Source: Paenimyroides aestuarii
Lineage (GTDB): Bacteria; Bacteroidota; Bacteroidia; Flavobacteriales; Flavobacteriaceae
NCBI RefSeq assembly: GCF_024628805.1
Contig: NZ_CP102382.1
Span: 2,728,001 to 2,792,000, forward strand
DNA length: 64,000 nucleotides
Direction: 5' to 3'
The notes below the pieces were generated by a model that made no database searches, was not told where the DNA came from, and saw only the letters and a program-made list of their open reading frames with translations. Below, in pieces: positions 1-64,000 of the stretch; the first letter of the stretch is position 1, and the number at the start of each line of letters is the position of its first letter. A program made the position numbers and the translations under genes.

Positions 1-581
1 ACCGGGTGAAAAGAAAAAATAGCTAATTCAGCAAAATTTCCGTTTCCACAAAATTGTTTATTATTTTTGCTGTCAACAAAATAACCGCCTGGTGCGTGAC
101 AAGCATCTTCAATAATCCAAAGCTCGTATTCATCTGCTAATTTTCTATACTCTTCAAGGTTTACTGCACGTCCTGCAAAATCAACGGGAATAATACCTTT
201 ATATGTACCTTTTGGTGCTGCTTCTAATAACTTTTTTACAGAATTAATATCCAATAAATACGTTTCCGGATTGATATCTCCAAAAACGACTTCACCTCCA
301 CAATATCTTACACAATTCGCTGATGCTGCAAATGTAATGGGAGTTGTAATTACTTTGTCTCCTTTTTGGACATCTAATGCCATTGCACAAAGATGCAAAG
401 CCGCCGTACCATTAGATAATGCCACAGCATACTTAGCTCCTACATAATTTGCAAAATTATCTTCGAACTCTTTAATTTTTGGCCCTTGAGTAAGATAATC
501 AGATTTTAGCGCTTCAATTACTACCTTAATATCCTCTTCGGTAATATTTTGCTTTCCGTATGGTATTACTTTATTTTCCAT
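1..581 (-). CDS. pseC: PseC-like UDP-sugar aminotransferase, 5' part (cut by window start)
   Basis: N-terminal 193 codons of a PLP-dependent sugar aminotransferase of the DegT/DnrJ/EryC1/StrS fold; the remainder lies left of the window. The start ATG at 579-581 is two bases after the pseB stop. Visible landmarks are the opening VIPYGKQ, SDYLTQGPK, the ALSNGTAALHL segment, and IIEDACHAPGG containing the PLP-binding Asp. The last residues are FSFHP, just before the expected catalytic lysine, which is therefore not seen. PseC aminates the 4-keto product of PseB in the CMP-pseudaminic acid pathway. The pseB neighbour and the tight spacing support this rather than a generic StrS aminotransferase. 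Confidence 0.88.
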   Translation of the reverse strand, partial: MENKVIPYGKQNITEEDIKVVIEALKSDYLTQGPKIKEFEDNFANYVGAKYAVALSNGTAALHLCAMALDVQKGDKVITTPITFAASANCVRYCGGEVVFGDINPETYLLDINSVKKLLEAAPKGTYKGIIPVDFAGRAVNLEEYRKLADEYELWIIEDACHAPGGYFVDSKNNKQFCGNGNFAELAIFSFHP

Positions 582-583
582 AA

Positions 584-1594
584 TTATACTTCAAATGTGG
601 AATCAACGTGTTCCTTAATCAATACTCTTAAACCCTCAACAGTTTCCCATTCTGTATTATCACCCGAGTTATAAGCAAATCCTTCTTCCACTTTAGAACC
701 ATTAAACTCATTAAGAAAATCCTGTAAATTCCATTTTGGAACTGATGGTAAAATAGTATAATATTTACCCAAATCATAAGTATAAAAAGAGTCTGACGGT
801 GTAATCATTTCTTCATGTACTTTTTCACCGGGACGAATACCTACCACCTTATGTTCACATTCTGGCGCAACAGCCATTGCTACATCTAAAATTTTATAAG
901 ATGGAATTTTTGGAATAAATATTTCTCCACCCCAAGCATTAAATAGTGCATGCATTACCATATCAACACCTCCTTGTAAACTAATATTAAAACGAGTCAT
1001 GTTTACATCAGTAATTGGCAATACTCCTTCTTTCTTTTTATTGATAAAAAATGGTATTACAGAACCATTTGAACCCATTACATTTCCGTAACGAACCACG
1101 GAAAAACGAATAGGATTATTGCCTCGAATATTATTTGCAGCTACAAACAACTTATCAGAAGCTAACTTCGTAGCACCATATAGATTAATTGGGGCACATG
1201 CTTTATCTGTTGATAAGGCAACAACTCTCTCCACTTCTGTATCAAAACAAGCATCGATTACATTTTGAGCACCATGAATATTAGTTTTCACACATTCATC
1301 AGGGTTGTACTCTGCAATTGGCACATGTTTCATTGCCGCAGCATGAATTACATAATCTACTCCTTTCATAGCTCTTATCAAACGTTCTTTATCACGCACA
1401 TCACCAATGAAGAATCTAATTTGAGGAAATTCATTCGCGGGATATTCCTGAGCCATCTGAAATTGCTTTTGCTCATCCCTTGAAAAAATAACTAATCTCT
1501 TTATATTAGGATAGTTTTTTAATATATGTGCTGTTAATGCTTTTCCTAACGAACCTGTACCACCAGTAATTAAAATTGATTTATTTTCCACCAT
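584..1594 (-). CDS. pseB: UDP-N-acetylglucosamine 4,6-dehydratase (inverting) PseB
   Basis: 336 aa short-chain dehydrogenase/reductase, full family length. It has the NAD(P)-binding GGTGSLG (residues 11-17), GDVRD near 65, an Asp-Lys pair at 130-131 and Tyr139-x3-Lys143, the arrangement known for PseB/FlaA1 inverting dehydratases. It converts UDP-GlcNAc to the 4-keto-6-deoxy-L-arabino sugar, the first step of pseudaminic acid synthesis in the cytoplasm. It is followed two bases later by the PseC-like gene, so the two are co-transcribed. The product would decorate surface glycans or glycoproteins. The alternative, a capsule FnlA/WbjB-type dehydratase, is less likely with pseC next door. Confidence 0.93.
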   Translation of the reverse strand: MVENKSILITGGTGSLGKALTAHILKNYPNIKRLVIFSRDEQKQFQMAQEYPANEFPQIRFFIGDVRDKERLIRAMKGVDYVIHAAAMKHVPIAEYNPDECVKTNIHGAQNVIDACFDTEVERVVALSTDKACAPINLYGATKLASDKLFVAANNIRGNNPIRFSVVRYGNVMGSNGSVIPFFINKKKEGVLPITDVNMTRFNISLQGGVDMVMHALFNAWGGEIFIPKIPSYKILDVAMAVAPECEHKVVGIRPGEKVHEEMITPSDSFYTYDLGKYYTILPSVPKWNLQDFLNEFNGSKVEEGFAYNSGDNTEWETVEGLRVLIKEHVDSTFEV

Positions 1595-1633
1595 TTTAAT
1601 GTCATTAATTTTACAAAATAATATATTTATTGT

Positions 1634-2491
1634 CTATTTTAGATTTTGAAGGTATTTACCATAACCACTTTTTTTCAGTGGATTAGCAACTTGAAATAAT
1701 TGTTCTTTATTGATGTAGCCCATACGATAAGCCACTTCTTCAATAGCACCAATCTTCATACCTTGACGTTCTTCGATTACTTGTACAAACTGCCCCGCCT
1801 GCATTAAGGAAGCAAACGTACCAGTATCTAACCAAGCGGTGCCACGATCGAAAACGCCTACACGCAACTTCCCGCGTTTTAAATACTCTTTGTTTACATC
1901 GGTAATTTCGTATTCGCCACGAGCTGATGGTTGAATGTTTTTAGCAATTTCCACCACCGAATTGTCGTAAAAATACAGGCCTGGTACAGCATAATTTGAT
2001 TTGGGCTGCGTTGGTTTTTCTTCTATTGACAATACATTATTATCCGCATCAAACTCTACTACTCCGTAACGTTCCGGATCGTGTACCGGATAAGCAAATA
2101 CCACTCCGCCTTCTTCTTTGGTACAGTCTTGCAGCAACTTGCTCATACCACTGCCATAGAAAATATTATCGCCCAATACCAAGGCTACTTTATCCGTACC
2201 AATAAAATGTTCCCCAATCACGAATGCCTGTGCCAAACCATTTGGTTCAGGTTGCTCGGCATATTCAAAACGACAACCGATTTGAGAGCCATCGCCTAAT
2301 AATTTTTTGAAATGTGGTAAATCATGCGGCGTGGATATGATTAATATTTCATTGATACCCGCCAACATTAATGTTGATAAGGGGTAATATATCATGGGTT
2401 TATCATACACCGGCATTAACTGTTTGCTAACTGCAAGGGTTAAAGGATGTAAACGGGTTCCGGATCCGCCGGCTAAAATGATTCCTTTCAT
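1634..2491 (-). CDS. rfbA: glucose-1-phosphate thymidylyltransferase RmlA/RfbA
   Basis: 285 aa, close to the usual 290. The N-terminus carries the nucleotidyltransferase signature GGSGTRL at residues 8-14, followed by [16 protein letters not shown] near 160 holds a conserved lysine. It makes dTDP-glucose from dTTP and glucose-1-phosphate, the first step to dTDP-L-rhamnose and other dTDP-deoxysugars. The gene lies 40 bp upstream of pseB on the same strand. No rmlB, rmlC or rmlD is visible, so these presumably lie elsewhere or beyond the left edge. The ATG start is unambiguous. Confidence 0.95.
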
Positions 2492-2734
2492 ACTATTTAT
2501 TTTCAGTAAAATTTGTTAAATGGTAAATCTGCTATTTTATCTTTTAAATAATTATACATTAATAAAATAAGTCTTCTTTAATTGAATTATCCCTATCTTT
2601 TAGATATAATAAAATTTCTTTTAAAAACATAACCGAAACTCAATACATCTGTGTATCATATAGCATTTACTTTTGAAATAAAATCTTCTATTTCTAATTT
2701 CATTTTTAACTTTCTAACGATCTATATTTTTATA

Positions 2735-3253
2735 CTATATACCTCTTTCTTCACCCCCAAACAGCACAATGCCGTCTTTTGTGAGTGGTTTGTTGTAATA
2801 CAAACAAATACTGCGGTGGGCAATATCTTTTATTTTAGGGATGATGTTTTCGGTGTATTCCGTATTGATGTCGGTGCCCACAATGTTTATTTCAATGGTG
2901 CCGCTATCAATTCCCTTGGCGTAATCGCCTATTAACTCAATGGTTTGCACATTGCCCATGCGCTCTACCACTTGTTCCACAATGGCATCTAACCCTAAAT
3001 ATTTGTGCACCACTTGTTGCAATAATTGAAACATGGGGTGTTTGGTATTGGCTTTGTAGGCAATTTTGTTGCTTACTTCTTTTTTTTGCAAATACCCGGC
3101 TTCCGATAAATGGTTCAACTCTTTCCGAATGGCATTGGTTGACTCGTTAAACTCGGATGCCAAACCTCGCAAATGTCCTGAATTGGCGGAAGTTACAAAA
3201 AACTTTACCAATAGCTTTACACGGGTTTTTGAGGTGATTAATGATTCTAACAT
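2735..3253 (-). CDS. winged-helix regulator with degenerate nucleotidyltransferase-like C-terminal domain
   Basis: 172 aa. Residues 1-75 form an ArsR/MarR-like winged helix: LITSKTRVKLLVKFF, then LASEFNESTNAIRKELNHL as helix-turn-helix and a wing. Residues 95-165 resemble a minimal nucleotidyltransferase domain, but the canonical GS...DxD signature is replaced by GDYAKG...EIN, so catalysis is unlikely. I infer a ligand-sensing or structural role. It stands first on the strand leading into rfbA-pseB-pseC (243 bp gap) and probably regulates this surface-sugar cluster. A palindrome 10 bp upstream of the start suggests autoregulation. The regulator call is good; the target is inference. Confidence 0.75.
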   Translation of the reverse strand: MLESLITSKTRVKLLVKFFVTSANSGHLRGLASEFNESTNAIRKELNHLSEAGYLQKKEVSNKIAYKANTKHPMFQLLQQVVHKYLGLDAIVEQVVERMGNVQTIELIGDYAKGIDSGTIEINIVGTDINTEYTENIIPKIKDIAHRSICLYYNKPLTKDGIVLFGGEERGI

Positions 3254-3262
3254 TTTGTTATT

Positions 3263-3289
3263 AAAACGAGCAGTAAAGGTACTCGTTTT
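3263..3289. promoter_or_regulatory. inverted repeat upstream of the winged-helix regulator
   Basis: Perfect 8-bp arms AAAACGAG (3263-3270) and CTCGTTTT (3282-3289) with an 11-nt centre, 9 bp upstream of the regulator start codon. It could be the operator of the adjacent winged-helix protein. Because the right arm runs into a T tract on the + strand, a + strand terminator or leader hairpin is also possible. Confidence 0.5.
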
Positions 3290-3309
3290 TTGTTAACGAA
3301 CAAATTTTT

Positions 3310-3760
3310 GCTAAAAATTTTACGATTTGGTAATCTGGTTCTTTTACTGTATAGCGTAGGAATGTATATTGTATGTTTGGGTGATGAGGTTGATAGCGCC
3401 ATTCTTGGAAATGATTTAATATGTTGTTGATTGGTTTAAAGTTTAAGGTTTTGGTTGCTGTATATTGTATGAATGTATATTGTATGTTTGGGTGATGTGG
3501 TTCAGAGTGCAATTTGTGGGAATATTTTAATCTGTGGTTCACTCGTTTAATGGCTCACCTGTTTACTCGTTTAAAGTTTAAAATTGAGTGAAACAGTAAT
3601 TCTTATTTTGAAACCGTAAAACTCCCCCTTTGAAGGGGGATTAAGGGGGATGTAATTTTTTTTGGTATAATGTAAAATGTATATATGGGTGATGTGGTTG
3701 ATAGTGCCATTCTTGCAAATCTTTTAATCTATGGTTGTAGGTTTGTAGGTTGCTTTAAAA
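3310..3760. repeat. intergenic repeat block 1
   Basis: Starts the modular repeat field. It holds module E (TGTATATTGTAT followed by GGGTGATG and ATAGCGC) near 3364, 3472 and 3678; module B (octamer/heptamer array after TCTGTGGTT) at 3537-3590; and module A (a CCCCCTTTGAAGGGGG palindrome followed by a second G5 run) at 3621-3662. An open frame on the minus strand across part of it is judged non-coding, because related frames in other copies simply follow the module order. Confidence 0.85.
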
Positions 3761-3801
3761 TTTGTCCTTATCAAATTAGGAAAATGAGAATGCAGAAGGT
3801 T

Positions 3802-4424
3802 TTATATACCTTTCCAAAATTCATCAGTTAAATAAAAAACGGTATCAATGAAGTATAAAATATCATTTTGTGTTAGCACATTTTCATCATGTAAATCTTC
3901 CAATATGATTCCTATTTCCTTATTGATATAATCATTGTTACGGTTATTATAAAAACCATTTGCAGTCAAAAAACTTTTTACCTTATTTAAATCGGTCACA
4001 GATGTAACAGAAACATAGTTTTGCTGCACAACCGCATATAAAACATTATTATCTTTAGTAAATCCTTTTAATTCATAAGCTGTATCGGCGAAAAAGAAAT
4101 TATGAAGAAGTAAATTAAATAAATAATCTCGCCAAGAACTATAATAAATAGCGTCGTTTAATTTTAATACATATTCGCTATCTTTCAGATAAACCTTTTG
4201 TTCAGCTCCCTCACTTACATACTGCGAAAAATCAATGTTATTAATCCACAAATGATTTGCGGTTATATAACTTTCTAAGACCTTTGTTTCTTGTTCTTTG
4301 AAAGACTTTTCAACTTCAGTTGTTGTGCTTGCTTGCGTGCCATTGCTAAGGTAACTGGTAATTGCTTGGATAACTGTTCCAAACCTAACTTGGCTCTTTC
4401 CTGAAAGGATATGCTATAATTCAT
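3802..4424 (-). pseudogene. kinase-fold (polyvalent-protein kinase-like) gene, probably frameshifted
   Basis: The main frame (3802-4251, 149 aa) has EQKVYLKDSEYVLKLND (N-lobe beta strands with the ATP lysine) and LEDLHDENVL followed by FIDTVFY, matching the catalytic loop (HDxN) and metal-binding Asp of small kinase/phosphotransferase folds found in polyvalent and mobile-element proteins. The frame has no ATG (TTG at 4249-4251). Its reading frame continues upstream without a stop as TTEVEKSFKEQE, but the plausible ATG at 4422-4424 (MNYSISFQERAK) is in another frame. The two frames meet around 4325-4345 at a CA/CAA-rich stretch, suggesting a small indel. The gene is flanked on both sides by the repeat blocks. 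Function unknown. Confidence 0.6.
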
Positions 4425-4544
4425 GTTTCAAACTATTTTGCATCTACAAATGTAAAGAATATTTTTATTTCACTAAAAGAGATGATTCAATGGATAAATG
4501 TGAATTTGCTGATAAACAAATGATTCGCTGAAATAAATCTAGTT

Positions 4545-5205
4545 GAGAGTGGAATTCTTGGAAATTATTTAATCTGTGGTTCACTTGTTCACTCGTTTAC
4601 TGGCTCACCTGTTTACTAGTTTAAGGTTTTGTTTGATGTATAGCGTATGAATGTATATTGTATGATCGGGTGATGTTGTAAATAGCGCAATTTGTGGAAA
4701 ACCATTAATTTGTCGCGAATTGGTTTAGAGTTTAAGGTTTAAGGTTGCAATGAAAAGCGGATTCAACTGTTTACTTATACTTTTTTTACACTATACAACA
4801 ATACAATTTACAATATACATTTGTGTATTATAAATATTCCAACATCCCCCCTGCCCCCCTTCAAAGGGGGAATATTTGCAGTTTTGTTTTTAATTTGGGA
4901 TTATAAAAAAAGTTACTTTTAAACTGGAAGTTTTAATAGGAACTACTATCTTATTTTGAAACCACAAAACTCCCCCTTTGAAGGGGGATTAAGGGGGATG
5001 TAATTTTTTTTGTATAATGTAAAATGTATATCGTATGTGTGGGTGATGTTATAAACAGCGCAATTCGTGGAAAACCATTAATCTGTCGCGAATTGTTTTA
5101 AAGTTTATTATTTAAGGTTGCAGTGAAAAGCGGATTCGACTGTTTACTTATACTATTTTACACTATACAACAATACAAACTACAATATACCTATAAATGA
5201 ATACG
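4545..5205. repeat. intergenic repeat block 2
   Basis: Contains module B (4579-4625), E (near 4650 and 5028), a variant with GTCGCGAATTG (near 4710 and 5083), module C (TTTACTTATAC then CACTATACAACAATAC) at 4770-4820 and 5137-5190, the inverted form of module A at 4842-4890, and direct module A at 4967-5010. The two A copies in opposite orientation lie only about 80 bp apart. No coding frame is credible. Confidence 0.85.
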
Positions 5206-5367
5206 CACCATTGAACTATTTATTTAGAAAAAGAAAAAATAATAAAATTTTCTTAAAAGAAGATGTGTTTACTTGATTTTTTCTTATACATTTACGTCAT
5301 AAATAACCAGGAGGAAATTGGGCCACTTATAAAGAAACAACATGTACTTATTTAACAATTCCGCCTA

Positions 5368-5736
5368 ATGAAACTGCCATTTTTTTCAAAGAAAAATACT
5401 ACCAAAAACCAACCTGAAACACAAACAGAAAAGTTACAAACATCACTTTCTGCTGAAATTGAAAAAAGCCTTCCGCAACCTTTGGGAATGCTTCAAATAA
5501 ATTATGTTTTTTTATGCACTGAAGGGCGCAAGGGAGATCATTTTGCCAGTAAGTTAGCTGAAGCTGGTGACGAGATAAGCTATCGAAAAATTGTAGGCAA
5601 AGGATATGTTATTACTGGAACCACTGAACTTATAAAAGTAGATGCTGACATTGCTAAACAGCGGATTATAGAGATGACGGAGCATGGATTAAAATACGGC
5701 TGTTCGCTAGCGGAATGGAATTTTATTGCTTGTTGA
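5368..5736 (+). CDS. small protein with RraB-like (ribonuclease E inhibitor) domain
   Basis: 122 aa. Residues 1-40 are a charged, low-complexity Lys/Gln/Thr leader with no membrane segment. Residues 45-122 show the pattern of the RraB/DUF695-type domain: a mixed alpha-beta segment, GKGYVITGTT, then VDADIAKQRIIEMTEHG and a final YGCSLAEWNF. In gammaproteobacteria RraB binds RNase E and inhibits it; in this lineage the partner is unknown, so only the fold is proposed. The gene stands alone between a repeat block and the AI-2E transporter gene. ATG start; no clear Shine-Dalgarno, usual for this phylum. Confidence 0.5.
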   Translation: MKLPFFSKKNTTKNQPETQTEKLQTSLSAEIEKSLPQPLGMLQINYVFLCTEGRKGDHFASKLAEAGDEISYRKIVGKGYVITGTTELIKVDADIAKQRIIEMTEHGLKYGCSLAEWNFIAC

Positions 5737-6097
5737 TACTTTATGAGGTGCTGCATCCACAAAAGATTCTAAACAGCTAACGAACACTCACACACTATTT
5801 ATCGATTTATTTTTTTTCAAATCTGTTGATATCCTTTCATAGATAATAAGGTATGGTCTATTAAATTTATACGGATTTTAATCTGTTGTGTTCCATTTGT
5901 TGCATCATTTTGATGATTGCCTCGCAATGATTTCTATAAATCTTGTGCATCTAATAATGTTTATTATGACGTTTTGATGCGGTATTAAATTGTTTCCCGA
6001 TAAGTTTGTTGTATATTAGAGTTTAGCAAAAATCATATCACTTAAATGAACCTGCATTTTATTAAATCTATACAAAAAGAAAAAATCTAATCTATTT
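5737..6097. other. gene-free AT-rich gap with possible promoter
   Basis: A 361-bp gap without repeats of the neighbouring blocks and without a coding frame. A TAAGTTTG box at 6001-6008 fits the flavobacterial -7 consensus and has a TTG at 5974-5976 (24 nt apart, slightly long). It would drive the transporter gene at 6098. Nothing else stands out. Confidence 0.4.
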
Positions 6098-7156
6098 ATG
6101 AGCCATACTAGTGAAAACAATAAACAATTCATTGAAAAAATTTGGATAATTGTAGGAATTGTAGCTTTTTCGGTTTCTTTACTTTTAATCATTAAAACAT
6201 CGTTTAACGTTTTATTACTTGTTTTTGCAGGTGTTCTTCTGTCGGTTTTCTTTAGGGGATTGAGTGGTTTTATACAGCGCAAAACGGGCTTAAAGGAAAT
6301 GACAAGCGTAGGAGTTTCAATCGTATTATCGATAATTGTGCTCGTAGGATTTTTTTGGCTTATGGGTGCCAAAATTCAGATGCAGGTAGAAGAATTATCT
6401 GAAACGCTACCAAAAACTATTGATAAAGTGCGGGAAACACTCAACGCCAGTGAAGCGGGAAAGGAAGCGATGCACACAATTTCGGATGAAGACCACACAG
6501 CAAAGCTCACCAATTTTGCAAGTACGTTTTTTAAATCAACTTTTGGTGTTTTTGGTGATTTGTATGCTGTGCTTTTTATGGGATTTTTCTTTACTATTTC
6601 ACCAGGTCTGTATTTGAAAGGTATGGTGCAATTGATTCCGGGGAAGGCACAAGATGAGTTTGTAAAACTTTTGAATAAGTTGGGAACGCAATTGCGCAAA
6701 TGGCTTAAGGGAAAACTGCTCTCAATGCTTATAGTTGCAGCCATGACTGCTATTGGTTTGGCTATATTAGGAATTCCGTTATGGTTGGTGTTGGCACTTT
6801 TTGCCGGATTGGTTAGTTTTATTCCGAATTTTGGTCCTATCATTGGTATGACCCCAGCCGTTTTGGTAGGCTTAATGAGTGGAATTGACACAGCACTGTA
6901 TGTGGTAGGTATTTTTGTACTCATACAGTTTATAGAGAGTAATTTTATAACCACTACAATTCAGCAAAAAATGGTCAACCTTCCTCCGGCTCTTATCCTT
7001 ATTGCTCAATTAATTATGGGAGCATTGACAGGCGGTTGGGGACTTGTTCTGGCAACTCCCATCACAGTGGTACTTCTAGTAATTGTAAAAGAATTATATA
7101 TTAATAAACGCCACACCCCTTTAAAGAACTCTACAGATGGCAATGAAAAAAGTTGA
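6098..7156 (+). CDS. AI-2E family transporter (PerM/YdiK-like membrane protein)
   Basis: 352 aa integral membrane protein of the AI-2E transporter family, full length. Hydrophobic segments: near residues 15-55, 70-92, 150-175, and a C-terminal group from about 205 to 340 including LAILGIPLWLVLALFAGL, FIPNFGPIIG and ALTGGWGLVLATPI, the conserved core of this family. The middle (95-145) is a soluble amphipathic region. Members have been linked to AI-2 export or Na+/H+ exchange; the substrate cannot be read from sequence. The gene is single, between a plain gap and repeat block 3, and ends in a short charged tail. Confidence 0.88.
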   Translation: MSHTSENNKQFIEKIWIIVGIVAFSVSLLLIIKTSFNVLLLVFAGVLLSVFFRGLSGFIQRKTGLKEMTSVGVSIVLSIIVLVGFFWLMGAKIQMQVEELSETLPKTIDKVRETLNASEAGKEAMHTISDEDHTAKLTNFASTFFKSTFGVFGDLYAVLFMGFFFTISPGLYLKGMVQLIPGKAQDEFVKLLNKLGTQLRKWLKGKLLSMLIVAAMTAIGLAILGIPLWLVLALFAGLVSFIPNFGPIIGMTPAVLVGLMSGIDTALYVVGIFVLIQFIESNFITTTIQQKMVNLPPALILIAQLIMGALTGGWGLVLATPITVVLLVIVKELYINKRHTPLKNSTDGNEKS

Positions 7157-7169
7157 AACTGCTTTATTT

Positions 7170-9285
7170 GTGGTTGATTTGTTTAAGGCTTAAGGTTTTG
7201 TTTGATGTATAGCGTATGTCTGGGTGGTGTGATTCAGAGTGCGATTTGTAGAAAACCATTAATCTGTCGCGAATTGGTTTAAGGTTTTGTTTGATGTATA
7301 GCGTATAAATGTATATTGTATATCTGTATGATGTGGTTCATAGCGGAATTTGTGGTAATTTTTAATCTGTGGTTCACTTGTTCACTCGTTTACTGGCTCA
7401 CCTGTTTACTAGTTTAAAGTTTAAGGTTTAAAGTTGAGTGAAACATTAATTCTTATTTTGAAACCGTAAAACTCCCCCTTTGAAGGGGGATTAAGGGGGA
7501 TGTAATTTTTTTTCTGTATAATGTAAAATGTATATTGTATGATCGGGTGATGTGGTAAGTAGAGGAATTTGTGGTAACCTTTTTAATCTCGGGCTGATTT
7601 GTTTAAAGTTTAAGGTTTTGTTTGCTGTATATTGTATAAATGTATAGTGTATGTCCGGGTGATGAGGTTGATAGCGCCATTCTTGGAAATCATTTAATCT
7701 GTGGTTCACTTGTTCACTCGTTTACTGGCTCACCTGTTTACTAGTTTAAAGTTTTGGTTACTGTATAATGTAAAATGTATAGTGTATGTCCGGGTGATAT
7801 GGTTCATAGCGGAATTTGTGGTAATTTTTAATCTGGGAGTATATTAGTTTAAGGTTTAAAGTTTAAGGTTGGAGGTGTTTTAATATCATTCGGACTTAAA
7901 TTAACAAATCCTATCTTCATTCTTCTTCTTCTTCTTCTTCTTTTACGTCCATGTATTATTTTACAGCTTGGAAGTCGTGAATCTTCGATTTATGACTAAA
8001 AGAAGCAAAAGTCTTTCTTTTTTATCTTTCCTCGGTTAAAAAAACGGTTACCTTACATCTCAAAAACGATCAAATCGAAACGTAGCAAGCTACCCGATTT
8101 GATTACGTTTTTTTCAATGAGATAATCCCGCTATATCGGGACAAGCTCTTCGTCTTTTAACCAATGATGCTTTAATCCAGGTTATTAGTTTAAATTTGAG
8201 TGAAAAAGCGGATTCGACTGTTTACTTTCATTTTTTTACACTATACAACAATACAATTTACAATATACATATTAATAAAGAGGGTGTTTTTGCTGTATAG
8301 CGTATGAATGTATATTGTATGTTTGGATGATCAGGTTGATAGCGGATTTCGTGGTAACCTTTTTAATCTCGGGTTGACTGGTTTAAAGTTGAGTGAAACA
8401 TTATTCTTATTTTGAAACCGTAAAACTCCCCCTTTGAAGGGGGATTAAGGGGGATGTAATTTTTTTTCTGTATAATGTAAAATGTATATTGTATGATCGG
8501 GTGATGTGGTAAGTAGAGGAATTTGTGGTAACCTTTTTAATCTCGGGCTGATTTGTTTAAAGTTTAAGGTTTTGTTTGCTGTATATTGTATAAATGTATA
8601 GTGTATGTCTGGATGATCAGGTTTATAGCGCCTTTCTTGGAAATCATTTAATCTGTGGTTCACTTGTTCATTCGTTTATTGGCTCACCTGTTTACTAGTT
8701 TAAAGTTTTGGTTGCTGTATAATGTAAAAATGTATATTGTATATCTGTATGATGAGGTTGGTAGCGCCATTCTTGGAAATCATTTAATCTGTGGTTCACT
8801 TGTTCACTCGTTTACTGGCTCACCTGTTTACTAGTTTAAAGTTTAAGGTTTAAAGTTGAGTGAAACATTAATTCTTATTTTGAAACCGTAAAACTCCCCC
8901 TTTGAAGGGGGATTAAGGGGGATGTAATTTTTTTTCTGTATAATGTAAAATGTATATTGTATGATCGGGTGATGTGGTAAGTAGAGGAATTTGTGGTAAT
9001 TTTTAATCTGTGGTTGATTTGTTTAAAGTTTAAGGTTTTGTTTGTTGTATATTGTATAAATGTATAGTGTATGTCCGGGTGATATGGTTGATAGCGCCAT
9101 TCTTGGAAATCATTTAATCTGTGGTTCACTTGTTCACTCGTTTACTGGCTCACCTGTTTACTCATTTAAAGTTTAAGGTTTAAAGTTGAGTGAAAAAGCT
9201 GATTTAACTTTTTACTTATACTTTTTTTCACATTAAACACTATACAATCTACAGCAATACAATATACAACAATCATAAGGAGTTA
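7170..9285. repeat. intergenic repeat block 3 (largest)
   Basis: About 2.1 kb with no credible gene. Module A (G/C palindrome) occurs at 7469-7512, 8423-8470 and 8890-8938; module B at 7371-7440, 7702-7755, 8658-8705, 8792-8865 and 9123-9185; module C at 8219-8272 and 9206-9272; module E about ten times. The 380-bp module D lies at 7806-8193. The order A-E-B is kept three times with near-identical sequence, so parts of the block look like recent duplications. Translations of these copies give similar 72-84 aa frames that are products of the repeats. Confidence 0.9.
7806..8193 (+). repeat. long structured repeat, module D copy 1
   Basis: Nearly identical to 10751-11125. Foldable parts: hairpin AGTCGTGAATC (7973-7983) with GATTTATGACT (7987-7997), closed by two G-T pairs that are wobbles only if the + strand is transcribed; a long stem ATCTCA (8057-8062) with TGAGAT (8118-8123), continuing as ATCAAATCG (8069-8077) with CGATTTGAT (8095-8103); hairpin TCCCG/CGGGA (8126-8141); and an enclosing helix GGTTAAAA (8034-8041) with TTTTAACC (8155-8162). 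A CTT microsatellite sits at about 7919-7942. No protein is apparent. A structured RNA or a non-autonomous element are the main options. Confidence 0.75.
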
Positions 9286-9290
9286 CTTTT

Positions 9291-10496
9291 TCACCAATTA
9301 TTCAATAAAAAGTTTTGTAATTCCACCACTAATATTCCTTCAATAGTGTTACCTGAAAAATGATCAAGAGTTACTACCATTTTGGGATAATTATCTTTTA
9401 TCTTTTTTAGATTGCCAAATTCACGTTCTATCGTTTTTTCTTCTAATAACGCCAAAGCAACTTGAACATACACTTTTTCTCCATTTTTTTCTGCTATAAA
9501 GTCAATTTCATTTGCACCTATTATTCCAATAGTAACCGAATAGCCTTCAATCAATAAATGATTATATACCACATTTTCGATTATTTTTCCACGGTCTTGC
9601 AGTTTATATCCCCACATTGCATTTCTTATACCCATATTTTCAAAATAGTACTTCTCTCCAATCTCAAATATTTTTTTTCCTTCTATATCATACCTCTTTA
9701 CCTGATGAATTAAAAACGCGTTGGTTAAGTGCTGTATATAAAGTTGAACTTGATTGGATGCTATATTTACTTTTTGAGATTTCAAAAAATCACTGATTTT
9801 TTTTGCTGAAAAAACACTTCCTGTGTTAGAAGCCAAAAAGAAAATCAATTGTTCTAAAAAAACAGTGTTTCGTACCGCATATCGATTGATTACATCTCGG
9901 AATACAATGGTGGAGTAAATATTCTTTAAATATTCAAAAATGATGGCATCTTCAAATGGTAAATGTTTTAAATAAGGCAAACCGCCGTATTTCAGGAATT
10001 TTTCTAATGAAACCGAATTGTTTTCTAAGTCATGAAATGTTAAAAACTCTTTGTATGATAAACTGTAAACAGTTATTTCAATTGCTCTGCCACTTAAAAA
10101 GCCTGAAATATCTCCAGATAAAAGGTTGGCGTTGCTACCTGTGCAGTACAAATCTAAATCATTGTGAAGCAATAAAGAACGAAGCGCTGTTTCAAATTCA
10201 ATGATATCTTGTATCTCATCTATAAAAACATAAGTTTTAAATGTTTTCGACTTATTTTTTAAAATATAATCATTAAGATCTTGGGCGTTTTTCAAATGCG
10301 AAAATGCTAAATCTTCTTTGTTTATATAAATAATTGTTGCGTCAGGATCATCTTTTTTAATAATAGTCATCAATTGAAGTAAAAGGTAACTTTTACCCAC
10401 TCTGCGTTGTCCGGTAAAACATTTTATGAGATTTTTTCCAATAAAAGGTTTCACACGATTTATATATAACGGTCTTAATATAGCGTTTGTTTCCAA
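9291..10496 (-). CDS. AAA ATPase with C-terminal DUF4143 domain
   Basis: 401 aa, usual length. Walker A is GQRRVGKS (29-36), Walker B is YVFIDE (89-94), followed by GSNANLLS (sensor region) and SGRAIEI. The C-terminal part (about 200-390) is a winged helix followed by a DUF4143/PD-(D/E)xK-like segment with EIDFIAEKNGEKVYVQVA. These proteins are common multi-copy accessory ATPases of bacteria and archaea with no established substrate. The start is probably TTG (10494-10496): an in-frame stop lies three codons upstream and no ATG occurs before Walker A. The gene is a single island between two repeat blocks. Confidence 0.87.
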   Translation of the reverse strand: METNAILRPLYINRVKPFIGKNLIKCFTGQRRVGKSYLLLQLMTIIKKDDPDATIIYINKEDLAFSHLKNAQDLNDYILKNKSKTFKTYVFIDEIQDIIEFETALRSLLLHNDLDLYCTGSNANLLSGDISGFLSGRAIEITVYSLSYKEFLTFHDLENNSVSLEKFLKYGGLPYLKHLPFEDAIIFEYLKNIYSTIVFRDVINRYAVRNTVFLEQLIFFLASNTGSVFSAKKISDFLKSQKVNIASNQVQLYIQHLTNAFLIHQVKRYDIEGKKIFEIGEKYYFENMGIRNAMWGYKLQDRGKIIENVVYNHLLIEGYSVTIGIIGANEIDFIAEKNGEKVYVQVALALLEEKTIEREFGNLKKIKDNYPKMVVTLDHFSGNTIEGILVVELQNFLLNNW

Positions 10497-10599
10497 TTTT
10501 AATTATACTTTATATACACATGCTAATATAAAAAAGTTTTAATTATGATTAAAACTTTTTTATAAATAAAATTTAATTTAAATCATACTTAAAACATAT

Positions 10600-11620
10600 A
10601 GCGCAGTAAAGTTTATTGAGCAATACTTGGAAATCTTTTAATTTGTGGTTCACTTGTTCACTCGTTTACTGGCTCACTTGTTTACTAGTTTAAGGTTTCG
10701 GTTGCTGTATATTGTATAAATGTATATTGTATGTCTGGATGATGAGGTTGATAGCGGAATTTGTGGTAATTTTTAATCTGGGAGTATATTGGTTTAAGGG
10801 TTAAAGTTTAAGGTTGGAGGTGCTTTAATATCATTCGGACTTAAATTAACAAATTTTATCTTCATTCTTCTTCTTTTACGTCCATGTATTATTTTACAGC
10901 TTGGAAGTCGTGAATCTTCGATTTATGACTAAAAGAAGCAAAAGTCTTTCTTTTTTATCTTGCCTCGGTTAAAAAACGGTTACCTTACATCTCAAAAACG
11001 ATCAAATCGAAACGTAGCAAGCTACCCGATTTGATTACGTTTTTTTCAATGAGATAATCCCGCTATATCGGGACAAGCTCTTCGTCTTTTAACCAATGGC
11101 GCTTTAATCCAGGTTATTAGTTTAAGGATGCAGTGAAAAAGCTGATTTAACTGTTTACTTATACTTTTTTTACACTATACAACAATACAATTTACAATAT
11201 ACATATAAATGAAGAGGTTGTTTTTGCTGTATAGCGTAGGAATGTATATTGTATGTTTGGATGATAAGGTTGATAGCGCAATTTGTGGTAACCTTTTTAA
11301 TCTCGGGCTGATTGGTTTAAAGTTTAAAGTTTTGGTTGCTGTATAATGTAAAATGTATATTGTATCTCTGGATGATATGGTTGATAGCGCCATTCTTGGG
11401 AATCATTTAATCTGTGGTTCAGTGGCTTATTTGTTTACTCGTTTAAGGTTTAAAGTTTAGTGAAAAAGCTGATTTAACTGTTTACTTATATTTTTTTACA
11501 CTATACAACAATACAATTTACAATATACATTTGTGTATTATAAATATTTCAACATCCCCCCTGCCCCCTTCAAAGGGGGAATATTTACAGTTTTGTTTTT
11601 AGTTTGGGATTATAAAAAAA
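10600..11620. repeat. intergenic repeat block 4
   Basis: Contains module B at 10648-10695 and a truncated B at 11417-11460, module E near 10725, 11240 and 11360, module D copy 2 at 10751-11125, module C at 11152-11205 and 11479-11530, and the inverted module A at 11551-11600. The right end (C plus inverted A) repeats the arrangement at 4770-4890 almost word for word, so blocks 2 and 4 share an end structure. Confidence 0.88.
10751..11125 (+). repeat. long structured repeat, module D copy 2
   Basis: Second copy of the element at 7806-8193, same orientation. Differences are few: a shorter CTT run (about 10865-10875), one A fewer in the A tract near 10973, single-base changes near 10962 and 11098. 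All hairpin arms listed for copy 1 are unchanged here. Both copies are followed by module C, so the conserved unit may extend further right. Confidence 0.75.
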
Positions 11621-12003
11621 ATAAACGGGTTCATATTTAATTTATTGATACTAATAATTAAAAGCCTTGTAAAGTAACCTAATCTATACCTGAAAACAGT
11701 CAACGATTTATTTCCTTATTTTTAGACTTTGACTTCTTACCTCCCTGACTGTTATATAGTTTGCAATTTTATAACAAATAAAATGTATTCTTGCTATTTT
11801 GAGAAGACCTGTAAAATAAGCTTTAAATAGGTCTAATAATTGTTTATCTTTGTTTTTTGAGTTGGATTTCTTATATGTACGCATTACTTAGGAAACAATA
11901 TCTTAATATACTGAAAATTAGTTTTTTAATAAATTTTAATCGCGGTTATTTATTGATTTTTTAATTACTTAAAATTTTGGTCGTTTACTAAACTTAATTT
12001 ATA
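11621..12003. other. gene-free AT-rich gap before the HD hydrolase
   Basis: About 380 bp beyond the last repeat module. A TATCTTTG box at 11845-11852 fits the -7 consensus but lies 150 bp from the next start and lacks a clear upstream TTG. No coding frame, tRNA or further repeat copy was seen. Confidence 0.35.
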
Positions 12004-12627
12004 ATGGAAGAGCGTTTATATCAAAAATTTAAGCTTCTTTTTTCGATATATTCTGATGATAAAATTCTTTTAGAAGAATATTGGTCAGAAATTTTAAAGC
12101 AATATTCCAGTACAAAAAGATACTATCATAATTTACATCATCTAGATTTTATGATTAATGAGCTAGAAGGCGTGAAATCTGAATTTCAGGATTGGAACGC
12201 TATGTGCTTTTCTATTTTCTATCACGATATTATTTATAAAAGTACTGCTAAAAATAATGAAGAAAAAAGTGCGGAAATAGCAAAAAATCGGTTACAAAAA
12301 ATAAGTGTGCCTATTGATAAAATAGACACCATATACAACCAAATTTTAGCTACCAAAAAGCATCTGTTTTCTAATGACAAAGACACTAACTATTTATTAG
12401 ACGCAGATTTAGCTATTCTTGGAAAAAGTTGGACAGACTATGAAGTATATATTAAAAACATTAGAAAGGAATATGCTGCATATCCTGATTTCATATACAA
12501 GCCGGGTAGAAAAAACGTTTTGAAACATTTTTTAGCTTTTAAAACTATATACAAAACAGACTTTTTTTACAATAAGTACGAATTACAAGCAAGAGAAAAT
12601 ATGCAACGAGAGTTGAAGCAATTATAA
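12004..12627 (+). CDS. HD-superfamily metal-dependent hydrolase
   Basis: 207 aa, all-helical pattern of the predicted metal-dependent HD phosphohydrolases of about 200 aa. Metal ligands are visible: YHNLHH (41-46), FYHD with the His-Asp pair (about 73-76), and a later DADLAILG Asp. EKSAEIAKNRL and the C-terminal YELQARENMQRE are typical helices of this family. Substrate unknown; likely a small phosphoester or nucleotide. It is a lone gene with no co-directional neighbour. The ATG start is the only reasonable one. Confidence 0.82.
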   Translation: MEERLYQKFKLLFSIYSDDKILLEEYWSEILKQYSSTKRYYHNLHHLDFMINELEGVKSEFQDWNAMCFSIFYHDIIYKSTAKNNEEKSAEIAKNRLQKISVPIDKIDTIYNQILATKKHLFSNDKDTNYLLDADLAILGKSWTDYEVYIKNIRKEYAAYPDFIYKPGRKNVLKHFLAFKTIYKTDFFYNKYELQARENMQRELKQL

Positions 12628-12739
12628 TAAATTGAGATGTACCAAGACTTACCAAAAGAAGTATGCACTTATTTACTGCAACAGCTGATAAGTTTTTGTA
12701 CTTCCCATCTTTTTTAATGTAAATTAATCTAGCCACTCA

Positions 12740-12945
12740 CCTTACTTTAAGAGCAGAGGATTTAAGTTGTCTTTTGCGTTAGGGATGGAAGTGGATAGCC
12801 CACAGCGAGGAGGCACGACGAGCGAGGACTTGGAACAAACAGCCCGCCCCGACTATTTGAAAGGATGGTTTGTTTTGCACATAGTGTAATGAACTTGCAT
12901 TTTGCTTGTGAAACGATAAGGGAGGGGAACGCCCTGAACAAAATC
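12740..12945. other. GC-rich structured intergenic island
   Basis: Base composition jumps well above the neighbourhood between about 12775 and 12935. GCGTT (12776-12780) can pair with AACGC (12928-12932) to enclose the element, and GGG/CCC-rich segments inside (AGGGATGG, ATAGCCCAC, CAGCCCGCCCC, GAGGGGAACGCCC) offer further helices. I recall similar AGGGAT...AGCCCG...ACGCCC islands between flavobacterial genes, but cannot name an RNA family. A minus-strand frame through it looks non-coding. Confidence 0.4.
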
Positions 12946-12950
12946 AAAAA

Positions 12951-12975
12951 AACTCACCTGATTGCCAGATGAGTT
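12951..12975 (-). terminator. intrinsic terminator of queA
   Basis: Arms AACTCACCTG (12951-12960) and CAGATGAGTT (12966-12975), one mismatch, 5-nt loop; on the minus strand the stem is followed by a T run. It lies 30 bp after the queA stop. Confidence 0.85.
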
Positions 12976-13005
12976 CTCTTTTAACTATATAACTAAATAA
13001 AAAAA

Positions 13006-14055
13006 CTATAAAATTAGCATGGCATCACCATACGAATAAAATTTATATCCTTCTTTTACGGCTTCGTCGTATGCCTTCATCATTAAATCGTGACCTGTAA
13101 ATGCAGAAATCATCATTAATAAGGTTGATTTGGGCATGTGGAAATTGGTTATCATACAATCGGCTATGCTGAAATCGTATGGTGGAAAAATGAACTTGTT
13201 GGTCCAACCTTGGTATGGATTTAATGTGTGGCTCGATGAAACAGAGCTTTCTAAGGCACGCATGGAGGTGGTACCTACGGCACAAACTTTACTTTTTTTG
13301 GCTTTTGCGTTGTTTACCACATCACAGGCTTCTTGGGTAATGATTAATTCCTCTGAATCCATTTTGTGTTTTGATAAATCTTCTACTTCCACCGGGTTAA
13401 AGGTTCCTAAACCTATATGCAGCGTGATTTTTGCAAAATCAATGCCTTTTATTTCTAATCTTTTTAATAAATGCTTTGAAAAGTGCAAACCTGCTGTGGG
13501 TGCTGCTACGGCGCCTTCTTCGGTTGCATATATGGTTTGGTAACGGTCTTCGTCTTCTGGGGTTACATCGCGGTTGATGTATTTTGGTATGGGTGTTTCT
13601 CCTAATTCGCGTAACTTTAAACGAAATTCTTCATACGAACCATCGTACAAAAAGCGTAGGGTGCGTCCGCGCGATGTGGTGTTATCGATAACTTCGGCTA
13701 CTAGTGAATCATCATCGCCAAAATATAATTTATTTCCAATACGAATTTTTCGGGCTGGATCTACTAAAACATCCCAAAGGCGTTGCTCCGAATTTAATTC
13801 GCGCAACAAGAACACTTCGATACGTGCACCGGTTTTTTCTTTATTACCATACAAACGTGCCGGAAAAACTTTGGTGTTGTTTAGAACCATTACATCGCCT
13901 TCATCGAAATAATCAATTAAATCTTTGAACAATTTGTGTTCTATGGTACCTGTTTTGCGGTTTACTACCATTAAGCGAGATTCATCGCGGTTTTCAGCAG
14001 GAAATTCTGCTAATAATTCGGTTGGTAAATTAAAATTAAAATTTGATAACTTCAT
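13006..14055 (-). CDS. queA: S-adenosylmethionine:tRNA ribosyltransferase-isomerase QueA
   Basis: 349 aa, full length. It transfers the ribosyl part of SAM to preQ1 in tRNA, making epoxyqueuosine. Conserved features: N-terminal [21 protein letters not shown], LPxR-like VFPARL, the central [25 protein letters not shown] and [11 protein letters not shown], and the C-terminal [17 protein letters not shown]. It lies downstream of aroA on the same strand but is separated by a 124-bp gap with its own good promoter. ATG start agrees with the family start. Confidence 0.97.
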
Positions 14056-14102
14056 ACAAAAAAGTCCGTTTTAGTTGCACTTAATCAAAAAAATTAAGTG
14101 TG

Positions 14103-14134
14103 CAAATATACGACTTGCAGATAGCCTTTGTCAA
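14103..14134 (-). promoter_or_regulatory. promoter of queA
   Basis: Minus-strand -7 box TATATTTG (14110-14103) and -33 TTG (14134-14132) with 21 nt between, matching the flavobacterial sigma consensus. Transcription would start near 14096, about 40 nt before the start codon. Confidence 0.6.
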
Positions 14135-14179
14135 GTAAATACCGATATATTTTAAAAAACAAAAACAAATTATTGATTA

Positions 14180-15406
14180 TCAATCTTTTAAACAATGCTG
14201 TATATCGTTCCAAAAATGCACATATGATTTGGAAACTACATCGGCATTTTTAATTTCTAAAGATTGTTTTAAAACTAATGGTGCAAATGCCATTGCCATT
14301 CGGTGGTCTTGATAGGTTTCTATAGCGATACGATCATTTTGAAAAGTTATCGAATTCATTAACTGAATGGCATCAGCTGAAATGGAAACTTTTGCGCCGA
14401 ATTTCGTTAGCTCGTTTTTCAACGCTTGCAATCGATCGGTTTCTTTGATTTTTAGGGTGTGTAATCCTGTTAAATCGCAGGTAACACCTAATCCTAAACA
14501 AGTTACAATGATGGTTTGTGCAATATCGGGCGCATCATTCAAATGCAGTTTTATATGTTTTATGGATGGATTTTCAATTTTTGTAAGGATCATCTTTTGG
14601 TCTTCACATATCGTTTGAACTCCAAATTTTTGATAAATTTCAGCCAAAATGGCATCGCCTTGCAAACTGTGCTGCTTGAAATATCCCAAAGTAATTTGCG
14701 TATCGATTTTTGATAAGGCAATGAAACTATAAAAATACGATGCCGAAGACCAATCTGATTCTACCGTAAAAGTATCTTTTGTAAGTTTTTCGGTAAATGG
14801 AATTTTTATGATGTTATCGTGAAACGATGCTTTAATTCCTAATGCTTGCAACACCGAAAGTGTCATTTTTATATACGGAATCGACGTAACTGTGCCTTTT
14901 AATGCTATTTCGAGTCCGTTTGGCAAACTTGCCCCAATCAGCATTAGCGAGGTAATGTATTGGCTGCTTACATTGGCATCAATTAAAACTTTATTGCCTG
15001 GAATTTTTCTGCCGATGATTTGTAAGGGCGGAAAACCTTCTTCTTTTAAATAGGAGATATCGCATCCTAACTGTTTAAGGGCATCGACCAAAATTTTAAT
15101 TGGCCGTTGGTGCATTCTGCTTGATCCTGAAAGCACTACTTCTGCCCCTTCTTGAATTGCAAAATAGGCTGTTAAAAAGCGCATGGCTGTGCCGGCATGA
15201 TGCACATTGATTTCGTTTGATGTTCCAACTGCCTGCAAAGCATTTTTCATTACTTCTGAATCGTCTGAATTGGATGCGTTTTCAATTTTTAGATTTGGAT
15301 ACAATGCTTGAAGCAAAAACAAACGATTGGTTTCGGATTTAGAACCCGAAATGATGATTTCCCGATTACTTATTAATTCACTTTTATGGAGCAAGAGGTT
15401 ATTCAT
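14180..15406 (-). CDS. aroA: 3-phosphoshikimate 1-carboxyvinyltransferase (EPSP synthase)
   Basis: 408 aa. It joins shikimate-3-phosphate and PEP, sixth step of the shikimate pathway. Visible: SGSKSETNR (substrate-binding Lys and Arg), HAGTAMRFL, RMHQRPI, SSQYITSL, DAPDIAQT, KETDRL and DHRMAMAF, in the family order. The protein is slightly shorter than the 427 aa E. coli enzyme, as in other Bacteroidota. It precedes queA on the same strand; the DAHP synthase of the same pathway is 4 kb away. A terminator at 15458-15480 isolates it from the upstream barrel gene. Confidence 0.95.
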   Translation of the reverse strand: MNNLLLHKSELISNREIIISGSKSETNRLFLLQALYPNLKIENASNSDDSEVMKNALQAVGTSNEINVHHAGTAMRFLTAYFAIQEGAEVVLSGSSRMHQRPIKILVDALKQLGCDISYLKEEGFPPLQIIGRKIPGNKVLIDANVSSQYITSLMLIGASLPNGLEIALKGTVTSIPYIKMTLSVLQALGIKASFHDNIIKIPFTEKLTKDTFTVESDWSSASYFYSFIALSKIDTQITLGYFKQHSLQGDAILAEIYQKFGVQTICEDQKMILTKIENPSIKHIKLHLNDAPDIAQTIIVTCLGLGVTCDLTGLHTLKIKETDRLQALKNELTKFGAKVSISADAIQLMNSITFQNDRIAIETYQDHRMAMAFAPLVLKQSLEIKNADVVSKSYVHFWNDIQHCLKD

Positions 15407-15457
15407 AGCTTTTGTGTGGCGTAATTTTAACCAAAAGTACTAAACTATTTACAAAAA

Positions 15458-15480
15458 AAATCGGGCAAATAGCCCGATTT
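15458..15480. terminator. bidirectional-looking terminator between barrel gene and aroA
   Basis: Perfect 9-bp stem AAATCGGGC (15458-15466) / GCCCGATTT (15472-15480), 5-nt loop, flanked by A run on one side and T-rich sequence on the other. It ends the minus-strand gene at 15511. Confidence 0.88.
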
Positions 15481-15510
15481 TCTGTTTTTATTAATTGCAA
15501 TACATAGGTA

Positions 15511-16107
15511 TTAAAAGTTTTTAGAAATACCAATGTTTACCGTTTTTCCAAAGTTGAAATCAAAACTAGATGATTTTACAGATGGTGTAGTATCCGTTGT
15601 CATTGAATTGTATTGAAGACCACCGATTGAGAAGTTTAAACCAAAGCTGTTTTTCATGTTGATAAACAAAGCTGGAGTAATCCCCGCGTAAAAACCATTA
15701 GATTTTAAAGATGTTGCAGGCATTCCAGTAACGGTGTTTTCTGCTTTAGCTGTTTGGTAACCAGCAGAAACATCAGCAAAAACAGCAAATAAATCGCTTA
15801 ACGGTTGTGTGTAACGATAAAATGCACCGATTTTGAACATGTTTTCTGTGTATTCTGAAACTGAAGTAGTTGTACCAACCATCGTAGATGTTTCGTCTTT
15901 TGAATTTGCAATAGACGCTTGTAAACCAACCGTCATGTTTTCGTTGAATTGGTAACCAACTGTAGGAGAAAATTCAAATGTTGAATATTTATTATCTCCC
16001 ATTTTGTCTGAAGAAATTCCAACGTTACCGCCCACTAAAATAGTTCCTTCTTGTGCATTTGCCATACCTGTTACAGCAATTGCCAACATTAACATGATTT
16101 TTTTCAT
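15511..16107 (-). CDS. outer-membrane beta-barrel protein
   Basis: 198 aa. Signal peptide MKKIMLMLAIAVTGMANAQ with cleavage after ANA. The rest alternates polar and hydrophobic residues: VGYQFNENMTVGLQASIAN, FKIGAFYRYTQPL and a final FGKTVNIGISKNF ending in Phe, the pattern of an eight-strand porin-like barrel (OmpW/OprF-type OMP_b-brl) for the BAM machinery. Function unknown. It is monocistronic: promoter box at 16132-16139 and terminator at 15458-15480. Confidence 0.85.
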   Translation of the reverse strand: MKKIMLMLAIAVTGMANAQEGTILVGGNVGISSDKMGDNKYSTFEFSPTVGYQFNENMTVGLQASIANSKDETSTMVGTTTSVSEYTENMFKIGAFYRYTQPLSDLFAVFADVSAGYQTAKAENTVTGMPATSLKSNGFYAGITPALFINMKNSFGLNFSIGGLQYNSMTTDTTPSVKSSSFDFNFGKTVNIGISKNF

Positions 16108-16131
16108 TTTTTTCTTTTTTTAAATTTGGTG

Positions 16132-16139
16132 CAAATGTA
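16132..16139 (-). promoter_or_regulatory. -7 box for barrel gene
   Basis: TACATTTG on the minus strand, 25 bp upstream of the start codon; no obvious TTG at the proper distance, so moderate support. Confidence 0.45.
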
Positions 16140-16249
16140 TTCTGTTTTTTAAATAAATTGTTATTTTTTTGCTATATGGGCGCAAAATAACATATTTATA
16201 GTACACGTTTTGTAGTAACAATTGCTCCTTTTTTTTAAGAAAGAAAATT

Positions 16250-16576
16250 TTATTTTAACTTTTGGTTGTTGTGATGACGGTCGTGATCGCGGTTGGTTTT
16301 TAGATGCATTTTTTTATCGAAAGCTTCCTGTAAGTTTACACCCGTTTGGTTTGCCAAACACAACACCACAAAAACCACATCTGCCAATTCTTCGCCTAAA
16401 TCTTTGTTTTTATCGCTTTCTTTTTCAGACTGTTCGCCATATCTGCGGGCAATAATTCGGGCTACTTCACCTACTTCTTCTGTAAGTTGTGCCATATTTG
16501 TTAGTTCGTTGAAATAACGAACACCGTGTTCTTTTATCCAATTGTCAACTTCTAGTTGTGCGTTTTTTATATTCAT
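16250..16576 (-). CDS. MazG-like nucleotide pyrophosphohydrolase
   Basis: 108 aa, single MazG domain. The metal-binding pattern is clear: LTEEVGEVARIIARRYG (ExxE near 30-34) and LGEELADVVFVVLCLAN (ExxD near 62-66). Such short all-alpha NTPases hydrolyse NTPs or modified nucleotides to monophosphate and pyrophosphate as house-cleaning enzymes. The histidine-rich end (DHDRHHNNQ) is an odd but plausible tail. It is last in the run rsgA-dtd-two small membrane genes-mazG, two bases after the preceding stop. Confidence 0.88.
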   Translation of the reverse strand: MNIKNAQLEVDNWIKEHGVRYFNELTNMAQLTEEVGEVARIIARRYGEQSEKESDKNKDLGEELADVVFVVLCLANQTGVNLQEAFDKKMHLKTNRDHDRHHNNQKLK

Positions 16577-16578
16577 TT

Positions 16579-16770
16579 TTAAGCTTTATTTCTTTTTGAA
16601 AACCATTTTCTCATGTTTCTGATTAGAAAATAATCAAAAACGGACATTCCCAATGCCCATACAACAACAAATTTCCAATCGACAAACGAATTACCAAAGT
16701 AGCTAACCAAAATACCTGCTAAAAAATAGATTATTAAAGCGCTAACTATATAAATTATACGTTCTTTCAT
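16579..16770 (-). CDS. small membrane protein (63 aa)
   Basis: Two hydrophobic segments, about residues 5-26 (IIYIVSALIIYFLAGILVSYF) trimmed at the ends, and 33-50, then a basic tail RNMRKWFSKRNK that should lie in the cytoplasm. No family recognised. Its ATG overlaps the stop of the preceding 63-aa gene by four bases (ATGA at 16767-16770), which argues for translational coupling and for a real gene despite its size. Confidence 0.65.
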   Translation of the reverse strand: MKERIIYIVSALIIYFLAGILVSYFGNSFVDWKFVVVWALGMSVFDYFLIRNMRKWFSKRNKA

Positions 16771-16958
16771 CTTTTAAAAATTTTAGGTTTGATGAACTGA
16801 TCAAACAACATGATTAGTATTATAAAGATAAAATACTTACCAATTAAATTATACCAGCACATTTCTTCGCCGTTTATGGCGCATTGAATTTCATCGTAAC
16901 TCATTATAAATGAAACCACAACATATATAAAGGTATATAAAAGCAATTTTTTTAGCAT
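16767..16958 (-). CDS. small membrane protein (63 aa)
   Basis: Two hydrophobic segments (about 4-20 and 37-53) separated by an acidic, cysteine-containing loop (DEIQCAINGEEMC), ending in a basic tail. No family recognised. The start shares one base with the dtd stop (TAATG), and the next gene overlaps it by four bases. The pair of equal-sized two-span proteins may form one membrane unit; this is inference. Confidence 0.65.
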   Translation of the reverse strand: MLKKLLLYTFIYVVVSFIMSYDEIQCAINGEEMCWYNLIGKYFIFIILIMLFDQFIKPKIFKR

Positions 16959-17410
16959 TATTCTTTATTCTTTGTATCTATAATTATGGTAACAGGACCA
17001 TCGTTTATCAGGCTTACTTTCATATCGGCTCCAAATTGTCCGGTTTGCACTTTTTTTCCTATTGATTGTTCCATGGCTGCTACAAAAGCTTCATATAGCG
17101 GAATGGCAATAGCTGGTTTTGATGCTTTTAGATAAGAAGGTCGGTTGCCTTTTTTGGTGGATGCATGCAAGGTAAACTGACTAACAACGATTACATCGCC
17201 CTTTACATCTTGAACCGATTGATTCATCACTTCATTTTCATCGTTAAAAATGCGTAGTTGAGCAATTTTTGCAGTCAACCAATCAATATCTTCTGCAGAA
17301 TCGCTGTCTTCTATACCTACTAAAACCAATAATCCCAAACCAATATTGGCCACTTTCTCGCTGTTTATGGTTACCGAAGCTTGCGTAACTCTTTGAATTA
17401 CTGCCCTCAT
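16958..17410 (-). CDS. dtd: D-aminoacyl-tRNA deacylase
   Basis: 150 aa, full length. It removes D-amino acids (and Gly from tRNA-Ala) wrongly attached to tRNA. Signatures: MRAVIQRVTQASV at the start, VSQFTLHA (Ser-Gln-Phe-Thr active-site motif near 78-82), GNRPSYLKA, and the cross-subunit GPVT (near 139-142). It starts immediately after the rsgA stop and its own stop overlaps the next ATG, so it sits inside one operon. Confidence 0.96.
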   Translation of the reverse strand: MRAVIQRVTQASVTINSEKVANIGLGLLVLVGIEDSDSAEDIDWLTAKIAQLRIFNDENEVMNQSVQDVKGDVIVVSQFTLHASTKKGNRPSYLKASKPAIAIPLYEAFVAAMEQSIGKKVQTGQFGADMKVSLINDGPVTIIIDTKNKE

Positions 17411-18376
17411 TTATTCGTCGGTTTTTTTTCCGTTTCCATACACATCGGTTCGGTAATTGTCTTCATCGCCCTCTAAAATTTGGATGTAGCTTTTATAACG
17501 CGACCATGAAATTTCATCGTTATCTAATGCGTCTTTCACCGCACAATGTGGTTCTTCTCTATGCAAACAATTGTTGAACTTGCATTGATCTTTTAATTTA
17601 AAAAACTCTGGAAAATAATCGCCCACTTCTTGTGGTTCCATATCTACGATTCCAAAACCGCGAATTCCGGGTGTATCGATAATTTTTGCATTAAAACTTA
17701 AATCATACATTTCGGCAAAAGTGGTGGTGTGCTGTCCTTGTTGGTGCTGTTCGGAAATTTCTTTTGTTTTTAAATTCAAACCCGGCTCTAACGCATTAAC
17801 CAATGTAGATTTCCCAACACCCGAATGACCTGTAAACATGGAAACTTTATCAGTCATTTCTGCCTTTAACTTTTCTAAACCTTTGCCCTCTGCAGCCGAA
17901 ACCCGCAAGCATCTATAGCCAATACTTTCATATATATATTGCAAATACAATTGATCATTCAGGGTTTCTTCTGAAAAAGTATCTACTTTATTAAAGACCA
18001 AAACCGCTTCAATATCATACGCTTCGGCTGTTACCAATAAACGGTCGATAAAACTGGTGGTGGTAACGGGATTATCAATCGTAACCAAAATAAAAAGCAA
18101 ATCTATGTTTGATGCAATGATATGAACCTGCTTAGACAAGTTTACCGATTTGCGAATTAAGTAGTTTTTGCGCTCGTGAATTGTGGTGATGATGCCTGTA
18201 ACGATATCGGCGGTATTGTCTAACTCAAAATCTACCTTGTCGCCAACAGCAATTGGGTTGGTACTTTTAATACCTTGCATTCTAAATTTTCCTTTAATTC
18301 TACATTCATAAAAAACATTGGTATCCGCTTTTACGGTGTACCAACTGCCTGTAGATTTATAAACAATTCCGGTCAT
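17411..18376 (-). CDS. rsgA: small-subunit-dependent ribosome GTPase RsgA
   Basis: 321 aa. Circularly permuted GTPase that helps late 30S maturation. Order: OB-fold (1-75), G4 NKVD (129-132), SAA (G5, about 160-162), G1 GHSGVGKS (183-190), G3 DTPG (234-237), and a zinc finger with Cys265, Cys270, His272 and Cys278. First gene of the run leading to dtd and mazG. A TATATTTG box lies at 18404-18411. Confidence 0.96.
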   Translation of the reverse strand: MTGIVYKSTGSWYTVKADTNVFYECRIKGKFRMQGIKSTNPIAVGDKVDFELDNTADIVTGIITTIHERKNYLIRKSVNLSKQVHIIASNIDLLFILVTIDNPVTTTSFIDRLLVTAEAYDIEAVLVFNKVDTFSEETLNDQLYLQYIYESIGYRCLRVSAAEGKGLEKLKAEMTDKVSMFTGHSGVGKSTLVNALEPGLNLKTKEISEQHQQGQHTTTFAEMYDLSFNAKIIDTPGIRGFGIVDMEPQEVGDYFPEFFKLKDQCKFNNCLHREEPHCAVKDALDNDEISWSRYKSYIQILEGDEDNYRTDVYGNGKKTDE

Positions 18377-18403
18377 TTTTTAAGATACAATTTAGAATTT
18401 TCA

Positions 18404-18411
18404 CAAATATA
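18404..18411 (-). promoter_or_regulatory. -7 box of the rsgA operon
   Basis: TATATTTG on the minus strand 28 bp upstream of the rsgA start. The nearest TTG (18427-18429) is 15 nt away, shorter than usual. Confidence 0.5.
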
Positions 18412-18546
18412 CTATTTCTAAATAAACAACACTTATTCTGTTTCTATTTAAATCAATCCTGATACAAATAAGCAGCCATTTTAGATTGATTAATGTACCT
18501 TTTTCATATATATTTTGTTGGAATCGAAAGAAATTTGGCAACAAAA

Positions 18547-18567
18547 AAAGACTGCCATGCAGTCTTT
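18547..18567 (-). terminator. terminator of the 173-aa gene
   Basis: Perfect 9-bp stem AAAGACTGC / GCAGTCTTT with a 3-nt loop; a T run follows on the minus strand. It lies 23 bp after the stop at 18590. Confidence 0.88.
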
Positions 18568-18589
18568 ATATAATTATTGAAATCGTATA

Positions 18590-19111
18590 TTAGTATTTGT
18601 AACCAATTCCTTTTTTAATGTTTTGAGAACCTCCTAAAGCATTTGAATTGGCACCAACAGTAGATTTGTCTGAAGTCATTAATACAAAAGGGCAACCTTC
18701 TTTAGCAGCCGCCATTTTTAATTTTTTTTCGGCTTTTCTATCACCTGTGTTTCCGCTGTGATAATTAATTAAGCTTGTTTTACCTCTAAGTTCATCTACT
18801 TTCTTCAATCCTGCAATGTAAGCTTTGTCTTCTAGTATCACTACTTTTTCCCAATCGTCTTCGGAAGATACTACAATTTTATCTGTCATCTCTTCTACTC
18901 TTCCGCTTTTCCCATATACAATCTTTTCAATTGCATATTTACTAATCACGTTTTCTGCTTCTTCACCATCGTAAACAAAGGTAATTGTGTACTCTTCATT
19001 TCTAAGCACTTTTCCTTGAAGTGTTTCTCCATTATGTTTCTTAACCGCATCTGTTTGCGCATTAACAATTGTTGTTACCAATAAAACAACAAGCAACAAG
19101 ATTTTTTTCAT
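18590..19111 (-). CDS. secreted hypothetical protein
   Basis: 173 aa with signal peptide MKKILLLVVLLVTTIVNAQ. Residues 20-100 (KHNGETLQGKVLRNEEYTI, EKIVYGKSGR) look like the small beta domain often found in Bacteroidota exported proteins, in which an expression such as SKYAIEKIVYKSG introduces a repeated strand-turn. The remainder is Lys-rich with an AAAKEGCPFVLM segment and a glycine-rich end. No named function. Monocistronic by its own terminator. Confidence 0.7.
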   Translation of the reverse strand: MKKILLLVVLLVTTIVNAQTDAVKKHNGETLQGKVLRNEEYTITFVYDGEEAENVISKYAIEKIVYGKSGRVEEMTDKIVVSSEDDWEKVVILEDKAYIAGLKKVDELRGKTSLINYHSGNTGDRKAEKKLKMAAAKEGCPFVLMTSDKSTVGANSNALGGSQNIKKGIGYKY

Positions 19112-19165
19112 TGTTTAAAAATTTTAGTTGGTTATATTACAACTTTTTTTTGATTTTTAAAACTG

Positions 19166-20248
19166 CTATTTTCTATTGATTATATGGTCTTGTCTGGTGA
19201 TGCTTTCATCGTGTATCGCCTTGAACAATGAGGTGATGAATGCTTCGCCCAATTTATTTTCCTTGCCTTCGCGGCGCATTTTTATTAATACTTCTTGCCA
19301 GCGTTCTGGTTGCAAAACGGCTACGTTTTTGGCTTTTTTAAGCATTCCTATTTCATCGGCAATTTGCATGCGATCTTTTAATAAACGTAAAATTTGAGTG
19401 TCAATTTCATCGATTCGGGTTCTAAAAAGTTGCATTTCGTGAACATACGAATCTTCTTCGTTCACTAAATCGCGCTGCACTAAATTTGAAACAATGGCAA
19501 TTAATTGCGCCGGTGTTACTTGTTGTGCGGCATCACTCCATGCTAAATCGGGTGTGCAATGCGTTTCAATCATCAATCCGTCAAAATTCAAATCCAAGGC
19601 TTTTTGAGCCACTTGTTCAATCAAATCGCGATTTCCTGTGATGTGTGATGGATCATTTATCAATGGAATTTCCGGAAAGCGAATCTGCAAATCAATAGGA
19701 ATTTGCCATTCGGGTGTATTGCGGTATTTTACTTTTTCATAGCTTGAAAATCCGCGGTGGATAAACCCTAATTTTTGAATTCCGGCATTGTGTAAACGCT
19801 CAAAACCACCAATCCAAAGGCTTAAATCGGGATTTACCGGATTTTTTATAAAAACGATTTTGTCGGTTCCCTGCAATGCATCGGCAATTTCTTGCACCGC
19901 AAAAGGATTCACAGTGGTTCTTGCACCAATCCACAGCACATCGATACCGTGTGTTAAAGCCAATTCTACATGCTCTGCAGTGGCAACTTCGGTAGCCAAA
20001 AGCATTCCAGTTTCTGCCTTTACTTGCTGCAGCCATTTTAAACCAATAGCACCAACCCCTTCAAAACCGCCCGGACGCGTTCTCGGTTTCCAGATACCGG
20101 CACGGAAAACAGTTGCGGTGTTTTTTATTTCATGCGCAATTTGAAGCACCTGATCGGGTGTTTCTGCACTGCATGGACCTGCGATTAATAAAGGGTTATT
20201 GCCCGATAATTCTTTAAACCACAAAGCTTTTTCGTTCACTTTTGTCAT
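19166..20248 (-). CDS. bifunctional DAHP synthase / chorismate mutase (type II)
   Basis: 360 aa fusion. Residues 1-265 are a KDO8P-synthase-like DAHP synthase: LLIAGPCSAET, FRAGIWKPRTRPGGFEG, IGARTTVNPF, FIKNPVNPDL, DPSHITGNR and MIETHCTPDLAWSD. Residues 275-350 are an AroQ chorismate mutase: LFRTRIDEIDTQILRLLKDR, then VLQPERWQEVL. It performs the entry step of the shikimate pathway and the branch step to prephenate, and the mutase part likely gives allosteric control. A minus-strand TAAATTTG box lies only 5 bp before the start codon. Confidence 0.95.
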   Translation of the reverse strand: MTKVNEKALWFKELSGNNPLLIAGPCSAETPDQVLQIAHEIKNTATVFRAGIWKPRTRPGGFEGVGAIGLKWLQQVKAETGMLLATEVATAEHVELALTHGIDVLWIGARTTVNPFAVQEIADALQGTDKIVFIKNPVNPDLSLWIGGFERLHNAGIQKLGFIHRGFSSYEKVKYRNTPEWQIPIDLQIRFPEIPLINDPSHITGNRDLIEQVAQKALDLNFDGLMIETHCTPDLAWSDAAQQVTPAQLIAIVSNLVQRDLVNEEDSYVHEMQLFRTRIDEIDTQILRLLKDRMQIADEIGMLKKAKNVAVLQPERWQEVLIKMRREGKENKLGEAFITSLFKAIHDESITRQDHIINRK

Positions 20249-20369
20249 ATTACAAATTTACAGATATTTCGGTTACTTTTTAGAATTCTCTATACGAAGT
20301 TGTTCTTATTTCTATTTTTAAAAAGAAATGTATCTAAAAAAAATTCATGCTTTGTTTTTGAAAAATAAT

Positions 20370-20377
20370 TACATTTG
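20370..20377 (+). promoter_or_regulatory. -7 box of gldA
   Basis: TACATTTG ends 17 bp before the chosen gldA ATG; TTTG at 20351-20354 is 15 nt upstream. The overlap of this box with a possible GTG at 20377 argues against that GTG as start. Confidence 0.5.
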
Positions 20378-20394
20378 TGAAAAACAGTACGTGC

Positions 20395-21291
20395 ATGTCA
20401 ATCGAAGTACAAAATATCTCTAAAAACTACGGAACGCAAAAGGCGTTGGATGCGCTTTCTTTTACAGTAAATAAAGGCGAAATTGTAGGTTTTTTAGGTC
20501 CAAACGGTGCCGGAAAATCTACTTTAATGAAAATTTTAACCACCTATATCGATGCCGATAACGGAACGGCTGTGGTAAACGGATTTAATGTGCGTACGCA
20601 ACAAAAAGAGGTTCAAAAATCGATTGGTTATTTACCTGAACACAATCCGCTTTATTTAGATTTGTATGTGCGTGAATATTTGGCTTTTAATGCAGATGTT
20701 TACAAAGTGGATAAAAAACGTATTGAAGAAGTAATTGCGCTTACCGGACTATCGCCTGAAGCTCACAAAAAAATAGGACAATTATCAAAAGGATACCGCC
20801 AACGCGTGGGCTTGGCAACGGCTTTGCTACACGACCCTGAAGTGTTGATTTTAGATGAACCCACGACTGGATTGGATCCAAACCAATTGACAGAAATTCG
20901 TGAGTTGATTAAAAACATCGGCAAAAACAAAACGGTTTTTCTATCAACCCATATTATGCAGGAGGTGGAAGCGATTTGTGACCGTGTGCTTATTATTAAA
21001 AAAGGGGTGCTTGTGGCCGATAACAAACTGCAACAAATTTTTACCACAGATAATGATCAAGTAATTGAAATTGAATTCGATTTAAAGATTGAAGAGGAAT
21101 TTATCAAACGTTTGCCTCATTTAAAGTCTTATAAAAATATTCACGATATGCAGTGGGAGCTAGTTTTTAATGCAGATGCAGACATGCGTGCACAATTATT
21201 TGATTTTGCTAAAGAGCTAGATGTGAAAATTTTGTCTATGCAGCTTAAAAATAAAAATCTGGAAACTATTTTTAGAGAAAAAACGATGTAA
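20395..21291 (+). CDS. gldA: gliding-motility ABC transporter ATP-binding protein GldA
   Basis: 298 aa from the ATG at 20395 (MSIEVQNISK); a GTG at 20377 is in frame but overlaps the promoter box and the family starts at MSI. Walker A GPNGAGKS (35-42), Q-loop, signature LSKGYRQR, Walker B VLILDEP and H-loop STHIMQEV are intact, followed by a C-terminal extension as in GldA. With GldF and GldG it forms a transporter needed for flavobacterial gliding; those partners are not in this window, which is common because gldA is often unlinked. A GldA-like ATPase with another role cannot be excluded. Confidence 0.88.
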   Translation: MSIEVQNISKNYGTQKALDALSFTVNKGEIVGFLGPNGAGKSTLMKILTTYIDADNGTAVVNGFNVRTQQKEVQKSIGYLPEHNPLYLDLYVREYLAFNADVYKVDKKRIEEVIALTGLSPEAHKKIGQLSKGYRQRVGLATALLHDPEVLILDEPTTGLDPNQLTEIRELIKNIGKNKTVFLSTHIMQEVEAICDRVLIIKKGVLVADNKLQQIFTTDNDQVIEIEFDLKIEEEFIKRLPHLKSYKNIHDMQWELVFNADADMRAQLFDFAKELDVKILSMQLKNKNLETIFREKTM

Positions 21292-21314
21292 AAAAATCCC
21301 TTTCGGGATTTTTT
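21291..21314. terminator. bidirectional terminator between gldA and the 279-aa gene
   Basis: Stem AAAAATCCC / GGGATTTTT with a TTTC loop at 21301-21304, between convergent genes, with A and T runs on both sides. Confidence 0.85.
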
Positions 21315-22154
21315 TTATGAGCCAAACAAACGCTTCCAAAAGCTTGGCTTTGCCTTTGAAGTTTCGCTCTCATTATTTTTATTGGTTGTAATCGGTTCTT
21401 GATGAATCACCTTGCGTTCTGCATTATTGATAATGGTATTTGGCGCTAAATTTTCTCGTTTTTCAATTTCTTTAAACTGCTCCATCACTGCTTCTTGATA
21501 CAACAAAGCACCTTCAGGGTCGCAATTAAACAGATTGGAATAACAAACCGAATCGTTTAAATTCATTGGATTGGGTTCAACAACTTCTGTTGCTTCTAAC
21601 AATCCTACATTCAACTCTTTAGCAGCTTCTAAAGCTTTTAGAAAAATAGCAATTCTATTATGCGAAAAAAAAGCATCTAATTTACTTTTTACTTCTTCAT
21701 TTGTATGATAATCATTTAAAAGTGCAACCACATTTTCTTTAGGAATGTAAACCCCTGAAGAATAATTTTGAACAATTCTATTGGCAATTGGATTGTCGAA
21801 AGTAAACGGACTAAACTCTTGCCAAGACTTGATGTATTGTTCAAAAAAAGCATCATCATCTATTAAAAATGAAAATGCCGACCCCCGGGTATAAAAATAC
21901 TTGCTAAAAAATCCTTGAATTACTGCTATGAAATATCCATGCGAAACTTCAAACATTTCTTCTGGTTTAACATTGGTTGCATGTTTTATAGTATCAAGGT
22001 ATTTTTCTTTGTAAAAATCGTCTAATTGATATTTTTTAGCAACTTCTTCCACTTCGCTAAAATCATTTTCTAAAATTTTAGTAAAGTCAATATCCCAATA
22101 CCATTCTTTTATTTGGTCTTCGGATATTGGATGATAACTTACATCGTAGCCCAT
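21315..22154 (-). CDS. hypothetical cytoplasmic protein (279 aa)
   Basis: No signal peptide or membrane segment. Rich in acidic and aromatic residues. It begins MGYDVSYHPISEDQIKEWYW and ends FWKRLFG, a short aromatic-basic tail common at the ends of exported or membrane-anchoring Bacteroidota proteins, preceded by a low-complexity Asn/Glu/Ser/Lys linker (245-268). The opening resembles small families annotated only as hypothetical, some near polymorphic toxin systems; no toxin or immunity partner is next to it. Terminator-bounded on both sides. Confidence 0.65.
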   Translation of the reverse strand: MGYDVSYHPISEDQIKEWYWDIDFTKILENDFSEVEEVAKKYQLDDFYKEKYLDTIKHATNVKPEEMFEVSHGYFIAVIQGFFSKYFYTRGSAFSFLIDDDAFFEQYIKSWQEFSPFTFDNPIANRIVQNYSSGVYIPKENVVALLNDYHTNEEVKSKLDAFFSHNRIAIFLKALEAAKELNVGLLEATEVVEPNPMNLNDSVCYSNLFNCDPEGALLYQEAVMEQFKEIEKRENLAPNTIINNAERKVIHQEPITTNKNNESETSKAKPSFWKRLFGS

Positions 22155-22300
22155 ATTGATATTTTTTTTTGCTAAATATACAAATTTTATTTAAACACCA
22201 GATTTTCAATACTGAAACACTTCATTTTTATTTTGCAAGTATAAATAGATACTATGATTTGTTATTTCTGCCATTCAAACGCCTGTGATATAAGCAACAA

Positions 22301-22322
22301 AAAATCCCCAAATGGGGATTTT
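22301..22322 (-). terminator. terminator of the phosphate transporter gene
   Basis: Perfect 9-bp stem AAAATCCCC / GGGGATTTT, 4-nt loop, T run on the minus side, 27 bp after the stop at 22349. Confidence 0.88.
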
Positions 22323-22348
22323 TATTACTATATTTTATTACTTAGATT

Positions 22349-24616
22349 TTAGTTTTTCGTTATTTGATCATAACGATTGAATTCCTGAAACAATTCTAAT
22401 AATTTCATTGTAGCCGAAACCAAATCGTTTGTTTCTAATAAAAATGAAAAATACAATTGACTATTCTTTGGACTTGTTTCGGTGGTTCGAATACGCTCAA
22501 TTTGTTTTTGAATAGATTCTTCTACATTGGTACTTAGAGTATTTTTGTGTGCTAACGTAATTTCTATTTTAGTAAAATCTTTTGTTTGAAATAACGTATG
22601 TACTTCTATAAGCACTTTGTTTAATTCTTGTTCGATGAACTTAATATCTTTGATTTGATTAAATTTCAATTTTTTGTGGTTGTTATCCACATGTGTCATA
22701 CAGCTTTGAGAAATATATCCTAAAGATTGAATAATATCTTGTAAGTATCCCAAGGTATGAACATAGAATTTACTTGCTTCAACAGATGTATCGTCTAGAT
22801 GCTTGATAAAATAATAAACATTGTCTTTAAGTTTTTCAATCTCTTTTTCTAACTTTTTAACCTTTTTCTTATTGCGCTTTAACGCAACCAAATCTTGGTG
22901 TACTAAACCTTCAATAACTTCTGAATAGATAGAATTTGTATGGTTAATTACCCTTGATATTTGATGAGAACTTTCTGTTATCACTTCTTGAATGGTAACA
23001 ATATCTTCTTTGCTTAGAAGTTTATCTTCTTCTAATTTTTCTTTCTGTTTTGTTTTGTGCGCTCTATGGCTTCTGTACAAGCTAATTCCTAATACTACTA
23101 AAACACCAACAAAAGCAAATGTTTCTCCATAATATAAAAGTGTTGCAATGATAACCGATGTGATAAAAGCCACGATTGCAGTTGCAAACCATCCGCCAAT
23201 TACATTAAAAACACCTGAAACCCTGTAAACAGCACTTTCTCTATCCCACGCTCTGTCTGCGAACGATGTACCCATTGCTACCATGAAGGTAACGTATGTG
23301 GTTGATAAAGGTAATTTTAAAGAAGTTCCTAAAGCAATTAAAATACTAGCAACCATTAAGTTAACCGAAGCGCGAATCATATCGAAAGCTGGTTCTTCCA
23401 TGCGTTCTTTTTTAGATTTTTTCACTTCTTCTTTAATAAAACGCTGGTCTAATTTCAATTGAAACGATTTAGGAAGCACATAGTTAATCACGTTTCCAAA
23501 TAGTACTGTTCCACGAACAATAACGCGTGCAATGCCATTTGGAGCAAATTTTTCTTGTCCTTCGCCTTGTCTAGAAAGACTCATTTCGGTTTCTATTACC
23601 TTTCGAGCTTTTTTAGAAGTCCACAAGGTGAAAACCATCACTATTCCTGCAAATAACAAATAGTAAAACGGTGCCACGATTTTGTTGTTTGCCAACTCGC
23701 TCATCATGTACGAATTAGGATCGGCACCTGCCGATGCAGAGAAAAATTCGTAAGATTGAATAGCAGCAATAGGCACACCAATAAAGTTTACTAAATCGTT
23801 ACCAGCAAACGCTAATGCTAAGGCAAATGTTCCAATAATAATAATGACTTTAAGTATATTTACTTTGAAAACTGTCATTAAAAATTGAGAAATTATCGTC
23901 CAGCCTACAAAACAAATTCCTAAAATCAATAGTTGATTTCCTTTAATAAAACTAAGCGTTTCTTTATCGATAAACGAAACACCTTTTAAACCTTTTATAA
24001 GGATAAAGAAGGAAATAAACGAAATGGCGAATCCACCAAACAGCGCTCCAAATTTTCGGATGCGATCTGCCGATTGAAAGGTAAAAATAAGTCGTGAGAA
24101 ATACTGCACAATACTTCCCAACAAAAAAGAAAGCAAAACCGAGAGTAAAATACTTATGACAATTTCTGATGCTTTATCTGTATTTATATAGGAGCCTAAG
24201 GTGCTTAACGAATCATCTATCGCCAAAATCTTAATTACCCCTAAACATACAGCCGCACCCAGCAATTCAAACACAATAGATACCGTTGTGGAAGTGGGTA
24301 AACCTAATGAATTGAATACATCTAACAGCAAGATGTCTGAAACCATGACGGCGAGAAATATAATCATCACCTCATGAAAAGAAAACATGGAAGGATTGTA
24401 AATACCGCTTCTGGCGATTTCCATCATTCCACTTGAAAAAATTGCACCAAACAATATTCCTATCGATGCTACAATCATGGCTGTTTTAAAAGATACCGCT
24501 TTAGATCCTAAAGCAGAATTTAAAAAGTTAACAGCGTCATTACTTACTCCTACCGCAATATCTATAACTGCTAAAACTGCAAGAGCAACCAACATAATAA
24601 TATAAATCTGTTCCAT
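22349..24616 (-). CDS. PiT-family inorganic phosphate transporter with PhoU-like C-terminal domain
   Basis: 755 aa. Residues 1-500 are a PHO4/PiT permease: repeated GANDxxN-type signatures appear as GVSNDAVNFLNSALGSKA near the start and FAGNDLVNFIGVPI near 268, the duplicated halves of the family, with LPTSTTVS and LPLSTTYVTF. About ten membrane spans are visible. From about 510 to 755 the chain is hydrophilic and helical, resembling the PhoU/DUF47 partner that is usually a separate protein. Inference: an ion-coupled phosphate importer with its regulator fused. Monocistronic; terminator at 22301-22322. Confidence 0.9.
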   Translation of the reverse strand: MEQIYIIMLVALAVLAVIDIAVGVSNDAVNFLNSALGSKAVSFKTAMIVASIGILFGAIFSSGMMEIARSGIYNPSMFSFHEVMIIFLAVMVSDILLLDVFNSLGLPTSTTVSIVFELLGAAVCLGVIKILAIDDSLSTLGSYINTDKASEIVISILLSVLLSFLLGSIVQYFSRLIFTFQSADRIRKFGALFGGFAISFISFFILIKGLKGVSFIDKETLSFIKGNQLLILGICFVGWTIISQFLMTVFKVNILKVIIIIGTFALALAFAGNDLVNFIGVPIAAIQSYEFFSASAGADPNSYMMSELANNKIVAPFYYLLFAGIVMVFTLWTSKKARKVIETEMSLSRQGEGQEKFAPNGIARVIVRGTVLFGNVINYVLPKSFQLKLDQRFIKEEVKKSKKERMEEPAFDMIRASVNLMVASILIALGTSLKLPLSTTYVTFMVAMGTSFADRAWDRESAVYRVSGVFNVIGGWFATAIVAFITSVIIATLLYYGETFAFVGVLVVLGISLYRSHRAHKTKQKEKLEEDKLLSKEDIVTIQEVITESSHQISRVINHTNSIYSEVIEGLVHQDLVALKRNKKKVKKLEKEIEKLKDNVYYFIKHLDDTSVEASKFYVHTLGYLQDIIQSLGYISQSCMTHVDNNHKKLKFNQIKDIKFIEQELNKVLIEVHTLFQTKDFTKIEITLAHKNTLSTNVEESIQKQIERIRTTETSPKNSQLYFSFLLETNDLVSATMKLLELFQEFNRYDQITKN

Positions 24617-24717
24617 TTATTTTGGATTGCTAATTTTGATGCAAACTTCTTATTATTTTTAATACCGTATGTTAAGTAAACATTATCAATTAAATAAATA
24701 ATCGTAAATTTTCACTA

Positions 24718-25449
24718 TTATTTGTAATATACATTTCCTGTGTATAAACGTTCTATTTTTACGGTATCGGGCTTGTTGTACACATAAATATTTCCAACAG
24801 ATGCAATGGTTCCTTCTAATTTATTTTTTGCAACAACATGAATATTTTGGTTGCTGCGGTGATAGGTTTGAACGGTTTTGGCATACAACAATTTAGCGTC
24901 AACTGAGCCGTTTGCACCGTATAATTTCACATCCAAAACATTGGTTTTGCCTTTTAAAATAAAATTACCAACCTGATTATCTTCTACCGTTACTGAATTG
25001 TTATTTACTTTTAAATCAAAGTTGGTTGATGCACTTTCTTCGTTTGGAATACTTGTTAGCAAATACAAATTTGGATAGCGCAAGGTATCTTTTGAAACCA
25101 CATGGAACTGCGTACGCGAATTGATTCTCTTCAAAATGGGCGTGTAAATTTTTAAAACTGCGGTTTCATAACTTTTAAGCATTTGGCACGAAACTTCGTT
25201 TTTTATAGTAAGAACAGAATCATTTACAGAAAAAGAAAGCGCATCTATTCTATTTTCAAAGGATTCAATTTGCATTTTAAAACTGCTGTCTGGAATAATT
25301 TCCACCGAAACATTCATGGGAATATCAAGCGTATGAAATCCTGACAACTGATGTTCTTGAGAAACGGCATTTCCTTTTTTTGAAAAACACGCATCCTCAC
25401 CGGCACAGGCAGTCACTATCAACAATAATAAAACGATACTTTTTTTCAT
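24718..25449 (-). CDS. DUF2807 (GIN domain) lipoprotein
   Basis: 243 aa. Signal peptide MKKSIVLLLLIVTACAGED with lipobox-like TAC at Cys15. The body is an all-beta repeat: FHTLDIPMNVSVEIIPDSS, LSFSVNDSVLTIKNEV, LKIYTPILKRINSRTQFHV, VDAKLLYAKTVQTYHRSNQ, the pattern of head-GIN/putative auto-transporter adhesin domains frequent in Bacteroidota. Likely anchored in the outer membrane or periplasm. Function unknown. It lies downstream of the acyloxyacyl hydrolase gene, separated by the small heptamer repeat. Confidence 0.82.
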   Translation of the reverse strand: MKKSIVLLLLIVTACAGEDACFSKKGNAVSQEHQLSGFHTLDIPMNVSVEIIPDSSFKMQIESFENRIDALSFSVNDSVLTIKNEVSCQMLKSYETAVLKIYTPILKRINSRTQFHVVSKDTLRYPNLYLLTSIPNEESASTNFDLKVNNNSVTVEDNQVGNFILKGKTNVLDVKLYGANGSVDAKLLYAKTVQTYHRSNQNIHVVAKNKLEGTIASVGNIYVYNKPDTVKIERLYTGNVYYK

Positions 25450-25463
25450 AATTCTACTTTTAT

Positions 25464-25549
25464 TTCCACAGATGCACAGATTTTCTTTTAACCACAGATT
25501 TAAGAAACTTTAAACCTTAAACTTTAAACCTTAAACTTTAAACATCAAA
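25464..25549. repeat. isolated heptamer array and CACAGAT repeat
   Basis: CCACAGATGCACAGATTTTC and AACCACAGATTT are followed by CTTTAAA/CCTTAAA units alternating five times (about 25509-25543). These are the reverse complement of the TCTGTGGTT and TTTAAAG/TTTAAGG parts of module B from the 3300-11600 field, so this is a distant, reversed, shortened copy. Confidence 0.75.
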
Positions 25550-26650
25550 TTACAACTTATACCCCACTCCAACTTCAAAAGCTTCGGCTTTCGCAAAATG
25601 GGTTTTTAACGACATGATGCCAAAAACGTTTGGAGTGACATAATAGCGCAATCCCAAACGTTGATAAAATGCAGTATTCTTCTTGTATTCATCGTGCACG
25701 TAATAACCAATGTTTCCTTCGGCGGTTAGTTTGTTCAAATACCATTCATAGCCCACAAAAAGCCCCACACGTTTCCAATCGGTGTTTTTATCCATTCCTT
25801 CTTCAGGAAAAGATGTGGCCAAAAACGGAATCAATTCTTTCATTGACTGCGACAAAAAAACATCTACACCTAACTGTGCAGCTCCATAATTATTCAACGG
25901 TTTTTCAAAAATGGCTGCAATATGATAAAAAGGCTTTTGTCCCATGCCAATTATGTGGCTTTCGTTTACACCCGTTCTAAAAAGTAAATTGTATCTAAAA
26001 TTTTGTGGATGATTTACAAAATTGTTGGGCTTGGTGATCTCGTCTTCAGCCGAAAAGTGATAGGTTAAGCCCACATTCAACCCCAAAGTATTGGTGCTTG
26101 TGTTGGGTGATTTAATGGTGGCGTTTGAATGATGCACAAACAAAAAACCAGCATTGATACCTATATTGTTCCAAATGCGAGGTTGGTCATAACTCAACAT
26201 AAAATAGGTCGAGGGCATGAATTTGGAACCATAAGCCACATTGCGAAAATTGGTTTCCTTGTTGTAAGGATTGGTAGCATAAGCCACACCCTGCCCTACG
26301 CGAAACTGTAATCTTCGTTGAAAAAAGTAGAAATTATAATGCCCGTAGAAGCCATACAAATCGCCCAAAGTTTCGTTGTGATTGTTTTGAGTGTGAAACG
26401 AAAAACCCACTTCTGGAAAACGATAGGTGTGATGCCACTCTTTAGAGCCATTTACCCGATGATTCAATGAAAACAAGTAACCGGTTGGTTTATTGGTAAT
26501 TAAATGTTGAATATTGTTGCTGTGTGGCAAAATAGCACCTTTGTAGGTTTGTAACGATACGCTCCAATTTTCTTGACCATTTGCTGAAAAAAAAGTCGAT
26601 AAGAAAACCAGCACACAAATGGTAAATTGCAACCTCAGCAGTATTTTCAT
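25550..26650 (-). CDS. acyloxyacyl hydrolase (PagL/lipid A 3-O-deacylase-like barrel)
   Basis: 366 aa from the ATG at 26648-26650, chosen because it gives a proper signal peptide (MKILLRLQFTICVLVFLSTF...ANGQ) and follows the deoxynucleoside kinase stop by one base; an upstream in-frame Met would overlap that gene. The body is beta-barrel with RFPEVGFSF, LQFRVGQGVAYATNPY and FVHHSN, where His-Ser fits the PagL active-site pair. In Bacteroidota these are annotated acyloxyacyl hydrolases acting on lipid A acyl chains in the outer membrane. It is longer than PagL, with extra N- and C-terminal strands. Confidence 0.78.
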   Translation of the reverse strand: MKILLRLQFTICVLVFLSTFFSANGQENWSVSLQTYKGAILPHSNNIQHLITNKPTGYLFSLNHRVNGSKEWHHTYRFPEVGFSFHTQNNHNETLGDLYGFYGHYNFYFFQRRLQFRVGQGVAYATNPYNKETNFRNVAYGSKFMPSTYFMLSYDQPRIWNNIGINAGFLFVHHSNATIKSPNTSTNTLGLNVGLTYHFSAEDEITKPNNFVNHPQNFRYNLLFRTGVNESHIIGMGQKPFYHIAAIFEKPLNNYGAAQLGVDVFLSQSMKELIPFLATSFPEEGMDKNTDWKRVGLFVGYEWYLNKLTAEGNIGYYVHDEYKKNTAFYQRLGLRYYVTPNVFGIMSLKTHFAKAEAFEVGVGYKL

Positions 26651-26651
26651 C

Positions 26652-27266
26652 TTAAAACAAACCATTAATTTCGGCATCGATTCTATTAATGATTGCTCCC
26701 AAATCTTCCGGATTATCTACAAAATTTATCGGATCTACATCAATAATCAACAATTTACCTTTGGTATAACTTTTAATCCAATCTTCGTAGCGCTCGTTGA
26801 GTTTATTTAAATAATCAATCGAGATGGAATTTTCGTATTCGCGGCCACGTTTGTGAATTTGTCCCACCAAATTAGGAATGGAGCTGCGCAGGTAAATCAA
26901 TAAATCAGGTGCGCCAACCAAGCCTTCCATCAATTCAAATAATTGTTTGTAATTATCAAAATCGCGGTTCGACATTAAGCCCATGGCATGTAAATTCGGA
27001 GCAAAAATATGCGCATCTTCGTAGATGGTTCTGTCTTGAATGGTATTTTTTCCACTAGATTTCATTGCCAAAACCTGACGAAATCGACTGTTTAAGAAAT
27101 AAATCTGCAAATTGAACGACCAACGATCCATTGAATGATAAAAATCGTCTAAGTAAGGATTATCAACCACATCTTCATAATGCGGTTCCCATTTGTAATG
27201 TTTGGCCAACAACTTGGTTAAAGTTGTTTTTCCGGCACCAATATTTCCGGCAATTGCAACTTGCAT
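26652..27266 (-). CDS. deoxynucleoside kinase
   Basis: 204 aa. P-loop GNIGAGKTT (7-15), the DRTIYED motif (ERS/DRT, near 76-82) and an Arg-rich lid GREYENSIS mark the dCK/dGK family. It phosphorylates deoxynucleosides for salvage in the cytoplasm; purine or pyrimidine preference cannot be read. It lies one base upstream of the acyloxyacyl hydrolase gene and 6 bp downstream of the next gene, so the four minus-strand genes from 28590 to 25550 may be co-transcribed. Confidence 0.9.
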   Translation of the reverse strand: MQVAIAGNIGAGKTTLTKLLAKHYKWEPHYEDVVDNPYLDDFYHSMDRWSFNLQIYFLNSRFRQVLAMKSSGKNTIQDRTIYEDAHIFAPNLHAMGLMSNRDFDNYKQLFELMEGLVGAPDLLIYLRSSIPNLVGQIHKRGREYENSISIDYLNKLNERYEDWIKSYTKGKLLIIDVDPINFVDNPEDLGAIINRIDAEINGLF

Positions 27267-27272
27267 ATTTTC

Positions 27273-28046
27273 TTAATTTATTTGGTATAAATACAATGTA
27301 TCAGCAGTAAAAACGCTTAAACTTTTGGTATTGAAAATCGCCCATTCAGCGGCTGTTTCTACATTTGATAAATGTTCGGTTTCGTTCTTCTTTGTGTGGA
27401 ACAAAAATAATTTATTGTTTAATACATAGACCAATAAATCGCCATTAATTGCTAACAATTGGGCTTTTTTAGGTAATTTTTGTTCTTTAATCAATTTTCC
27501 ATAAATATCAATTCCGTAAACCACATCATCTATTTGCCAATAAGCAAAATTGCCCGAAGTAGTTAGAAATGAATAGTTGGTGATGGGGTTACTCACAAAC
27601 TGCGGCTGTTCTTGTTGGTTTGATATCATGCACCAGCGTTTGGAGATTCCATCAAAAATCCAAATTGCTGTTTGAGCGGTTAAGGCAGCATAAACGGCAT
27701 CGATTTCAGGAAAACGCTCGTTTAAAACAATTTTGTCTTTAACGCTTAATTGATTGTCTAACAAAATCACTTGCTGAGTGTTTTTATAAAAAACCAATTG
27801 CTGCAACGGATTTCGTTCATCATATTGTGCTATTTGTCCTAAAAAAGGATCTTTAAAAGTAAATGTTTGTAAGGGTGTTTCTTTGGCAATTTCATCGGAT
27901 ACAATGGATGATGTATCACCCAAATGGTTCAAAGCATAATACGTTAAATTAGGTGGCTTGGGCAAGGCAACCTTAAACGTAGCCATTTGTGCATGAAGCA
28001 CATAGGCGTGGAGAAAAACAAAAAAAGCAGTGAGTATTTTTTTCAT
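27273..28046 (-). CDS. exported hypothetical protein, probably beta-propeller-like
   Basis: 257 aa from the ATG at 28044-28046 (MKKILTAFFVFLHAYVLHAQ), a clean signal peptide; a longer in-frame start would run into the upstream acetyltransferase gene. Repeated segments of the form IWIFDGISKRWCMISN, AYWQIDDVVYGIDIYGK, LAINGDLLVYVLNNKLFLF and ADTLYLYQIN suggest a small beta-propeller. No catalytic motif. Function unknown. Confidence 0.7.
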   Translation of the reverse strand: MKKILTAFFVFLHAYVLHAQMATFKVALPKPPNLTYYALNHLGDTSSIVSDEIAKETPLQTFTFKDPFLGQIAQYDERNPLQQLVFYKNTQQVILLDNQLSVKDKIVLNERFPEIDAVYAALTAQTAIWIFDGISKRWCMISNQQEQPQFVSNPITNYSFLTTSGNFAYWQIDDVVYGIDIYGKLIKEQKLPKKAQLLAINGDLLVYVLNNKLFLFHTKKNETEHLSNVETAAEWAIFNTKSLSVFTADTLYLYQIN

Positions 28047-28050
28047 TTTT

Positions 28051-28590
28051 TTATTCGTTTCTGTATAATACACACGTTTTAAGTAAATTATTATCAATCA
28101 ATAATGGATGTTCAAATTCATATTGTTTCTTCAATCCAATTTTTTCCATTATATGTTCAGACTTTACATTTATTTTCGGTGCAACAGCATATATTTTGCT
28201 TATTTTTAGGTTGTTCAATGCATAATCAAGACACTTTTTAGCACCTTCAGTAGCAAAACCTTTATTCCATTCTTTGCGATCAATTCTCCATCCAATATCA
28301 ACACATGGTGTAAAATCTGCCTTGTAAGTTTGTTCAGAAATACCTATAAAACCAATAAATTCATTATTTGCAAGTTTATCAACAGCAAAATAGCAAAACC
28401 CCTTTTCTTGAAATTGATCCTTCATTCTTTCGATGAATAAAATTGTTTCTGCTTTTGTAGGTAAACTAGGAAAAAATTCCATTACCTCTCTATCAGAATT
28501 TATTTTAAACAATTTGTCAATATCATTGCTTTTCCAATTTCTAAAACCAAGGCGATCTGATGTAAATAAATACGTTACTACTCCATCCAT
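28051..28590 (-). CDS. GNAT family N-acetyltransferase (RimJ/RimL type)
   Basis: 179 aa from the ATG at 28588-28590; a TTG nine bases upstream is possible but less likely. The fold follows acetyltransferase type 3: LTSDRLGFRNWK-like opening, FIGFIGISEQTY, DIGWRIDRKEWNKGFATEGAKKCLDYAL (acetyl-CoA loop), and KIYAVAPKINVKSEHIMEKIGLK. Substrate unknown; relatives acetylate protein N-termini, antibiotics or small amines. It lies between the folA-like gene (12 bp) and the exported protein (4 bp), which is operon-like spacing. Confidence 0.87.
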   Translation of the reverse strand: MDGVVTYLFTSDRLGFRNWKSNDIDKLFKINSDREVMEFFPSLPTKAETILFIERMKDQFQEKGFCYFAVDKLANNEFIGFIGISEQTYKADFTPCVDIGWRIDRKEWNKGFATEGAKKCLDYALNNLKISKIYAVAPKINVKSEHIMEKIGLKKQYEFEHPLLIDNNLLKTCVLYRNE

Positions 28591-28602
28591 CTTCAACAAA
28601 AT

Positions 28603-29094
28603 TTACCTTTGATAAACAATTATCGTAAAATCAAACTCGTTTTTTTCATCGGCTTGATGTCTTTTTTCAGAGATAATTTCCCAATCAGATGTTATTTCGG
28701 GAAAAAACGCATCAGCATCTTTAAACTCGGCATCTACGTGGGTAATTACCAATTCATTAGCGATACCAATTGTTTCTTTATAAATTTCGCCCCCGCCAAT
28801 TACATACACCATTTTTTGATTTTGCTGTTGTGCAAAAACCAAAGCGTCTTTAACAGAAGCAAAGGCAAAACAATGATCCGGAACAGTATAATTTTTCTGT
28901 CTGGTAACGATTAAATGCGTGCGGTTAGGCAAAGGTTTAGGAAACGATTCAAAGGTTTTTCTTCCCATTAAAATAAAATGATCGCTTGTGGTTTCCTTAA
29001 AATGCTTAAAATCGGCCGGTAAATGCCAAAGCAGTTGGTTGTTTTTTCCAATTGCATGGTTTTGGGCAATGGCAGCAATTAAACTTATTTTCAT
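28603..29094 (-). CDS. folA: dihydrofolate reductase
   Basis: 163 aa from the ATG at 29092-29094 (MKISLIAAIAQNHAIGK), the normal family start; a longer frame upstream overlaps thyA and is not needed. Motifs: NQLLWHLPADFKHFKETT (catalytic acid and helix B), LMGRKTFESFPKPLPNR, VYVIGGGEIYKE and the C-terminal DFTIIVYQR. It regenerates tetrahydrofolate after thymidylate synthase, encoded 34 bp upstream. Confidence 0.96.
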   Translation of the reverse strand: MKISLIAAIAQNHAIGKNNQLLWHLPADFKHFKETTSDHFILMGRKTFESFPKPLPNRTHLIVTRQKNYTVPDHCFAFASVKDALVFAQQQNQKMVYVIGGGEIYKETIGIANELVITHVDAEFKDADAFFPEITSDWEIISEKRHQADEKNEFDFTIIVYQR

Positions 29095-29128
29095 TTTTTT
29101 ATTTTTTATGGAATGATTTTGCACAAGT

Positions 29129-29953
29129 TTATACAGAAACTTGTCCTTTAATTGCCGGATGCGGGTCGTAATCAACCAAAGTGAAATCTTCAAATTTAAA
29201 GTCGAAAATATCTTTTATTTCTGGATTTAAGATCATTTTTGGCAACGGACGTGGTGCTCTTGACAATTGTAATTCAACTTGTTCAAAATGATTATTGTAG
29301 ATGTGCGCATCGCCAAAGGTGTGAATAAAATCGCCATAACCCAACCCACAAACTTGAGCCACCATCATGGTAAACAACGCATAAGATGCAATATTAAACG
29401 GAACCCCTAAGAAAATATCTGCCGAACGCTGATACAATTGGCACGACAATTTTCCATCGGCAACATAAAACTGAAAAAAAGCATGACACGGAGGCAAAGC
29501 TGCTTTTCCGTTGGCAACATTTTCTTCAAAAGATACAGATGTATCAGGCAAAACCGACGGATTCCATGCCGAAATCAACATTCTGCGGCTGTTTGGATTG
29601 GTTTTTAAGGTGTGAATTAATTCTTTAATTTGATCTATTTCTTCGCCGTTCCAATTGCGCCATTGATAGCCATAAATAGGTCCTAAATCGCCGTTTTCAT
29701 TGGCCCATTCATCCCAAATACGCACGCCATTTTCTTTTAAATAACCAATATTGGTGTCGCCATTTAAAAACCAAAGCAATTCATGAATGATTGATTTTAA
29801 ATGTACTTTTTTGGTGGTAACCAATGGAAAGCCTTCTTCTAAATTGAAACGCATTTGGTATCCAAAAACGCTTTTTGTTCCGGTGCCTGTTCTATCGCCT
29901 TTTTGAACGCCGTTCTCTAAAACGTATTTTATTAAATCTAAATATTGTTGCAT
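29129..29953 (-). CDS. thyA: thymidylate synthase
   Basis: 274 aa, full length. It makes dTMP from dUMP with methylene-tetrahydrofolate. Present: [39 protein letters not shown], the nucleophile in [29 protein letters not shown] and [10 protein letters not shown]. It is two bases downstream of the BFN gene and followed by folA, a functional unit for thymidylate supply. Confidence 0.97.
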
Positions 29954-29955
29954 AA

Positions 29956-30624
29956 TTACAGGTTTCTTTTTGATAATTCATCGCGCAAGCGAGCGGCTTT
30001 TTCGTAATCTTCGTTCAAAACAGCCATTTCTAACAAATCGTTTAATTCTTGCACCGACAAAGAGGCAAATTCACTTGCTTTTTCGTTGGGTACCAAATTT
30101 AGAAATTCATCAATCGCATCGTTTAACGATTCGTCGTTCGAATCATCGTTATCGAAATCATCGTCTTCATCATCAAAATCTTCCTCTTCATTATGATCTG
30201 CTTCTTCTTGTTCACGCAGATAAATTCCTGCTTTGTCTAATATATTTTGATAGGTGAAAATAGGCGCATCAAAACGCAATGCCAGTGAAATAGCGTCAGA
30301 GGTGCGCGCATCAATGATTTCTTCGATACCGTCGCGTTCGCAAATAATGCTTGAGAAGAAAACACCATCTACCAATTTGTGAATAATTACCTGCTTTACA
30401 ACGATATCAAATCGGTCGCAAAAGGTTTTAAACAAATCGTGTGTTAAAGGGCGTGGAGGTTTCAAATCTTCTTCAATGGCAATTGCTATCGCCTGCGCTT
30501 CAAACGCACCGATTACGATGGGAAGTTTACGCGCGCCATTTACTTCATTCAAAATCAAAGCATAAGCTCCGTTTTGGGTGTGACTGTATGAAATTCCTTT
30601 TATTGTTAATTGTACTAAACTCAT
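29956..30624 (-). CDS. BFN-domain (bifunctional nuclease) protein with C-terminal UVR motif
   Basis: 222 aa from the ATG at 30622-30624 ([17 protein letters not shown]), preferred over an upstream in-frame Met by family start. Residues 1-135 are a DUF151/BFN domain ([41 protein letters not shown]); 140-180 is a strongly acidic Asp/Glu/Asn linker; 190-220 is a UvrB/UvrC-type UVR motif ([26 protein letters not shown]). This architecture is typical of Bacteroidota. Nuclease activity is reported for plant BFN relatives; the bacterial role is uncertain. Confidence 0.9.
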
Positions 30625-30657
30625 GTTGATAAAAATAGCCAAAAAAATGCTGTTTCG

Positions 30658-30665
30658 CAAAGATA
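30658..30665 (-). promoter_or_regulatory. -7 box upstream of the BFN-thyA-folA run
   Basis: TATCTTTG on the minus strand, 34 bp upstream of the BFN start. No clear TTG at 17-23 nt further, so support rests on the -7 box and position. Confidence 0.45.
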
Positions 30666-30759
30666 CATTTTAAATTTTAATGGGGTTTGGTTTTGCTCTT
30701 TTTTATGTATGAACAACCATCCGCCTTATCTAACTGATTTTTTTAAATGAACAATATAG

Positions 30760-31590
30760 CTACCGTATGCCCTTGTAAACAAACACATCACCATTCCATT
30801 CATAAATTAAATTTTTGTTGGTTACATTTTGTTGTTCATCGACTAAAGCAATTTTTAGCATGTTATTTTCCAACGTAATTAATTCAACCGGACGTTCAGG
30901 TCTATCCACTACACTAAAAAAATCAAATTCTACATGAATGTGTTCTAATGTATCGGTCTTAGTTTTAAAGACAGCAGCAGGCTCTAGATTTTCTGAATTT
31001 ATTTTATACGCATTTATATGTTGCACGGAATATTTACTGGAAAGTACACTTTTTGAAATAATTAAATAAATTGGTTCTTTAGCGCTGTTTTGAACCGTGT
31101 AAATCTTTGAAAAGAATGCTTGCGGATCGTTTGAAGCCAAATGTTCTTTTGCAATGATCGTTCCGTTTGTACTAAATTGATAAATTTGATTGTAAAACCG
31201 CATAGTTCCACCTAAATTGTTATCCCAACTGTAAACTTTAAGATTATTATCGGTAGATGTTGCCATTTTCAAAGCATTTTCTTTCTGCAATTTTTTAAAA
31301 GGATAATACAATGTGTTTTTATTGTTTTTGATTAAATAGATTAGCGAATCGGTAAACTTTTTACTGCTAATTGCAAGTAAGCTGTCGTTGCGAACATTGC
31401 CCATTGCATTGGAAATATCATTATGAATTTTTAATAGTTTACCTTCTTCTCCAGATAAATCAATGTCGTTAGTTTTCCCAACTGTTTTGTTGTCTTCTGT
31501 CGAAGAAATTGTTGTGGTTTTAGTTTCGCCTGTTTTTTTGTTACAAGCAAAAATTAATAAAGTCAGTAATAAATAATAGGTCTTTTTCAT
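30760..31590 (-). CDS. hypothetical lipoprotein
   Basis: 276 aa from the ATG at 31588-31590 (MKKTYYLLLTLLIFACNKK), which gives a lipobox with Cys16; longer in-frame starts would bury it. After a Thr/Lys-rich linker the chain has no recognised domain: a helical part (45-105) and a beta-rich part with VYSWDNNLGGTMRFYNQIY and EPIYLIISKSVLSSKYSVQHINAY. Function unknown; the pattern recalls lipoproteins that read a state of a substrate, but this is not evidence of role. Confidence 0.7.
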   Translation of the reverse strand: MKKTYYLLLTLLIFACNKKTGETKTTTISSTEDNKTVGKTNDIDLSGEEGKLLKIHNDISNAMGNVRNDSLLAISSKKFTDSLIYLIKNNKNTLYYPFKKLQKENALKMATSTDNNLKVYSWDNNLGGTMRFYNQIYQFSTNGTIIAKEHLASNDPQAFFSKIYTVQNSAKEPIYLIISKSVLSSKYSVQHINAYKINSENLEPAAVFKTKTDTLEHIHVEFDFFSVVDRPERPVELITLENNMLKIALVDEQQNVTNKNLIYEWNGDVFVYKGIR

Positions 31591-31777
31591 AGTTAAATCT
31601 AAATTCTCTAATATAAAAGTCATTTTCGTATATAGTAAAGATAACTTATTCAAAAAGTAAACAAGGAAGTAACATTAAAAATTTAAGAAATAATTTATAT
31701 GCATGCATAGTATTTTTATTCTAATTTTTTTTATCTTCGTAGCTCATTAAGAATAAATCTCATAAAACAAAAAATAA

Positions 31778-32524
31778 ATGAAAATATTAGTTTGCATCAG
31801 CCATGTGCCTGATACTACTGCAAAGATTAATTTCACAAACGGTGATACAGAATTTGATACAAACGGTGTTCAATTTGTAATTAACCCAAACGATGAATTT
31901 GGTTTAACGCGTGCCATTTGGTTTAAAGAAAAACAAGGTGCTCATGTAACCGTTGTAAATGTGGGTGGCGCTGAAACAGAGGCTACTATTCGCAAAGCAT
32001 TGGCTATTGGTGCCGATGAAGCAATTCGTGTAAACGCAGTTCCAACCGATGGCTTTGCAGTTGCAAAACAGCTAGCAGAGGTTGTAAAAGCGGGTAATTA
32101 CGATGTAGTTATTTGTGGAAAAGAATCGTTAGATTACAACGGAGGAATGGTTCCGGGAATGTTGGCGTCTATGTTGGGATACAATTTTGTGAACTCATGC
32201 GTTGGTGTAGAAGTTGAAGGATCTAATGCCACGTTGATTCGCGAAATTGATGGTGGAAAAGAAACCTTAACCACAAACTTACCATTGGTAATTGGCGGAC
32301 AAAAAGGGATTGTGGAAGAAAAAGATTTACGAATTCCAAACATGCGCGGAATCATGACGGCTCGTACTAAAGCTTTAAACGTTATGGAACCAGTTGCTGC
32401 AGATGCAAAAACAAAAGCGGTGAAGTTTGAAAAACCAGCTCCTAAATCGGCAGTAAAATTAATTAGCCCTGATAATTTAGATGAGTTGATTAACTTATTA
32501 CACAACGAAGCAAAAGTAATCTAA
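31778..32524 (+). CDS. etfB: electron transfer flavoprotein beta subunit
   Basis: 248 aa. Adenine-nucleotide-binding ETF fold: MKILVCISHVPDTTAKI, GLTRAIWFKEK, RKALAIGADEAIRV, VVICGKESLDYNGGMVPGMLA, and a C-terminal arm. It pairs with EtfA to carry electrons from acyl-CoA dehydrogenases to the quinone pool. etfA follows after 30 bp. A TATCTTCG sequence near 31731 is a one-mismatch -7 box. Confidence 0.96.
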   Translation: MKILVCISHVPDTTAKINFTNGDTEFDTNGVQFVINPNDEFGLTRAIWFKEKQGAHVTVVNVGGAETEATIRKALAIGADEAIRVNAVPTDGFAVAKQLAEVVKAGNYDVVICGKESLDYNGGMVPGMLASMLGYNFVNSCVGVEVEGSNATLIREIDGGKETLTTNLPLVIGGQKGIVEEKDLRIPNMRGIMTARTKALNVMEPVAADAKTKAVKFEKPAPKSAVKLISPDNLDELINLLHNEAKVI

Positions 32525-32554
32525 TTCTAAAAATCCAATTAAAATTTAAAAAGT

Positions 32555-33523
32555 ATGTCAGTTTTAATATATACAGAGTTTGCAGAAGGAAAATTTAAAA
32601 AAGTAGCTTTAGAATTAGCTTCTTATGCAAAAAAAGTAGCAGAATCATTAGGAACAACCGTTACGGCAGTAACTGTTAACGCAGGTGATGTTTCCGAATT
32701 AGGAAAATACGGTGTAGATAAAGTTTTAAAAGTAACCGATAGCAAATTAGACAAGTTCAATGCAAAGGCGTATGCCGATGTGGTAAAACAAGCTGCACAA
32801 AAAGAAGGGTCAAAAGTAGTGCTTTTATCATCTACAACCGATTCTTTATATTTAGCACCAATCGTTGCAGTTGGTTTAGACGCTGGATATGCATCAAATG
32901 TGGTAGCATTACCTGTTTCAACAAGTCCATTCCAAGTTAAGCGCAATGCTTTTTCTAGCAAAGGATTTAACGTTACAGAACTCACATCAGACGTAAAAGT
33001 ATTGGCATTGGCTAAAAACTCATTTGGTTTAGCAGAAGCTTCGGGTGCAGCAGCTACAGAAGATTTTGCTGTAACATTGAACGATGCCGACTTTAATATC
33101 CACATTCAAAACCAAGAAAAAGCATCCGGACAAGTTTCTATTGCCGATGCAGAAATCGTTGTTTCTGGTGGTCGTGGTTTAAAAGGTCCAGAAAACTGGG
33201 GAATGATTGAAGAATTGGCAGGTGTTTTAGGTGCAGCAACCGCTTGTTCAAAACCTGTTTCAGATTTAGATTGGAGACCGCACTCTGAACACGTGGGGCA
33301 AACTGGAAAACCGGTAGCATCAAACTTATACATTGCAGTTGGTATTTCTGGTGCCATTCAGCACATTGCAGGTATCAACGCTTCAAAAGTAAAAGTAGTA
33401 ATCAATTCAGATCCAGAAGCACCTTTCTTTAAAGTAGCTGACTACGGAATTGTTGGCGATGCGTTTCAAATCGTACCAGAATTGACTAAAAAATTAAAAG
33501 AATTTAAAGCGAATAACAACTAA
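32555..33523 (+). CDS. etfA: electron transfer flavoprotein alpha subunit
   Basis: 322 aa, full length. N-terminal ETF domain (1-185), then the FAD-binding C-terminal domain: VSGGRGLKGPENWGMIEELA, GAATACSKPVSDLDWRPHSEHVGQTGK, GISGAIQHIAGIN, and NSDPEAPFFKVADYGIVGDA. It forms the heterodimer with EtfB and holds the FAD. The strong terminator at 33548-33570 ends the two-gene operon. Confidence 0.97.
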   Translation: MSVLIYTEFAEGKFKKVALELASYAKKVAESLGTTVTAVTVNAGDVSELGKYGVDKVLKVTDSKLDKFNAKAYADVVKQAAQKEGSKVVLLSSTTDSLYLAPIVAVGLDAGYASNVVALPVSTSPFQVKRNAFSSKGFNVTELTSDVKVLALAKNSFGLAEASGAAATEDFAVTLNDADFNIHIQNQEKASGQVSIADAEIVVSGGRGLKGPENWGMIEELAGVLGAATACSKPVSDLDWRPHSEHVGQTGKPVASNLYIAVGISGAIQHIAGINASKVKVVINSDPEAPFFKVADYGIVGDAFQIVPELTKKLKEFKANNN

Positions 33524-33547
33524 CATTTGCTTTAAATATCATATTCA

Positions 33548-33570
33548 AACAGCCGTTTTTTACGGCTGTT
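33548..33570 (+). terminator. terminator of etfBA
   Basis: Perfect 9-bp stem AACAGCCGT / ACGGCTGTT with T-rich loop, followed by a T run, 25 bp after the etfA stop. Confidence 0.93.
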
Positions 33571-33640
33571 TTTTTGTGTTGAAAAACACATACTAATTTT
33601 TATAACAACGCAAGCTTTTGCAAAGTTTGTAAAAACCTTA

Positions 33641-34504
33641 TTACTCCATCAACTGCTTTTTATATTTATTAATGTGTTCTAATATTTCAGGTTCTGGTTT
33701 GGGGTACGAAATGTCTTTATAATTTTTTAAGGTTTCATAAATAATTTTAGCAACTAGTAACCTACTCACATCTTTGTTGTCGCTTGGAATGATATACCAC
33801 GGTGCTTTTTTATGACTGGTATTTTTCAAAACTTCTTCATAACAGAATTGATATTTTTGCCATTGTTCGCGCTCTTTTAAATCGACTGGTGAAAACTTCC
33901 ATTGATGATGGGGTTTTTCTATTCGCTTTAACAATCGATTCTTTTGTTCCTCTTTGCTTAAATGCAAGAAAAACTTCAAGATAATGGTTCCATTATCGGC
34001 CCAAAATTTTTCAAATTGAACCATTTGTTTCATGCGATTGTTCCAAAAATCATCAGATAATTCATCTAATTTAATCTTTGGATTGCGTTCGTTCAATAAA
34101 TATTCAGGATGCACCCTTGTTACCAAAACATTCTCGTATTGCGTGCGGTTAAAAACTGTAAATTTTCCTTTTTCTGGTAATTTTATATAATGCCGCCACA
34201 TAAAATCATGCTGCAATTCTCTGTAAGATGGTGTTTTAAAACTTTCTACCACTACCCCACGCGCATTGAATCCTTTAAAAACTTCTCGAATCATGCTGTC
34301 TTTTCCGGCAGTGTCCATACCTTGAAAACAAATCAATACCGCATATTGATCGTGTGCATACATCATATCTTGTATTTCGGCAATCTTTTTTCGATACTTT
34401 TTTAGCTCTTTTTTTATCGCAAGTGGGTCTAAGCCTGTCACATAATTGGTTGAAATATCGTCTAACTTTAAATTTTCTGGAACTTTAAAATAATTTCGCT
34501 TCAT
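33641..34504 (-). CDS. polyphosphate kinase 2 family protein (polyphosphate:nucleotide phosphotransferase)
   Basis: 287 aa. Walker A GMDTAGKDS (62-70), GFNARGVVVESFKTPS, the FNRTQYENVLVTRVHPE block (Walker-B-like, lid approach), KFFLHLSKEEQKNRLLKR and the WKFSP lid. It uses polyphosphate to phosphorylate nucleoside mono- or diphosphates; the class (I-III) cannot be set by eye. Monocistronic, divergent from the 283-aa gene with a 41-bp gap. Confidence 0.92.
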   Translation of the reverse strand: MKRNYFKVPENLKLDDISTNYVTGLDPLAIKKELKKYRKKIAEIQDMMYAHDQYAVLICFQGMDTAGKDSMIREVFKGFNARGVVVESFKTPSYRELQHDFMWRHYIKLPEKGKFTVFNRTQYENVLVTRVHPEYLLNERNPKIKLDELSDDFWNNRMKQMVQFEKFWADNGTIILKFFLHLSKEEQKNRLLKRIEKPHHQWKFSPVDLKEREQWQKYQFCYEEVLKNTSHKKAPWYIIPSDNKDVSRLLVAKIIYETLKNYKDISYPKPEPEILEHINKYKKQLME

Positions 34505-34545
34505 ATTGATACTTTTTATCTAATTTAGAGAAATATTTAGTAGAA

Positions 34546-35397
34546 ATGAAAAAATATTTGCTTTCCACTTGGTTAAAAATTTCTGGAATTGTGGCTGCGT
34601 CTGCAATCGGGTATGAAAATAACCAATTACTCTTAGTTTCTGACAACAGTAATGCCTTGTATCATTATTTTATAGAAAATGATTCGCTGGCGACTTACAG
34701 TTTAGATGCACAAACAGCGGTTCATCAAATGCCTAAATCTGAAAAATATGATTTAGAAGCGTTTACAATTGTTGATAATTCATGGTATGCGTTTGGTTCG
34801 GGCTCAAAAGAAAACAGAACAAATGGTTTTATGTTTAACAAATTTTCTAAGTTTTCCACACCGATAGATTTAACTGGACTGTATGATGAAATGAAAAGTT
34901 TTTCTGAATTGACTACAGCTGATTTTAATATAGAAGCGGTGGTTACTTACAAAGAAGATTGGCTTTTTTTGAACCGCGGAAATGGACCAAAAAATGCCAA
35001 CTATATTTTTGTGGTACAAGGAAAAAATTTAACCGATGAGTATAATATTTACTATTTTGAATTTGATTTGCCAAAGGTAAACAATGTGCAGACAGGCTTT
35101 TCGGGCGGTACCGTTATCAATAACACGCTTTATTTCACTGCCACTGCAGAAGACAAAAAATCGACTTATGAAGACGGTGCGATACAAGGAAGTATTTTTG
35201 GCGCGATTGATTTGAAAAAAATGCAATTGCTTTTTACAGAAAAAATCAGTGATATTAACAAATTTGAAGGTATTACTGTTTTAGAACACAATAAAAAAGA
35301 AGTTGTTTTTGCTTTGTGCGAAGATGCCGACGATGCTAAAAATAAAGAAGCAATTGTTTACAAGTTACAAGTTTCTTTAAAAAGAAAAATAAAATAA
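34546..35397 (+). CDS. DUF6929-like beta-propeller protein
   Basis: 283 aa, no typical signal peptide (the opening KKYLLSTWLKISGIVAASAIGYENNQ is not a clear leader). Repeated blade-like segments: NNQLLLVSDNSNALYHYF, NSWYAFGSGSKENRTNGFMF, DWLFLNRGNGPKNANYIFV, NNTLYFTATAEDKKSTYEDG, IKGFEGITVL-type end. The GSGSKENR and NRGNGPKNANY motifs match a family of uncharacterised Bacteroidota propellers. Function unknown. Its stop codon lies inside the terminator stem at 35391-35420. Confidence 0.75.
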   Translation: MKKYLLSTWLKISGIVAASAIGYENNQLLLVSDNSNALYHYFIENDSLATYSLDAQTAVHQMPKSEKYDLEAFTIVDNSWYAFGSGSKENRTNGFMFNKFSKFSTPIDLTGLYDEMKSFSELTTADFNIEAVVTYKEDWLFLNRGNGPKNANYIFVVQGKNLTDEYNIYYFEFDLPKVNNVQTGFSGGTVINNTLYFTATAEDKKSTYEDGAIQGSIFGAIDLKKMQLLFTEKISDINKFEGITVLEHNKKEVVFALCEDADDAKNKEAIVYKLQVSLKRKIK

Positions 35398-35420
35398 GCA
35401 GTCTTTCAACTGCTTATTTT
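35391..35420. terminator. bidirectional terminator spanning two convergent stop codons
   Basis: Perfect 12-bp stem AAAATAAGCAGT / ACTGCTTATTTT with a 6-nt loop. Both convergent genes (stops at 35397 and 35414) end within the hairpin. Confidence 0.92.
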
Positions 35421-36025
35421 TCTTTAATGGTTTTAAACGTGGGAGTGGGAACACTCGCCCAATTTTCACCTGTTTTAATACGATATAACTGCATTTCGCT
35501 TATTCCAAATTGCTTCGCAATAATGCGCATGCGGGTTTTGCGTTGTGGGTCGTGAATCATTCTTTTAATACGCATTACTTGGGTGGTATCTAGCTTCATC
35601 CCTTTTTGCGTTAAACGTTTGGTTTCAATACGCTTCACATGCCCTTCTTTCACATTGGGATTTATGCGCTGATGGGCATATTTCTCTTTTTCGGTTACCC
35701 ATTTTAAATTGGTATAATGATCGTTTGCATTGTCAAAATCTAAATGAATAACATGCGAATGCTTTTCTGAAGGTTTGTGTACAAAAGCCTCTGCAACTGC
35801 GCGCGAAAGCATCACATGTTTATGTGCATAGGTTTTGTCTTCTTTGCGCACTTTGTATCTAAAAATGCGGAGGTTATTGGTTACATTAGGTTTTAATAGA
35901 TTGCCGTCTTTAAACGTTTCTTTGTAACTTATTAATCTACCAAAGTTTGAAACCGCATATCGCAAGCGCTTCTCTACTCCCAAATCTAATTGCGTAAAAA
36001 CTTCACCAGGGTATAAAACTAACAT
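35414..36025 (-). CDS. NUMOD4/HNH-like protein with C-terminal helix-turn-helix
   Basis: 203 aa. Residues 5-40 resemble NUMOD4 (YAVSNFGRLISYKE), 70-120 an HNH_3-like core (AHKHVMLSRAVAEAFV, then VIHLDFDNANDHYTNLKWVT), and 150-190 a helix-turn-helix (RIIAKQFGISEMQLYRIKTG). HNH nuclease relatives occur in homing elements and phages, but this arrangement is also a stand-alone chromosomal gene in flavobacteria. The first His position is shifted relative to classic HNH, so activity is uncertain. No adjacent intron or phage genes. Confidence 0.7.
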   Translation of the reverse strand: MLVLYPGEVFTQLDLGVEKRLRYAVSNFGRLISYKETFKDGNLLKPNVTNNLRIFRYKVRKEDKTYAHKHVMLSRAVAEAFVHKPSEKHSHVIHLDFDNANDHYTNLKWVTEKEKYAHQRINPNVKEGHVKRIETKRLTQKGMKLDTTQVMRIKRMIHDPQRKTRMRIIAKQFGISEMQLYRIKTGENWASVPTPTFKTIKEK

Positions 36026-36135
36026 AATAATTTAATTATCTATATTTTAAGTATATGTGAAAAGATAATTTTTTGGCTAAAATGTAAGTGTTCTTATTTT
36101 TAAAGGTATAGCAAATATATGTTATTATTTTATTT

Positions 36136-36624
36136 CTAGCTTTCTTTTACAATATTATTTTTAACTAAATAAGTGTTAATTTTTTCGGGCGATGTGAAGG
36201 GTGCAAAGCGCTTTAAGGGTTTTCCGTTTGCATCGATTAAAAACTTAGTAAAATTCCATTTTACAGCATTGGTTATAAACCCTGGCAAAACTTTCTTGAG
36301 ATACTTAAAAATTGGATGTGCATTTTTTCCGTTTACCAGAACTTTTTCAAAAACGGGAAACGATACACCATAATTTATCAAACAGTTATTTTTTATAGAA
36401 GATGCATCGCCTGGTTCTTGATTATTAAACTGATTGCACGGAAAAGCCAATACAACCAGTCCTTGATCTTTATATTTTTGATACAACTTTTCTAAACCTT
36501 CGTACTGAGGTGTGAAACCACATTTGCTGGCTGTATTAACAATTAACAGCGTTTTGTTTTGAAAATCACTAAAATCGATTTCTTTGCCCTGAAGCGTTTT
36601 TGCTTTGTATTGATAGATACTCAT
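36136..36624 (-). CDS. glutathione peroxidase family protein
   Basis: 162 aa. Catalytic cysteine Cys35 in NTASKCGFTPQYEGLE (selenocysteine replaced by Cys), VLAFPCNQFNNQEPG (Gln), and WNFTKFL (Trp-Asn) complete the tetrad. It reduces peroxides, probably with thioredoxin as donor as in other Cys-type members. Downstream of it a terminator and the peptidase gene follow; the gene ends 111 bp from the HNH gene. Confidence 0.94.
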   Translation of the reverse strand: MSIYQYKAKTLQGKEIDFSDFQNKTLLIVNTASKCGFTPQYEGLEKLYQKYKDQGLVVLAFPCNQFNNQEPGDASSIKNNCLINYGVSFPVFEKVLVNGKNAHPIFKYLKKVLPGFITNAVKWNFTKFLIDANGKPLKRFAPFTSPEKINTYLVKNNIVKES

Positions 36625-36647
36625 TGATGGTTTAATTAATAAAAAAA

Positions 36648-36665
36648 TGCATCATTGCTGATGCA
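36648..36665 (-). terminator. hairpin between glutathione peroxidase and peptidase genes
   Basis: Perfect 7-bp stem TGCATCA / TGATGCA with a 4-nt loop; on the minus strand a T run follows. It ends the peptidase gene whose stop is at 36675. Confidence 0.78.
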
Positions 36666-36674
36666 CTTTTGTGG

Positions 36675-38831
36675 TTATTTTTTTAAATGTGTCATAAAAT
36701 AATCGGCAATTTTTGCATTCAAATGAATACGGTCTCTTCCAGAAACATTGTGTTCATGGGTTGGATACAAGAAATAATCCACTTGTTTGCCTTCCTTGAT
36801 ACACTTTTCAATAAACTCCATACTGTGTTGTTGCACCACCACCGGATCTTGCGCTCCATGAATCATCAACAGCCTGCCCTTTAAATTTTTTACTTTGTTC
36901 AAGGTTGATGTTTTTTCGTAGCCTTCTGGGTTTTCTTCCGGCATATCCATATAGCGTTCGCCATACATTACTTCGTACCATTTCCAATCGATTACGGGAC
37001 CGCCGGCAACTCCCACTTTAAATGTATCGGGATAGTTCAACATTAAACTTGTGGTCATAAAACCACCGAACGACCAGCCATAAACCCCAATTCGGTCAGC
37101 ATCCACAAACTTTTTCGATTTCAAAAATTTCACACCTTCCATTTGATCTGCCATCTCATTCTGACCCAATTGTCGGTGAATTACATGTTCAAAATCACGT
37201 CCGCGGTTTTCGCTTCCTCTATTATCCAACGTAAACACTACAAAACCTTGTTGTGCCATATAGTAATCAAATCCGCCTGCACCGCCACCAAAACGATTGG
37301 TAACCAATTGCGCATGTGGTCCGCCGTAAACATATACCATCACAGGATATTTTTCGTTTTCATTGAAATTTACCGGATATAACAACCTTCCGTTCAAATC
37401 GGTTTTTCCGTCTGCTGCTTTTATAGTAACCATTTCTACTTTCGGCAAAACGGTTTTTCCTTCATACGGATTGCTAGCGTTTAACAATTCTATAGTTTTC
37501 TTTCCATTTATATGCTTCAACGACACATGATTTGGAGTGGTTAAATTGGTATATTGCGAATAATACCAGGTTTTTTCAGGGTTCATTTCCACTGTATAGG
37601 TAGCAGATGTTTTGGTAACAGCTTGTGTTTTTCCTGATTTTAAATCAACTTTATAAAGCAATTTATCCATTCCTTTATTTGCCGTTCCCATATAATAAAT
37701 TTCTTTAGGCGACACATTCACAAAGTCTTTAAAAACCACATCGTTATACACATAGCTGTTCAATTGCTTACCGTTGATATCATATCTAAACATGTGGCGG
37801 TAACCGTCTTTTTCAGAAATGTAGATAAATTCTTTATCGTTTAAAAATTTCAGTGGTGTGTTGGGTTCCACATACGTTTTGCTCTTTTCTTCAAACAATA
37901 ATTTATCAAAATTACCAGAAGCAGCGTTGTATCTTTGTAATTTTAAATGATCTTGACCGCGATTTAAAACACCCACATAGACCATTTCGCTGTTTGGTGA
38001 CCAAGTAGGCATTGTTAAGAACTGTTCTTTATCGCCCTCGATATTTATTTTTTTGGTGGTTTTTGTATCGATGTTATAAATGTGCAAAGAAACCTCTTCA
38101 GATTTCATTCCGGCCATTGGATATTTAATGGGATTTTCTTCGGCTATGCGGGTTCCAAAATCGATGAGTGGATAATCTTTCACCATACGTTCATCTTTTT
38201 TATAGAACATTATTTTTTTTCCATCTGGACTGATCCACATCCCTCTGTCAATTCCAAATTCGTTTCTATGTGTATTGCTGCTTCCGTTTACCACATGCTC
38301 GGGGTCGTTTGTAACTTTAACCACGGCACCATTGTCAAAAACCAATTCAATATTATTTTTATTCAAATAAGCGATATAGTTTTTATTAGGAGAGATGATT
38401 TCTTCTGTTGCTTCTGCATTAATTTTTATGGTTTTATCAATATTTTTAGTATGAATATTGTACACCACATAATATTTATCATTTTCGCCTTGATAAGTAA
38501 ACGACAGTTGGTTTTCATTTTCCCAATGATAATCAAAAGGAATGGTTCGCAAACTCACTTTTTCGTTAATTGCTCGGCCCACTGCCGTTTCTAAATCGGA
38601 CGTTGTAATAAAATTTTCAACCACTTTATCATTCGTAGATTTTGCAGTCAAAGCTTTAAAAGAAGCATCGATAAAGGTTATTTCATTATTTGTTCGCCAT
38701 TGAGCACCGTAGATCGATTGGGTTGCTAAACCTCTTTGAAACGGCATTGTAGCGTCTTCTATCGTTAAATTATTTTGTGCTTGGGCAAAAAAACCTGCAA
38801 GCATAAAAGCAAAAAGGGAAATTTTCTTCAT
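36675..38831 (-). CDS. S9 family dipeptidyl peptidase IV-like serine peptidase
   Basis: 718 aa with signal peptide MKKISLFAFMLAGFFAQAQ. Residues 30-450 are the DPP-IV N-terminal eight-blade propeller; residues 460-718 the alpha/beta hydrolase. Nucleophile Ser587 in GWSFGG, Asp in HGAQDPVVVQ, His in THEHNVSGRDR. It removes N-terminal dipeptides (Xaa-Pro/Ala) in the periplasm, a common trait of proteolytic Bacteroidota. No neighbouring peptide transporter. Monocistronic. Confidence 0.95.
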   Translation of the reverse strand: MKKISLFAFMLAGFFAQAQNNLTIEDATMPFQRGLATQSIYGAQWRTNNEITFIDASFKALTAKSTNDKVVENFITTSDLETAVGRAINEKVSLRTIPFDYHWENENQLSFTYQGENDKYYVVYNIHTKNIDKTIKINAEATEEIISPNKNYIAYLNKNNIELVFDNGAVVKVTNDPEHVVNGSSNTHRNEFGIDRGMWISPDGKKIMFYKKDERMVKDYPLIDFGTRIAEENPIKYPMAGMKSEEVSLHIYNIDTKTTKKINIEGDKEQFLTMPTWSPNSEMVYVGVLNRGQDHLKLQRYNAASGNFDKLLFEEKSKTYVEPNTPLKFLNDKEFIYISEKDGYRHMFRYDINGKQLNSYVYNDVVFKDFVNVSPKEIYYMGTANKGMDKLLYKVDLKSGKTQAVTKTSATYTVEMNPEKTWYYSQYTNLTTPNHVSLKHINGKKTIELLNASNPYEGKTVLPKVEMVTIKAADGKTDLNGRLLYPVNFNENEKYPVMVYVYGGPHAQLVTNRFGGGAGGFDYYMAQQGFVVFTLDNRGSENRGRDFEHVIHRQLGQNEMADQMEGVKFLKSKKFVDADRIGVYGWSFGGFMTTSLMLNYPDTFKVGVAGGPVIDWKWYEVMYGERYMDMPEENPEGYEKTSTLNKVKNLKGRLLMIHGAQDPVVVQQHSMEFIEKCIKEGKQVDYFLYPTHEHNVSGRDRIHLNAKIADYFMTHLKK

Positions 38832-38890
38832 AAAAAAAGTATTTGTGCTAATGTAGTATTTCTATTAAAATTGGGCAAAAAAATGTTTTA

Positions 38891-39325
38891 TTAAAGTAAT
38901 TTTTGCAATTGGCGTTCTAAGTCGGCTAAGTTTTTAAAATATTCAAAATCTAATTCCATCTTTTGCTTTTTCAGCAATTGTATGATATTCGATATGATAT
39001 CCAACGGATCGGCTTCTACACCTTCCATTTGGTCATTAAAATTAATCCCAACAATAAAACTTTCATTATAAATATTTACTAAATAATCTTCAATAAAAGT
39101 GGTAAGACATATTTCTTGGAGCGTATAATCTCGCCAAATATCAACACAACAAGCTTTAGCCAAATCTTCGTTATCCCAAAAACAAACCACATTCACAGGT
39201 TCATTTGCATTATTTTTGAATAACAGCGATTGTGAAATAGCTATTTCGTTTTTATGCTCAATAATAAAAACCTTATTATTTTGAACAATTTGGTTTAAAA
39301 AATCTTCAATCATTTTCGCTTCCAT
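38891..39325 (-). CDS. DUF2750-like small protein
   Basis: 144 aa, cytoplasmic. The pattern is DUF2750: a helix pair, then VNVVCFWDNEDLAKACCVDIWRDYTLQEI, LTTFIEDYLVNIYN, and IVGINFNDQMEGVEADPLDII. Function unknown. Its start codon shares a base with the stop of the ABC ATPase gene (TAATG at 39323-39327), so they are translationally linked, though a functional link is not established. Confidence 0.72.
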   Translation of the reverse strand: MEAKMIEDFLNQIVQNNKVFIIEHKNEIAISQSLLFKNNANEPVNVVCFWDNEDLAKACCVDIWRDYTLQEICLTTFIEDYLVNIYNESFIVGINFNDQMEGVEADPLDIISNIIQLLKKQKMELDFEYFKNLADLERQLQKLL

Positions 39326-39993
39326 TAAATTACAAATTTACCATCGCTCATAACCAATTTTCTATCGGCTAAATTTGCCAATTCTTCATTGTGGGTAACA
39401 ATTACAAATGTTTGTCCGAAATTATCGCGCAGTTTAAAAAAAAGTTCATGTAAATTTTCAGCTGAAGTAGTGTCTAAATTACCCGATGGTTCATCTGCAA
39501 AAATCACTGCCGGTTGATTGATTAATGCACGTGCCACAGCTACTCGTTGCTGCTCACCACCCGACAATTCAGAGGGGAAATGATTTATTCTGTGACTTAA
39601 ACCTAGATAATCAAGCAATTTTTTAGCCTCGTGCACTGCTTCTTCTTTCGATTTACCAGCAATAAACGCCGGAATACACACATTTTCTATTGCTGTAAAT
39701 TCAGGCAGTAATTGATGAAACTGAAAAATAAAACCCAAATTTTTATTTCTAAATGCAGCCAATTGTTGGTTTCTTAACTTTAAAACATTGGTGTTGTTAA
39801 TCATAAGTTTGGCATTTGTGTCTTTCTCAGGAAAATCTAAAACGCCCAAAATTTGCAACAAAGTAGTTTTTCCGGCACCCGAAGCTCCAACAATAGCCAC
39901 AACCTCGCCTTTATTTATTTCGATTGAAACATTTTTTAAAACTTGTAAACCATTAAATTGTTTACTGATATTTTCAGCTTTAATCATATTCAT
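39325..39993 (-). CDS. lolD: ABC transporter ATP-binding protein, LolD-like
   Basis: 222 aa, single nucleotide-binding domain of the MacB/LolD type. Walker [10 protein letters not shown] (36-44), QFHQLLPEF (the Q-loop with the LolD-like LLPEFT segment), [15 protein letters not shown], Walker [13 protein letters not shown] and THNEELA. LolD drives release of outer-membrane lipoproteins through LolCE; the partner permease is not in the window, as usual when lolD is unlinked. A related ATPase for another MacB-type exporter is possible. Start ATG may also be two codons later. Confidence 0.8.
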
Positions 39994-40091
39994 GTATTTA
40001 CCAACGAAATTAATTAAACTTTTAGTTAAATAATATTATTAACCATTTTTTTAATCGTAACTTTAAAATTAAATTGTAAATTTTATTGATT

Positions 40092-40637
40092 ATGACAGTA
40101 GTAAAAGAACAAACAGCAATTTTTGCAAATGGATGTTTTTGGTGTTCTGAGGCCATTTTTCAGAAAATTAACGGAGTTAAAGAAGTGCTGCCCGGTTATA
40201 TTGGTGGAACAACTGAAAACCCAACTTATGAAGAAGTTTGCACAGGCCAAACCAATCACGCCGAAGCTATTAAGATTGTTTTTAATGAAGAATTGGTATC
40301 TTATCAAGAGTTATTAGAAGTTTTTTTTGCTACCCACGACCCTACTACGCTGAACAGACAAGGAAATGATATAGGAACCCAATACCGAAGTGAAATTTTT
40401 TACACCAATGGAAGTCAAAAAGAACAGGCAATGTTGTTCGTAAAAATTTTAAACGAGGAAAATATATTCGAAAAGAAAGTAGTGACAAAAGTTTCCAAAG
40501 CCGACACGTTTTATTTGGCTGAAAATTACCACCAAAATTATTTTAACAACAATCCCGAAAAAAGTTATTGTGCAATGGTTGTGTCACCAAAGGTAAAAAA
40601 ATTCGAGAAATTTTTTCAAGAACATATTACTAAATAA
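40092..40637 (+). CDS. msrA: peptide methionine sulfoxide reductase A
   Basis: 181 aa from ATG at 40092 (a TTG two codons upstream is in frame but unnecessary). Catalytic Cys15 in NGCFWCSEAIF, then GYIGGTTENPTYEEVCTGQTNHAEAI, FFATHDPTTLNRQGNDIGTQYRS and ENYHQNYF. It repairs methionine-S-sulfoxide in proteins. Divergent from lolD by a 98-bp gap. A small membrane protein gene follows 48 bp downstream. Confidence 0.96.
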   Translation: MTVVKEQTAIFANGCFWCSEAIFQKINGVKEVLPGYIGGTTENPTYEEVCTGQTNHAEAIKIVFNEELVSYQELLEVFFATHDPTTLNRQGNDIGTQYRSEIFYTNGSQKEQAMLFVKILNEENIFEKKVVTKVSKADTFYLAENYHQNYFNNNPEKSYCAMVVSPKVKKFEKFFQEHITK

Positions 40638-40685
40638 TTTGGCATATTGTTTGTTTAATATCAGTAAATTAAATAAAAATTTGAA

Positions 40686-40988
40686 ATGAATGAAATTGTA
40701 ATTAAACCTGAAGCAATCACAACTGATAAGCAAAAATATCGTTTGCTATTTTTGGGATTGTTGTTTGATTTTATTGGAACTTTATCGTTTACGATTCCTT
40801 TTTTAGGCGAGTTTACAGATGTGATTTGGGCGCCCATATCGGCTATTTTACTAAAAACCTTGTACAAAGGAACCATAGGTACTATTGGCGGTATGGTTTC
40901 TTTCGTAGAAGAGATTTTACCCGGTCTTGATTTCGTACCTACCTTTACACTCACTTGGTTGTACACTTATGTGTTTAAAAAACAGTAA
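40686..40988 (+). CDS. small membrane protein (100 aa)
   Basis: Three hydrophobic stretches, about residues 15-37 (LLFLGLLFDFIGTLSF), 45-63 and 78-97. FIGTLSFTIPFLGEFTDVIWAPIS is a recognisable motif of short Bacteroidota membrane proteins that carry no named function. Basic N-terminus (EAITTDKQKYR) probably cytoplasmic. It is followed by a strong terminator and may be co-transcribed with msrA. Confidence 0.75.
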   Translation: MNEIVIKPEAITTDKQKYRLLFLGLLFDFIGTLSFTIPFLGEFTDVIWAPISAILLKTLYKGTIGTIGGMVSFVEEILPGLDFVPTFTLTWLYTYVFKKQ

Positions 40989-41018
40989 TTGAAGTTTTAT
41001 TTTGTTTATTGATATAAA

Positions 41019-41044
41019 AAAAGAGCCGCAAAAAGGGCTCTTTT
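41019..41044. terminator. terminator between convergent genes (100-aa protein and E1)
   Basis: Stem AAAAGAGCC (41019-41027) / GGCTCTTTT (41036-41044), A run and T run on either side. Confidence 0.88.
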
Positions 41045-41049
41045 AATTT

Positions 41050-43455
41050 TTAATATAAACTTGGATATTGTTCAGGATTAGCCTCGTTCATAATGGCATA
41101 TACTTTTTCAAATACATCTTCCGCTGATGGCTTCGAAAAATAATCGCCATCGGTTCCATAAGCAGGGCGATGCGCTTTTGCTGACAAAGTTTCCGGCTTA
41201 CTGTCTAAAAACTTGTAGCCTTCTTGCTCATCAACAATTTGCTGTAAGATATAAGCCGAAGCTCCACCCGGAACATCTTCATCAACCACTAATAATCGAT
41301 TTGTTTTCTGAAGCGATTTTACGCAATCGTGGTTTCTGTCAAATGGCAGTAATGACTGTGCATCAATGATTTCTACATCAATACCCATTTCTAACAATTC
41401 TTTTGCAGCTTGCTCCACAATTCGCAAGGTGGATCCGTATGAAACTATGGTTAAATCTTTTCCTTCTTTAATGGTTTCAACCACGCCAATAGGGGTTCTA
41501 AAAGCACCTAAATTGGTAGGCATTTTTTCTTTTAAGCGGTAACCGTTTAAACATTCAATAACCAATGCTGGCTCATCGGATTGCAACAAGGTATTGTAAA
41601 AACCAGCAGCTTTGGTCATATTTCTCGGTACTAAAACATGCATACCACGAATTGCATTAATAATCATTCCCATTGGGGAACCCGAATGCCAAATTCCTTC
41701 TAATCGATGGCCGCGTGTACGCACAATTAGTGGCGCTTTTTGTTTACCAGCGGTGCGGTATTGTACGGTAGCTAAATCATCGCTCATGATTTGCAAAGCA
41801 TACAGCAGATAATCTAAATACTGAATTTCTGCAATTGGTCGTAAACCACGCATAGCCATGCCTATTCCTTGTCCCAAAATAGTGGCTTCGCGAATACCTG
41901 CATCTGAAACACGTGTTTCGCCGTATTTTTCTTGTAAACCTTCTAATCCTTGATTTACATCGCCAATATTACCTGAATCTTCACCAAAAATTAATGTTTC
42001 GGGATGATTTTCAAATATTTTATCAAAATTATTTCTAATGATTAAACGCGCATCAACCAGTTCAGAATGATCGTCATAAACAGGCGTTACTTCTTCGATA
42101 TTTTCGGCTTTTTTGGCTGAATGCGACATTAAATGCGAACTAAACTTTGGCTGAATTTCATCTGTATAGTTTTTGATCCAAGCGGCTAATGTGTGTTGGC
42201 CCGCTTCACCAATAACCATACGCAAAATTTTGCGTGCAGTTGCTAAAAGTTCTTTGCGAATAGGTTCTTTTATACTGTTTAAATCGGCAATCATTTTTTC
42301 AATAAACACTTTGTTTGCCGAAGAAGCTGCTACTGCATTCAAAACTTGTACTAAGGCAGTTCTCTCTTCTTTAATAGGGTTTAGATAAGCTTCCCAAGCT
42401 GTTCTTTTGCCTGCTAAAACTTCTTTCTTTAATTCGGCATCTAAAGTGTCTAATTCTTCATTAGTTGCGATATTGTTATCAATCATCCACGAGCGCATTT
42501 TAACGATACAGTCAAAATCGCTTTCCCATTGCAAACGGTCTGTTGATTTATAACGTTCGTGCGATCCAGAAGTAGAGTGTCCTTGAGGCTGGGTTAATTC
42601 TTTTACGTGAATTAATACCGGTATGTGGTTGGTGCGGGCTATCTGTGCTGCTTTTGCATAAGTGTCAACCAAGGCGGGATAATCCCATCCTGAAACGGTT
42701 AATACTTCATATCCATTTGTGTTTTCTTCTTTTTGGAATCCTTTTAAAATTTCAGAAATACTTTCTTTGGTTGTTTGGTGGCGTGCATGTACAGAAATAC
42801 CATACATATCGTCCCAAACACTCATAACCATTGGCACTTGCAAAACTCCGGCAGCATTGATTGTTTCAAAAAACAAGCCTTCAGAAGTCGATGCATTTCC
42901 TATGGTTCCCCAAGCTACTTCATTTCCTTCTACAGAAAATTTTTGTTCTTTATCGGCATTAGGAAATTCACGGTATATTTTTGATGCTTGTGCCAGACCT
43001 AGCAAACGAGGCATTTGCCCTGCTGTGGGAGATATATCGGCACTTGAATTTTTTTGTTGGGTAAGGTTTTTCCACTCCCCGTTTTCATCTAAGCTGTGTG
43101 TGGCAAAATGTCCGCCCATTTGGCGACCACCAGACATGGGATCATGTACCACATCTGCATGACCATATAATCCGGCAAAAAACTGCTGAATGTTTAAAGC
43201 ACCAATTGCCATCATAAAAGTTTGATCGCGGTAATAACCTGAACGAAAATCGCCATTTTTAAATGCTTTTGCCATTGCAAGTTGGGGCACTTCTTTTCCA
43301 TCGCCAAAAATCCCGAATTTTGCTTTTCCGGTTAAAACTTCTTTTCGGCCTAACAAACTACATTCACGCGATATGCGTGCTGTTTTGTAATCGTTTAAAA
43401 CTTCTTTTTTAAAATCTTCAAAAGTTAAAGCTTCTTTTGTAGCTGCTTGCGTCAT
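41050..43455 (-). CDS. 2-oxoacid (branched-chain) dehydrogenase E1, fused alpha and beta subunits
   Basis: 801 aa, a single chain where other phyla have separate E1 alpha and beta. Residues 1-350 are the TPP-binding alpha part (MGGHFATHS, EVAWGTIGNASTSEG, MVMSVWDDMYGIS), 350-460 a linker, 460-801 the transketolase-like beta part (LIFGEDSGNIG, DAGIREATILGQGIGMAMRGLRPIAEIQ, RTRGHRLEG). It decarboxylates branched-chain 2-oxoacids for CoA ester synthesis, e.g. iso-fatty acids. The substrate (isovalerate vs pyruvate) is inferred from fusion type. Own promoter at 43478-43507. Confidence 0.92.
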   Translation of the reverse strand: MTQAATKEALTFEDFKKEVLNDYKTARISRECSLLGRKEVLTGKAKFGIFGDGKEVPQLAMAKAFKNGDFRSGYYRDQTFMMAIGALNIQQFFAGLYGHADVVHDPMSGGRQMGGHFATHSLDENGEWKNLTQQKNSSADISPTAGQMPRLLGLAQASKIYREFPNADKEQKFSVEGNEVAWGTIGNASTSEGLFFETINAAGVLQVPMVMSVWDDMYGISVHARHQTTKESISEILKGFQKEENTNGYEVLTVSGWDYPALVDTYAKAAQIARTNHIPVLIHVKELTQPQGHSTSGSHERYKSTDRLQWESDFDCIVKMRSWMIDNNIATNEELDTLDAELKKEVLAGKRTAWEAYLNPIKEERTALVQVLNAVAASSANKVFIEKMIADLNSIKEPIRKELLATARKILRMVIGEAGQHTLAAWIKNYTDEIQPKFSSHLMSHSAKKAENIEEVTPVYDDHSELVDARLIIRNNFDKIFENHPETLIFGEDSGNIGDVNQGLEGLQEKYGETRVSDAGIREATILGQGIGMAMRGLRPIAEIQYLDYLLYALQIMSDDLATVQYRTAGKQKAPLIVRTRGHRLEGIWHSGSPMGMIINAIRGMHVLVPRNMTKAAGFYNTLLQSDEPALVIECLNGYRLKEKMPTNLGAFRTPIGVVETIKEGKDLTIVSYGSTLRIVEQAAKELLEMGIDVEIIDAQSLLPFDRNHDCVKSLQKTNRLLVVDEDVPGGASAYILQQIVDEQEGYKFLDSKPETLSAKAHRPAYGTDGDYFSKPSAEDVFEKVYAIMNEANPEQYPSLY

Positions 43456-43477
43456 AATATATAGGAACTGTTTGAAA

Positions 43478-43507
43478 CAAATTTATTTAATTTACGAAAT
43501 TAAACAA
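43478..43507 (-). promoter_or_regulatory. promoter of the E1 gene
   Basis: Minus-strand TAAATTTG (43485-43478) and TTG (43507-43505) with 19 nt between, matching the flavobacterial consensus; box 23 bp from the start codon. Confidence 0.62.
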
Positions 43508-43583
43508 TCAATCACTAAAAAACTAATTTTATAAAAAATTATCGAAACGAATTACTTGTTTTATTGTTGTATTTGTAAAAACC

Positions 43584-43618
43584 AAAACCGCCTTAAACAA
43601 AAAGTTTAAAGCGGTTTT
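43584..43618 (-). terminator. terminator of secDF
   Basis: Two-part stem AAAACCGC (43584-43591) / GCGGTTTT (43611-43618) with inner TTAAAC/GTTTAA pairing; it lies 32 bp after the secDF stop. Confidence 0.85.
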
Positions 43619-43649
43619 ATTATTTGGATCATTTGTATGATGAAAGCGT

Positions 43650-46637
43650 TTATTCTTCTGAATTTTCTGCTTCTTGTTTTGCTTTAAGTGCTTCTGCACG
43701 TTCGCGTTCTGCTGATCCTTTAATGGTATCAACCAAAATAGGTGTTGAAATAAATAGTGATGAATAGGTTCCTACTCCAATTCCCAATAGCATTGCGAAC
43801 ACAAATCCACGGATTGATTCCCCACCAAAGATAAACATGATTAACAATATTAAAATCACGGTTGCAGAAGTGTTGAATGTTCTTGAAAGTGTGGTGTTAA
43901 TTGATTTGTTTACCACTTCTTCAAAAGATCCTTCCACATCACCTCTAATAAAATCACGAACACGATCGAATACAATTACGGTATCGTTCAATGAATAACC
44001 AATTACAGTAAGTAAAGCTGCTACTAGTGATTGATCTACTTCCATGTTAAACGGTGCGAATTTATAAAAGAATGAGTAAACACCTAATACAAACAACACA
44101 TCGTGTGCCACAGCTACTACCGCACCTAGTGAATATTGCCATCTGCGGAATGAAATTGCTAAGTAAACAAACACTACTAACAATGCACCACCTACAGCCC
44201 AGTAAGCATCGGTTTTTACATCTTTTGCCACAGTTGGCCCTACTTTTGATGCTTGTACAATTCCTAAACCACTTCCTGCTGGATGTGTGAATTGATCATA
44301 ACTTAAATCGGTTTTAAAGTAAGGCTTTAAGTTATCATAAAGTATTTTGTTTACTTCTTGATCTACTTGTGCACTTTCCTCATCGACCTTATATTTGGTA
44401 GTAATTTTTAGTTTTGAATCTTTTCCAAAAATTTTAGCTTCTACGTTGCTATCAAAAACTTTTGATAATTTGTTTGAAACAGATGATGCATCCACATCAT
44501 TATCAAACTGCACTTGGAATGTTCTACCTCCTGTAAAGTCAATTCCATAATTTAATCCGTTTATGAATAAGGTTCCAACACATAACAACATAGTGATTGT
44601 GGTGAACACATAAGCGATTTTCTTTTTTCCTAAGAAATCAAAATTGATATTTGTAAACCAATTTTTAGTGATTTTTGTACTAAATGACAATTTCGAATCT
44701 TTTGCTTCTGCCCAATCTACTAAAACTCTTGTAATAACAATTGCCGTGAATACGGATGTTCCAATACCGATTAATAAAGTAGTTGCAAACCCTTTGATTG
44801 GTCCAGAACCAAAAATCAACAACACTAAACCGGTCAAAGCAGTTGTAACGTTTGCATCGGTAATTGCAGACATGGCACCACTCCACGAAAAGGCATGCTT
44901 TATCGCTTCTTTCGAAGTTTGTCCTGCTCGAAGTGATTCTTTTGCCCGCTCGTAAATAAGTATGTTTGCATCTACTGCCGTTCCAATTGTTAAAACAATA
45001 CCTGCAATTCCTGGTAAAGTTAAAACAGCTCCGATACTAGCCAAAATACCAAATATAAATAATAAGTTTACTGCCAATGCAATGTTTGCGAACCAACCTG
45101 CTTTGCCATAGAAGAAAATCATCCATAAAGCAATGATGATTAAACCTACTACTGAAGAGGTCATACCTGCATCGATAGCTGCTTGCCCTAATGAAGGACC
45201 TACAATTTCTGACGAAACAATATCTACAGAGGCTGGCAATTTACCTGCTTTTAGAATATTTGCTAAATCTTTTGCTTCGTCAACAGTAAAGCTACCAGAT
45301 ATACTTGAGTTACCACCCGATATTCCACCTTGCTGAGTAACACCTGGAGCTGAATACACTACATTGTCTAATGTAATTGCGATACTTGATTGTTGCGAGT
45401 AAGCTTTTGCAGTTAATTCCTCCCAAACTTTTGCACCATTTGCATTCATCTGCATTGATACATTCGGTTCATTTTTTATTTGATCATAATCTTGTCTTGC
45501 ATCTGTGATAACCGAACCTGATAAAGGAGCTGCATTTTGTGCATTTCCTTTTAAAGCATATAATTCTACAATATTAGCTTCTTTTTTAGGTTTTCCCCAT
45601 GCAAATTTCACATACCGCAATTCGCCATTTAATAGTCCACGAACTTGTGGATCTTTTAAATATGTATTGATTTGTGCAGTATCTTTTGTAGCAAAAAACG
45701 CAATGATTGGAGAACCTTGATAACCTGGCGCTTGAATCAATGAAAGGATTGGTCCTAAATCTTGTTGTGTATTTGCTGTTGTATCTTTAGAAACACCCGT
45801 TAATAATTTATCAACATCGGTTTTAGGTTTTGCGGTGCTATCGTTTGCGACAACAGCCGCTAGTTTTTCCGTATTTTTCTCTTTTAGAACGGCATTGGCT
45901 GCAAATACAAAATCACCCAATTGTTCTGATTTATAAGTTTCCCAGAACTCTAATTGTGCCGTAGATTGCAACAGGTTTTTAATACGATCAATATCTTTTG
46001 CTCCGGGTAATTCTACCAAGATTCGTCCAGATTCACCCACCATTTGAATAGTTGGAGAAACCACACCAAATTTATCAATACGCTCACCAAAAACACGGTA
46101 GGCACTTTCTATTGCTTCTTTTACTTTAGCGTTGATGATGGTTTTCACCTGCGCATCGCTCATGGAAGGGTTTACTTCTTGCAAGTTTCTGTTTGCAAAA
46201 ATTTCAGATGAAGATAATTTTACTTTTCCTGCTGAAACTTTTTCAAACGATTCATAAAACGATTCCAAATAGGTTTGATTTCCATCGCGGTTTTTCTCTG
46301 CTTCAGACAATGCTTGATTGAAAACGGCGTTTTTTGAGTCGTTTGACAATCCTTTTAAAATGTCTTTAACAGAAATTTGAAGCATCACGTTGATACCTCC
46401 TTCTAAATCTAAACCTTTTTGAATTTGTTCTGAACGTACTTGAGCAAAAGTTTTTCCTAAATAAACCTTTTCGTTTGAAATTGAATCTAAGTAACGAGCT
46501 TCTTTGGTTAAATCACCTTTAGAAAACTCTTTTGCTTTACTTTCATAATGATTCGTTACAAACGTAAAGGACAATTGGTAAATACTTACCAACGCAAAAA
46601 CAATCGCAATAAACTTAACGAGTCCTTTATTCTGCAT
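43650..46637 (-). CDS. secDF: protein translocase subunit SecDF (fused)
   Basis: 995 aa, SecD and SecF in one chain as in other Bacteroidota. The SecD half has an N-terminal span, GLDLEGGINVML, a large periplasmic P1 domain (about 50-480), then six spans with GTAVDANILIYERAKE. The SecF half starts near 660 with NYGIDFTGGRTFQVQF and has YSLNDTVIVFDRVRD. The two are proton-driven helpers that pull preproteins out of the SecYEG channel. Hydrophilic insertions in the P1 domain are longer than in E. coli SecD. Confidence 0.97.
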   Translation of the reverse strand: MQNKGLVKFIAIVFALVSIYQLSFTFVTNHYESKAKEFSKGDLTKEARYLDSISNEKVYLGKTFAQVRSEQIQKGLDLEGGINVMLQISVKDILKGLSNDSKNAVFNQALSEAEKNRDGNQTYLESFYESFEKVSAGKVKLSSSEIFANRNLQEVNPSMSDAQVKTIINAKVKEAIESAYRVFGERIDKFGVVSPTIQMVGESGRILVELPGAKDIDRIKNLLQSTAQLEFWETYKSEQLGDFVFAANAVLKEKNTEKLAAVVANDSTAKPKTDVDKLLTGVSKDTTANTQQDLGPILSLIQAPGYQGSPIIAFFATKDTAQINTYLKDPQVRGLLNGELRYVKFAWGKPKKEANIVELYALKGNAQNAAPLSGSVITDARQDYDQIKNEPNVSMQMNANGAKVWEELTAKAYSQQSSIAITLDNVVYSAPGVTQQGGISGGNSSISGSFTVDEAKDLANILKAGKLPASVDIVSSEIVGPSLGQAAIDAGMTSSVVGLIIIALWMIFFYGKAGWFANIALAVNLLFIFGILASIGAVLTLPGIAGIVLTIGTAVDANILIYERAKESLRAGQTSKEAIKHAFSWSGAMSAITDANVTTALTGLVLLIFGSGPIKGFATTLLIGIGTSVFTAIVITRVLVDWAEAKDSKLSFSTKITKNWFTNINFDFLGKKKIAYVFTTITMLLCVGTLFINGLNYGIDFTGGRTFQVQFDNDVDASSVSNKLSKVFDSNVEAKIFGKDSKLKITTKYKVDEESAQVDQEVNKILYDNLKPYFKTDLSYDQFTHPAGSGLGIVQASKVGPTVAKDVKTDAYWAVGGALLVVFVYLAISFRRWQYSLGAVVAVAHDVLFVLGVYSFFYKFAPFNMEVDQSLVAALLTVIGYSLNDTVIVFDRVRDFIRGDVEGSFEEVVNKSINTTLSRTFNTSATVILILLIMFIFGGESIRGFVFAMLLGIGVGTYSSLFISTPILVDTIKGSAERERAEALKAKQEAENSEE

Positions 46638-46714
46638 TTTTTAAAAATTAATAGTTTTTAAATGATTTTGTTTGAATGATTTCGCTTTAAAACGAAAAAA
46701 TCTTATAAAACGGA

Positions 46715-46745
46715 CAAATATATAACTTCACAAAAGATTTAACAA
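46715..46745 (-). promoter_or_regulatory. promoter of secDF
   Basis: Minus-strand TATATTTG (46722-46715) and TTG (46745-46743), 20 nt between; the leader would be about 70 nt. Confidence 0.6.
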
Positions 46746-46808
46746 TAAAAAAAGAGGTTAATTTGAATATCTTTTTAGGAGGTTATTAACAATTTGACGT
46801 ATAAAAAA

Positions 46809-46830
46809 AAAACCGACTTCCGTCGGTTTT
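46809..46830 (-). terminator. terminator of gyrB
   Basis: Perfect 9-bp stem AAAACCGAC / GTCGGTTTT with loop TTCC and a T run on the minus strand, 10 bp from the gyrB stop. Confidence 0.92.
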
Positions 46831-46839
46831 TATATTGTT

Positions 46840-48780
46840 TTAAGCATCAATGTTTGCATAAACAGCGTTTTTCTCTATAAACTCTCTTCGAGGTGGCACT
46901 TCATCGCCCATTAACATGGAAAAAACACGGTCTGCTTCGGCTAAATTGTCCACTGTAATTTGGCGAAGGGTTCTAAATTCAGGATTCATGGTGGTTTCCC
47001 ATAATTGTTCTGCATTCATCTCTCCTAAACCTTTATAGCGTTGTACCGATGCGCCTTGACCCATTTGTTCCATTAGTGCAATGCGTTCTTCATCGTTCCA
47101 TGCATATTGTTTTTTTGTTCCTTTTTTCACCATATAAAGCGGTGGTGTAGCAATATAAACATATCCCCTTTCAATTAGATCGCGCATATATCTAAAGAAA
47201 AATGTAAGTATCAATGTGGCAATGTGGCTTCCATCCACATCGGCATCACACATAATAACTACTTTATGGTAACGCAATTTCGAAAGATTCAATGCTTTAC
47301 TATCCTCTTCGGTACCAATGGTTACACCTAATGCCGTGAAAATATTACGAATTTCTTCATTTTCAAAAACCTTGTGTCCCATTGCTTTTTCAACGTTCAA
47401 AATTTTTCCTCGCAAAGGCATAATGGCTTGAAAATTTCGATCGCGTCCTTGTTTTGCAGTTCCACCTGCGGAATCTCCCTCTACGAAGAAAATTTCACAT
47501 TTTTCTGGATTTTGCTCTGAACAATCTGATAGTTTTCCTGGTAAACCACCTCCGCTCATTACTGTTTTACGTTGCACCATTTCGCGTGCTTTTTTAGCTG
47601 CGTGGCGTGCTTGTGCGGCTAAAATTACTTTTTGAATGATGGTTTTGGCATCTTGCGGGTTTTCTTCCAAATAAGCTTCAAGCATATCGGCAACCGCTTG
47701 TGATACCGGAGAAACCACTTCACGGTTTCCAAGTTTGGTTTTGGTTTGTCCTTCAAACTGTGGTTCCATTACTTTAACAGAAATAATGGCTGTTAAACCT
47801 TCACGGAAATCATCGCCCGAAATTTCAAACTTTAATTTATCTAATAATCCGGATGTATCTGCATATTTTTTCAACGTGCGGGTTAACCCCATACGGAAAC
47901 CTTGCAAATGTGTTCCTCCTTCGTGTGTATTGATATTGTTTACATACGAATAAATATTTTCTGAATAACTGTCGTTATAAATCAAAGCCACTTCTACAGG
48001 AATCTCGCCTTTTTCATTTTCCATATTAATTACATGGCTGATGATTGGGGTGCGGTTCCCGTCTAAAAAGCGTACATATTCTTTTAACCCTTCTTTTGAA
48101 TGGAATGTTTCGCTGTGTGCTTCGCCCTTGTCGTTTACATTGCGTAAATCGGTCAATGTAATGGTTATTCCTTTATTTAAAAAGGATAATTCGCGCAAAC
48201 GTGCTGCTAAAGTATCGTAAGAATACTCTAAGGTTTGTGTAAAAATGGTAGCATCTGGTTTAAAAGTAACCTTTGTACCAGTTTTATTGGTTTCACCAAT
48301 TGGGCGTGCCGGATAAACTGCTTTTCCGCGTTCGTATTCTTGTTCCCAAATTTTACCATCGCGGTGCACTTCTGCACGCAAATGATCTGATAAGGCGTTT
48401 ACACACGATACACCTACCCCGTGCAATCCACCAGAAACTTTATATGAATCTTTATCGAATTTTCCACCAGCACCAATTTTGGTCATAACCACTTCTAATG
48501 CAGATACGCCTTCTTTTTTGTGCATATCCACAGGGATTCCACGACCGTTATCTTGAACTGAAATTGAATTGTCTTGATTGATGATAACTTGGATGGAATC
48601 ACAGTAACCTGCCAATGCTTCATCTATAGAGTTATCAACAACTTCGTAAACTAAATGGTGCAACCCGCGAACACCCACATCACCAATATACATTGACGGA
48701 CGCATGCGCACGTGTTCCATTCCCTCTAAAGCCTGAATACTGTCGGCTGAATACGAATTTTTCTTTACTTCTTCACTCAT
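46840..48780 (-). CDS. gyrB: DNA gyrase subunit B
   Basis: 646 aa, the usual length for this phylum (shorter than E. coli, which has an insertion). GHKL ATPase: RPSMYIGDVGVRGLHHLVYEVVDNSIDEA, NGRGIPV, GGLHGVGVSCVNALS; TOPRIM: EIFFVEGDSAGGTAKQ and DADVDGSHI; C-terminal YKGLGEMNAEQLWETTMNP. It supplies ATPase and metal-binding parts of gyrase. gyrA is not nearby. Flanked by its promoter box at 48813-48820 and terminator. Confidence 0.98.
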   Translation of the reverse strand: MSEEVKKNSYSADSIQALEGMEHVRMRPSMYIGDVGVRGLHHLVYEVVDNSIDEALAGYCDSIQVIINQDNSISVQDNGRGIPVDMHKKEGVSALEVVMTKIGAGGKFDKDSYKVSGGLHGVGVSCVNALSDHLRAEVHRDGKIWEQEYERGKAVYPARPIGETNKTGTKVTFKPDATIFTQTLEYSYDTLAARLRELSFLNKGITITLTDLRNVNDKGEAHSETFHSKEGLKEYVRFLDGNRTPIISHVINMENEKGEIPVEVALIYNDSYSENIYSYVNNINTHEGGTHLQGFRMGLTRTLKKYADTSGLLDKLKFEISGDDFREGLTAIISVKVMEPQFEGQTKTKLGNREVVSPVSQAVADMLEAYLEENPQDAKTIIQKVILAAQARHAAKKAREMVQRKTVMSGGGLPGKLSDCSEQNPEKCEIFFVEGDSAGGTAKQGRDRNFQAIMPLRGKILNVEKAMGHKVFENEEIRNIFTALGVTIGTEEDSKALNLSKLRYHKVVIMCDADVDGSHIATLILTFFFRYMRDLIERGYVYIATPPLYMVKKGTKKQYAWNDEERIALMEQMGQGASVQRYKGLGEMNAEQLWETTMNPEFRTLRQITVDNLAEADRVFSMLMGDEVPPRREFIEKNAVYANIDA

Positions 48781-48812
48781 AATTTTAAGGTGTACTAAAA
48801 TATACTAAACTA

Positions 48813-48820
48813 CAAATATA
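48813..48820 (-). promoter_or_regulatory. -7 box of gyrB
   Basis: TATATTTG on the minus strand, 32 bp upstream of the gyrB start; no good TTG at the expected distance. Confidence 0.48.
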
Positions 48821-48895
48821 CTAAATTTTACCGAATTTTTGCCCTCTAAAAGCATTTATTGTTTTTGAAGTTATCAACACTACAAATCGTTAAAA

Positions 48896-49342
48896 CTAAT
48901 ATATATTTAATATTTGATACAAAATGGTGTTGAATGTTATTTCACTACCAATTTCTTTATGTAATAATTGTTGCACTAATGGTGCTTTTTCTGAAACACA
49001 AAATATTTTTTGGTTTTGATACAGAACAGCTTGTAATGGAACACTGATATATAATATAGATTGATTGATTTTTACAACAGAGCCAAAGGTCACTTTTTGC
49101 ACCTTTTTTTCTGTTGGCAATGTGCGTGCAATTTGATGCATTTCCTGCAACTGCTGTAATTTTGCAGTCAATTTTTCTTGTTCTAAGTGCATCATTGCCA
49201 AGCCGGTTTCGTGTTTATCACCAGCTGAACTCTTGGCATCGTTTAAAGAATCGGTTGCCAAATCGGTTATTTGGTTTTGTATAATTGCTAGCTGATTGCT
49301 TAGCGTATTTAAAACCAGTTGTTTTAGTTCTTTTCTATCCAT
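48896..49342 (-). CDS. GreA/GreB C-terminal-like protein
   Basis: 148 aa. Residues 1-75 are a helical hairpin with Gln/Leu heptads (MDRKELKQLVLNTLSNQLAI, LEQEKLTAKLQQLQEMHQIA), residues 85-148 a small beta domain of the GreA/B C-terminal type (VTFGSVVKINQSILYISVPL, KAPLVQQLLHKEIGSEITFN). The organisation recalls Gre-like transcription factors that enter the RNA polymerase secondary channel, but the tip acidic pair is not evident. In databases such genes are often wrongly labelled as 3-oxoacyl-ACP synthase. Function not assigned. Confidence 0.6.
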   Translation of the reverse strand: MDRKELKQLVLNTLSNQLAIIQNQITDLATDSLNDAKSSAGDKHETGLAMMHLEQEKLTAKLQQLQEMHQIARTLPTEKKVQKVTFGSVVKINQSILYISVPLQAVLYQNQKIFCVSEKAPLVQQLLHKEIGSEITFNTILYQILNIY

Positions 49343-49482
49343 AAAAATAAAGCCCTTTTGGAGCTTTTGTAGTCAACTTCTGTTCGATTGTGATTAGTTG
49401 TGAACCAAACGATCTAAATGAAGATGCTGATTCTGTGAAAGTTCTTATTGAAACCGTTTGTTTATTCTATCTTAAAAAAAGG

Positions 49483-49545
49483 GCTTCAAGGCTTAAAAAG
49501 CTTTGAAGCAATATAATAGCTACAAGGTTTTTAAAACCTTGTAGC
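49483..49545 (-). terminator. twin hairpins downstream of the barrel gene
   Basis: Hairpin one, GCTACAAGGTTT / AAACCTTGTAGC (49519-49545, perfect 12 bp, TTA loop); hairpin two, GCTTCAAGGCTT / AAGCTTTGAAGC (49483-49509, one G-T), followed on the minus strand by a T run. They close the TPR-barrel operon. Confidence 0.75.
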
Positions 49546-49561
49546 ATTTTAATTATTGCTT

Positions 49562-51310
49562 TTATTTAAAATCGAATTTATATATGGCTCCACCCAACAC
49601 TTGCAAACCTTGCACTTGGTATTGGTTAAAACGCAAATAATTTTCGTTTGCTAAATTTAATCCTTTGGCAAAAATAGTCCACTGAGCAGTTGGTCTATAC
49701 CCCACAGTAACATTCAAATCATAGAAATCGCCCAGTTTTATATCATCGTTCATACTAGATATCGGAGCACCGCTGAACTCGTAGCGTTGCCCAACATATC
49801 CTAAATTCGCGTCGGCAAACCATTGATTAGTAAAGTTATACAATACGTTTACATTAATTTTTCCTTGAGGTATATGAAACACATTTTGATATTGGTCTAA
49901 ATTGAAACTATTGTATTCCCCTGATAAACCAATTTGAGCTTTTCCAGAAAAATCAAAATTCAACTCACCAAATAAGGTAAATGTGGTTACTTTATCATAA
50001 ATCAAACCAAAAGAGTTTCCGTATTGATAGCCTTGTTTATTTTGTAGATTGATGTTGTATGGATTAATGGTAAACATGGCTTTATCGTCTTCGTTCTTGT
50101 AATTTGCACGAACATTATATGATAAATTATGATACAATTTTCCTTTCATACCAGCATACACATCATAATTGGTTCTGGTTGGTCTTAAAACGAAAGACGG
50201 TGCCAAAAACGGATTTTGATCTGCTAAGTCGGCATACGAATTTTGTTGCACTCCTCCTACTGCTCCTAAATAGGCCTGCACGATGTTTGGAACAAGATTA
50301 AAATTGGCTTTCACCATTGGATAAATTACTAACGAATTGTTTTCAATTCCTTGTTCTTTGCCTAAAATATACGTTAAACCAGCACCTAATTCCAATGAAT
50401 AATCGGCATCAAAAAACTTGATACTTGGGTTCGCAGATAAGTTTAAGTGACTGTATGTATCTACCAAATTATCAATACCATTGTTTGCAAATTGTGTGTT
50501 TACATAATCTGCTTCTAAATTTATATATACGGTATTATTGGGTAGTTCCACACTAAATTTTGGCGCAACCACAAAGCGGCTTTCTTTACTGCTGTAATCG
50601 TCCCAAAAATATTTGTATCGAGCATCTATTTTTTCGAAAGCACCGATATAACTTTCATAAGAAGCACCAATATGCACATCGTTGTATTTTTGCAAAGGAT
50701 CAACCAAATCAAAATTAAAATTCGACACGAAAAAATCGGCAGGTGTTCCATACCAATTGTATTTAGATGTCATTGCTCCAAATTGGGTGTTCCATTGATT
50801 GTTTTCGTTGCGTTGACCCAGCGTGAAATCTAAATTACTTTTGCTGAACGAATCATCTAATTGCACATTTTCGATACCACCGCCCGACGATATGTGCTTA
50901 AGCAAACCGCCCACATACATATTTTTACTTCCAATGGTTTCTACAATACCCAATTCACCACGAATGGTGTTGTAATTTCCAAAACCAAACAATGCATAAT
51001 TGCTGTAAAATTTTGCCAACGAATCATTGTCAACCTTTGCAGCTTCGCCTTTTGCTGGTGAAAAGGTAGATGCAACCGGAACCGAAAAAATAGTGTATTT
51101 TACTTCTTTTTTCTGGTTTATGTCTTCGTCTTCAATTAACGGGTTATCGTTAATTTTAAAAGCGTCGTTCAAAGTAGCTTGATATTCCGATGTTACGTTT
51201 ACAACTTCGGTTCCTACTCCCTTATTCTTTTTATCTTTATCTTCTTGTGCATTTGCCTGATGAGCAAAAAATGCCGCTGCTATAGTGATGCTTAATGCGT
51301 ACTTTTTCAT
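49562..51310 (-). CDS. outer-membrane TonB-receptor-like beta-barrel protein without obvious plug
   Basis: 582 aa with signal peptide MKKYALSITIAAAFFAHQANAQ. A short linker (22-70) with the Lys/Asp-rich EDKDKKNKG is followed directly by barrel strands (YALFGFGNYNTIRGELGIV, MYVGGLLKHISSGGGIE, KMHNLSYNVRANYKN-like pattern, VQGLQVLGGAIYKFDFK at the end). A 150-residue plug and a TonB box are not visible, so it is more likely a large porin or a partner barrel. It lies 6 bp after the TPR protein gene, so the two probably act together in the envelope. Confidence 0.75.
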   Translation of the reverse strand: MKKYALSITIAAAFFAHQANAQEDKDKKNKGVGTEVVNVTSEYQATLNDAFKINDNPLIEDEDINQKKEVKYTIFSVPVASTFSPAKGEAAKVDNDSLAKFYSNYALFGFGNYNTIRGELGIVETIGSKNMYVGGLLKHISSGGGIENVQLDDSFSKSNLDFTLGQRNENNQWNTQFGAMTSKYNWYGTPADFFVSNFNFDLVDPLQKYNDVHIGASYESYIGAFEKIDARYKYFWDDYSSKESRFVVAPKFSVELPNNTVYINLEADYVNTQFANNGIDNLVDTYSHLNLSANPSIKFFDADYSLELGAGLTYILGKEQGIENNSLVIYPMVKANFNLVPNIVQAYLGAVGGVQQNSYADLADQNPFLAPSFVLRPTRTNYDVYAGMKGKLYHNLSYNVRANYKNEDDKAMFTINPYNINLQNKQGYQYGNSFGLIYDKVTTFTLFGELNFDFSGKAQIGLSGEYNSFNLDQYQNVFHIPQGKINVNVLYNFTNQWFADANLGYVGQRYEFSGAPISSMNDDIKLGDFYDLNVTVGYRPTAQWTIFAKGLNLANENYLRFNQYQVQGLQVLGGAIYKFDFK

Positions 51311-51316
51311 AAAAAA

Positions 51317-54300
51317 TTATTTAACCGATGAATTTCGTTTCGATTCTTCTGTTTTAATGCGATTCAACTCTGTCTTGGCTTCAGTTACCACATCTGCATA
51401 TTCTGTGGCATTAGAAATTACACTCTCCAAAATATAAGTTGCCTGGTAACTGTCTTTCAATTGATAGAAGTTTTTAGCCAGCAAAACCAAGCCTTTGGCA
51501 TTGTAATATTTATTTGCCGAATATTCTTTTACCAATTTTTCTATGATTTTGTTTGATGCATCGTATTTTTTATCAGCATTTTTAAAATAAGCATCATAAT
51601 ACAAAGCTTCGGCTTTTAAATCACCCGATGCAATACTATTTAACTGCTCGTATAATTTACGCGCATTGGCAGTATCGCTGTTTTTAAACGCCATTCGGGC
51701 GCTAATCGCAATAGCATCTGCTTTAATGCGCTTGTCCACTTTGCTGTTGGCAGCCAAAATATTGGCATATTTTGCAGCAGTGTTCATATCGTTTTCTTCA
51801 TAAGCAATTTTCATAAGGTTTGCTTGTGCAAAAAGCTTATTATTGTCATTACTAGCATTGATTTCTAACAAATTCAAGACACGTTGAGCGTTTGTTTTGT
51901 CTTTTTCATTGAGATACATATTAGAAAGTCGAATTAAAGATTGCTCTGTATATTCCGATTTTCCTCGTTTTACCACCTGCTCATAATTGGCTTTCGCCTC
52001 GGCTACTTTATTATTTCCAAAATAAATTTCTGCCATGTTAAAATAAGCTTTTGTAGCATGTAATCCGTTGGGATAATTGCTCACATAATCGTTTAAGCTT
52101 TTCAACGCACCTTCGTTATTATTTTGTGCCATTTGACTTTCTGCCGACGTGAACACATCGTTTTCTAATTCGGCGGTAGAAATATCCACAAAATCCAGAT
52201 TTTTAACCCAAGCGGCAAATTCATTAGATCTTCCTGAATCTAAATAAACAATTCGTGCATTTTGAACCGCTTCCATGGTATCTTGCGAACCCGGATAATC
52301 GGCCACCACTTTTTTAAATCGTTCAATTGCCTTGTCTTCTTGGTTTGCATTCACATAAACCAATCCTTGACGCAGAATTGTTTTTGAAATTAAATTAGAC
52401 TGCGGATAATTGCTAATTAATTGATTAAATGTTTCAATAGATTTGTTGGTTTGATTGGTGTTGGCATAGGTGCTTCCCAATTCATAAATGGCGTCATCTA
52501 TTAAACTAGACGACTTATAATTAGCGATAAATTTTTGTAATTCTTCAATTTTTGTGGGCGTTTTATCGATAAAACCATACGATATAGCTTTTTGATATGC
52601 CGCATAATCTTTATAAGGCGAATTGCTGTTTAAAATGGAGTTATACATTTCCATTGCCGCTCCGTATTGCTTGGTTACAAAGTATCCATCTGCCAAACGC
52701 AAAGTGGCATCGGATTTTTTAGCATCGTCTTTCACCGCCGCCAAATAATTTTTAAAGTGCGTATTGGCATTGCTGTAGTTTTTCAACTTGTAGGCAGCAT
52801 ATCCCAAATTGTATTCTGCGCTTTTAAATTCTGGCGTGTTTTGCGCTTGGGGCAATTGTTTAAAAGTGGTAAATGTTTGGTAGGCATCGCCAAAACGGTT
52901 CAATGCATATTCGCTTTCGCCTCGCCAATAAGTAGCCCTTGCCACATATTTATTGTCTTGGCGTTCCGCAATTGATTTATTGAACATACTGTTTGCCTGG
53001 CTGAATTTACCTTCATTGAACAGTTCCACTCCCCTATAAAAAGTAACTTTTTGATAAGCTGCTTTATTCAGTGGCGTGCGGTTTGATTCTAAAACTTCTA
53101 AAGCCGCTTTATAGTTTTTGGTTGATATATAAGAATCTACCAACAAGTCACTCAATTCTTGTTTGTAAGGCGTTTCGGGATATTTCACCAAAAAATCAGT
53201 TATTACTTCCGGAACACTTTTGTAAGGATTTCCAATATCGTAGCTTAATTTGGCATAATTTGCATACGCATCTTCTTGAATTTTTGCAGAAAAATCCATT
53301 TCAGAAGCATTTTTAAATGCGTTTAAAGCTTGTGTGCGTTGATTTAATTTTAAATAACTTTCACCCAAGTGATAATAGGCGTTTTGAGCCACAGCATCTT
53401 TTCCGCTGATAATTTTATTGAACTCAGAAACGGCTTTTTCGTAGTCTTTTTGTTGGTAATACGAATAGCCCAATTGATAAAAATCCACATTGCTTAGCTT
53501 TCCGTTTTTACCTTCATAAGCCAATAAATAGGGTAATGCTTTATCGTATTGTTTCAAGTTGAAATAGCTTTCGCCGATAATTTTTGAAAGCTCTGATTTT
53601 TCGGTTTCGGTAGATTTTGGCATTTGTGCCAAACCTTCTTCAATCGCTTTTTGAAAGTTTCCGCTTTTAAACTGCATATCGGCTTTGTAGTAGCCCATGC
53701 GTTCTTGATACTTTTCAACAGATTCCACATTGGCAAAGTATTCATTTGCTTGATCGTAATCGTTGTTGGCATACGAAATGTATCCTAAATAATATTTTGC
53801 TTGATTGCCATACGCTCCTTCCAAATCCACTTGATCGAGATATGTTTTTGCTTTGGCATTTTGCTTTTTGCTGAAATAAGCATATCCTTTTTGAAAATTG
53901 ATACGATCCTTATCTGCCGGACTTAAAATGGCTTCGTTTATTTTTTCAGCATAACGCAAAGATTGATCGTAATCACCTTGCGAGAAGTAAAAATTGCTTA
54001 CATCAACATAAGCTTGTGCTTGTTTACTGCTGGTGGGATAATCATAAATAAACTGACTGATTTTTTGTTCGGCTCCTGCCTGCCCTAAACGAATGGCGCA
54101 ATTGGCACTGTAATATGCACTTTCTGCTTGTATTTCGTCGTTTGTATTTTTTATTTTTACTTGATCAAACAAAATTTGAGCAACGGCATATTGTTGTTCA
54201 TTGTATAAACTTACTGCGTTGTAAAAATCTTTGTTTTCTTGCGTGTAGTTGTAAGATTGTTGGGCATTCATAGAAATTCCGCCCAACAAAAAGGATAGGT

Positions 54301-54325
54301 ATAGAAAATGATTCGCTTTTCGCAT
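51317..54325 (-). CDS. tetratricopeptide repeat envelope protein
   Basis: 1002 aa from the ATG at 54323-54325 (MRKANHFLYLSFLLGGISMNAQ, a good signal peptide); an in-frame Met eight residues upstream is not needed. The rest is a chain of about 20 degenerate TPR motifs of 34-38 residues (e.g. FYQLGYSYYQQKDYEKAVSE, AYYHLGESYLKLNQRTQALN, DAIYELGSTYANTNQTNKSI), typical of a protein-protein scaffold. Secreted or periplasmic. It shares an operon with the barrel gene just downstream. TATATTTG at 54347-54354 is a candidate -7 box. Confidence 0.85.
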   Translation of the reverse strand: MRKANHFLYLSFLLGGISMNAQQSYNYTQENKDFYNAVSLYNEQQYAVAQILFDQVKIKNTNDEIQAESAYYSANCAIRLGQAGAEQKISQFIYDYPTSSKQAQAYVDVSNFYFSQGDYDQSLRYAEKINEAILSPADKDRINFQKGYAYFSKKQNAKAKTYLDQVDLEGAYGNQAKYYLGYISYANNDYDQANEYFANVESVEKYQERMGYYKADMQFKSGNFQKAIEEGLAQMPKSTETEKSELSKIIGESYFNLKQYDKALPYLLAYEGKNGKLSNVDFYQLGYSYYQQKDYEKAVSEFNKIISGKDAVAQNAYYHLGESYLKLNQRTQALNAFKNASEMDFSAKIQEDAYANYAKLSYDIGNPYKSVPEVITDFLVKYPETPYKQELSDLLVDSYISTKNYKAALEVLESNRTPLNKAAYQKVTFYRGVELFNEGKFSQANSMFNKSIAERQDNKYVARATYWRGESEYALNRFGDAYQTFTTFKQLPQAQNTPEFKSAEYNLGYAAYKLKNYSNANTHFKNYLAAVKDDAKKSDATLRLADGYFVTKQYGAAMEMYNSILNSNSPYKDYAAYQKAISYGFIDKTPTKIEELQKFIANYKSSSLIDDAIYELGSTYANTNQTNKSIETFNQLISNYPQSNLISKTILRQGLVYVNANQEDKAIERFKKVVADYPGSQDTMEAVQNARIVYLDSGRSNEFAAWVKNLDFVDISTAELENDVFTSAESQMAQNNNEGALKSLNDYVSNYPNGLHATKAYFNMAEIYFGNNKVAEAKANYEQVVKRGKSEYTEQSLIRLSNMYLNEKDKTNAQRVLNLLEINASNDNNKLFAQANLMKIAYEENDMNTAAKYANILAANSKVDKRIKADAIAISARMAFKNSDTANARKLYEQLNSIASGDLKAEALYYDAYFKNADKKYDASNKIIEKLVKEYSANKYYNAKGLVLLAKNFYQLKDSYQATYILESVISNATEYADVVTEAKTELNRIKTEESKRNSSVK

Positions 54326-54582
54326 TTCAACTATTTTTTTAAAAATCAAATATATTAAAATATATATATAATTGAAACGGATTATGTGATTATTAATTGT
54401 TTAAATAAGCGTTTTTTATTCGATCATGTACCTTGTTTTAAGTGGGAGATACAATGAAACACAACCTAATGTTAAGCCGAATTAAACTTACGCAATAAAA
54501 ACTTTACAAATTTTACAAATTTTTAACTAAGAATCTGCTTTAACATAATTTTCTGCTAAAGATTTGCTTACACACCTTGTTC

Positions 54583-54590
54583 TATGTTTG
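54583..54590 (+). promoter_or_regulatory. -7 box of the PhoX-like gene
   Basis: TATGTTTG, 24 bp upstream of the ATG at 54615, with TTTG at 54563-54566 (16 nt apart). Confidence 0.58.
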
Positions 54591-54614
54591 TATCGAACAA
54601 AATACAAATAAACA

Positions 54615-56120
54615 ATGAAAAAAATTTATGTAGGAAAAATAGCTTTTTTAGCTTTTGCTTCTTTATTCGTCACTTCATGCCAGGATGAAGCGATTCCTTC
54701 ACAAGAAGAAGAAACCAACCCTGAAACCGAAGTTCCAGAAACAACTATTAACCTAGTGAATCATTCCAATATACCAGCATTGGTTTATGGAATGCCCGGA
54801 TTTGAAGATTTAGAAATTTTAACGCTTATTTCATCTTCGGACAAGTTAGAACAATCTCCTAATTTTGTATTTGGTGCACAGCCAGACGGAGCCGGTTTCA
54901 TGAAAAACCCAAGCGGTGAAGGTTTTATGATGATTACTAACCACGAAATTTTACAATCGGTATCGCGTGTGTTTTTAGACAAAAACTTTAAGCCGGTTCG
55001 TGGTGAATACATTGTTGATGCAGTTGGTGGAATGACACGGTTGTGTTCGGCTACCCTTGCAGAGCCGGCAGTTCATGGATTTGGACCGGTTTTTTTAACT
55101 GCGGGTGAATCGGGTGAAGAAAGCTTAGTGCATGCCATTGACCCATTGGGTTTTGTTAACGACCGTTCTAGAACAGACCGTGTGAAGCCCGCATTGGGAA
55201 GAGCAAGTATGGAAAACGCTGTTCCTTTACCTTCAGATGTATCGGGAAGTGGTACTTTTATTTTAATCGGTGAAGACCAAAGTTATTCAACCAATCATCA
55301 AAGTGCTGGTCAATTAATCATGTATCATTCCAACACACGTGGTGATTTGGATAACGGTAAGCTGTATGCTTTAAAAAGAATTGACAATACCATTACCGAA
55401 GGTAGCATGACAAAAAATCAATCGTATGCTGTGGAGTTTGTGGAAATTCCTAATGCTAAAAATTTAACAGGTGCCGAAATAAACGCTGCGAACATCACCA
55501 ATAATGCCTTGCGTTTTTCAAGAGTTGAAGATGTGGATTACCGCAAAGGAAAAGGCAATGGAAACGAAATTTATTTTACTGCTACCGGACAAGCAAGTGG
55601 CGGACAACCAGTGCCTGGATATACCATGTGGGGACGTGTGTATAAATTGGTTTTAGATAAAAACAATATGTTTAAAGGAACATTAGAAATTATTGCAGAA
55701 GGTGATTCAAACCCTGGAAATGATTTAATAAACCCTGATAATATTTGTGTTACCGAAAACTATGTGTATATACAAGAAGATGGTGATTCTTTTTACGCTG
55801 GTGCCAATCATGACTCGTATATTTGGCAATACAGTATGGCAAAAAAATCGTATAAGCCTTGGTTAAATATGAAACACAACCGCGGCAATGCGGAATGGTT
55901 CAATTTATTTGACCAATCTGGTAAATTAGACAAATTTGGTTCATGGGAATATGGTGCGATGATCGATGTGTCTGATTTAGTGGGTATTCCTGGAACATTT
56001 GCCGTGAATATTCATCCACACACTTGGCAGAAACCTGAATTTTTGAATGCCGATGGCTCTGGTACACAAAGCAATAAAGAAGGCGGACAAGTAGTTTTAA
56101 TTAAAAATGTTGAACGTTAA
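54615..56120 (+). CDS. PhoX-like (DUF839) lipoprotein
   Basis: 501 aa. Signal and lipobox: MKKIYVGKIAFLAFASLFVTSC with Cys22, followed by an acidic Glu/Pro/Thr linker (24-48). The body resembles PhoX/DUF839 calcium-iron phosphatase-like propellers: MITNHE, VGGMTRLCSATL, LTAGESGEES, EDVDYRKGKGNGNEIYFTATG, DNICVTENYVYIQEDGD, and AVNIHPHTW. Activity as phosphatase is not proven by these segments; many relatives are annotated only as DUF839. It lies 51 bp upstream of the peroxidase gene on the same strand, but with a terminator between. Confidence 0.78.
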   Translation: MKKIYVGKIAFLAFASLFVTSCQDEAIPSQEEETNPETEVPETTINLVNHSNIPALVYGMPGFEDLEILTLISSSDKLEQSPNFVFGAQPDGAGFMKNPSGEGFMMITNHEILQSVSRVFLDKNFKPVRGEYIVDAVGGMTRLCSATLAEPAVHGFGPVFLTAGESGEESLVHAIDPLGFVNDRSRTDRVKPALGRASMENAVPLPSDVSGSGTFILIGEDQSYSTNHQSAGQLIMYHSNTRGDLDNGKLYALKRIDNTITEGSMTKNQSYAVEFVEIPNAKNLTGAEINAANITNNALRFSRVEDVDYRKGKGNGNEIYFTATGQASGGQPVPGYTMWGRVYKLVLDKNNMFKGTLEIIAEGDSNPGNDLINPDNICVTENYVYIQEDGDSFYAGANHDSYIWQYSMAKKSYKPWLNMKHNRGNAEWFNLFDQSGKLDKFGSWEYGAMIDVSDLVGIPGTFAVNIHPHTWQKPEFLNADGSGTQSNKEGGQVVLIKNVER

Positions 56121-56128
56121 TAACAAAC

Positions 56129-56154
56129 AAACACTGGCTTTAGTGCCAGTGTTT
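56129..56154 (+). terminator. terminator between PhoX-like and peroxidase genes
   Basis: Stem AAACACTGGC / GCCAGTGTTT, loop of 6 nt, T-rich tail; only 9 bp after the stop and 18 bp before the next start. It likely attenuates, rather than blocks, transcription into the next gene. Confidence 0.82.
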
Positions 56155-56171
56155 TCTGTTTTTCTTGTAAA

Positions 56172-57962
56172 ATGAAAAAAATAGTTCTTTTTTTATGTAT
56201 TTCGCTGTTGTTCTTCCAATGTAAAAAAAACAACGATTACCAAATTAATCACGAGCAAACCGTGCAACAGCACATCATCAAAAACCTACAAAATCTATCG
56301 GAAGCTCTTCAAAATTTTGAACGCTTGGCACAGTCAAATGCTTCAGAAAGCGAATTGCAACAGCACTTTTTAAAATGCAGATTGCTTTTTAAAAACACCG
56401 AGTGGGCAACGGAATATTTCTTGCCCAAATCGTCTAAATTGTTAAACGGTCCGGCTTTGGATCATTTAGATTTAGAAGAAAATAAATTTTTAGATGCTGA
56501 AGGTTTTCAAGTTTTAGAAGAATATTTATATCCTCATTATCAAAAAGAGCAACAAACCGAAATTATTAAACAAATTCGCATTATTGATAATTTAATCAGA
56601 GCAGGCATTACAAATTTTGAAGCTACAAAACCTTCAAAAGAGCAAGTTTTTGATGCCCTGCGATTGGGTATATTTAAAATTACTACTTTAGGCATCACCG
56701 GTTTTGATACCCCTGTAAGCAGTTTGCTTTTTCCAGAATCGCAAGCCGCTTTAAAAGGTATTGAAGATGTTTTAAATATTTATAAAAATGAATTACAAAG
56801 GTTTGAATCATTCCAAAATTCGATGGAATTATTGAGAACCGCACAAACAACCATCAACCAATCATCCAATAAAAATACTTTTGATTATTTGGGATATATT
56901 ATCAATTATTTAGATCCAATTGCACAAAAAATACATCAATTGCAGCTTGATGCCCAAATTCCGTTTGTTAAACGTGTGAGTATGTTAAAGCCAGATGCTG
57001 CTTCACTTTTTGCACGAGATGCTTTTGATTTGAATGCTGTTTCGGCAGATCAAAACTTAAAATCGAATCCAGAAAAAATTGAATTAGGAAAGAAATTATT
57101 TTACGACACGCACTTATCCAAAAATAATACCCGCAGCTGCGCAAGTTGTCATGATCCCGAGAAGGCATTTACCGACGGATTAAAAGTGGCTTCCGATTTG
57201 GCAGGTAGTCCGTTGCTTCGCAACACACCTTCTTTAAATTACGCAGGTTTTTATCACGGACAATTTTGGGATATGCGGCAAGCAGATATAGAATCGCTTA
57301 CTACAAATGTGATTGAAAACCAAGAGGAGATGCACGGCAATATGGCAGATATTTTAAAAATGGTACAAACCGATGAGTACTATGCAACTTCATTTAAAAA
57401 GATTTATAAAGACAATAAAATTGAAGGTTGGCATGTTCAAAATGCATTGGCAAGCTATGTGAGATCGCTAAGTACGTTTTCTTCGAGATTTGACGATTAT
57501 ATGCGTGGTGAAAAAACAGCTTTAACTTCCTTAGAAAAAGAAGGATTTAATGTTTTTGTTGGTAAGGCAAAATGTGCAACCTGTCATTTTTTACCAATTT
57601 TTAACGGAACCGTTCCGCCACGGTTTTCCTCTTCAGAACAAGAAGTTTTGGGGGTTCCTGCTGATGTGGAAGTTACTATTTTAGACAACGATTTGGGAAG
57701 ATATATATACAATACCGATTTGTATCAATTGAAAAATGCATTTAAAACGGTGACTGTTCGCAATATTGAAAAAACTGCTCCATATATGCACAACGGTGTT
57801 TTTAAGTCTTTAGAAGAGGTAGTAAACTTTTACAACAAAGGTGGCGGTTTGGGTTTTGGTTTATCAGTAGAAAACCAAACGCTTCCGGCAGATGCTTTAG
57901 ATTTATCGGAACACGAACAAAAAGCACTCATTGCGTTTATGAAAGCCTTAAACGATCAATAA
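56172..57962 (+). CDS. di-heme cytochrome-c peroxidase with N-terminal helical domain, lipoprotein
   Basis: 596 aa. Signal MKKIVLFLCISLLFFQCKK with lipobox Cys17. Residues 25-270 are an all-helical extension (GPALDHLDLEENKFLDAEGF within it) not found in classical CcpA, reminiscent of imelysin-like helical domains. From 290 onward it is a CcpA/MauG peroxidase: heme site CASCH (323-327), second site CATCH (468-472), and the C-terminal YMHNGVFKSLEEVVNFYNKGG with a distal Met-His ligand region. It reduces hydrogen peroxide or oxidises a partner protein in the periplasm. The pairing with PhoX-like lipoprotein is consistent with a shared envelope role. Confidence 0.88.
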   Translation: MKKIVLFLCISLLFFQCKKNNDYQINHEQTVQQHIIKNLQNLSEALQNFERLAQSNASESELQQHFLKCRLLFKNTEWATEYFLPKSSKLLNGPALDHLDLEENKFLDAEGFQVLEEYLYPHYQKEQQTEIIKQIRIIDNLIRAGITNFEATKPSKEQVFDALRLGIFKITTLGITGFDTPVSSLLFPESQAALKGIEDVLNIYKNELQRFESFQNSMELLRTAQTTINQSSNKNTFDYLGYIINYLDPIAQKIHQLQLDAQIPFVKRVSMLKPDAASLFARDAFDLNAVSADQNLKSNPEKIELGKKLFYDTHLSKNNTRSCASCHDPEKAFTDGLKVASDLAGSPLLRNTPSLNYAGFYHGQFWDMRQADIESLTTNVIENQEEMHGNMADILKMVQTDEYYATSFKKIYKDNKIEGWHVQNALASYVRSLSTFSSRFDDYMRGEKTALTSLEKEGFNVFVGKAKCATCHFLPIFNGTVPPRFSSSEQEVLGVPADVEVTILDNDLGRYIYNTDLYQLKNAFKTVTVRNIEKTAPYMHNGVFKSLEEVVNFYNKGGGLGFGLSVENQTLPADALDLSEHEQKALIAFMKALNDQ

Positions 57963-57969
57963 AAACAAC

Positions 57970-58006
57970 AAAACCTTGCCAAAATTTAATACTTTGGCAA
58001 GGTTTT
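57970..58006 (+). terminator. terminator of the peroxidase gene, family of flavobacterial hairpins
   Basis: AAAACCTTGCCAAA / TTTGGCAAGGTTTT with a 9-nt loop, then a T run. The right part recurs at 58680-58699. Confidence 0.9.
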
Positions 58007-58064
58007 TTGTAATTAAAATTATCAGAAAGCAAGTATTGTGCTTATACAATTTTAGTAGAAGTTG

Positions 58065-58652
58065 TTATTCGATCTTAGTATGGTGCCCTTTCATACTCAA
58101 AAATTGAACAATTTCCTCTTTCCCGTCATTATCTATTTTAATAGTTGATATTCTTGAAATATTGTGTACCTCCTGCCCTTCTTTGTTTACAACAACTTTT
58201 ACAGTTGTATGGTAAGCTTCCTTGGCATTCGTAAAACCTAGTTGGGAAAGTTCGAATTTAGAAATAGGCTGACTAATTATAAAGGTATTATTAGGAACTT
58301 CTATTTGATAAAACTTTGTTCCCATCACTTCAATAAAGTGTTTTATTTCTTCATTTTTCAATTGTTCAAAACCTTCTTTAAACTGCATCTTATAAGGTGG
58401 AATATGAGGGTTATTAAACACCATTTCACTAGTAACATTCATATATGCAGATGTTTCGGTGGCAATAGGCGCAGAAGTTGTAACAGTATCTTTCCAAGAA
58501 ACGGTTTCTTCTGTTTGTCCATTGTTGTACTTAAAAGCGGTAAATTCGCCCACATATTTACCCGAAATTTTTTCTAATTTACTATCTAATTCTTGTGCAT
58601 TTAATGTATATAAGTTTATACACAAGAACATAAAAAAAACTATTTTTTTCAT
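58065..58652 (-). CDS. secreted hypothetical protein (195 aa)
   Basis: Signal peptide MKKIVFFMFLCINLYTLNAQ. The mature part is beta-rich (YVGEFTAFKYNNGQTEETVSWKD, SAYMNVTSEMVFNNPHIPPY, NKEGQEVHNISRISTIKIDNDGK) without a recognised domain. Repeated valine and Asn/Gln strands suggest a lipocalin-like or small barrel fold; this is not firm. It is in a gap between the peroxidase and transketolase genes and is convergent with the peroxidase. Confidence 0.65.
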   Translation of the reverse strand: MKKIVFFMFLCINLYTLNAQELDSKLEKISGKYVGEFTAFKYNNGQTEETVSWKDTVTTSAPIATETSAYMNVTSEMVFNNPHIPPYKMQFKEGFEQLKNEEIKHFIEVMGTKFYQIEVPNNTFIISQPISKFELSQLGFTNAKEAYHTTVKVVVNKEGQEVHNISRISTIKIDNDGKEEIVQFLSMKGHHTKIE

Positions 58653-58670
58653 GATTTTTCTAATAAAAAT

Positions 58671-58699
58671 TTGTCAAAGTTTAATACTTTGGCAAGGTT
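58671..58699. repeat. second copy of the TTTAATACTTTGGCAAGGTT hairpin
   Basis: TTGTCAAAGT / ACTTTGGCAA (one G-T) around a TTAAT loop, closing the gene at 58714 on the minus strand and repeating the right half of the hairpin at 57985-58004. Confidence 0.75.
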
Positions 58700-58713
58700 G
58701 TTAGTTGAATAAA

Positions 58714-59667
58714 CTATTTTCTGTTGATTACTTTTTTTGCTTTTTCTACGATTGATTTTGCATTTAAACCGTATTTTTCCATTAAAGCTTCGGGTGTTCC
58801 CGATTCTCCAAAAACATCGTTTACTGCTACAAATTCTTGCGGTGTTGGTTTGTTTAAAGCTAAAACACCTGCAACACTTTCGCCTAAACCGCCTAAATAG
58901 TTGTGCTCTTCTGCAGTTACGATACAACCGGTTTTTGCTACCGATTTTAAAATCGTTTCTTCATCTAAGGGTTTAATGGTGTGTATGTTGATAACCTCTG
59001 CTGCAATTCCGTCTTTTTCTAATTCTTCAGCAGCCTGCAAAGCTTCCCAAACTAAATGACCAGTTGCTACAATGGTAACATCGGTTCCTTCTGATAAAAG
59101 TACAGCTTTACCAATTTCAAACGGCATATCTTCTGGAATGAAATTTGGCACAACTGGGCGACCAAAACGCAAATAAACCGGTCCTTGGTGATCGGCAATT
59201 GCCAATGTTGCAGCTTTGGTTTGGTTGTAATCGCAAGTGTTGATCACGGTCATTCCAGGCAACATTTTCATTAAGCCAATGTCTTCTAAAATTTGATGTG
59301 TTGCACCGTCTTCTCCCAAAGTTAATCCGGCATGCGATGCACAAATTTTTACGTTTTTCTCTGAGTAGGCAACCGATTGACGAATTTGATCATAAACCCG
59401 GCCTGTTGAAAAGTTGGCAAATGTTCCAGTAAACGGAATTTTGCCGCCAATGGTCATTCCGGCAGCTAAACCAATCATGTTGGCTTCGGCAATTCCTACC
59501 TGAAAGAAGCGTTCCGGATGATTCTTCTTAAAATCGTCCATTTTTAATGAACCAATTAAATCAGCACACAACGCCACAACGTTTTCGTTCTTTTGGCCTA
59601 ATTCTGTTAATCCGGCTCCGAAACCAGAGCGTGTATCTTTACTTCCTAAGTTGGTGTATTTTTTCAT
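58714..59667 (-). CDS. transketolase, C-terminal (pyrimidine and C) part
   Basis: 317 aa. Pyrimidine-binding and C-terminal domains of a split transketolase: [76 protein letters not shown] and [17 protein letters not shown]. It completes the enzyme encoded by the N-terminal part at 61145; together they exchange two-carbon units in the pentose phosphate pathway. It starts exactly after the stop of the 486-aa gene. Confidence 0.94.
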
Positions 59668-61128
59668 TTAATCTAAAATCTTTATAAATTCTAAAAGTAA
59701 TTTTTGATCTTTTTGCGATAAACTACTTCGTAATTTTTCTATTTCTAACAAGCTTTTTCGCATACTATTGATCGTTCCAAAATAATCCACACTTCCACCA
59801 TTATTATATAGGTATAAATCACAAATTTGTCCTGTTAAATTGTGAACGTGTTTTTTTAAATCATTATTCTGGAAATTAGGGATTCTGTTTTTTAAATTAT
59901 CGCAATAATTTGGGGCGTATTGTTTAACTTGATCATCGTTTGTTGTATCAATTTCATAAGCCAATGAAATTTGGTCAATGTTGATGTCGTTGTAATTTGA
60001 TTGGTATTTGGTGTAATCATAGTAAGCATCTGCATAAGCAGCATCGTCTAGAACGACTTCTTCAACCATTTCTGTTTCTGCATAATCTGTGGCAACTTCT
60101 GTATTTGGCACGTATTGTTTGATTTTTTCGTTTTGATCTTTAAAAAATTTCTTTAATTCTTTTGCTTGATCAGAAGTAATCAATTGAGATGCCTTTAAGT
60201 TTTTAACCAAAGATTTAGATTCTTTTTTGTAGAATGCAACTACTTGATCCCTTGTGAGGGGTGCTTCTTCCGAACCATACTCTTTTGTATTGTACAAAAC
60301 ATTTGTTGTTACCGAATAAAGAGGCGAAATATAATTGTATAAATCGTAATTCGTTAAGTCATCGCCATCAAAACTATAGGTATAAAGCGGATCTTTATAG
60401 GCTCCATAATATGCTTCGGGATTTGCTTCGGTTGGTGCGTAAGCCGTTTCTTCAGCCACTTCGTTTAAAATACTTTCTTGGTATTCAGAAATATCTTTCG
60501 AAACTTTAGCAGCATCTATATTTAATTTCAAATTGACATTTTCAGCAGATTGAAATACCAATTTGTACGAAGCTTCATTATTATATTCTATCGATAAAAT
60601 TAATCCTTTTAAATTTGCATTTGGAAAAAGAGCTTCTGTATTGTTGATTTTATTGGTTGCATCGACACAAAAACAAAAATCATACGTTTCTTTATTGTTG
60701 ATGTCTTCTAAAATGGCGTAATATTCACAATTTGTTCCATTAATGCTGCCTGAGCGGTTTAATTTTGAAACAACTTGGCTGTCTTTCACAATTTGAAAAG
60801 CCGAATACGGCGAATAGTTTACCACTTTTGAAACGCCGCTAACCGTTAGAGGAATCATCCAGTTTTCACTAACGAAATAATTAGATTCGCTACCGCCATA
60901 CATTGCTGTATCAGAATTGTTGTAATAAAAAGACAATAAGCTTTCCGAATTGTTTTTGCTTAAATAATGATCATAATTTATGTTATTGAAGTCTTCTTGG
61001 CTGTATTGTTCTTTATTAGAAACTTCAATTTTATAATTTAATCTTTTGGTAAATTCTACCGGTTGATTGCTTTGAGCTAAACCTGCAAAGCCAACTAAAC
61101 TTACTGCTAAACAAACAATTTTTTTCAT
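59668..61128 (-). CDS. secreted hypothetical protein between transketolase subunits
   Basis: 486 aa with signal peptide MKKIVCLAVSLVGFAGLAQ. Residues 30-200 hold short beta segments rich in Asn/Tyr/Ser (WMIPLTVSGVSKVVNYSPY, GTNCEYYAILEDINNKETYDF); 235-390 is low-complexity, rich in Glu, Ala, Tyr and Asp (AETEMVEEVVLDDAAYADAYYDYTKY-like); 400-486 is helical. No domain named. It is part of one transcription unit with the two transketolase genes (16 bp before, 0 bp after). Its presence there looks like an insertion of an unrelated gene into a previously continuous pair. Confidence 0.7.
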   Translation of the reverse strand: MKKIVCLAVSLVGFAGLAQSNQPVEFTKRLNYKIEVSNKEQYSQEDFNNINYDHYLSKNNSESLLSFYYNNSDTAMYGGSESNYFVSENWMIPLTVSGVSKVVNYSPYSAFQIVKDSQVVSKLNRSGSINGTNCEYYAILEDINNKETYDFCFCVDATNKINNTEALFPNANLKGLILSIEYNNEASYKLVFQSAENVNLKLNIDAAKVSKDISEYQESILNEVAEETAYAPTEANPEAYYGAYKDPLYTYSFDGDDLTNYDLYNYISPLYSVTTNVLYNTKEYGSEEAPLTRDQVVAFYKKESKSLVKNLKASQLITSDQAKELKKFFKDQNEKIKQYVPNTEVATDYAETEMVEEVVLDDAAYADAYYDYTKYQSNYNDINIDQISLAYEIDTTNDDQVKQYAPNYCDNLKNRIPNFQNNDLKKHVHNLTGQICDLYLYNNGGSVDYFGTINSMRKSLLEIEKLRSSLSQKDQKLLLEFIKILD

Positions 61129-61144
61129 AAATGCTTAATTAAAA

Positions 61145-61993
61145 TTAATAATCTCCTAAGGTAACTAGATTTTGATTTAAAGCATTTTCTAACTGTTCGT
61201 TATTGGGTGCTTTGCCATGCCATGCATGTGTGTTCATCATAAAATCTACACCGTTGCCCATTTCGGTGTGTAACAAAACCATAATTGGTTTTTTATTACC
61301 CGTTTTTTGTTTTGCTTGTTGCAATCCGTTGATAACTGCTTCTATATCGTTGCCTTTTTCAATGGTTAAAACTTCCCATCCAAAAGCTTCAAACTTTGCT
61401 TGCAAACTGCCCATGTGCAATACCTCATCGGTAGCTCCGTCGATTTGTTTTCCGTTTAAATCTATGGTTGCAATGATGTTATCTACTTTATTAGCAGCAG
61501 CATACATAAGCGCCTCCCAATTTTGACCTTCTTGCAATTCGCCATCACCCATAAGCACATAAACCAATTTATCGTCGTTGTTTAACTTTTTGGCTTGTGC
61601 AGCTCCCAAAGCCACTGATAAACCTTGCCCCAACGAGCCCGATGCCATACGAACACCCGGTAAATGACTGTGAGTGGTTGGATGCCCTTGTAAACGCGAA
61701 TCGATTTTTCTAAAAGTAGCCAATTCGCTTACCGGAAAGTATCCGCTGCGCGCCAAAACGCTGTAAAATACAGGCGAAATATGTCCGTTTGATAAAAAGA
61801 AAAGGTCTTCGTTTTTGCCATCCATATCAAATGAATCTTTGCGATCCATAAGTATTTGATACAATGCTACAAAATATTCGGCACAGCCTAAAGATCCACC
61901 CGGATGACCCGAATTTACAGCATGCACCATTCGTAAAACATCTCTTCGAACTTGTGTTACCAAGTCTTGTAATTGTTGTGTGTTTGGTTTCAT
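61145..61993 (-). CDS. transketolase, N-terminal (TPP-binding) part
   Basis: 282 aa. Thiamine-pyrophosphate domain: HAVNSGHPGGSLGCAEYFVAL, LSNGHISPVFYSVLA, LQGHPTTHSHLPGVRMASGSLGQGLSVALGAA, and the TPP motif GDGELQEGQNWEALMYAA...IATIDLNGKQIDG. It needs the separate C-terminal subunit to be active. First gene of its operon, with promoter at 62021-62052. Confidence 0.95.
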   Translation of the reverse strand: MKPNTQQLQDLVTQVRRDVLRMVHAVNSGHPGGSLGCAEYFVALYQILMDRKDSFDMDGKNEDLFFLSNGHISPVFYSVLARSGYFPVSELATFRKIDSRLQGHPTTHSHLPGVRMASGSLGQGLSVALGAAQAKKLNNDDKLVYVLMGDGELQEGQNWEALMYAAANKVDNIIATIDLNGKQIDGATDEVLHMGSLQAKFEAFGWEVLTIEKGNDIEAVINGLQQAKQKTGNKKPIMVLLHTEMGNGVDFMMNTHAWHGKAPNNEQLENALNQNLVTLGDY

Positions 61994-62020
61994 TTATAAA
62001 CGTATAAAATTTATAGTACA

Positions 62021-62052
62021 CAAAGATAAGTTTTTTAAAAGATTGCACGCAA
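62021..62052 (-). promoter_or_regulatory. promoter of the split-transketolase operon
   Basis: Minus-strand TATCTTTG (62028-62021) and TTG (62052-62050), 21 nt between. It interleaves with the divergent promoter at 62043-62068. Confidence 0.62.
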
Positions 62053-62060
62053 AAACTTCC

Positions 62061-62068
62061 TATTTTTG
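62061..62068 (+). promoter_or_regulatory. -7 box of the MFS transporter gene
   Basis: TATTTTTG with a TTG at 62043-62045 (15 nt apart, slightly short); 38 bp before the ATG at 62107. Confidence 0.5.
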
Positions 62069-62106
62069 TTCACATTTAATAAACACTTGTGTTTTCTTTT
62101 TTTACA

Positions 62107-63318
62107 ATGAATATTTTAAAACAGTATTGGCAAAACTACATTAGTGCCTACAAAGGACTTTCAAAGGCTACTTGGTTGTTGGCTTTGGTGATGTTTATAA
62201 ACCAAAGCGGTTCAATGGTATTGCCTTTTTTGGGCGTATATATGGCTACTGTTTTAGATTTTTCTTTGCAAAATGCCGGCATCGTTTTAAGTATGTTTGG
62301 CGTGGGTTCTATTTTGGGCTCTTTTATTGGTGGTTGGCTCACCGATCAATTTGGCTCGTTTAAAATTCAGGTTTGCAGTTTGTTTGGCAGTATTCCGTTT
62401 TTTTTGATTGTACCGCTTTTCAACACTTTTGAAAACCTTTGTGTTGCCATCTTTTTTTTAAGTTTAATTAAAGAATTGTTTCGACCGGCAAACAGCGCTT
62501 CGGTTTCATTTTATGCCAAACCCGAGAATATCACTCGCGCTTTTTCATTAAACCGAATGGCCTTAAACTTGGGATATTCTATTGGTCCGGCAATTGGTGG
62601 TTTTTTGGCGGCGGTCTCGTATAACTTTTTGTTCTATGCCAATGCGTGTATGTCTTTTATTGCTGGAACACTGTTTATTATTTATTTTAAAAATAGGGCA
62701 GGAAATGCACCCAAGAAAGTAATAGCTGAAAAAGCAGCAACTGTTGCAAAAGTAAAATCGGCATATACTGATGGTGTTTTTTTAATTTTCAGCTTTTTTA
62801 TTGCTATTTATGCCTTTTGTTTCTTTCAAATTTTAAACACACTACCTCTTTTTTACAAGAATGTGGCTTTTATGAATGAAAAAGAAGTGGGATTGCTTAT
62901 GGGTTTTAACGGAATTGTTGTTTTTGTGCTGGAAATGGCATTGGTACATTTTGCCGAGAAAAAATTCACCCTTTCTGCCAACATGATTATTGGCAGTTTG
63001 TTTTGCGGTGCGGCATTTTTGGTATTGATACCGTCGCATAGCCAATTGATACTTTTTAGTTCGATTTTTTTAATTTCTATCTCCGAAATTTTAATCATGC
63101 CGTTTGCATCAACCGTAGCCGTAAATAGATCTTTACCTGCAAACCGTGGATCATATATGGGATTAAACGGCATTTCGTTTTCAATTGCCTTTATTACATC
63201 GCCCTTGCTGGGAACATATATTGCAGAAAATTTTGGTTTTACCAACTTATGGATTGTAAATTGCACAATGATTGCAATTACCAGTATTGGTTTTTATTTT
63301 ATAATGAAAAAGATTTAG
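62107..63318 (+). CDS. MFS transporter
   Basis: 403 aa from the ATG at 62107 (MNILKQYWQNYI); an in-frame GTG six codons upstream adds only an aromatic leader. Twelve membrane spans in two halves, with the MFS A-motif-like GSFIGGWLTDQFGSFK (near 70-85), then long intracellular basic loop and DGVFLIFSFFIA. The family resembles MdtH/YceL-type drug or small-molecule exporters. Substrate unknown. The ABC ATPase starts three bases after its stop, so export of a metallophore or similar is possible. Confidence 0.85.
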   Translation: MNILKQYWQNYISAYKGLSKATWLLALVMFINQSGSMVLPFLGVYMATVLDFSLQNAGIVLSMFGVGSILGSFIGGWLTDQFGSFKIQVCSLFGSIPFFLIVPLFNTFENLCVAIFFLSLIKELFRPANSASVSFYAKPENITRAFSLNRMALNLGYSIGPAIGGFLAAVSYNFLFYANACMSFIAGTLFIIYFKNRAGNAPKKVIAEKAATVAKVKSAYTDGVFLIFSFFIAIYAFCFFQILNTLPLFYKNVAFMNEKEVGLLMGFNGIVVFVLEMALVHFAEKKFTLSANMIIGSLFCGAAFLVLIPSHSQLILFSSIFLISISEILIMPFASTVAVNRSLPANRGSYMGLNGISFSIAFITSPLLGTYIAENFGFTNLWIVNCTMIAITSIGFYFIMKKI

Positions 63319-63321
63319 GAA

Positions 63322-64000
63322 ATGAACGTGTTCAAAGCAGTAGATTTATCAATTGGTTATAAAGGCAAAACACTGTTTACCGATTTGAATTTTGAATTGA
63401 AAACAGGCACTCTCACTGCTTTGTTAGGAAGCAACGGTATTGGAAAATCTACTTTGCTAAAAACCATTTCGGGATTGCTTGATAAACAGCAGGGAAAACT
63501 TTTGATTAACGAACAAAATGTGGATGCTTTTTCTGTTCACGAATTTGCCCAAATGGTGAGTGTGGTGCTTACAAATGAAAATGTGAACAAAGAACTCAGC
63601 GTGTATGAATTGGTAAAATTGGGCAGGCAACCCTATACAAATTGGTTTGATAAGCTTTCGGAACAAGATGAATTGCTTATTGAAAACGCTTTGAACGATT
63701 GCGAAATCATCGATTTAAAAAATAGAAAACTTGCACAACTAAGCGACGGACAGTTGCAACGTAGCCTTATTGCCCGAGCCGTGGTACAAGACACACCATT
63801 TATTTTCTTAGATGAACCCTCAACACATTTAGATTTATACCACAAAGTGCGGCTGCTAAAATTGTTAAGAAAACTGTGTGCGAATCACACTAAATGCATT
63901 TTATTTTCTACGCACGATTTAGATTTAGCTTTGCAGTTAAGCGATGAAATTATGTTGCTGAAAGACGAAAAATTTTATCACAACACTACTAACAACTTGA
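63322..64000 (+). CDS. ABC transporter ATP-binding protein, iron-siderophore/cobalamin type (3' end cut)
   Basis: First 226 codons; the stop lies beyond the window. Walker A GSNGIGKST (36-44), LSDGQLQRSLIARAV signature (with Asp in place of the second Gly), Walker B FIFLDEPSTHLDL and STHDLDLALQ. The pattern and the small size fit FecE/FhuC/BtuD ATPases that power import of ferric siderophores, heme or vitamin B12. It starts three bases after the MFS gene, suggesting one operon; the permease and binding protein would lie to the right. Confidence 0.88.
   Translation, partial: MNVFKAVDLSIGYKGKTLFTDLNFELKTGTLTALLGSNGIGKSTLLKTISGLLDKQQGKLLINEQNVDAFSVHEFAQMVSVVLTNENVNKELSVYELVKLGRQPYTNWFDKLSEQDELLIENALNDCEIIDLKNRKLAQLSDGQLQRSLIARAVVQDTPFIFLDEPSTHLDLYHKVRLLKLLRKLCANHTKCILFSTHDLDLALQLSDEIMLLKDEKFYHNTTNNL

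Follow-up and report, generated by a model that had tools for sequence, protein, structure and literature searches.

The genome of Paenimyroides aestuarii is a single contig of 2.96 Mb, of which the 64,000-nucleotide stretch analysed here (the window) is a part. A gene for an AI-2E family transporter lies at 6098-7156 of the window and a gene for an AAA_14/DUF4143 ATPase at 9291-10496 on the minus strand, the latter located between two copies of a non-coding element. Diverged repeat units (TGTATATTGTATAAATGTATA..., TTCACTTGTTCACTCGTTTACTGGCTCACC..., CCCCCTTTGAAGGGGG), extending over 7160-9290 and 10600-11560, enclose both copies. An earlier note on this DNA had described the pair and had named the stem arms 7973-7983/7987-7997, 8034-8041/8155-8162 and 8057-8077/8095-8123; copies and arms are real and lie where they were placed, and the two copies are 95% alike. 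The homologous unit, at ∼7879-8184 and ∼10824-11116, is shorter than the 7806-8193 originally given; the ∼70 bases at 7806-7878 are part of the surrounding repeat array, match other places in it and do not belong to the element.

Because two copies cannot show covariation, homologs from other genomes were needed, and the description that follows draws on a covariance model, R1, and on two alignments. The first, A1, comprises 14 copies, was not fitted to the model and carries a structure written by eye; the second, A3, comprises 99 copies fitted to R1 and, like all R1-based alignments, leans towards the structure of the model. Helix coordinates are written as plus strand positions and the strand that we infer to fold is the minus strand.

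7879-8184, minus strand: element copy 1, type A; ends approximate, from the limits of homology to copies L011/L031 of genomes G026 and G145
10824-11116, minus strand: element copy 2, type A; ends approximate, from the alignment with copy 1
7937-7945 (CTTCTTTTA) and 7997-8005 (TAAAAGAAG): arms of hairpin P1, from sequence; homologs without the insert have the two arms side by side
7946-7992, limits approximate: segment inserted in the P1 loop, missing in L033, L039, L035, L041 and others
7994-7997 (GACT) with 8010-8013 (AGTC): overlapping helix, a pseudoknot or switch; T7997 is common to P1
8034-8047 with 8147-8162: outer helix of P2, bulged; 8 of 12 pairs change on both sides in A1
8048-8053 with 8120-8125: inner helix of P2; 3 of 6 pairs change on both sides in A1
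8062-8077/8095-8112: conserved part of the long stem P3; 10 of 16 pairs change on both sides in A1 and 15 of 16 in A3
8057-8061/8119-8123: extension of P3 in the window lineage, competing with the inner helix of P2
8082-8093: variable tip of P3
8126-8141: small palindrome TCCCGCTATATCGGGA, an addition of the window lineage within P2
10870-10878/10930-10938: P1 of copy 2 (this and the following lines from motif positions)
10927-10930/10943-10946: overlapping helix of copy 2
within 10967-11094: P2 of copy 2
10989-11009/11027-11055: P3 of copy 2
11058-11073: small palindrome of copy 2

R1 matches copy 1 at 7999-8181 with 143.2 bits and copy 2 at 10932-11113 with 153.6 bits, and a third, more distant relative is found in the same genome at 1653503-1653658 (90 bits). 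The statement that every stem arm is unchanged between the window copies is nearly true, the exception being one A that copy 2 lacks in the 8034-8053 arm; copy 2 also has T8029 replaced by G and the AT at 8167-8168 replaced by GC, and these two changes touch a tentative closing helix, P0. No open reading frame of at least 100 codons overlaps either copy, the earlier note having likewise seen none that explains the element, and a coding origin was rejected on this ground and from the reading frames as judged by eye.

Relative to many homologs the window copies carry two later insertions, at 7946-7992 and 8126-8141. The segment at 7946-7992 is repeat-like and occurs alone, as separate copies, in G026; in an alignment read by eye it is present in 6 of 16 copies and missing in the other 10. 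A repeat related to it (core GAATCTTCGATTT) is inserted in some F. undicola copies, namely L145, L146 and L195, where it is split. The second region, A1 columns 161-181, consists of gaps in the other 12 rows of that alignment. Most of the 7973-7997 hairpin sits inside the first of these segments. Its two G-T pairs (7977-7993 and 7979-7991), on which a preference for a plus strand transcript had been based, do exist and are located in or at the edge of a dispensable insert.

The family is widely distributed. At E 1e-8 or better a DNA search finds it in 7 of the 398 genomes of the genus, the present one being among them, and the copies from those 7 align over most of their length despite sequence differences. 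With R1 at E 0.001, matches are obtained in at least 35 of the 398, again with this genome included, a lower bound because 7 candidates were scored per genome; rescoring of 150 candidates per genome at E 0.01 gives 3-48 copies in each of 11 genomes. Among 397 genomes sampled from the family and at a stricter E of 1e-5 there are three matches, namely this genome and two that belong to other genera. Named genomes, scanned with a pattern, yield at least 120 stretches, and the 80 matches listed comprise records of Flavobacterium and of Paenimyroides, MAGs of Flavobacteriaceae/Flavobacteriales and one Lutibacter MAG. Rfam 15 at gathering score gives no match in the window and none in 90,776 bases of 10 element-bearing loci, and a known Rfam RNA was set aside for this reason; the element shares with Rfam families a structure supported by covariation and differs from them in the lack of a gathering-level match. 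The only weaker match, to the SAM-III riboswitch at 8017-8093 on the minus strand, reaches 16.4 bits where the cut-off is 45 (E 0.95) and is taken as chance. A phage or plasmid origin was rejected, there being no match to the element in either collection; a 16-base motif occurs in 21 viral contigs, and the parts of them that were fetched gave no R1 match. Among the papers listed in searches of open-access literature, a scope outside which most subscription papers fall, none has a title or abstract start that describes such a family. The family of mobile folded intergenic elements is genuine and, as far as these literature and database searches reach, undescribed. From the earlier note, the kept fold, the lack of any coding explanation found and the suggestion of an undescribed structured RNA or a non-autonomous element are supported.

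The order of parts is P1, a hairpin with an A-rich arm AAAGAA, then a CAAAA linker, a complement to the P1 loop directly after the linker, P2 with a small bulge, and P3 with a highly variable tip. In A3, two-sided change is seen at 31 of 35 pairs, a number reached by 2 of 500 shuffles, and there are 897 cells with two-sided change, as compared with 288 in shuffled and 51-194 in slid alignments (0 of 500 shuffles reach 897); 88.4% of cells pair, versus 61.8% in shuffles. The unfitted A1 shows two-sided change at 23 of 42 pairs, with 82 such cells versus 30 shuffled and 6-19 slid. The number of further pair types is not above shuffles, being reached by 303 of 500 for A3 and 246 of 500 for A1. 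Base pairs covary across homologs in both alignments; homologs that keep sequence and lose pairing had been named as evidence against the earlier reading, and what is found is the opposite, pairing kept while sequence changes.

The overlapping helix at the 5' side varies in concert as well: the complementarity between the P1 loop and the bases downstream is specific to each copy. Over the 91 of 99 rows that could be parsed (61 once duplicates are removed) the mean complement is 4.69 bases versus 3.17 (sd 0.13) when shuffled, a value reached by 0 of 300 shuffles. Examples are CTTGAT/ATCAAG, AAAGAT/ATCTTT, AAACAC/GTGTTT and GACT/AGTC, among others, and in a few copies the complement is only 2-3 bases. 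Two readings of this helix are possible, a pseudoknot and a two-state switch. It looks too tight to form fully alongside P1, hence possibly a switch; a full pseudoknot was rejected for either strand by reasoning on loop lengths, which seem short for all pairs, and a switch is equally possible.

Folding of both strands, which the earlier note had called for, returns a divided answer. The plus strand folds at -64.6 kcal/mol with z -4.3 (0 of 100 shuffles as good) and the minus strand at -67.9 kcal/mol with z -2.2 (1 of 100 as good); since the lower energy belongs to the minus strand and the better z-score to the plus strand, folding alone does not pick between them. Mispairs are more informative. 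An A.C mispair written on the plus strand is a G.U on the minus strand, so that an excess of A.C points to the minus strand. Counted on a tree as events arising from Watson-Crick pairs, with one pair omitted per set (in type B a constant T.G pair, in A3 a mostly unpaired one), mispairs are A.C in 47 and G.T in 16 cases for type B (p 0.0001) and A.C in 49 and G.T in 22 cases for 71 other rows (p 0.002); the two sets are not fully separate, as the 71 rows include at least three B-like copies sorted with type A (L056, L058, L071). G.U is therefore preferred to A.C if the minus strand acts and not if the plus strand does, type C being even (AC 13, GT 12 cells). The constant T.G pair of type B, seen in 95 of 96 cells, would as a wobble suit the plus strand and is a single fixed state. 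Wobble states are scarce overall, with 44 G.T and 155 A.C cells at pairs that are at least 60% Watson-Crick, and this scarcity keeps single-stranded DNA in play.

Gene orientation gives a second line of evidence. Both flanking genes are available for 93 of 100 type-B copies, and between co-directional genes the minus strand is in sense in 48 of 70 (p 0.003), with 18 convergent versus 5 divergent sites (p 0.01). In types A, C and D the minus strand is not favoured as the sense strand, and type A leans the opposite way, plus sense 10 versus 6; the counts are ++10, --6, -+10 and +-3 for A, -+7, ++3 and +-3 for C, and ++3 and -+3 for D. The mispair bias and the type-B orientation lead us, with moderate confidence, to the minus strand as the one whose fold acts. 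In a simple scan for terminators, 11 of 68 cases have one in the interval from the end of the gene to the element and 2 of 68 within 120 bases beyond the element, with 6 of 41 and 0 of 41 on the other side, counts that are not decisive for a model of mRNA 3' ends.

A structured RNA gene or cis-element on the plus strand, the original reading, is in our judgement very unlikely. The fold z-score, the two G-T pairs, the constant T.G of type B and the plus-sense lean of type A between co-directional genes speak for it; the mispair bias runs in the opposite direction in both sets (97 subfamily-B copies and the 71 other rows), the G-T hairpin sits in an insert and the orientation bias of type B favours minus. 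Two near-identical copies can, as here, give a misleading strand inference.

Evidence of mobility comes from subfamily B, whose core of ∼170 bases runs from ATTTTC to GGAC. With up to 3 mismatches the left and right end motifs number 53/53 in F. undicola, 39/40 in F. sufflavum, 16/14 in F. flevense (G005) and 10/9 in F. glycines (G430). The ends are sharp: with a 901-base query most other copies in G430 and G005 match ∼327-497 alone, mostly at 88-99%, and the flanks differ. Copies are dispersed beside unrelated genes, with Pfam matches of neighbours that include NqrA/NqrB, a dTDP-sugar-type dehydratase and nucleotidyltransferase and the impB/mucB/samB family, and only 3 of 100 fall in open reading frames of at least 100 codons; one insertion site lies between nqrA-like and nqrB-like genes. 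Four orthologous sites are without the element in a relative. For L136 and L175 the two flanks, placed end to end, match F. sufflavum without interruption, and at the L184 site in F. seoulense and the L144 site in F. glycines the flanks adjoin and leave no room for an element. Exact joins cannot be read in pairwise alignments because the intergenic sequence has diverged (the left flank is poorly aligned for L144 and L184), and absence is accordingly judged from adjoining or spanning flank matches and not from pairwise alignments of the putative empty sites. Sequence comparison of sharp ends, intergenic placement at unrelated loci and four sites without the element indicates that subfamily B is a mobile element.

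A MITE would have terminal inverted repeats and a target-site duplication. The core ends ATTTTC and GGAC do not form an inverted repeat; a minority of type B has an outer AATGACGTT/AACGTCATT pair, both motifs occurring within 300 nt in 15 of 95 copies. No target-site duplication is evident by eye in 20 copies with strongly differing flanks. An autonomous version was looked for and rejected on the near equality of left and right motif numbers and on spacing judged by eye. At the L184 site the element stands in opposite orientations in different species. Type-B copies L184, L152, L310 and L061 lie by an intrinsic terminator that seems to belong to one and the same gene across several species; both orientations occur, and this border is possibly an insertion hotspot.

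Taken as a whole the data are best accounted for, and in our judgement probably so, by a non-autonomous mobile element, non-coding and dispersed in Flavobacterium sensu lato, whose minus-strand fold is under selection and recognised. In its layout an overlapping hairpin module comes first and a long bulged hairpin second. The minus strand, at least of type B, would be read mainly within mRNA, downstream of or between genes, and the folded strand, as RNA or as single-stranded DNA of the same polarity, would be recognised by a putative host or mobile enzyme during copying or movement. Any effects on neighbouring mRNAs, be it protection of their 3' ends or attenuation, would be incidental to this. 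Selection on the folded minus strand is suggested by the paired changes together with the strand biases.

The chief competitor, possible though somewhat unlikely, is a palindrome acting at the DNA level (REP-, MITE- or attC-like), with single-stranded DNA hairpins as recombination substrate and no RNA function. Double changes lead from one Watson-Crick pair to another, wobble states are few, and flips make up roughly half of the double changes or more. Such wobble-poor double changes are unusual for an RNA gene, and the pattern suits DNA hairpins or arm-to-arm templating equally. Double changes without wobble dominate the 897 two-sided cells of A3, where 165 double events stand against 84 to A.C or G.T, and the high copy number and occurrence in both orientations, even opposite ones at one gene border, likewise fit a DNA palindrome. 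Against this, the strand-biased mispairs and the gene orientation would need a reason, and the enzymes expected of such systems are not found in company with the element. Y1 transposase (PF01797) genes match in 10 of 11 genomes, yet the 30 places fetched, with short flanks, out of 38 contain no R1 match, and G145, a draft genome with 17 element copies, has no Y1 match; a RAYT/REP system was rejected on these two results. No integron integrase (TIGR02249) exceeds the curated cut-off in any of the 11 genomes, weaker matches being present in 11 of 11 and also in 13 of 14 control genomes, and an integron cassette array, considered for the same-orientation clusters in G348, was rejected as well. 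Quite unlikely, in turn, is arm-to-arm templated repair that matches imperfect palindromes without selection on structure. Flips versus transition-type double changes number 15 versus 17 in type B and 99 versus 66 in A3, as repair would allow, but unpaired features are also kept (the 3-base bulge, the CAAAA linker and the complement downstream of the loop) and are not readily explained by it. That the copies are decayed ends of an ordinary insertion sequence we regard as very unlikely: the window copies do carry insertions within a repeat block and the outer pair is present in some type-B copies, but left and right motifs are about equal in the four genomes, no protein-coding version was met and the internal fold is conserved.

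A mobile structured RNA of a new class, in which a minus transcript within host mRNAs would be recognised and a borrowed enzyme would copy it to further places between genes in SINE-like fashion, is unlikely too. The long hairpin, the 3' overlapping-hairpin module and a U-rich linker facing an A-rich stem would then be the parts of such an RNA.

Among known systems, the ERIC/RU elements of enterobacteria are imperfect palindromes. According to PMC2759123 and PMC2229807 they are 103-168 bp long, intergenic, present in many copies and viewed as non-autonomous mobile elements. Our element, likened to them by description only, is also short, intergenic, multi-copy and non-autonomous; it differs in belonging to another phylum and in having a covarying overlapping-hairpin module and large divergence with kept pairing. 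Integron attC sites are bulged hairpins that keep their fold while sequence varies. The kept fold, variable sequence, bulged hairpin and same-orientation order of some clusters recall them, whereas no integrase passes the cut-off and type B is dispersed beside unrelated genes. REPs are 20-40 bp according to PMC3733652, which also reports CGTC repeats from Bacteroidetes. Palindromic, intergenic character is shared with REPs and REPINs, and the 7946-7992 insert starts with CGTC and on our own reading looks REP-like; at 170-310 bp, in contrast to 20-40 bp, the element is larger, and the Y1 places fetched showed no copy of it.

The family, which evolves fast, covaries clearly and has no Rfam match, sits intergenically in many Flavobacterium-type genomes, and its well over a hundred folded variants form a natural series for the spread of small non-coding elements that lack an enzyme of their own. 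The same variants serve the question of what such elements do to host mRNAs. Two arrangements recur. In G348 and G300 (L091, L092, L094) there is a repeated gene set with open reading frames of 125-131, 301-310, ∼150, ∼350 and ∼94 codons, with large reading frames on the other strand and the element each time at the border of the ∼150 and ∼350 codon genes. In L045, L096 and L092, in more than one genome, +/- pairs of elements stand tail to tail ∼50 bases apart.
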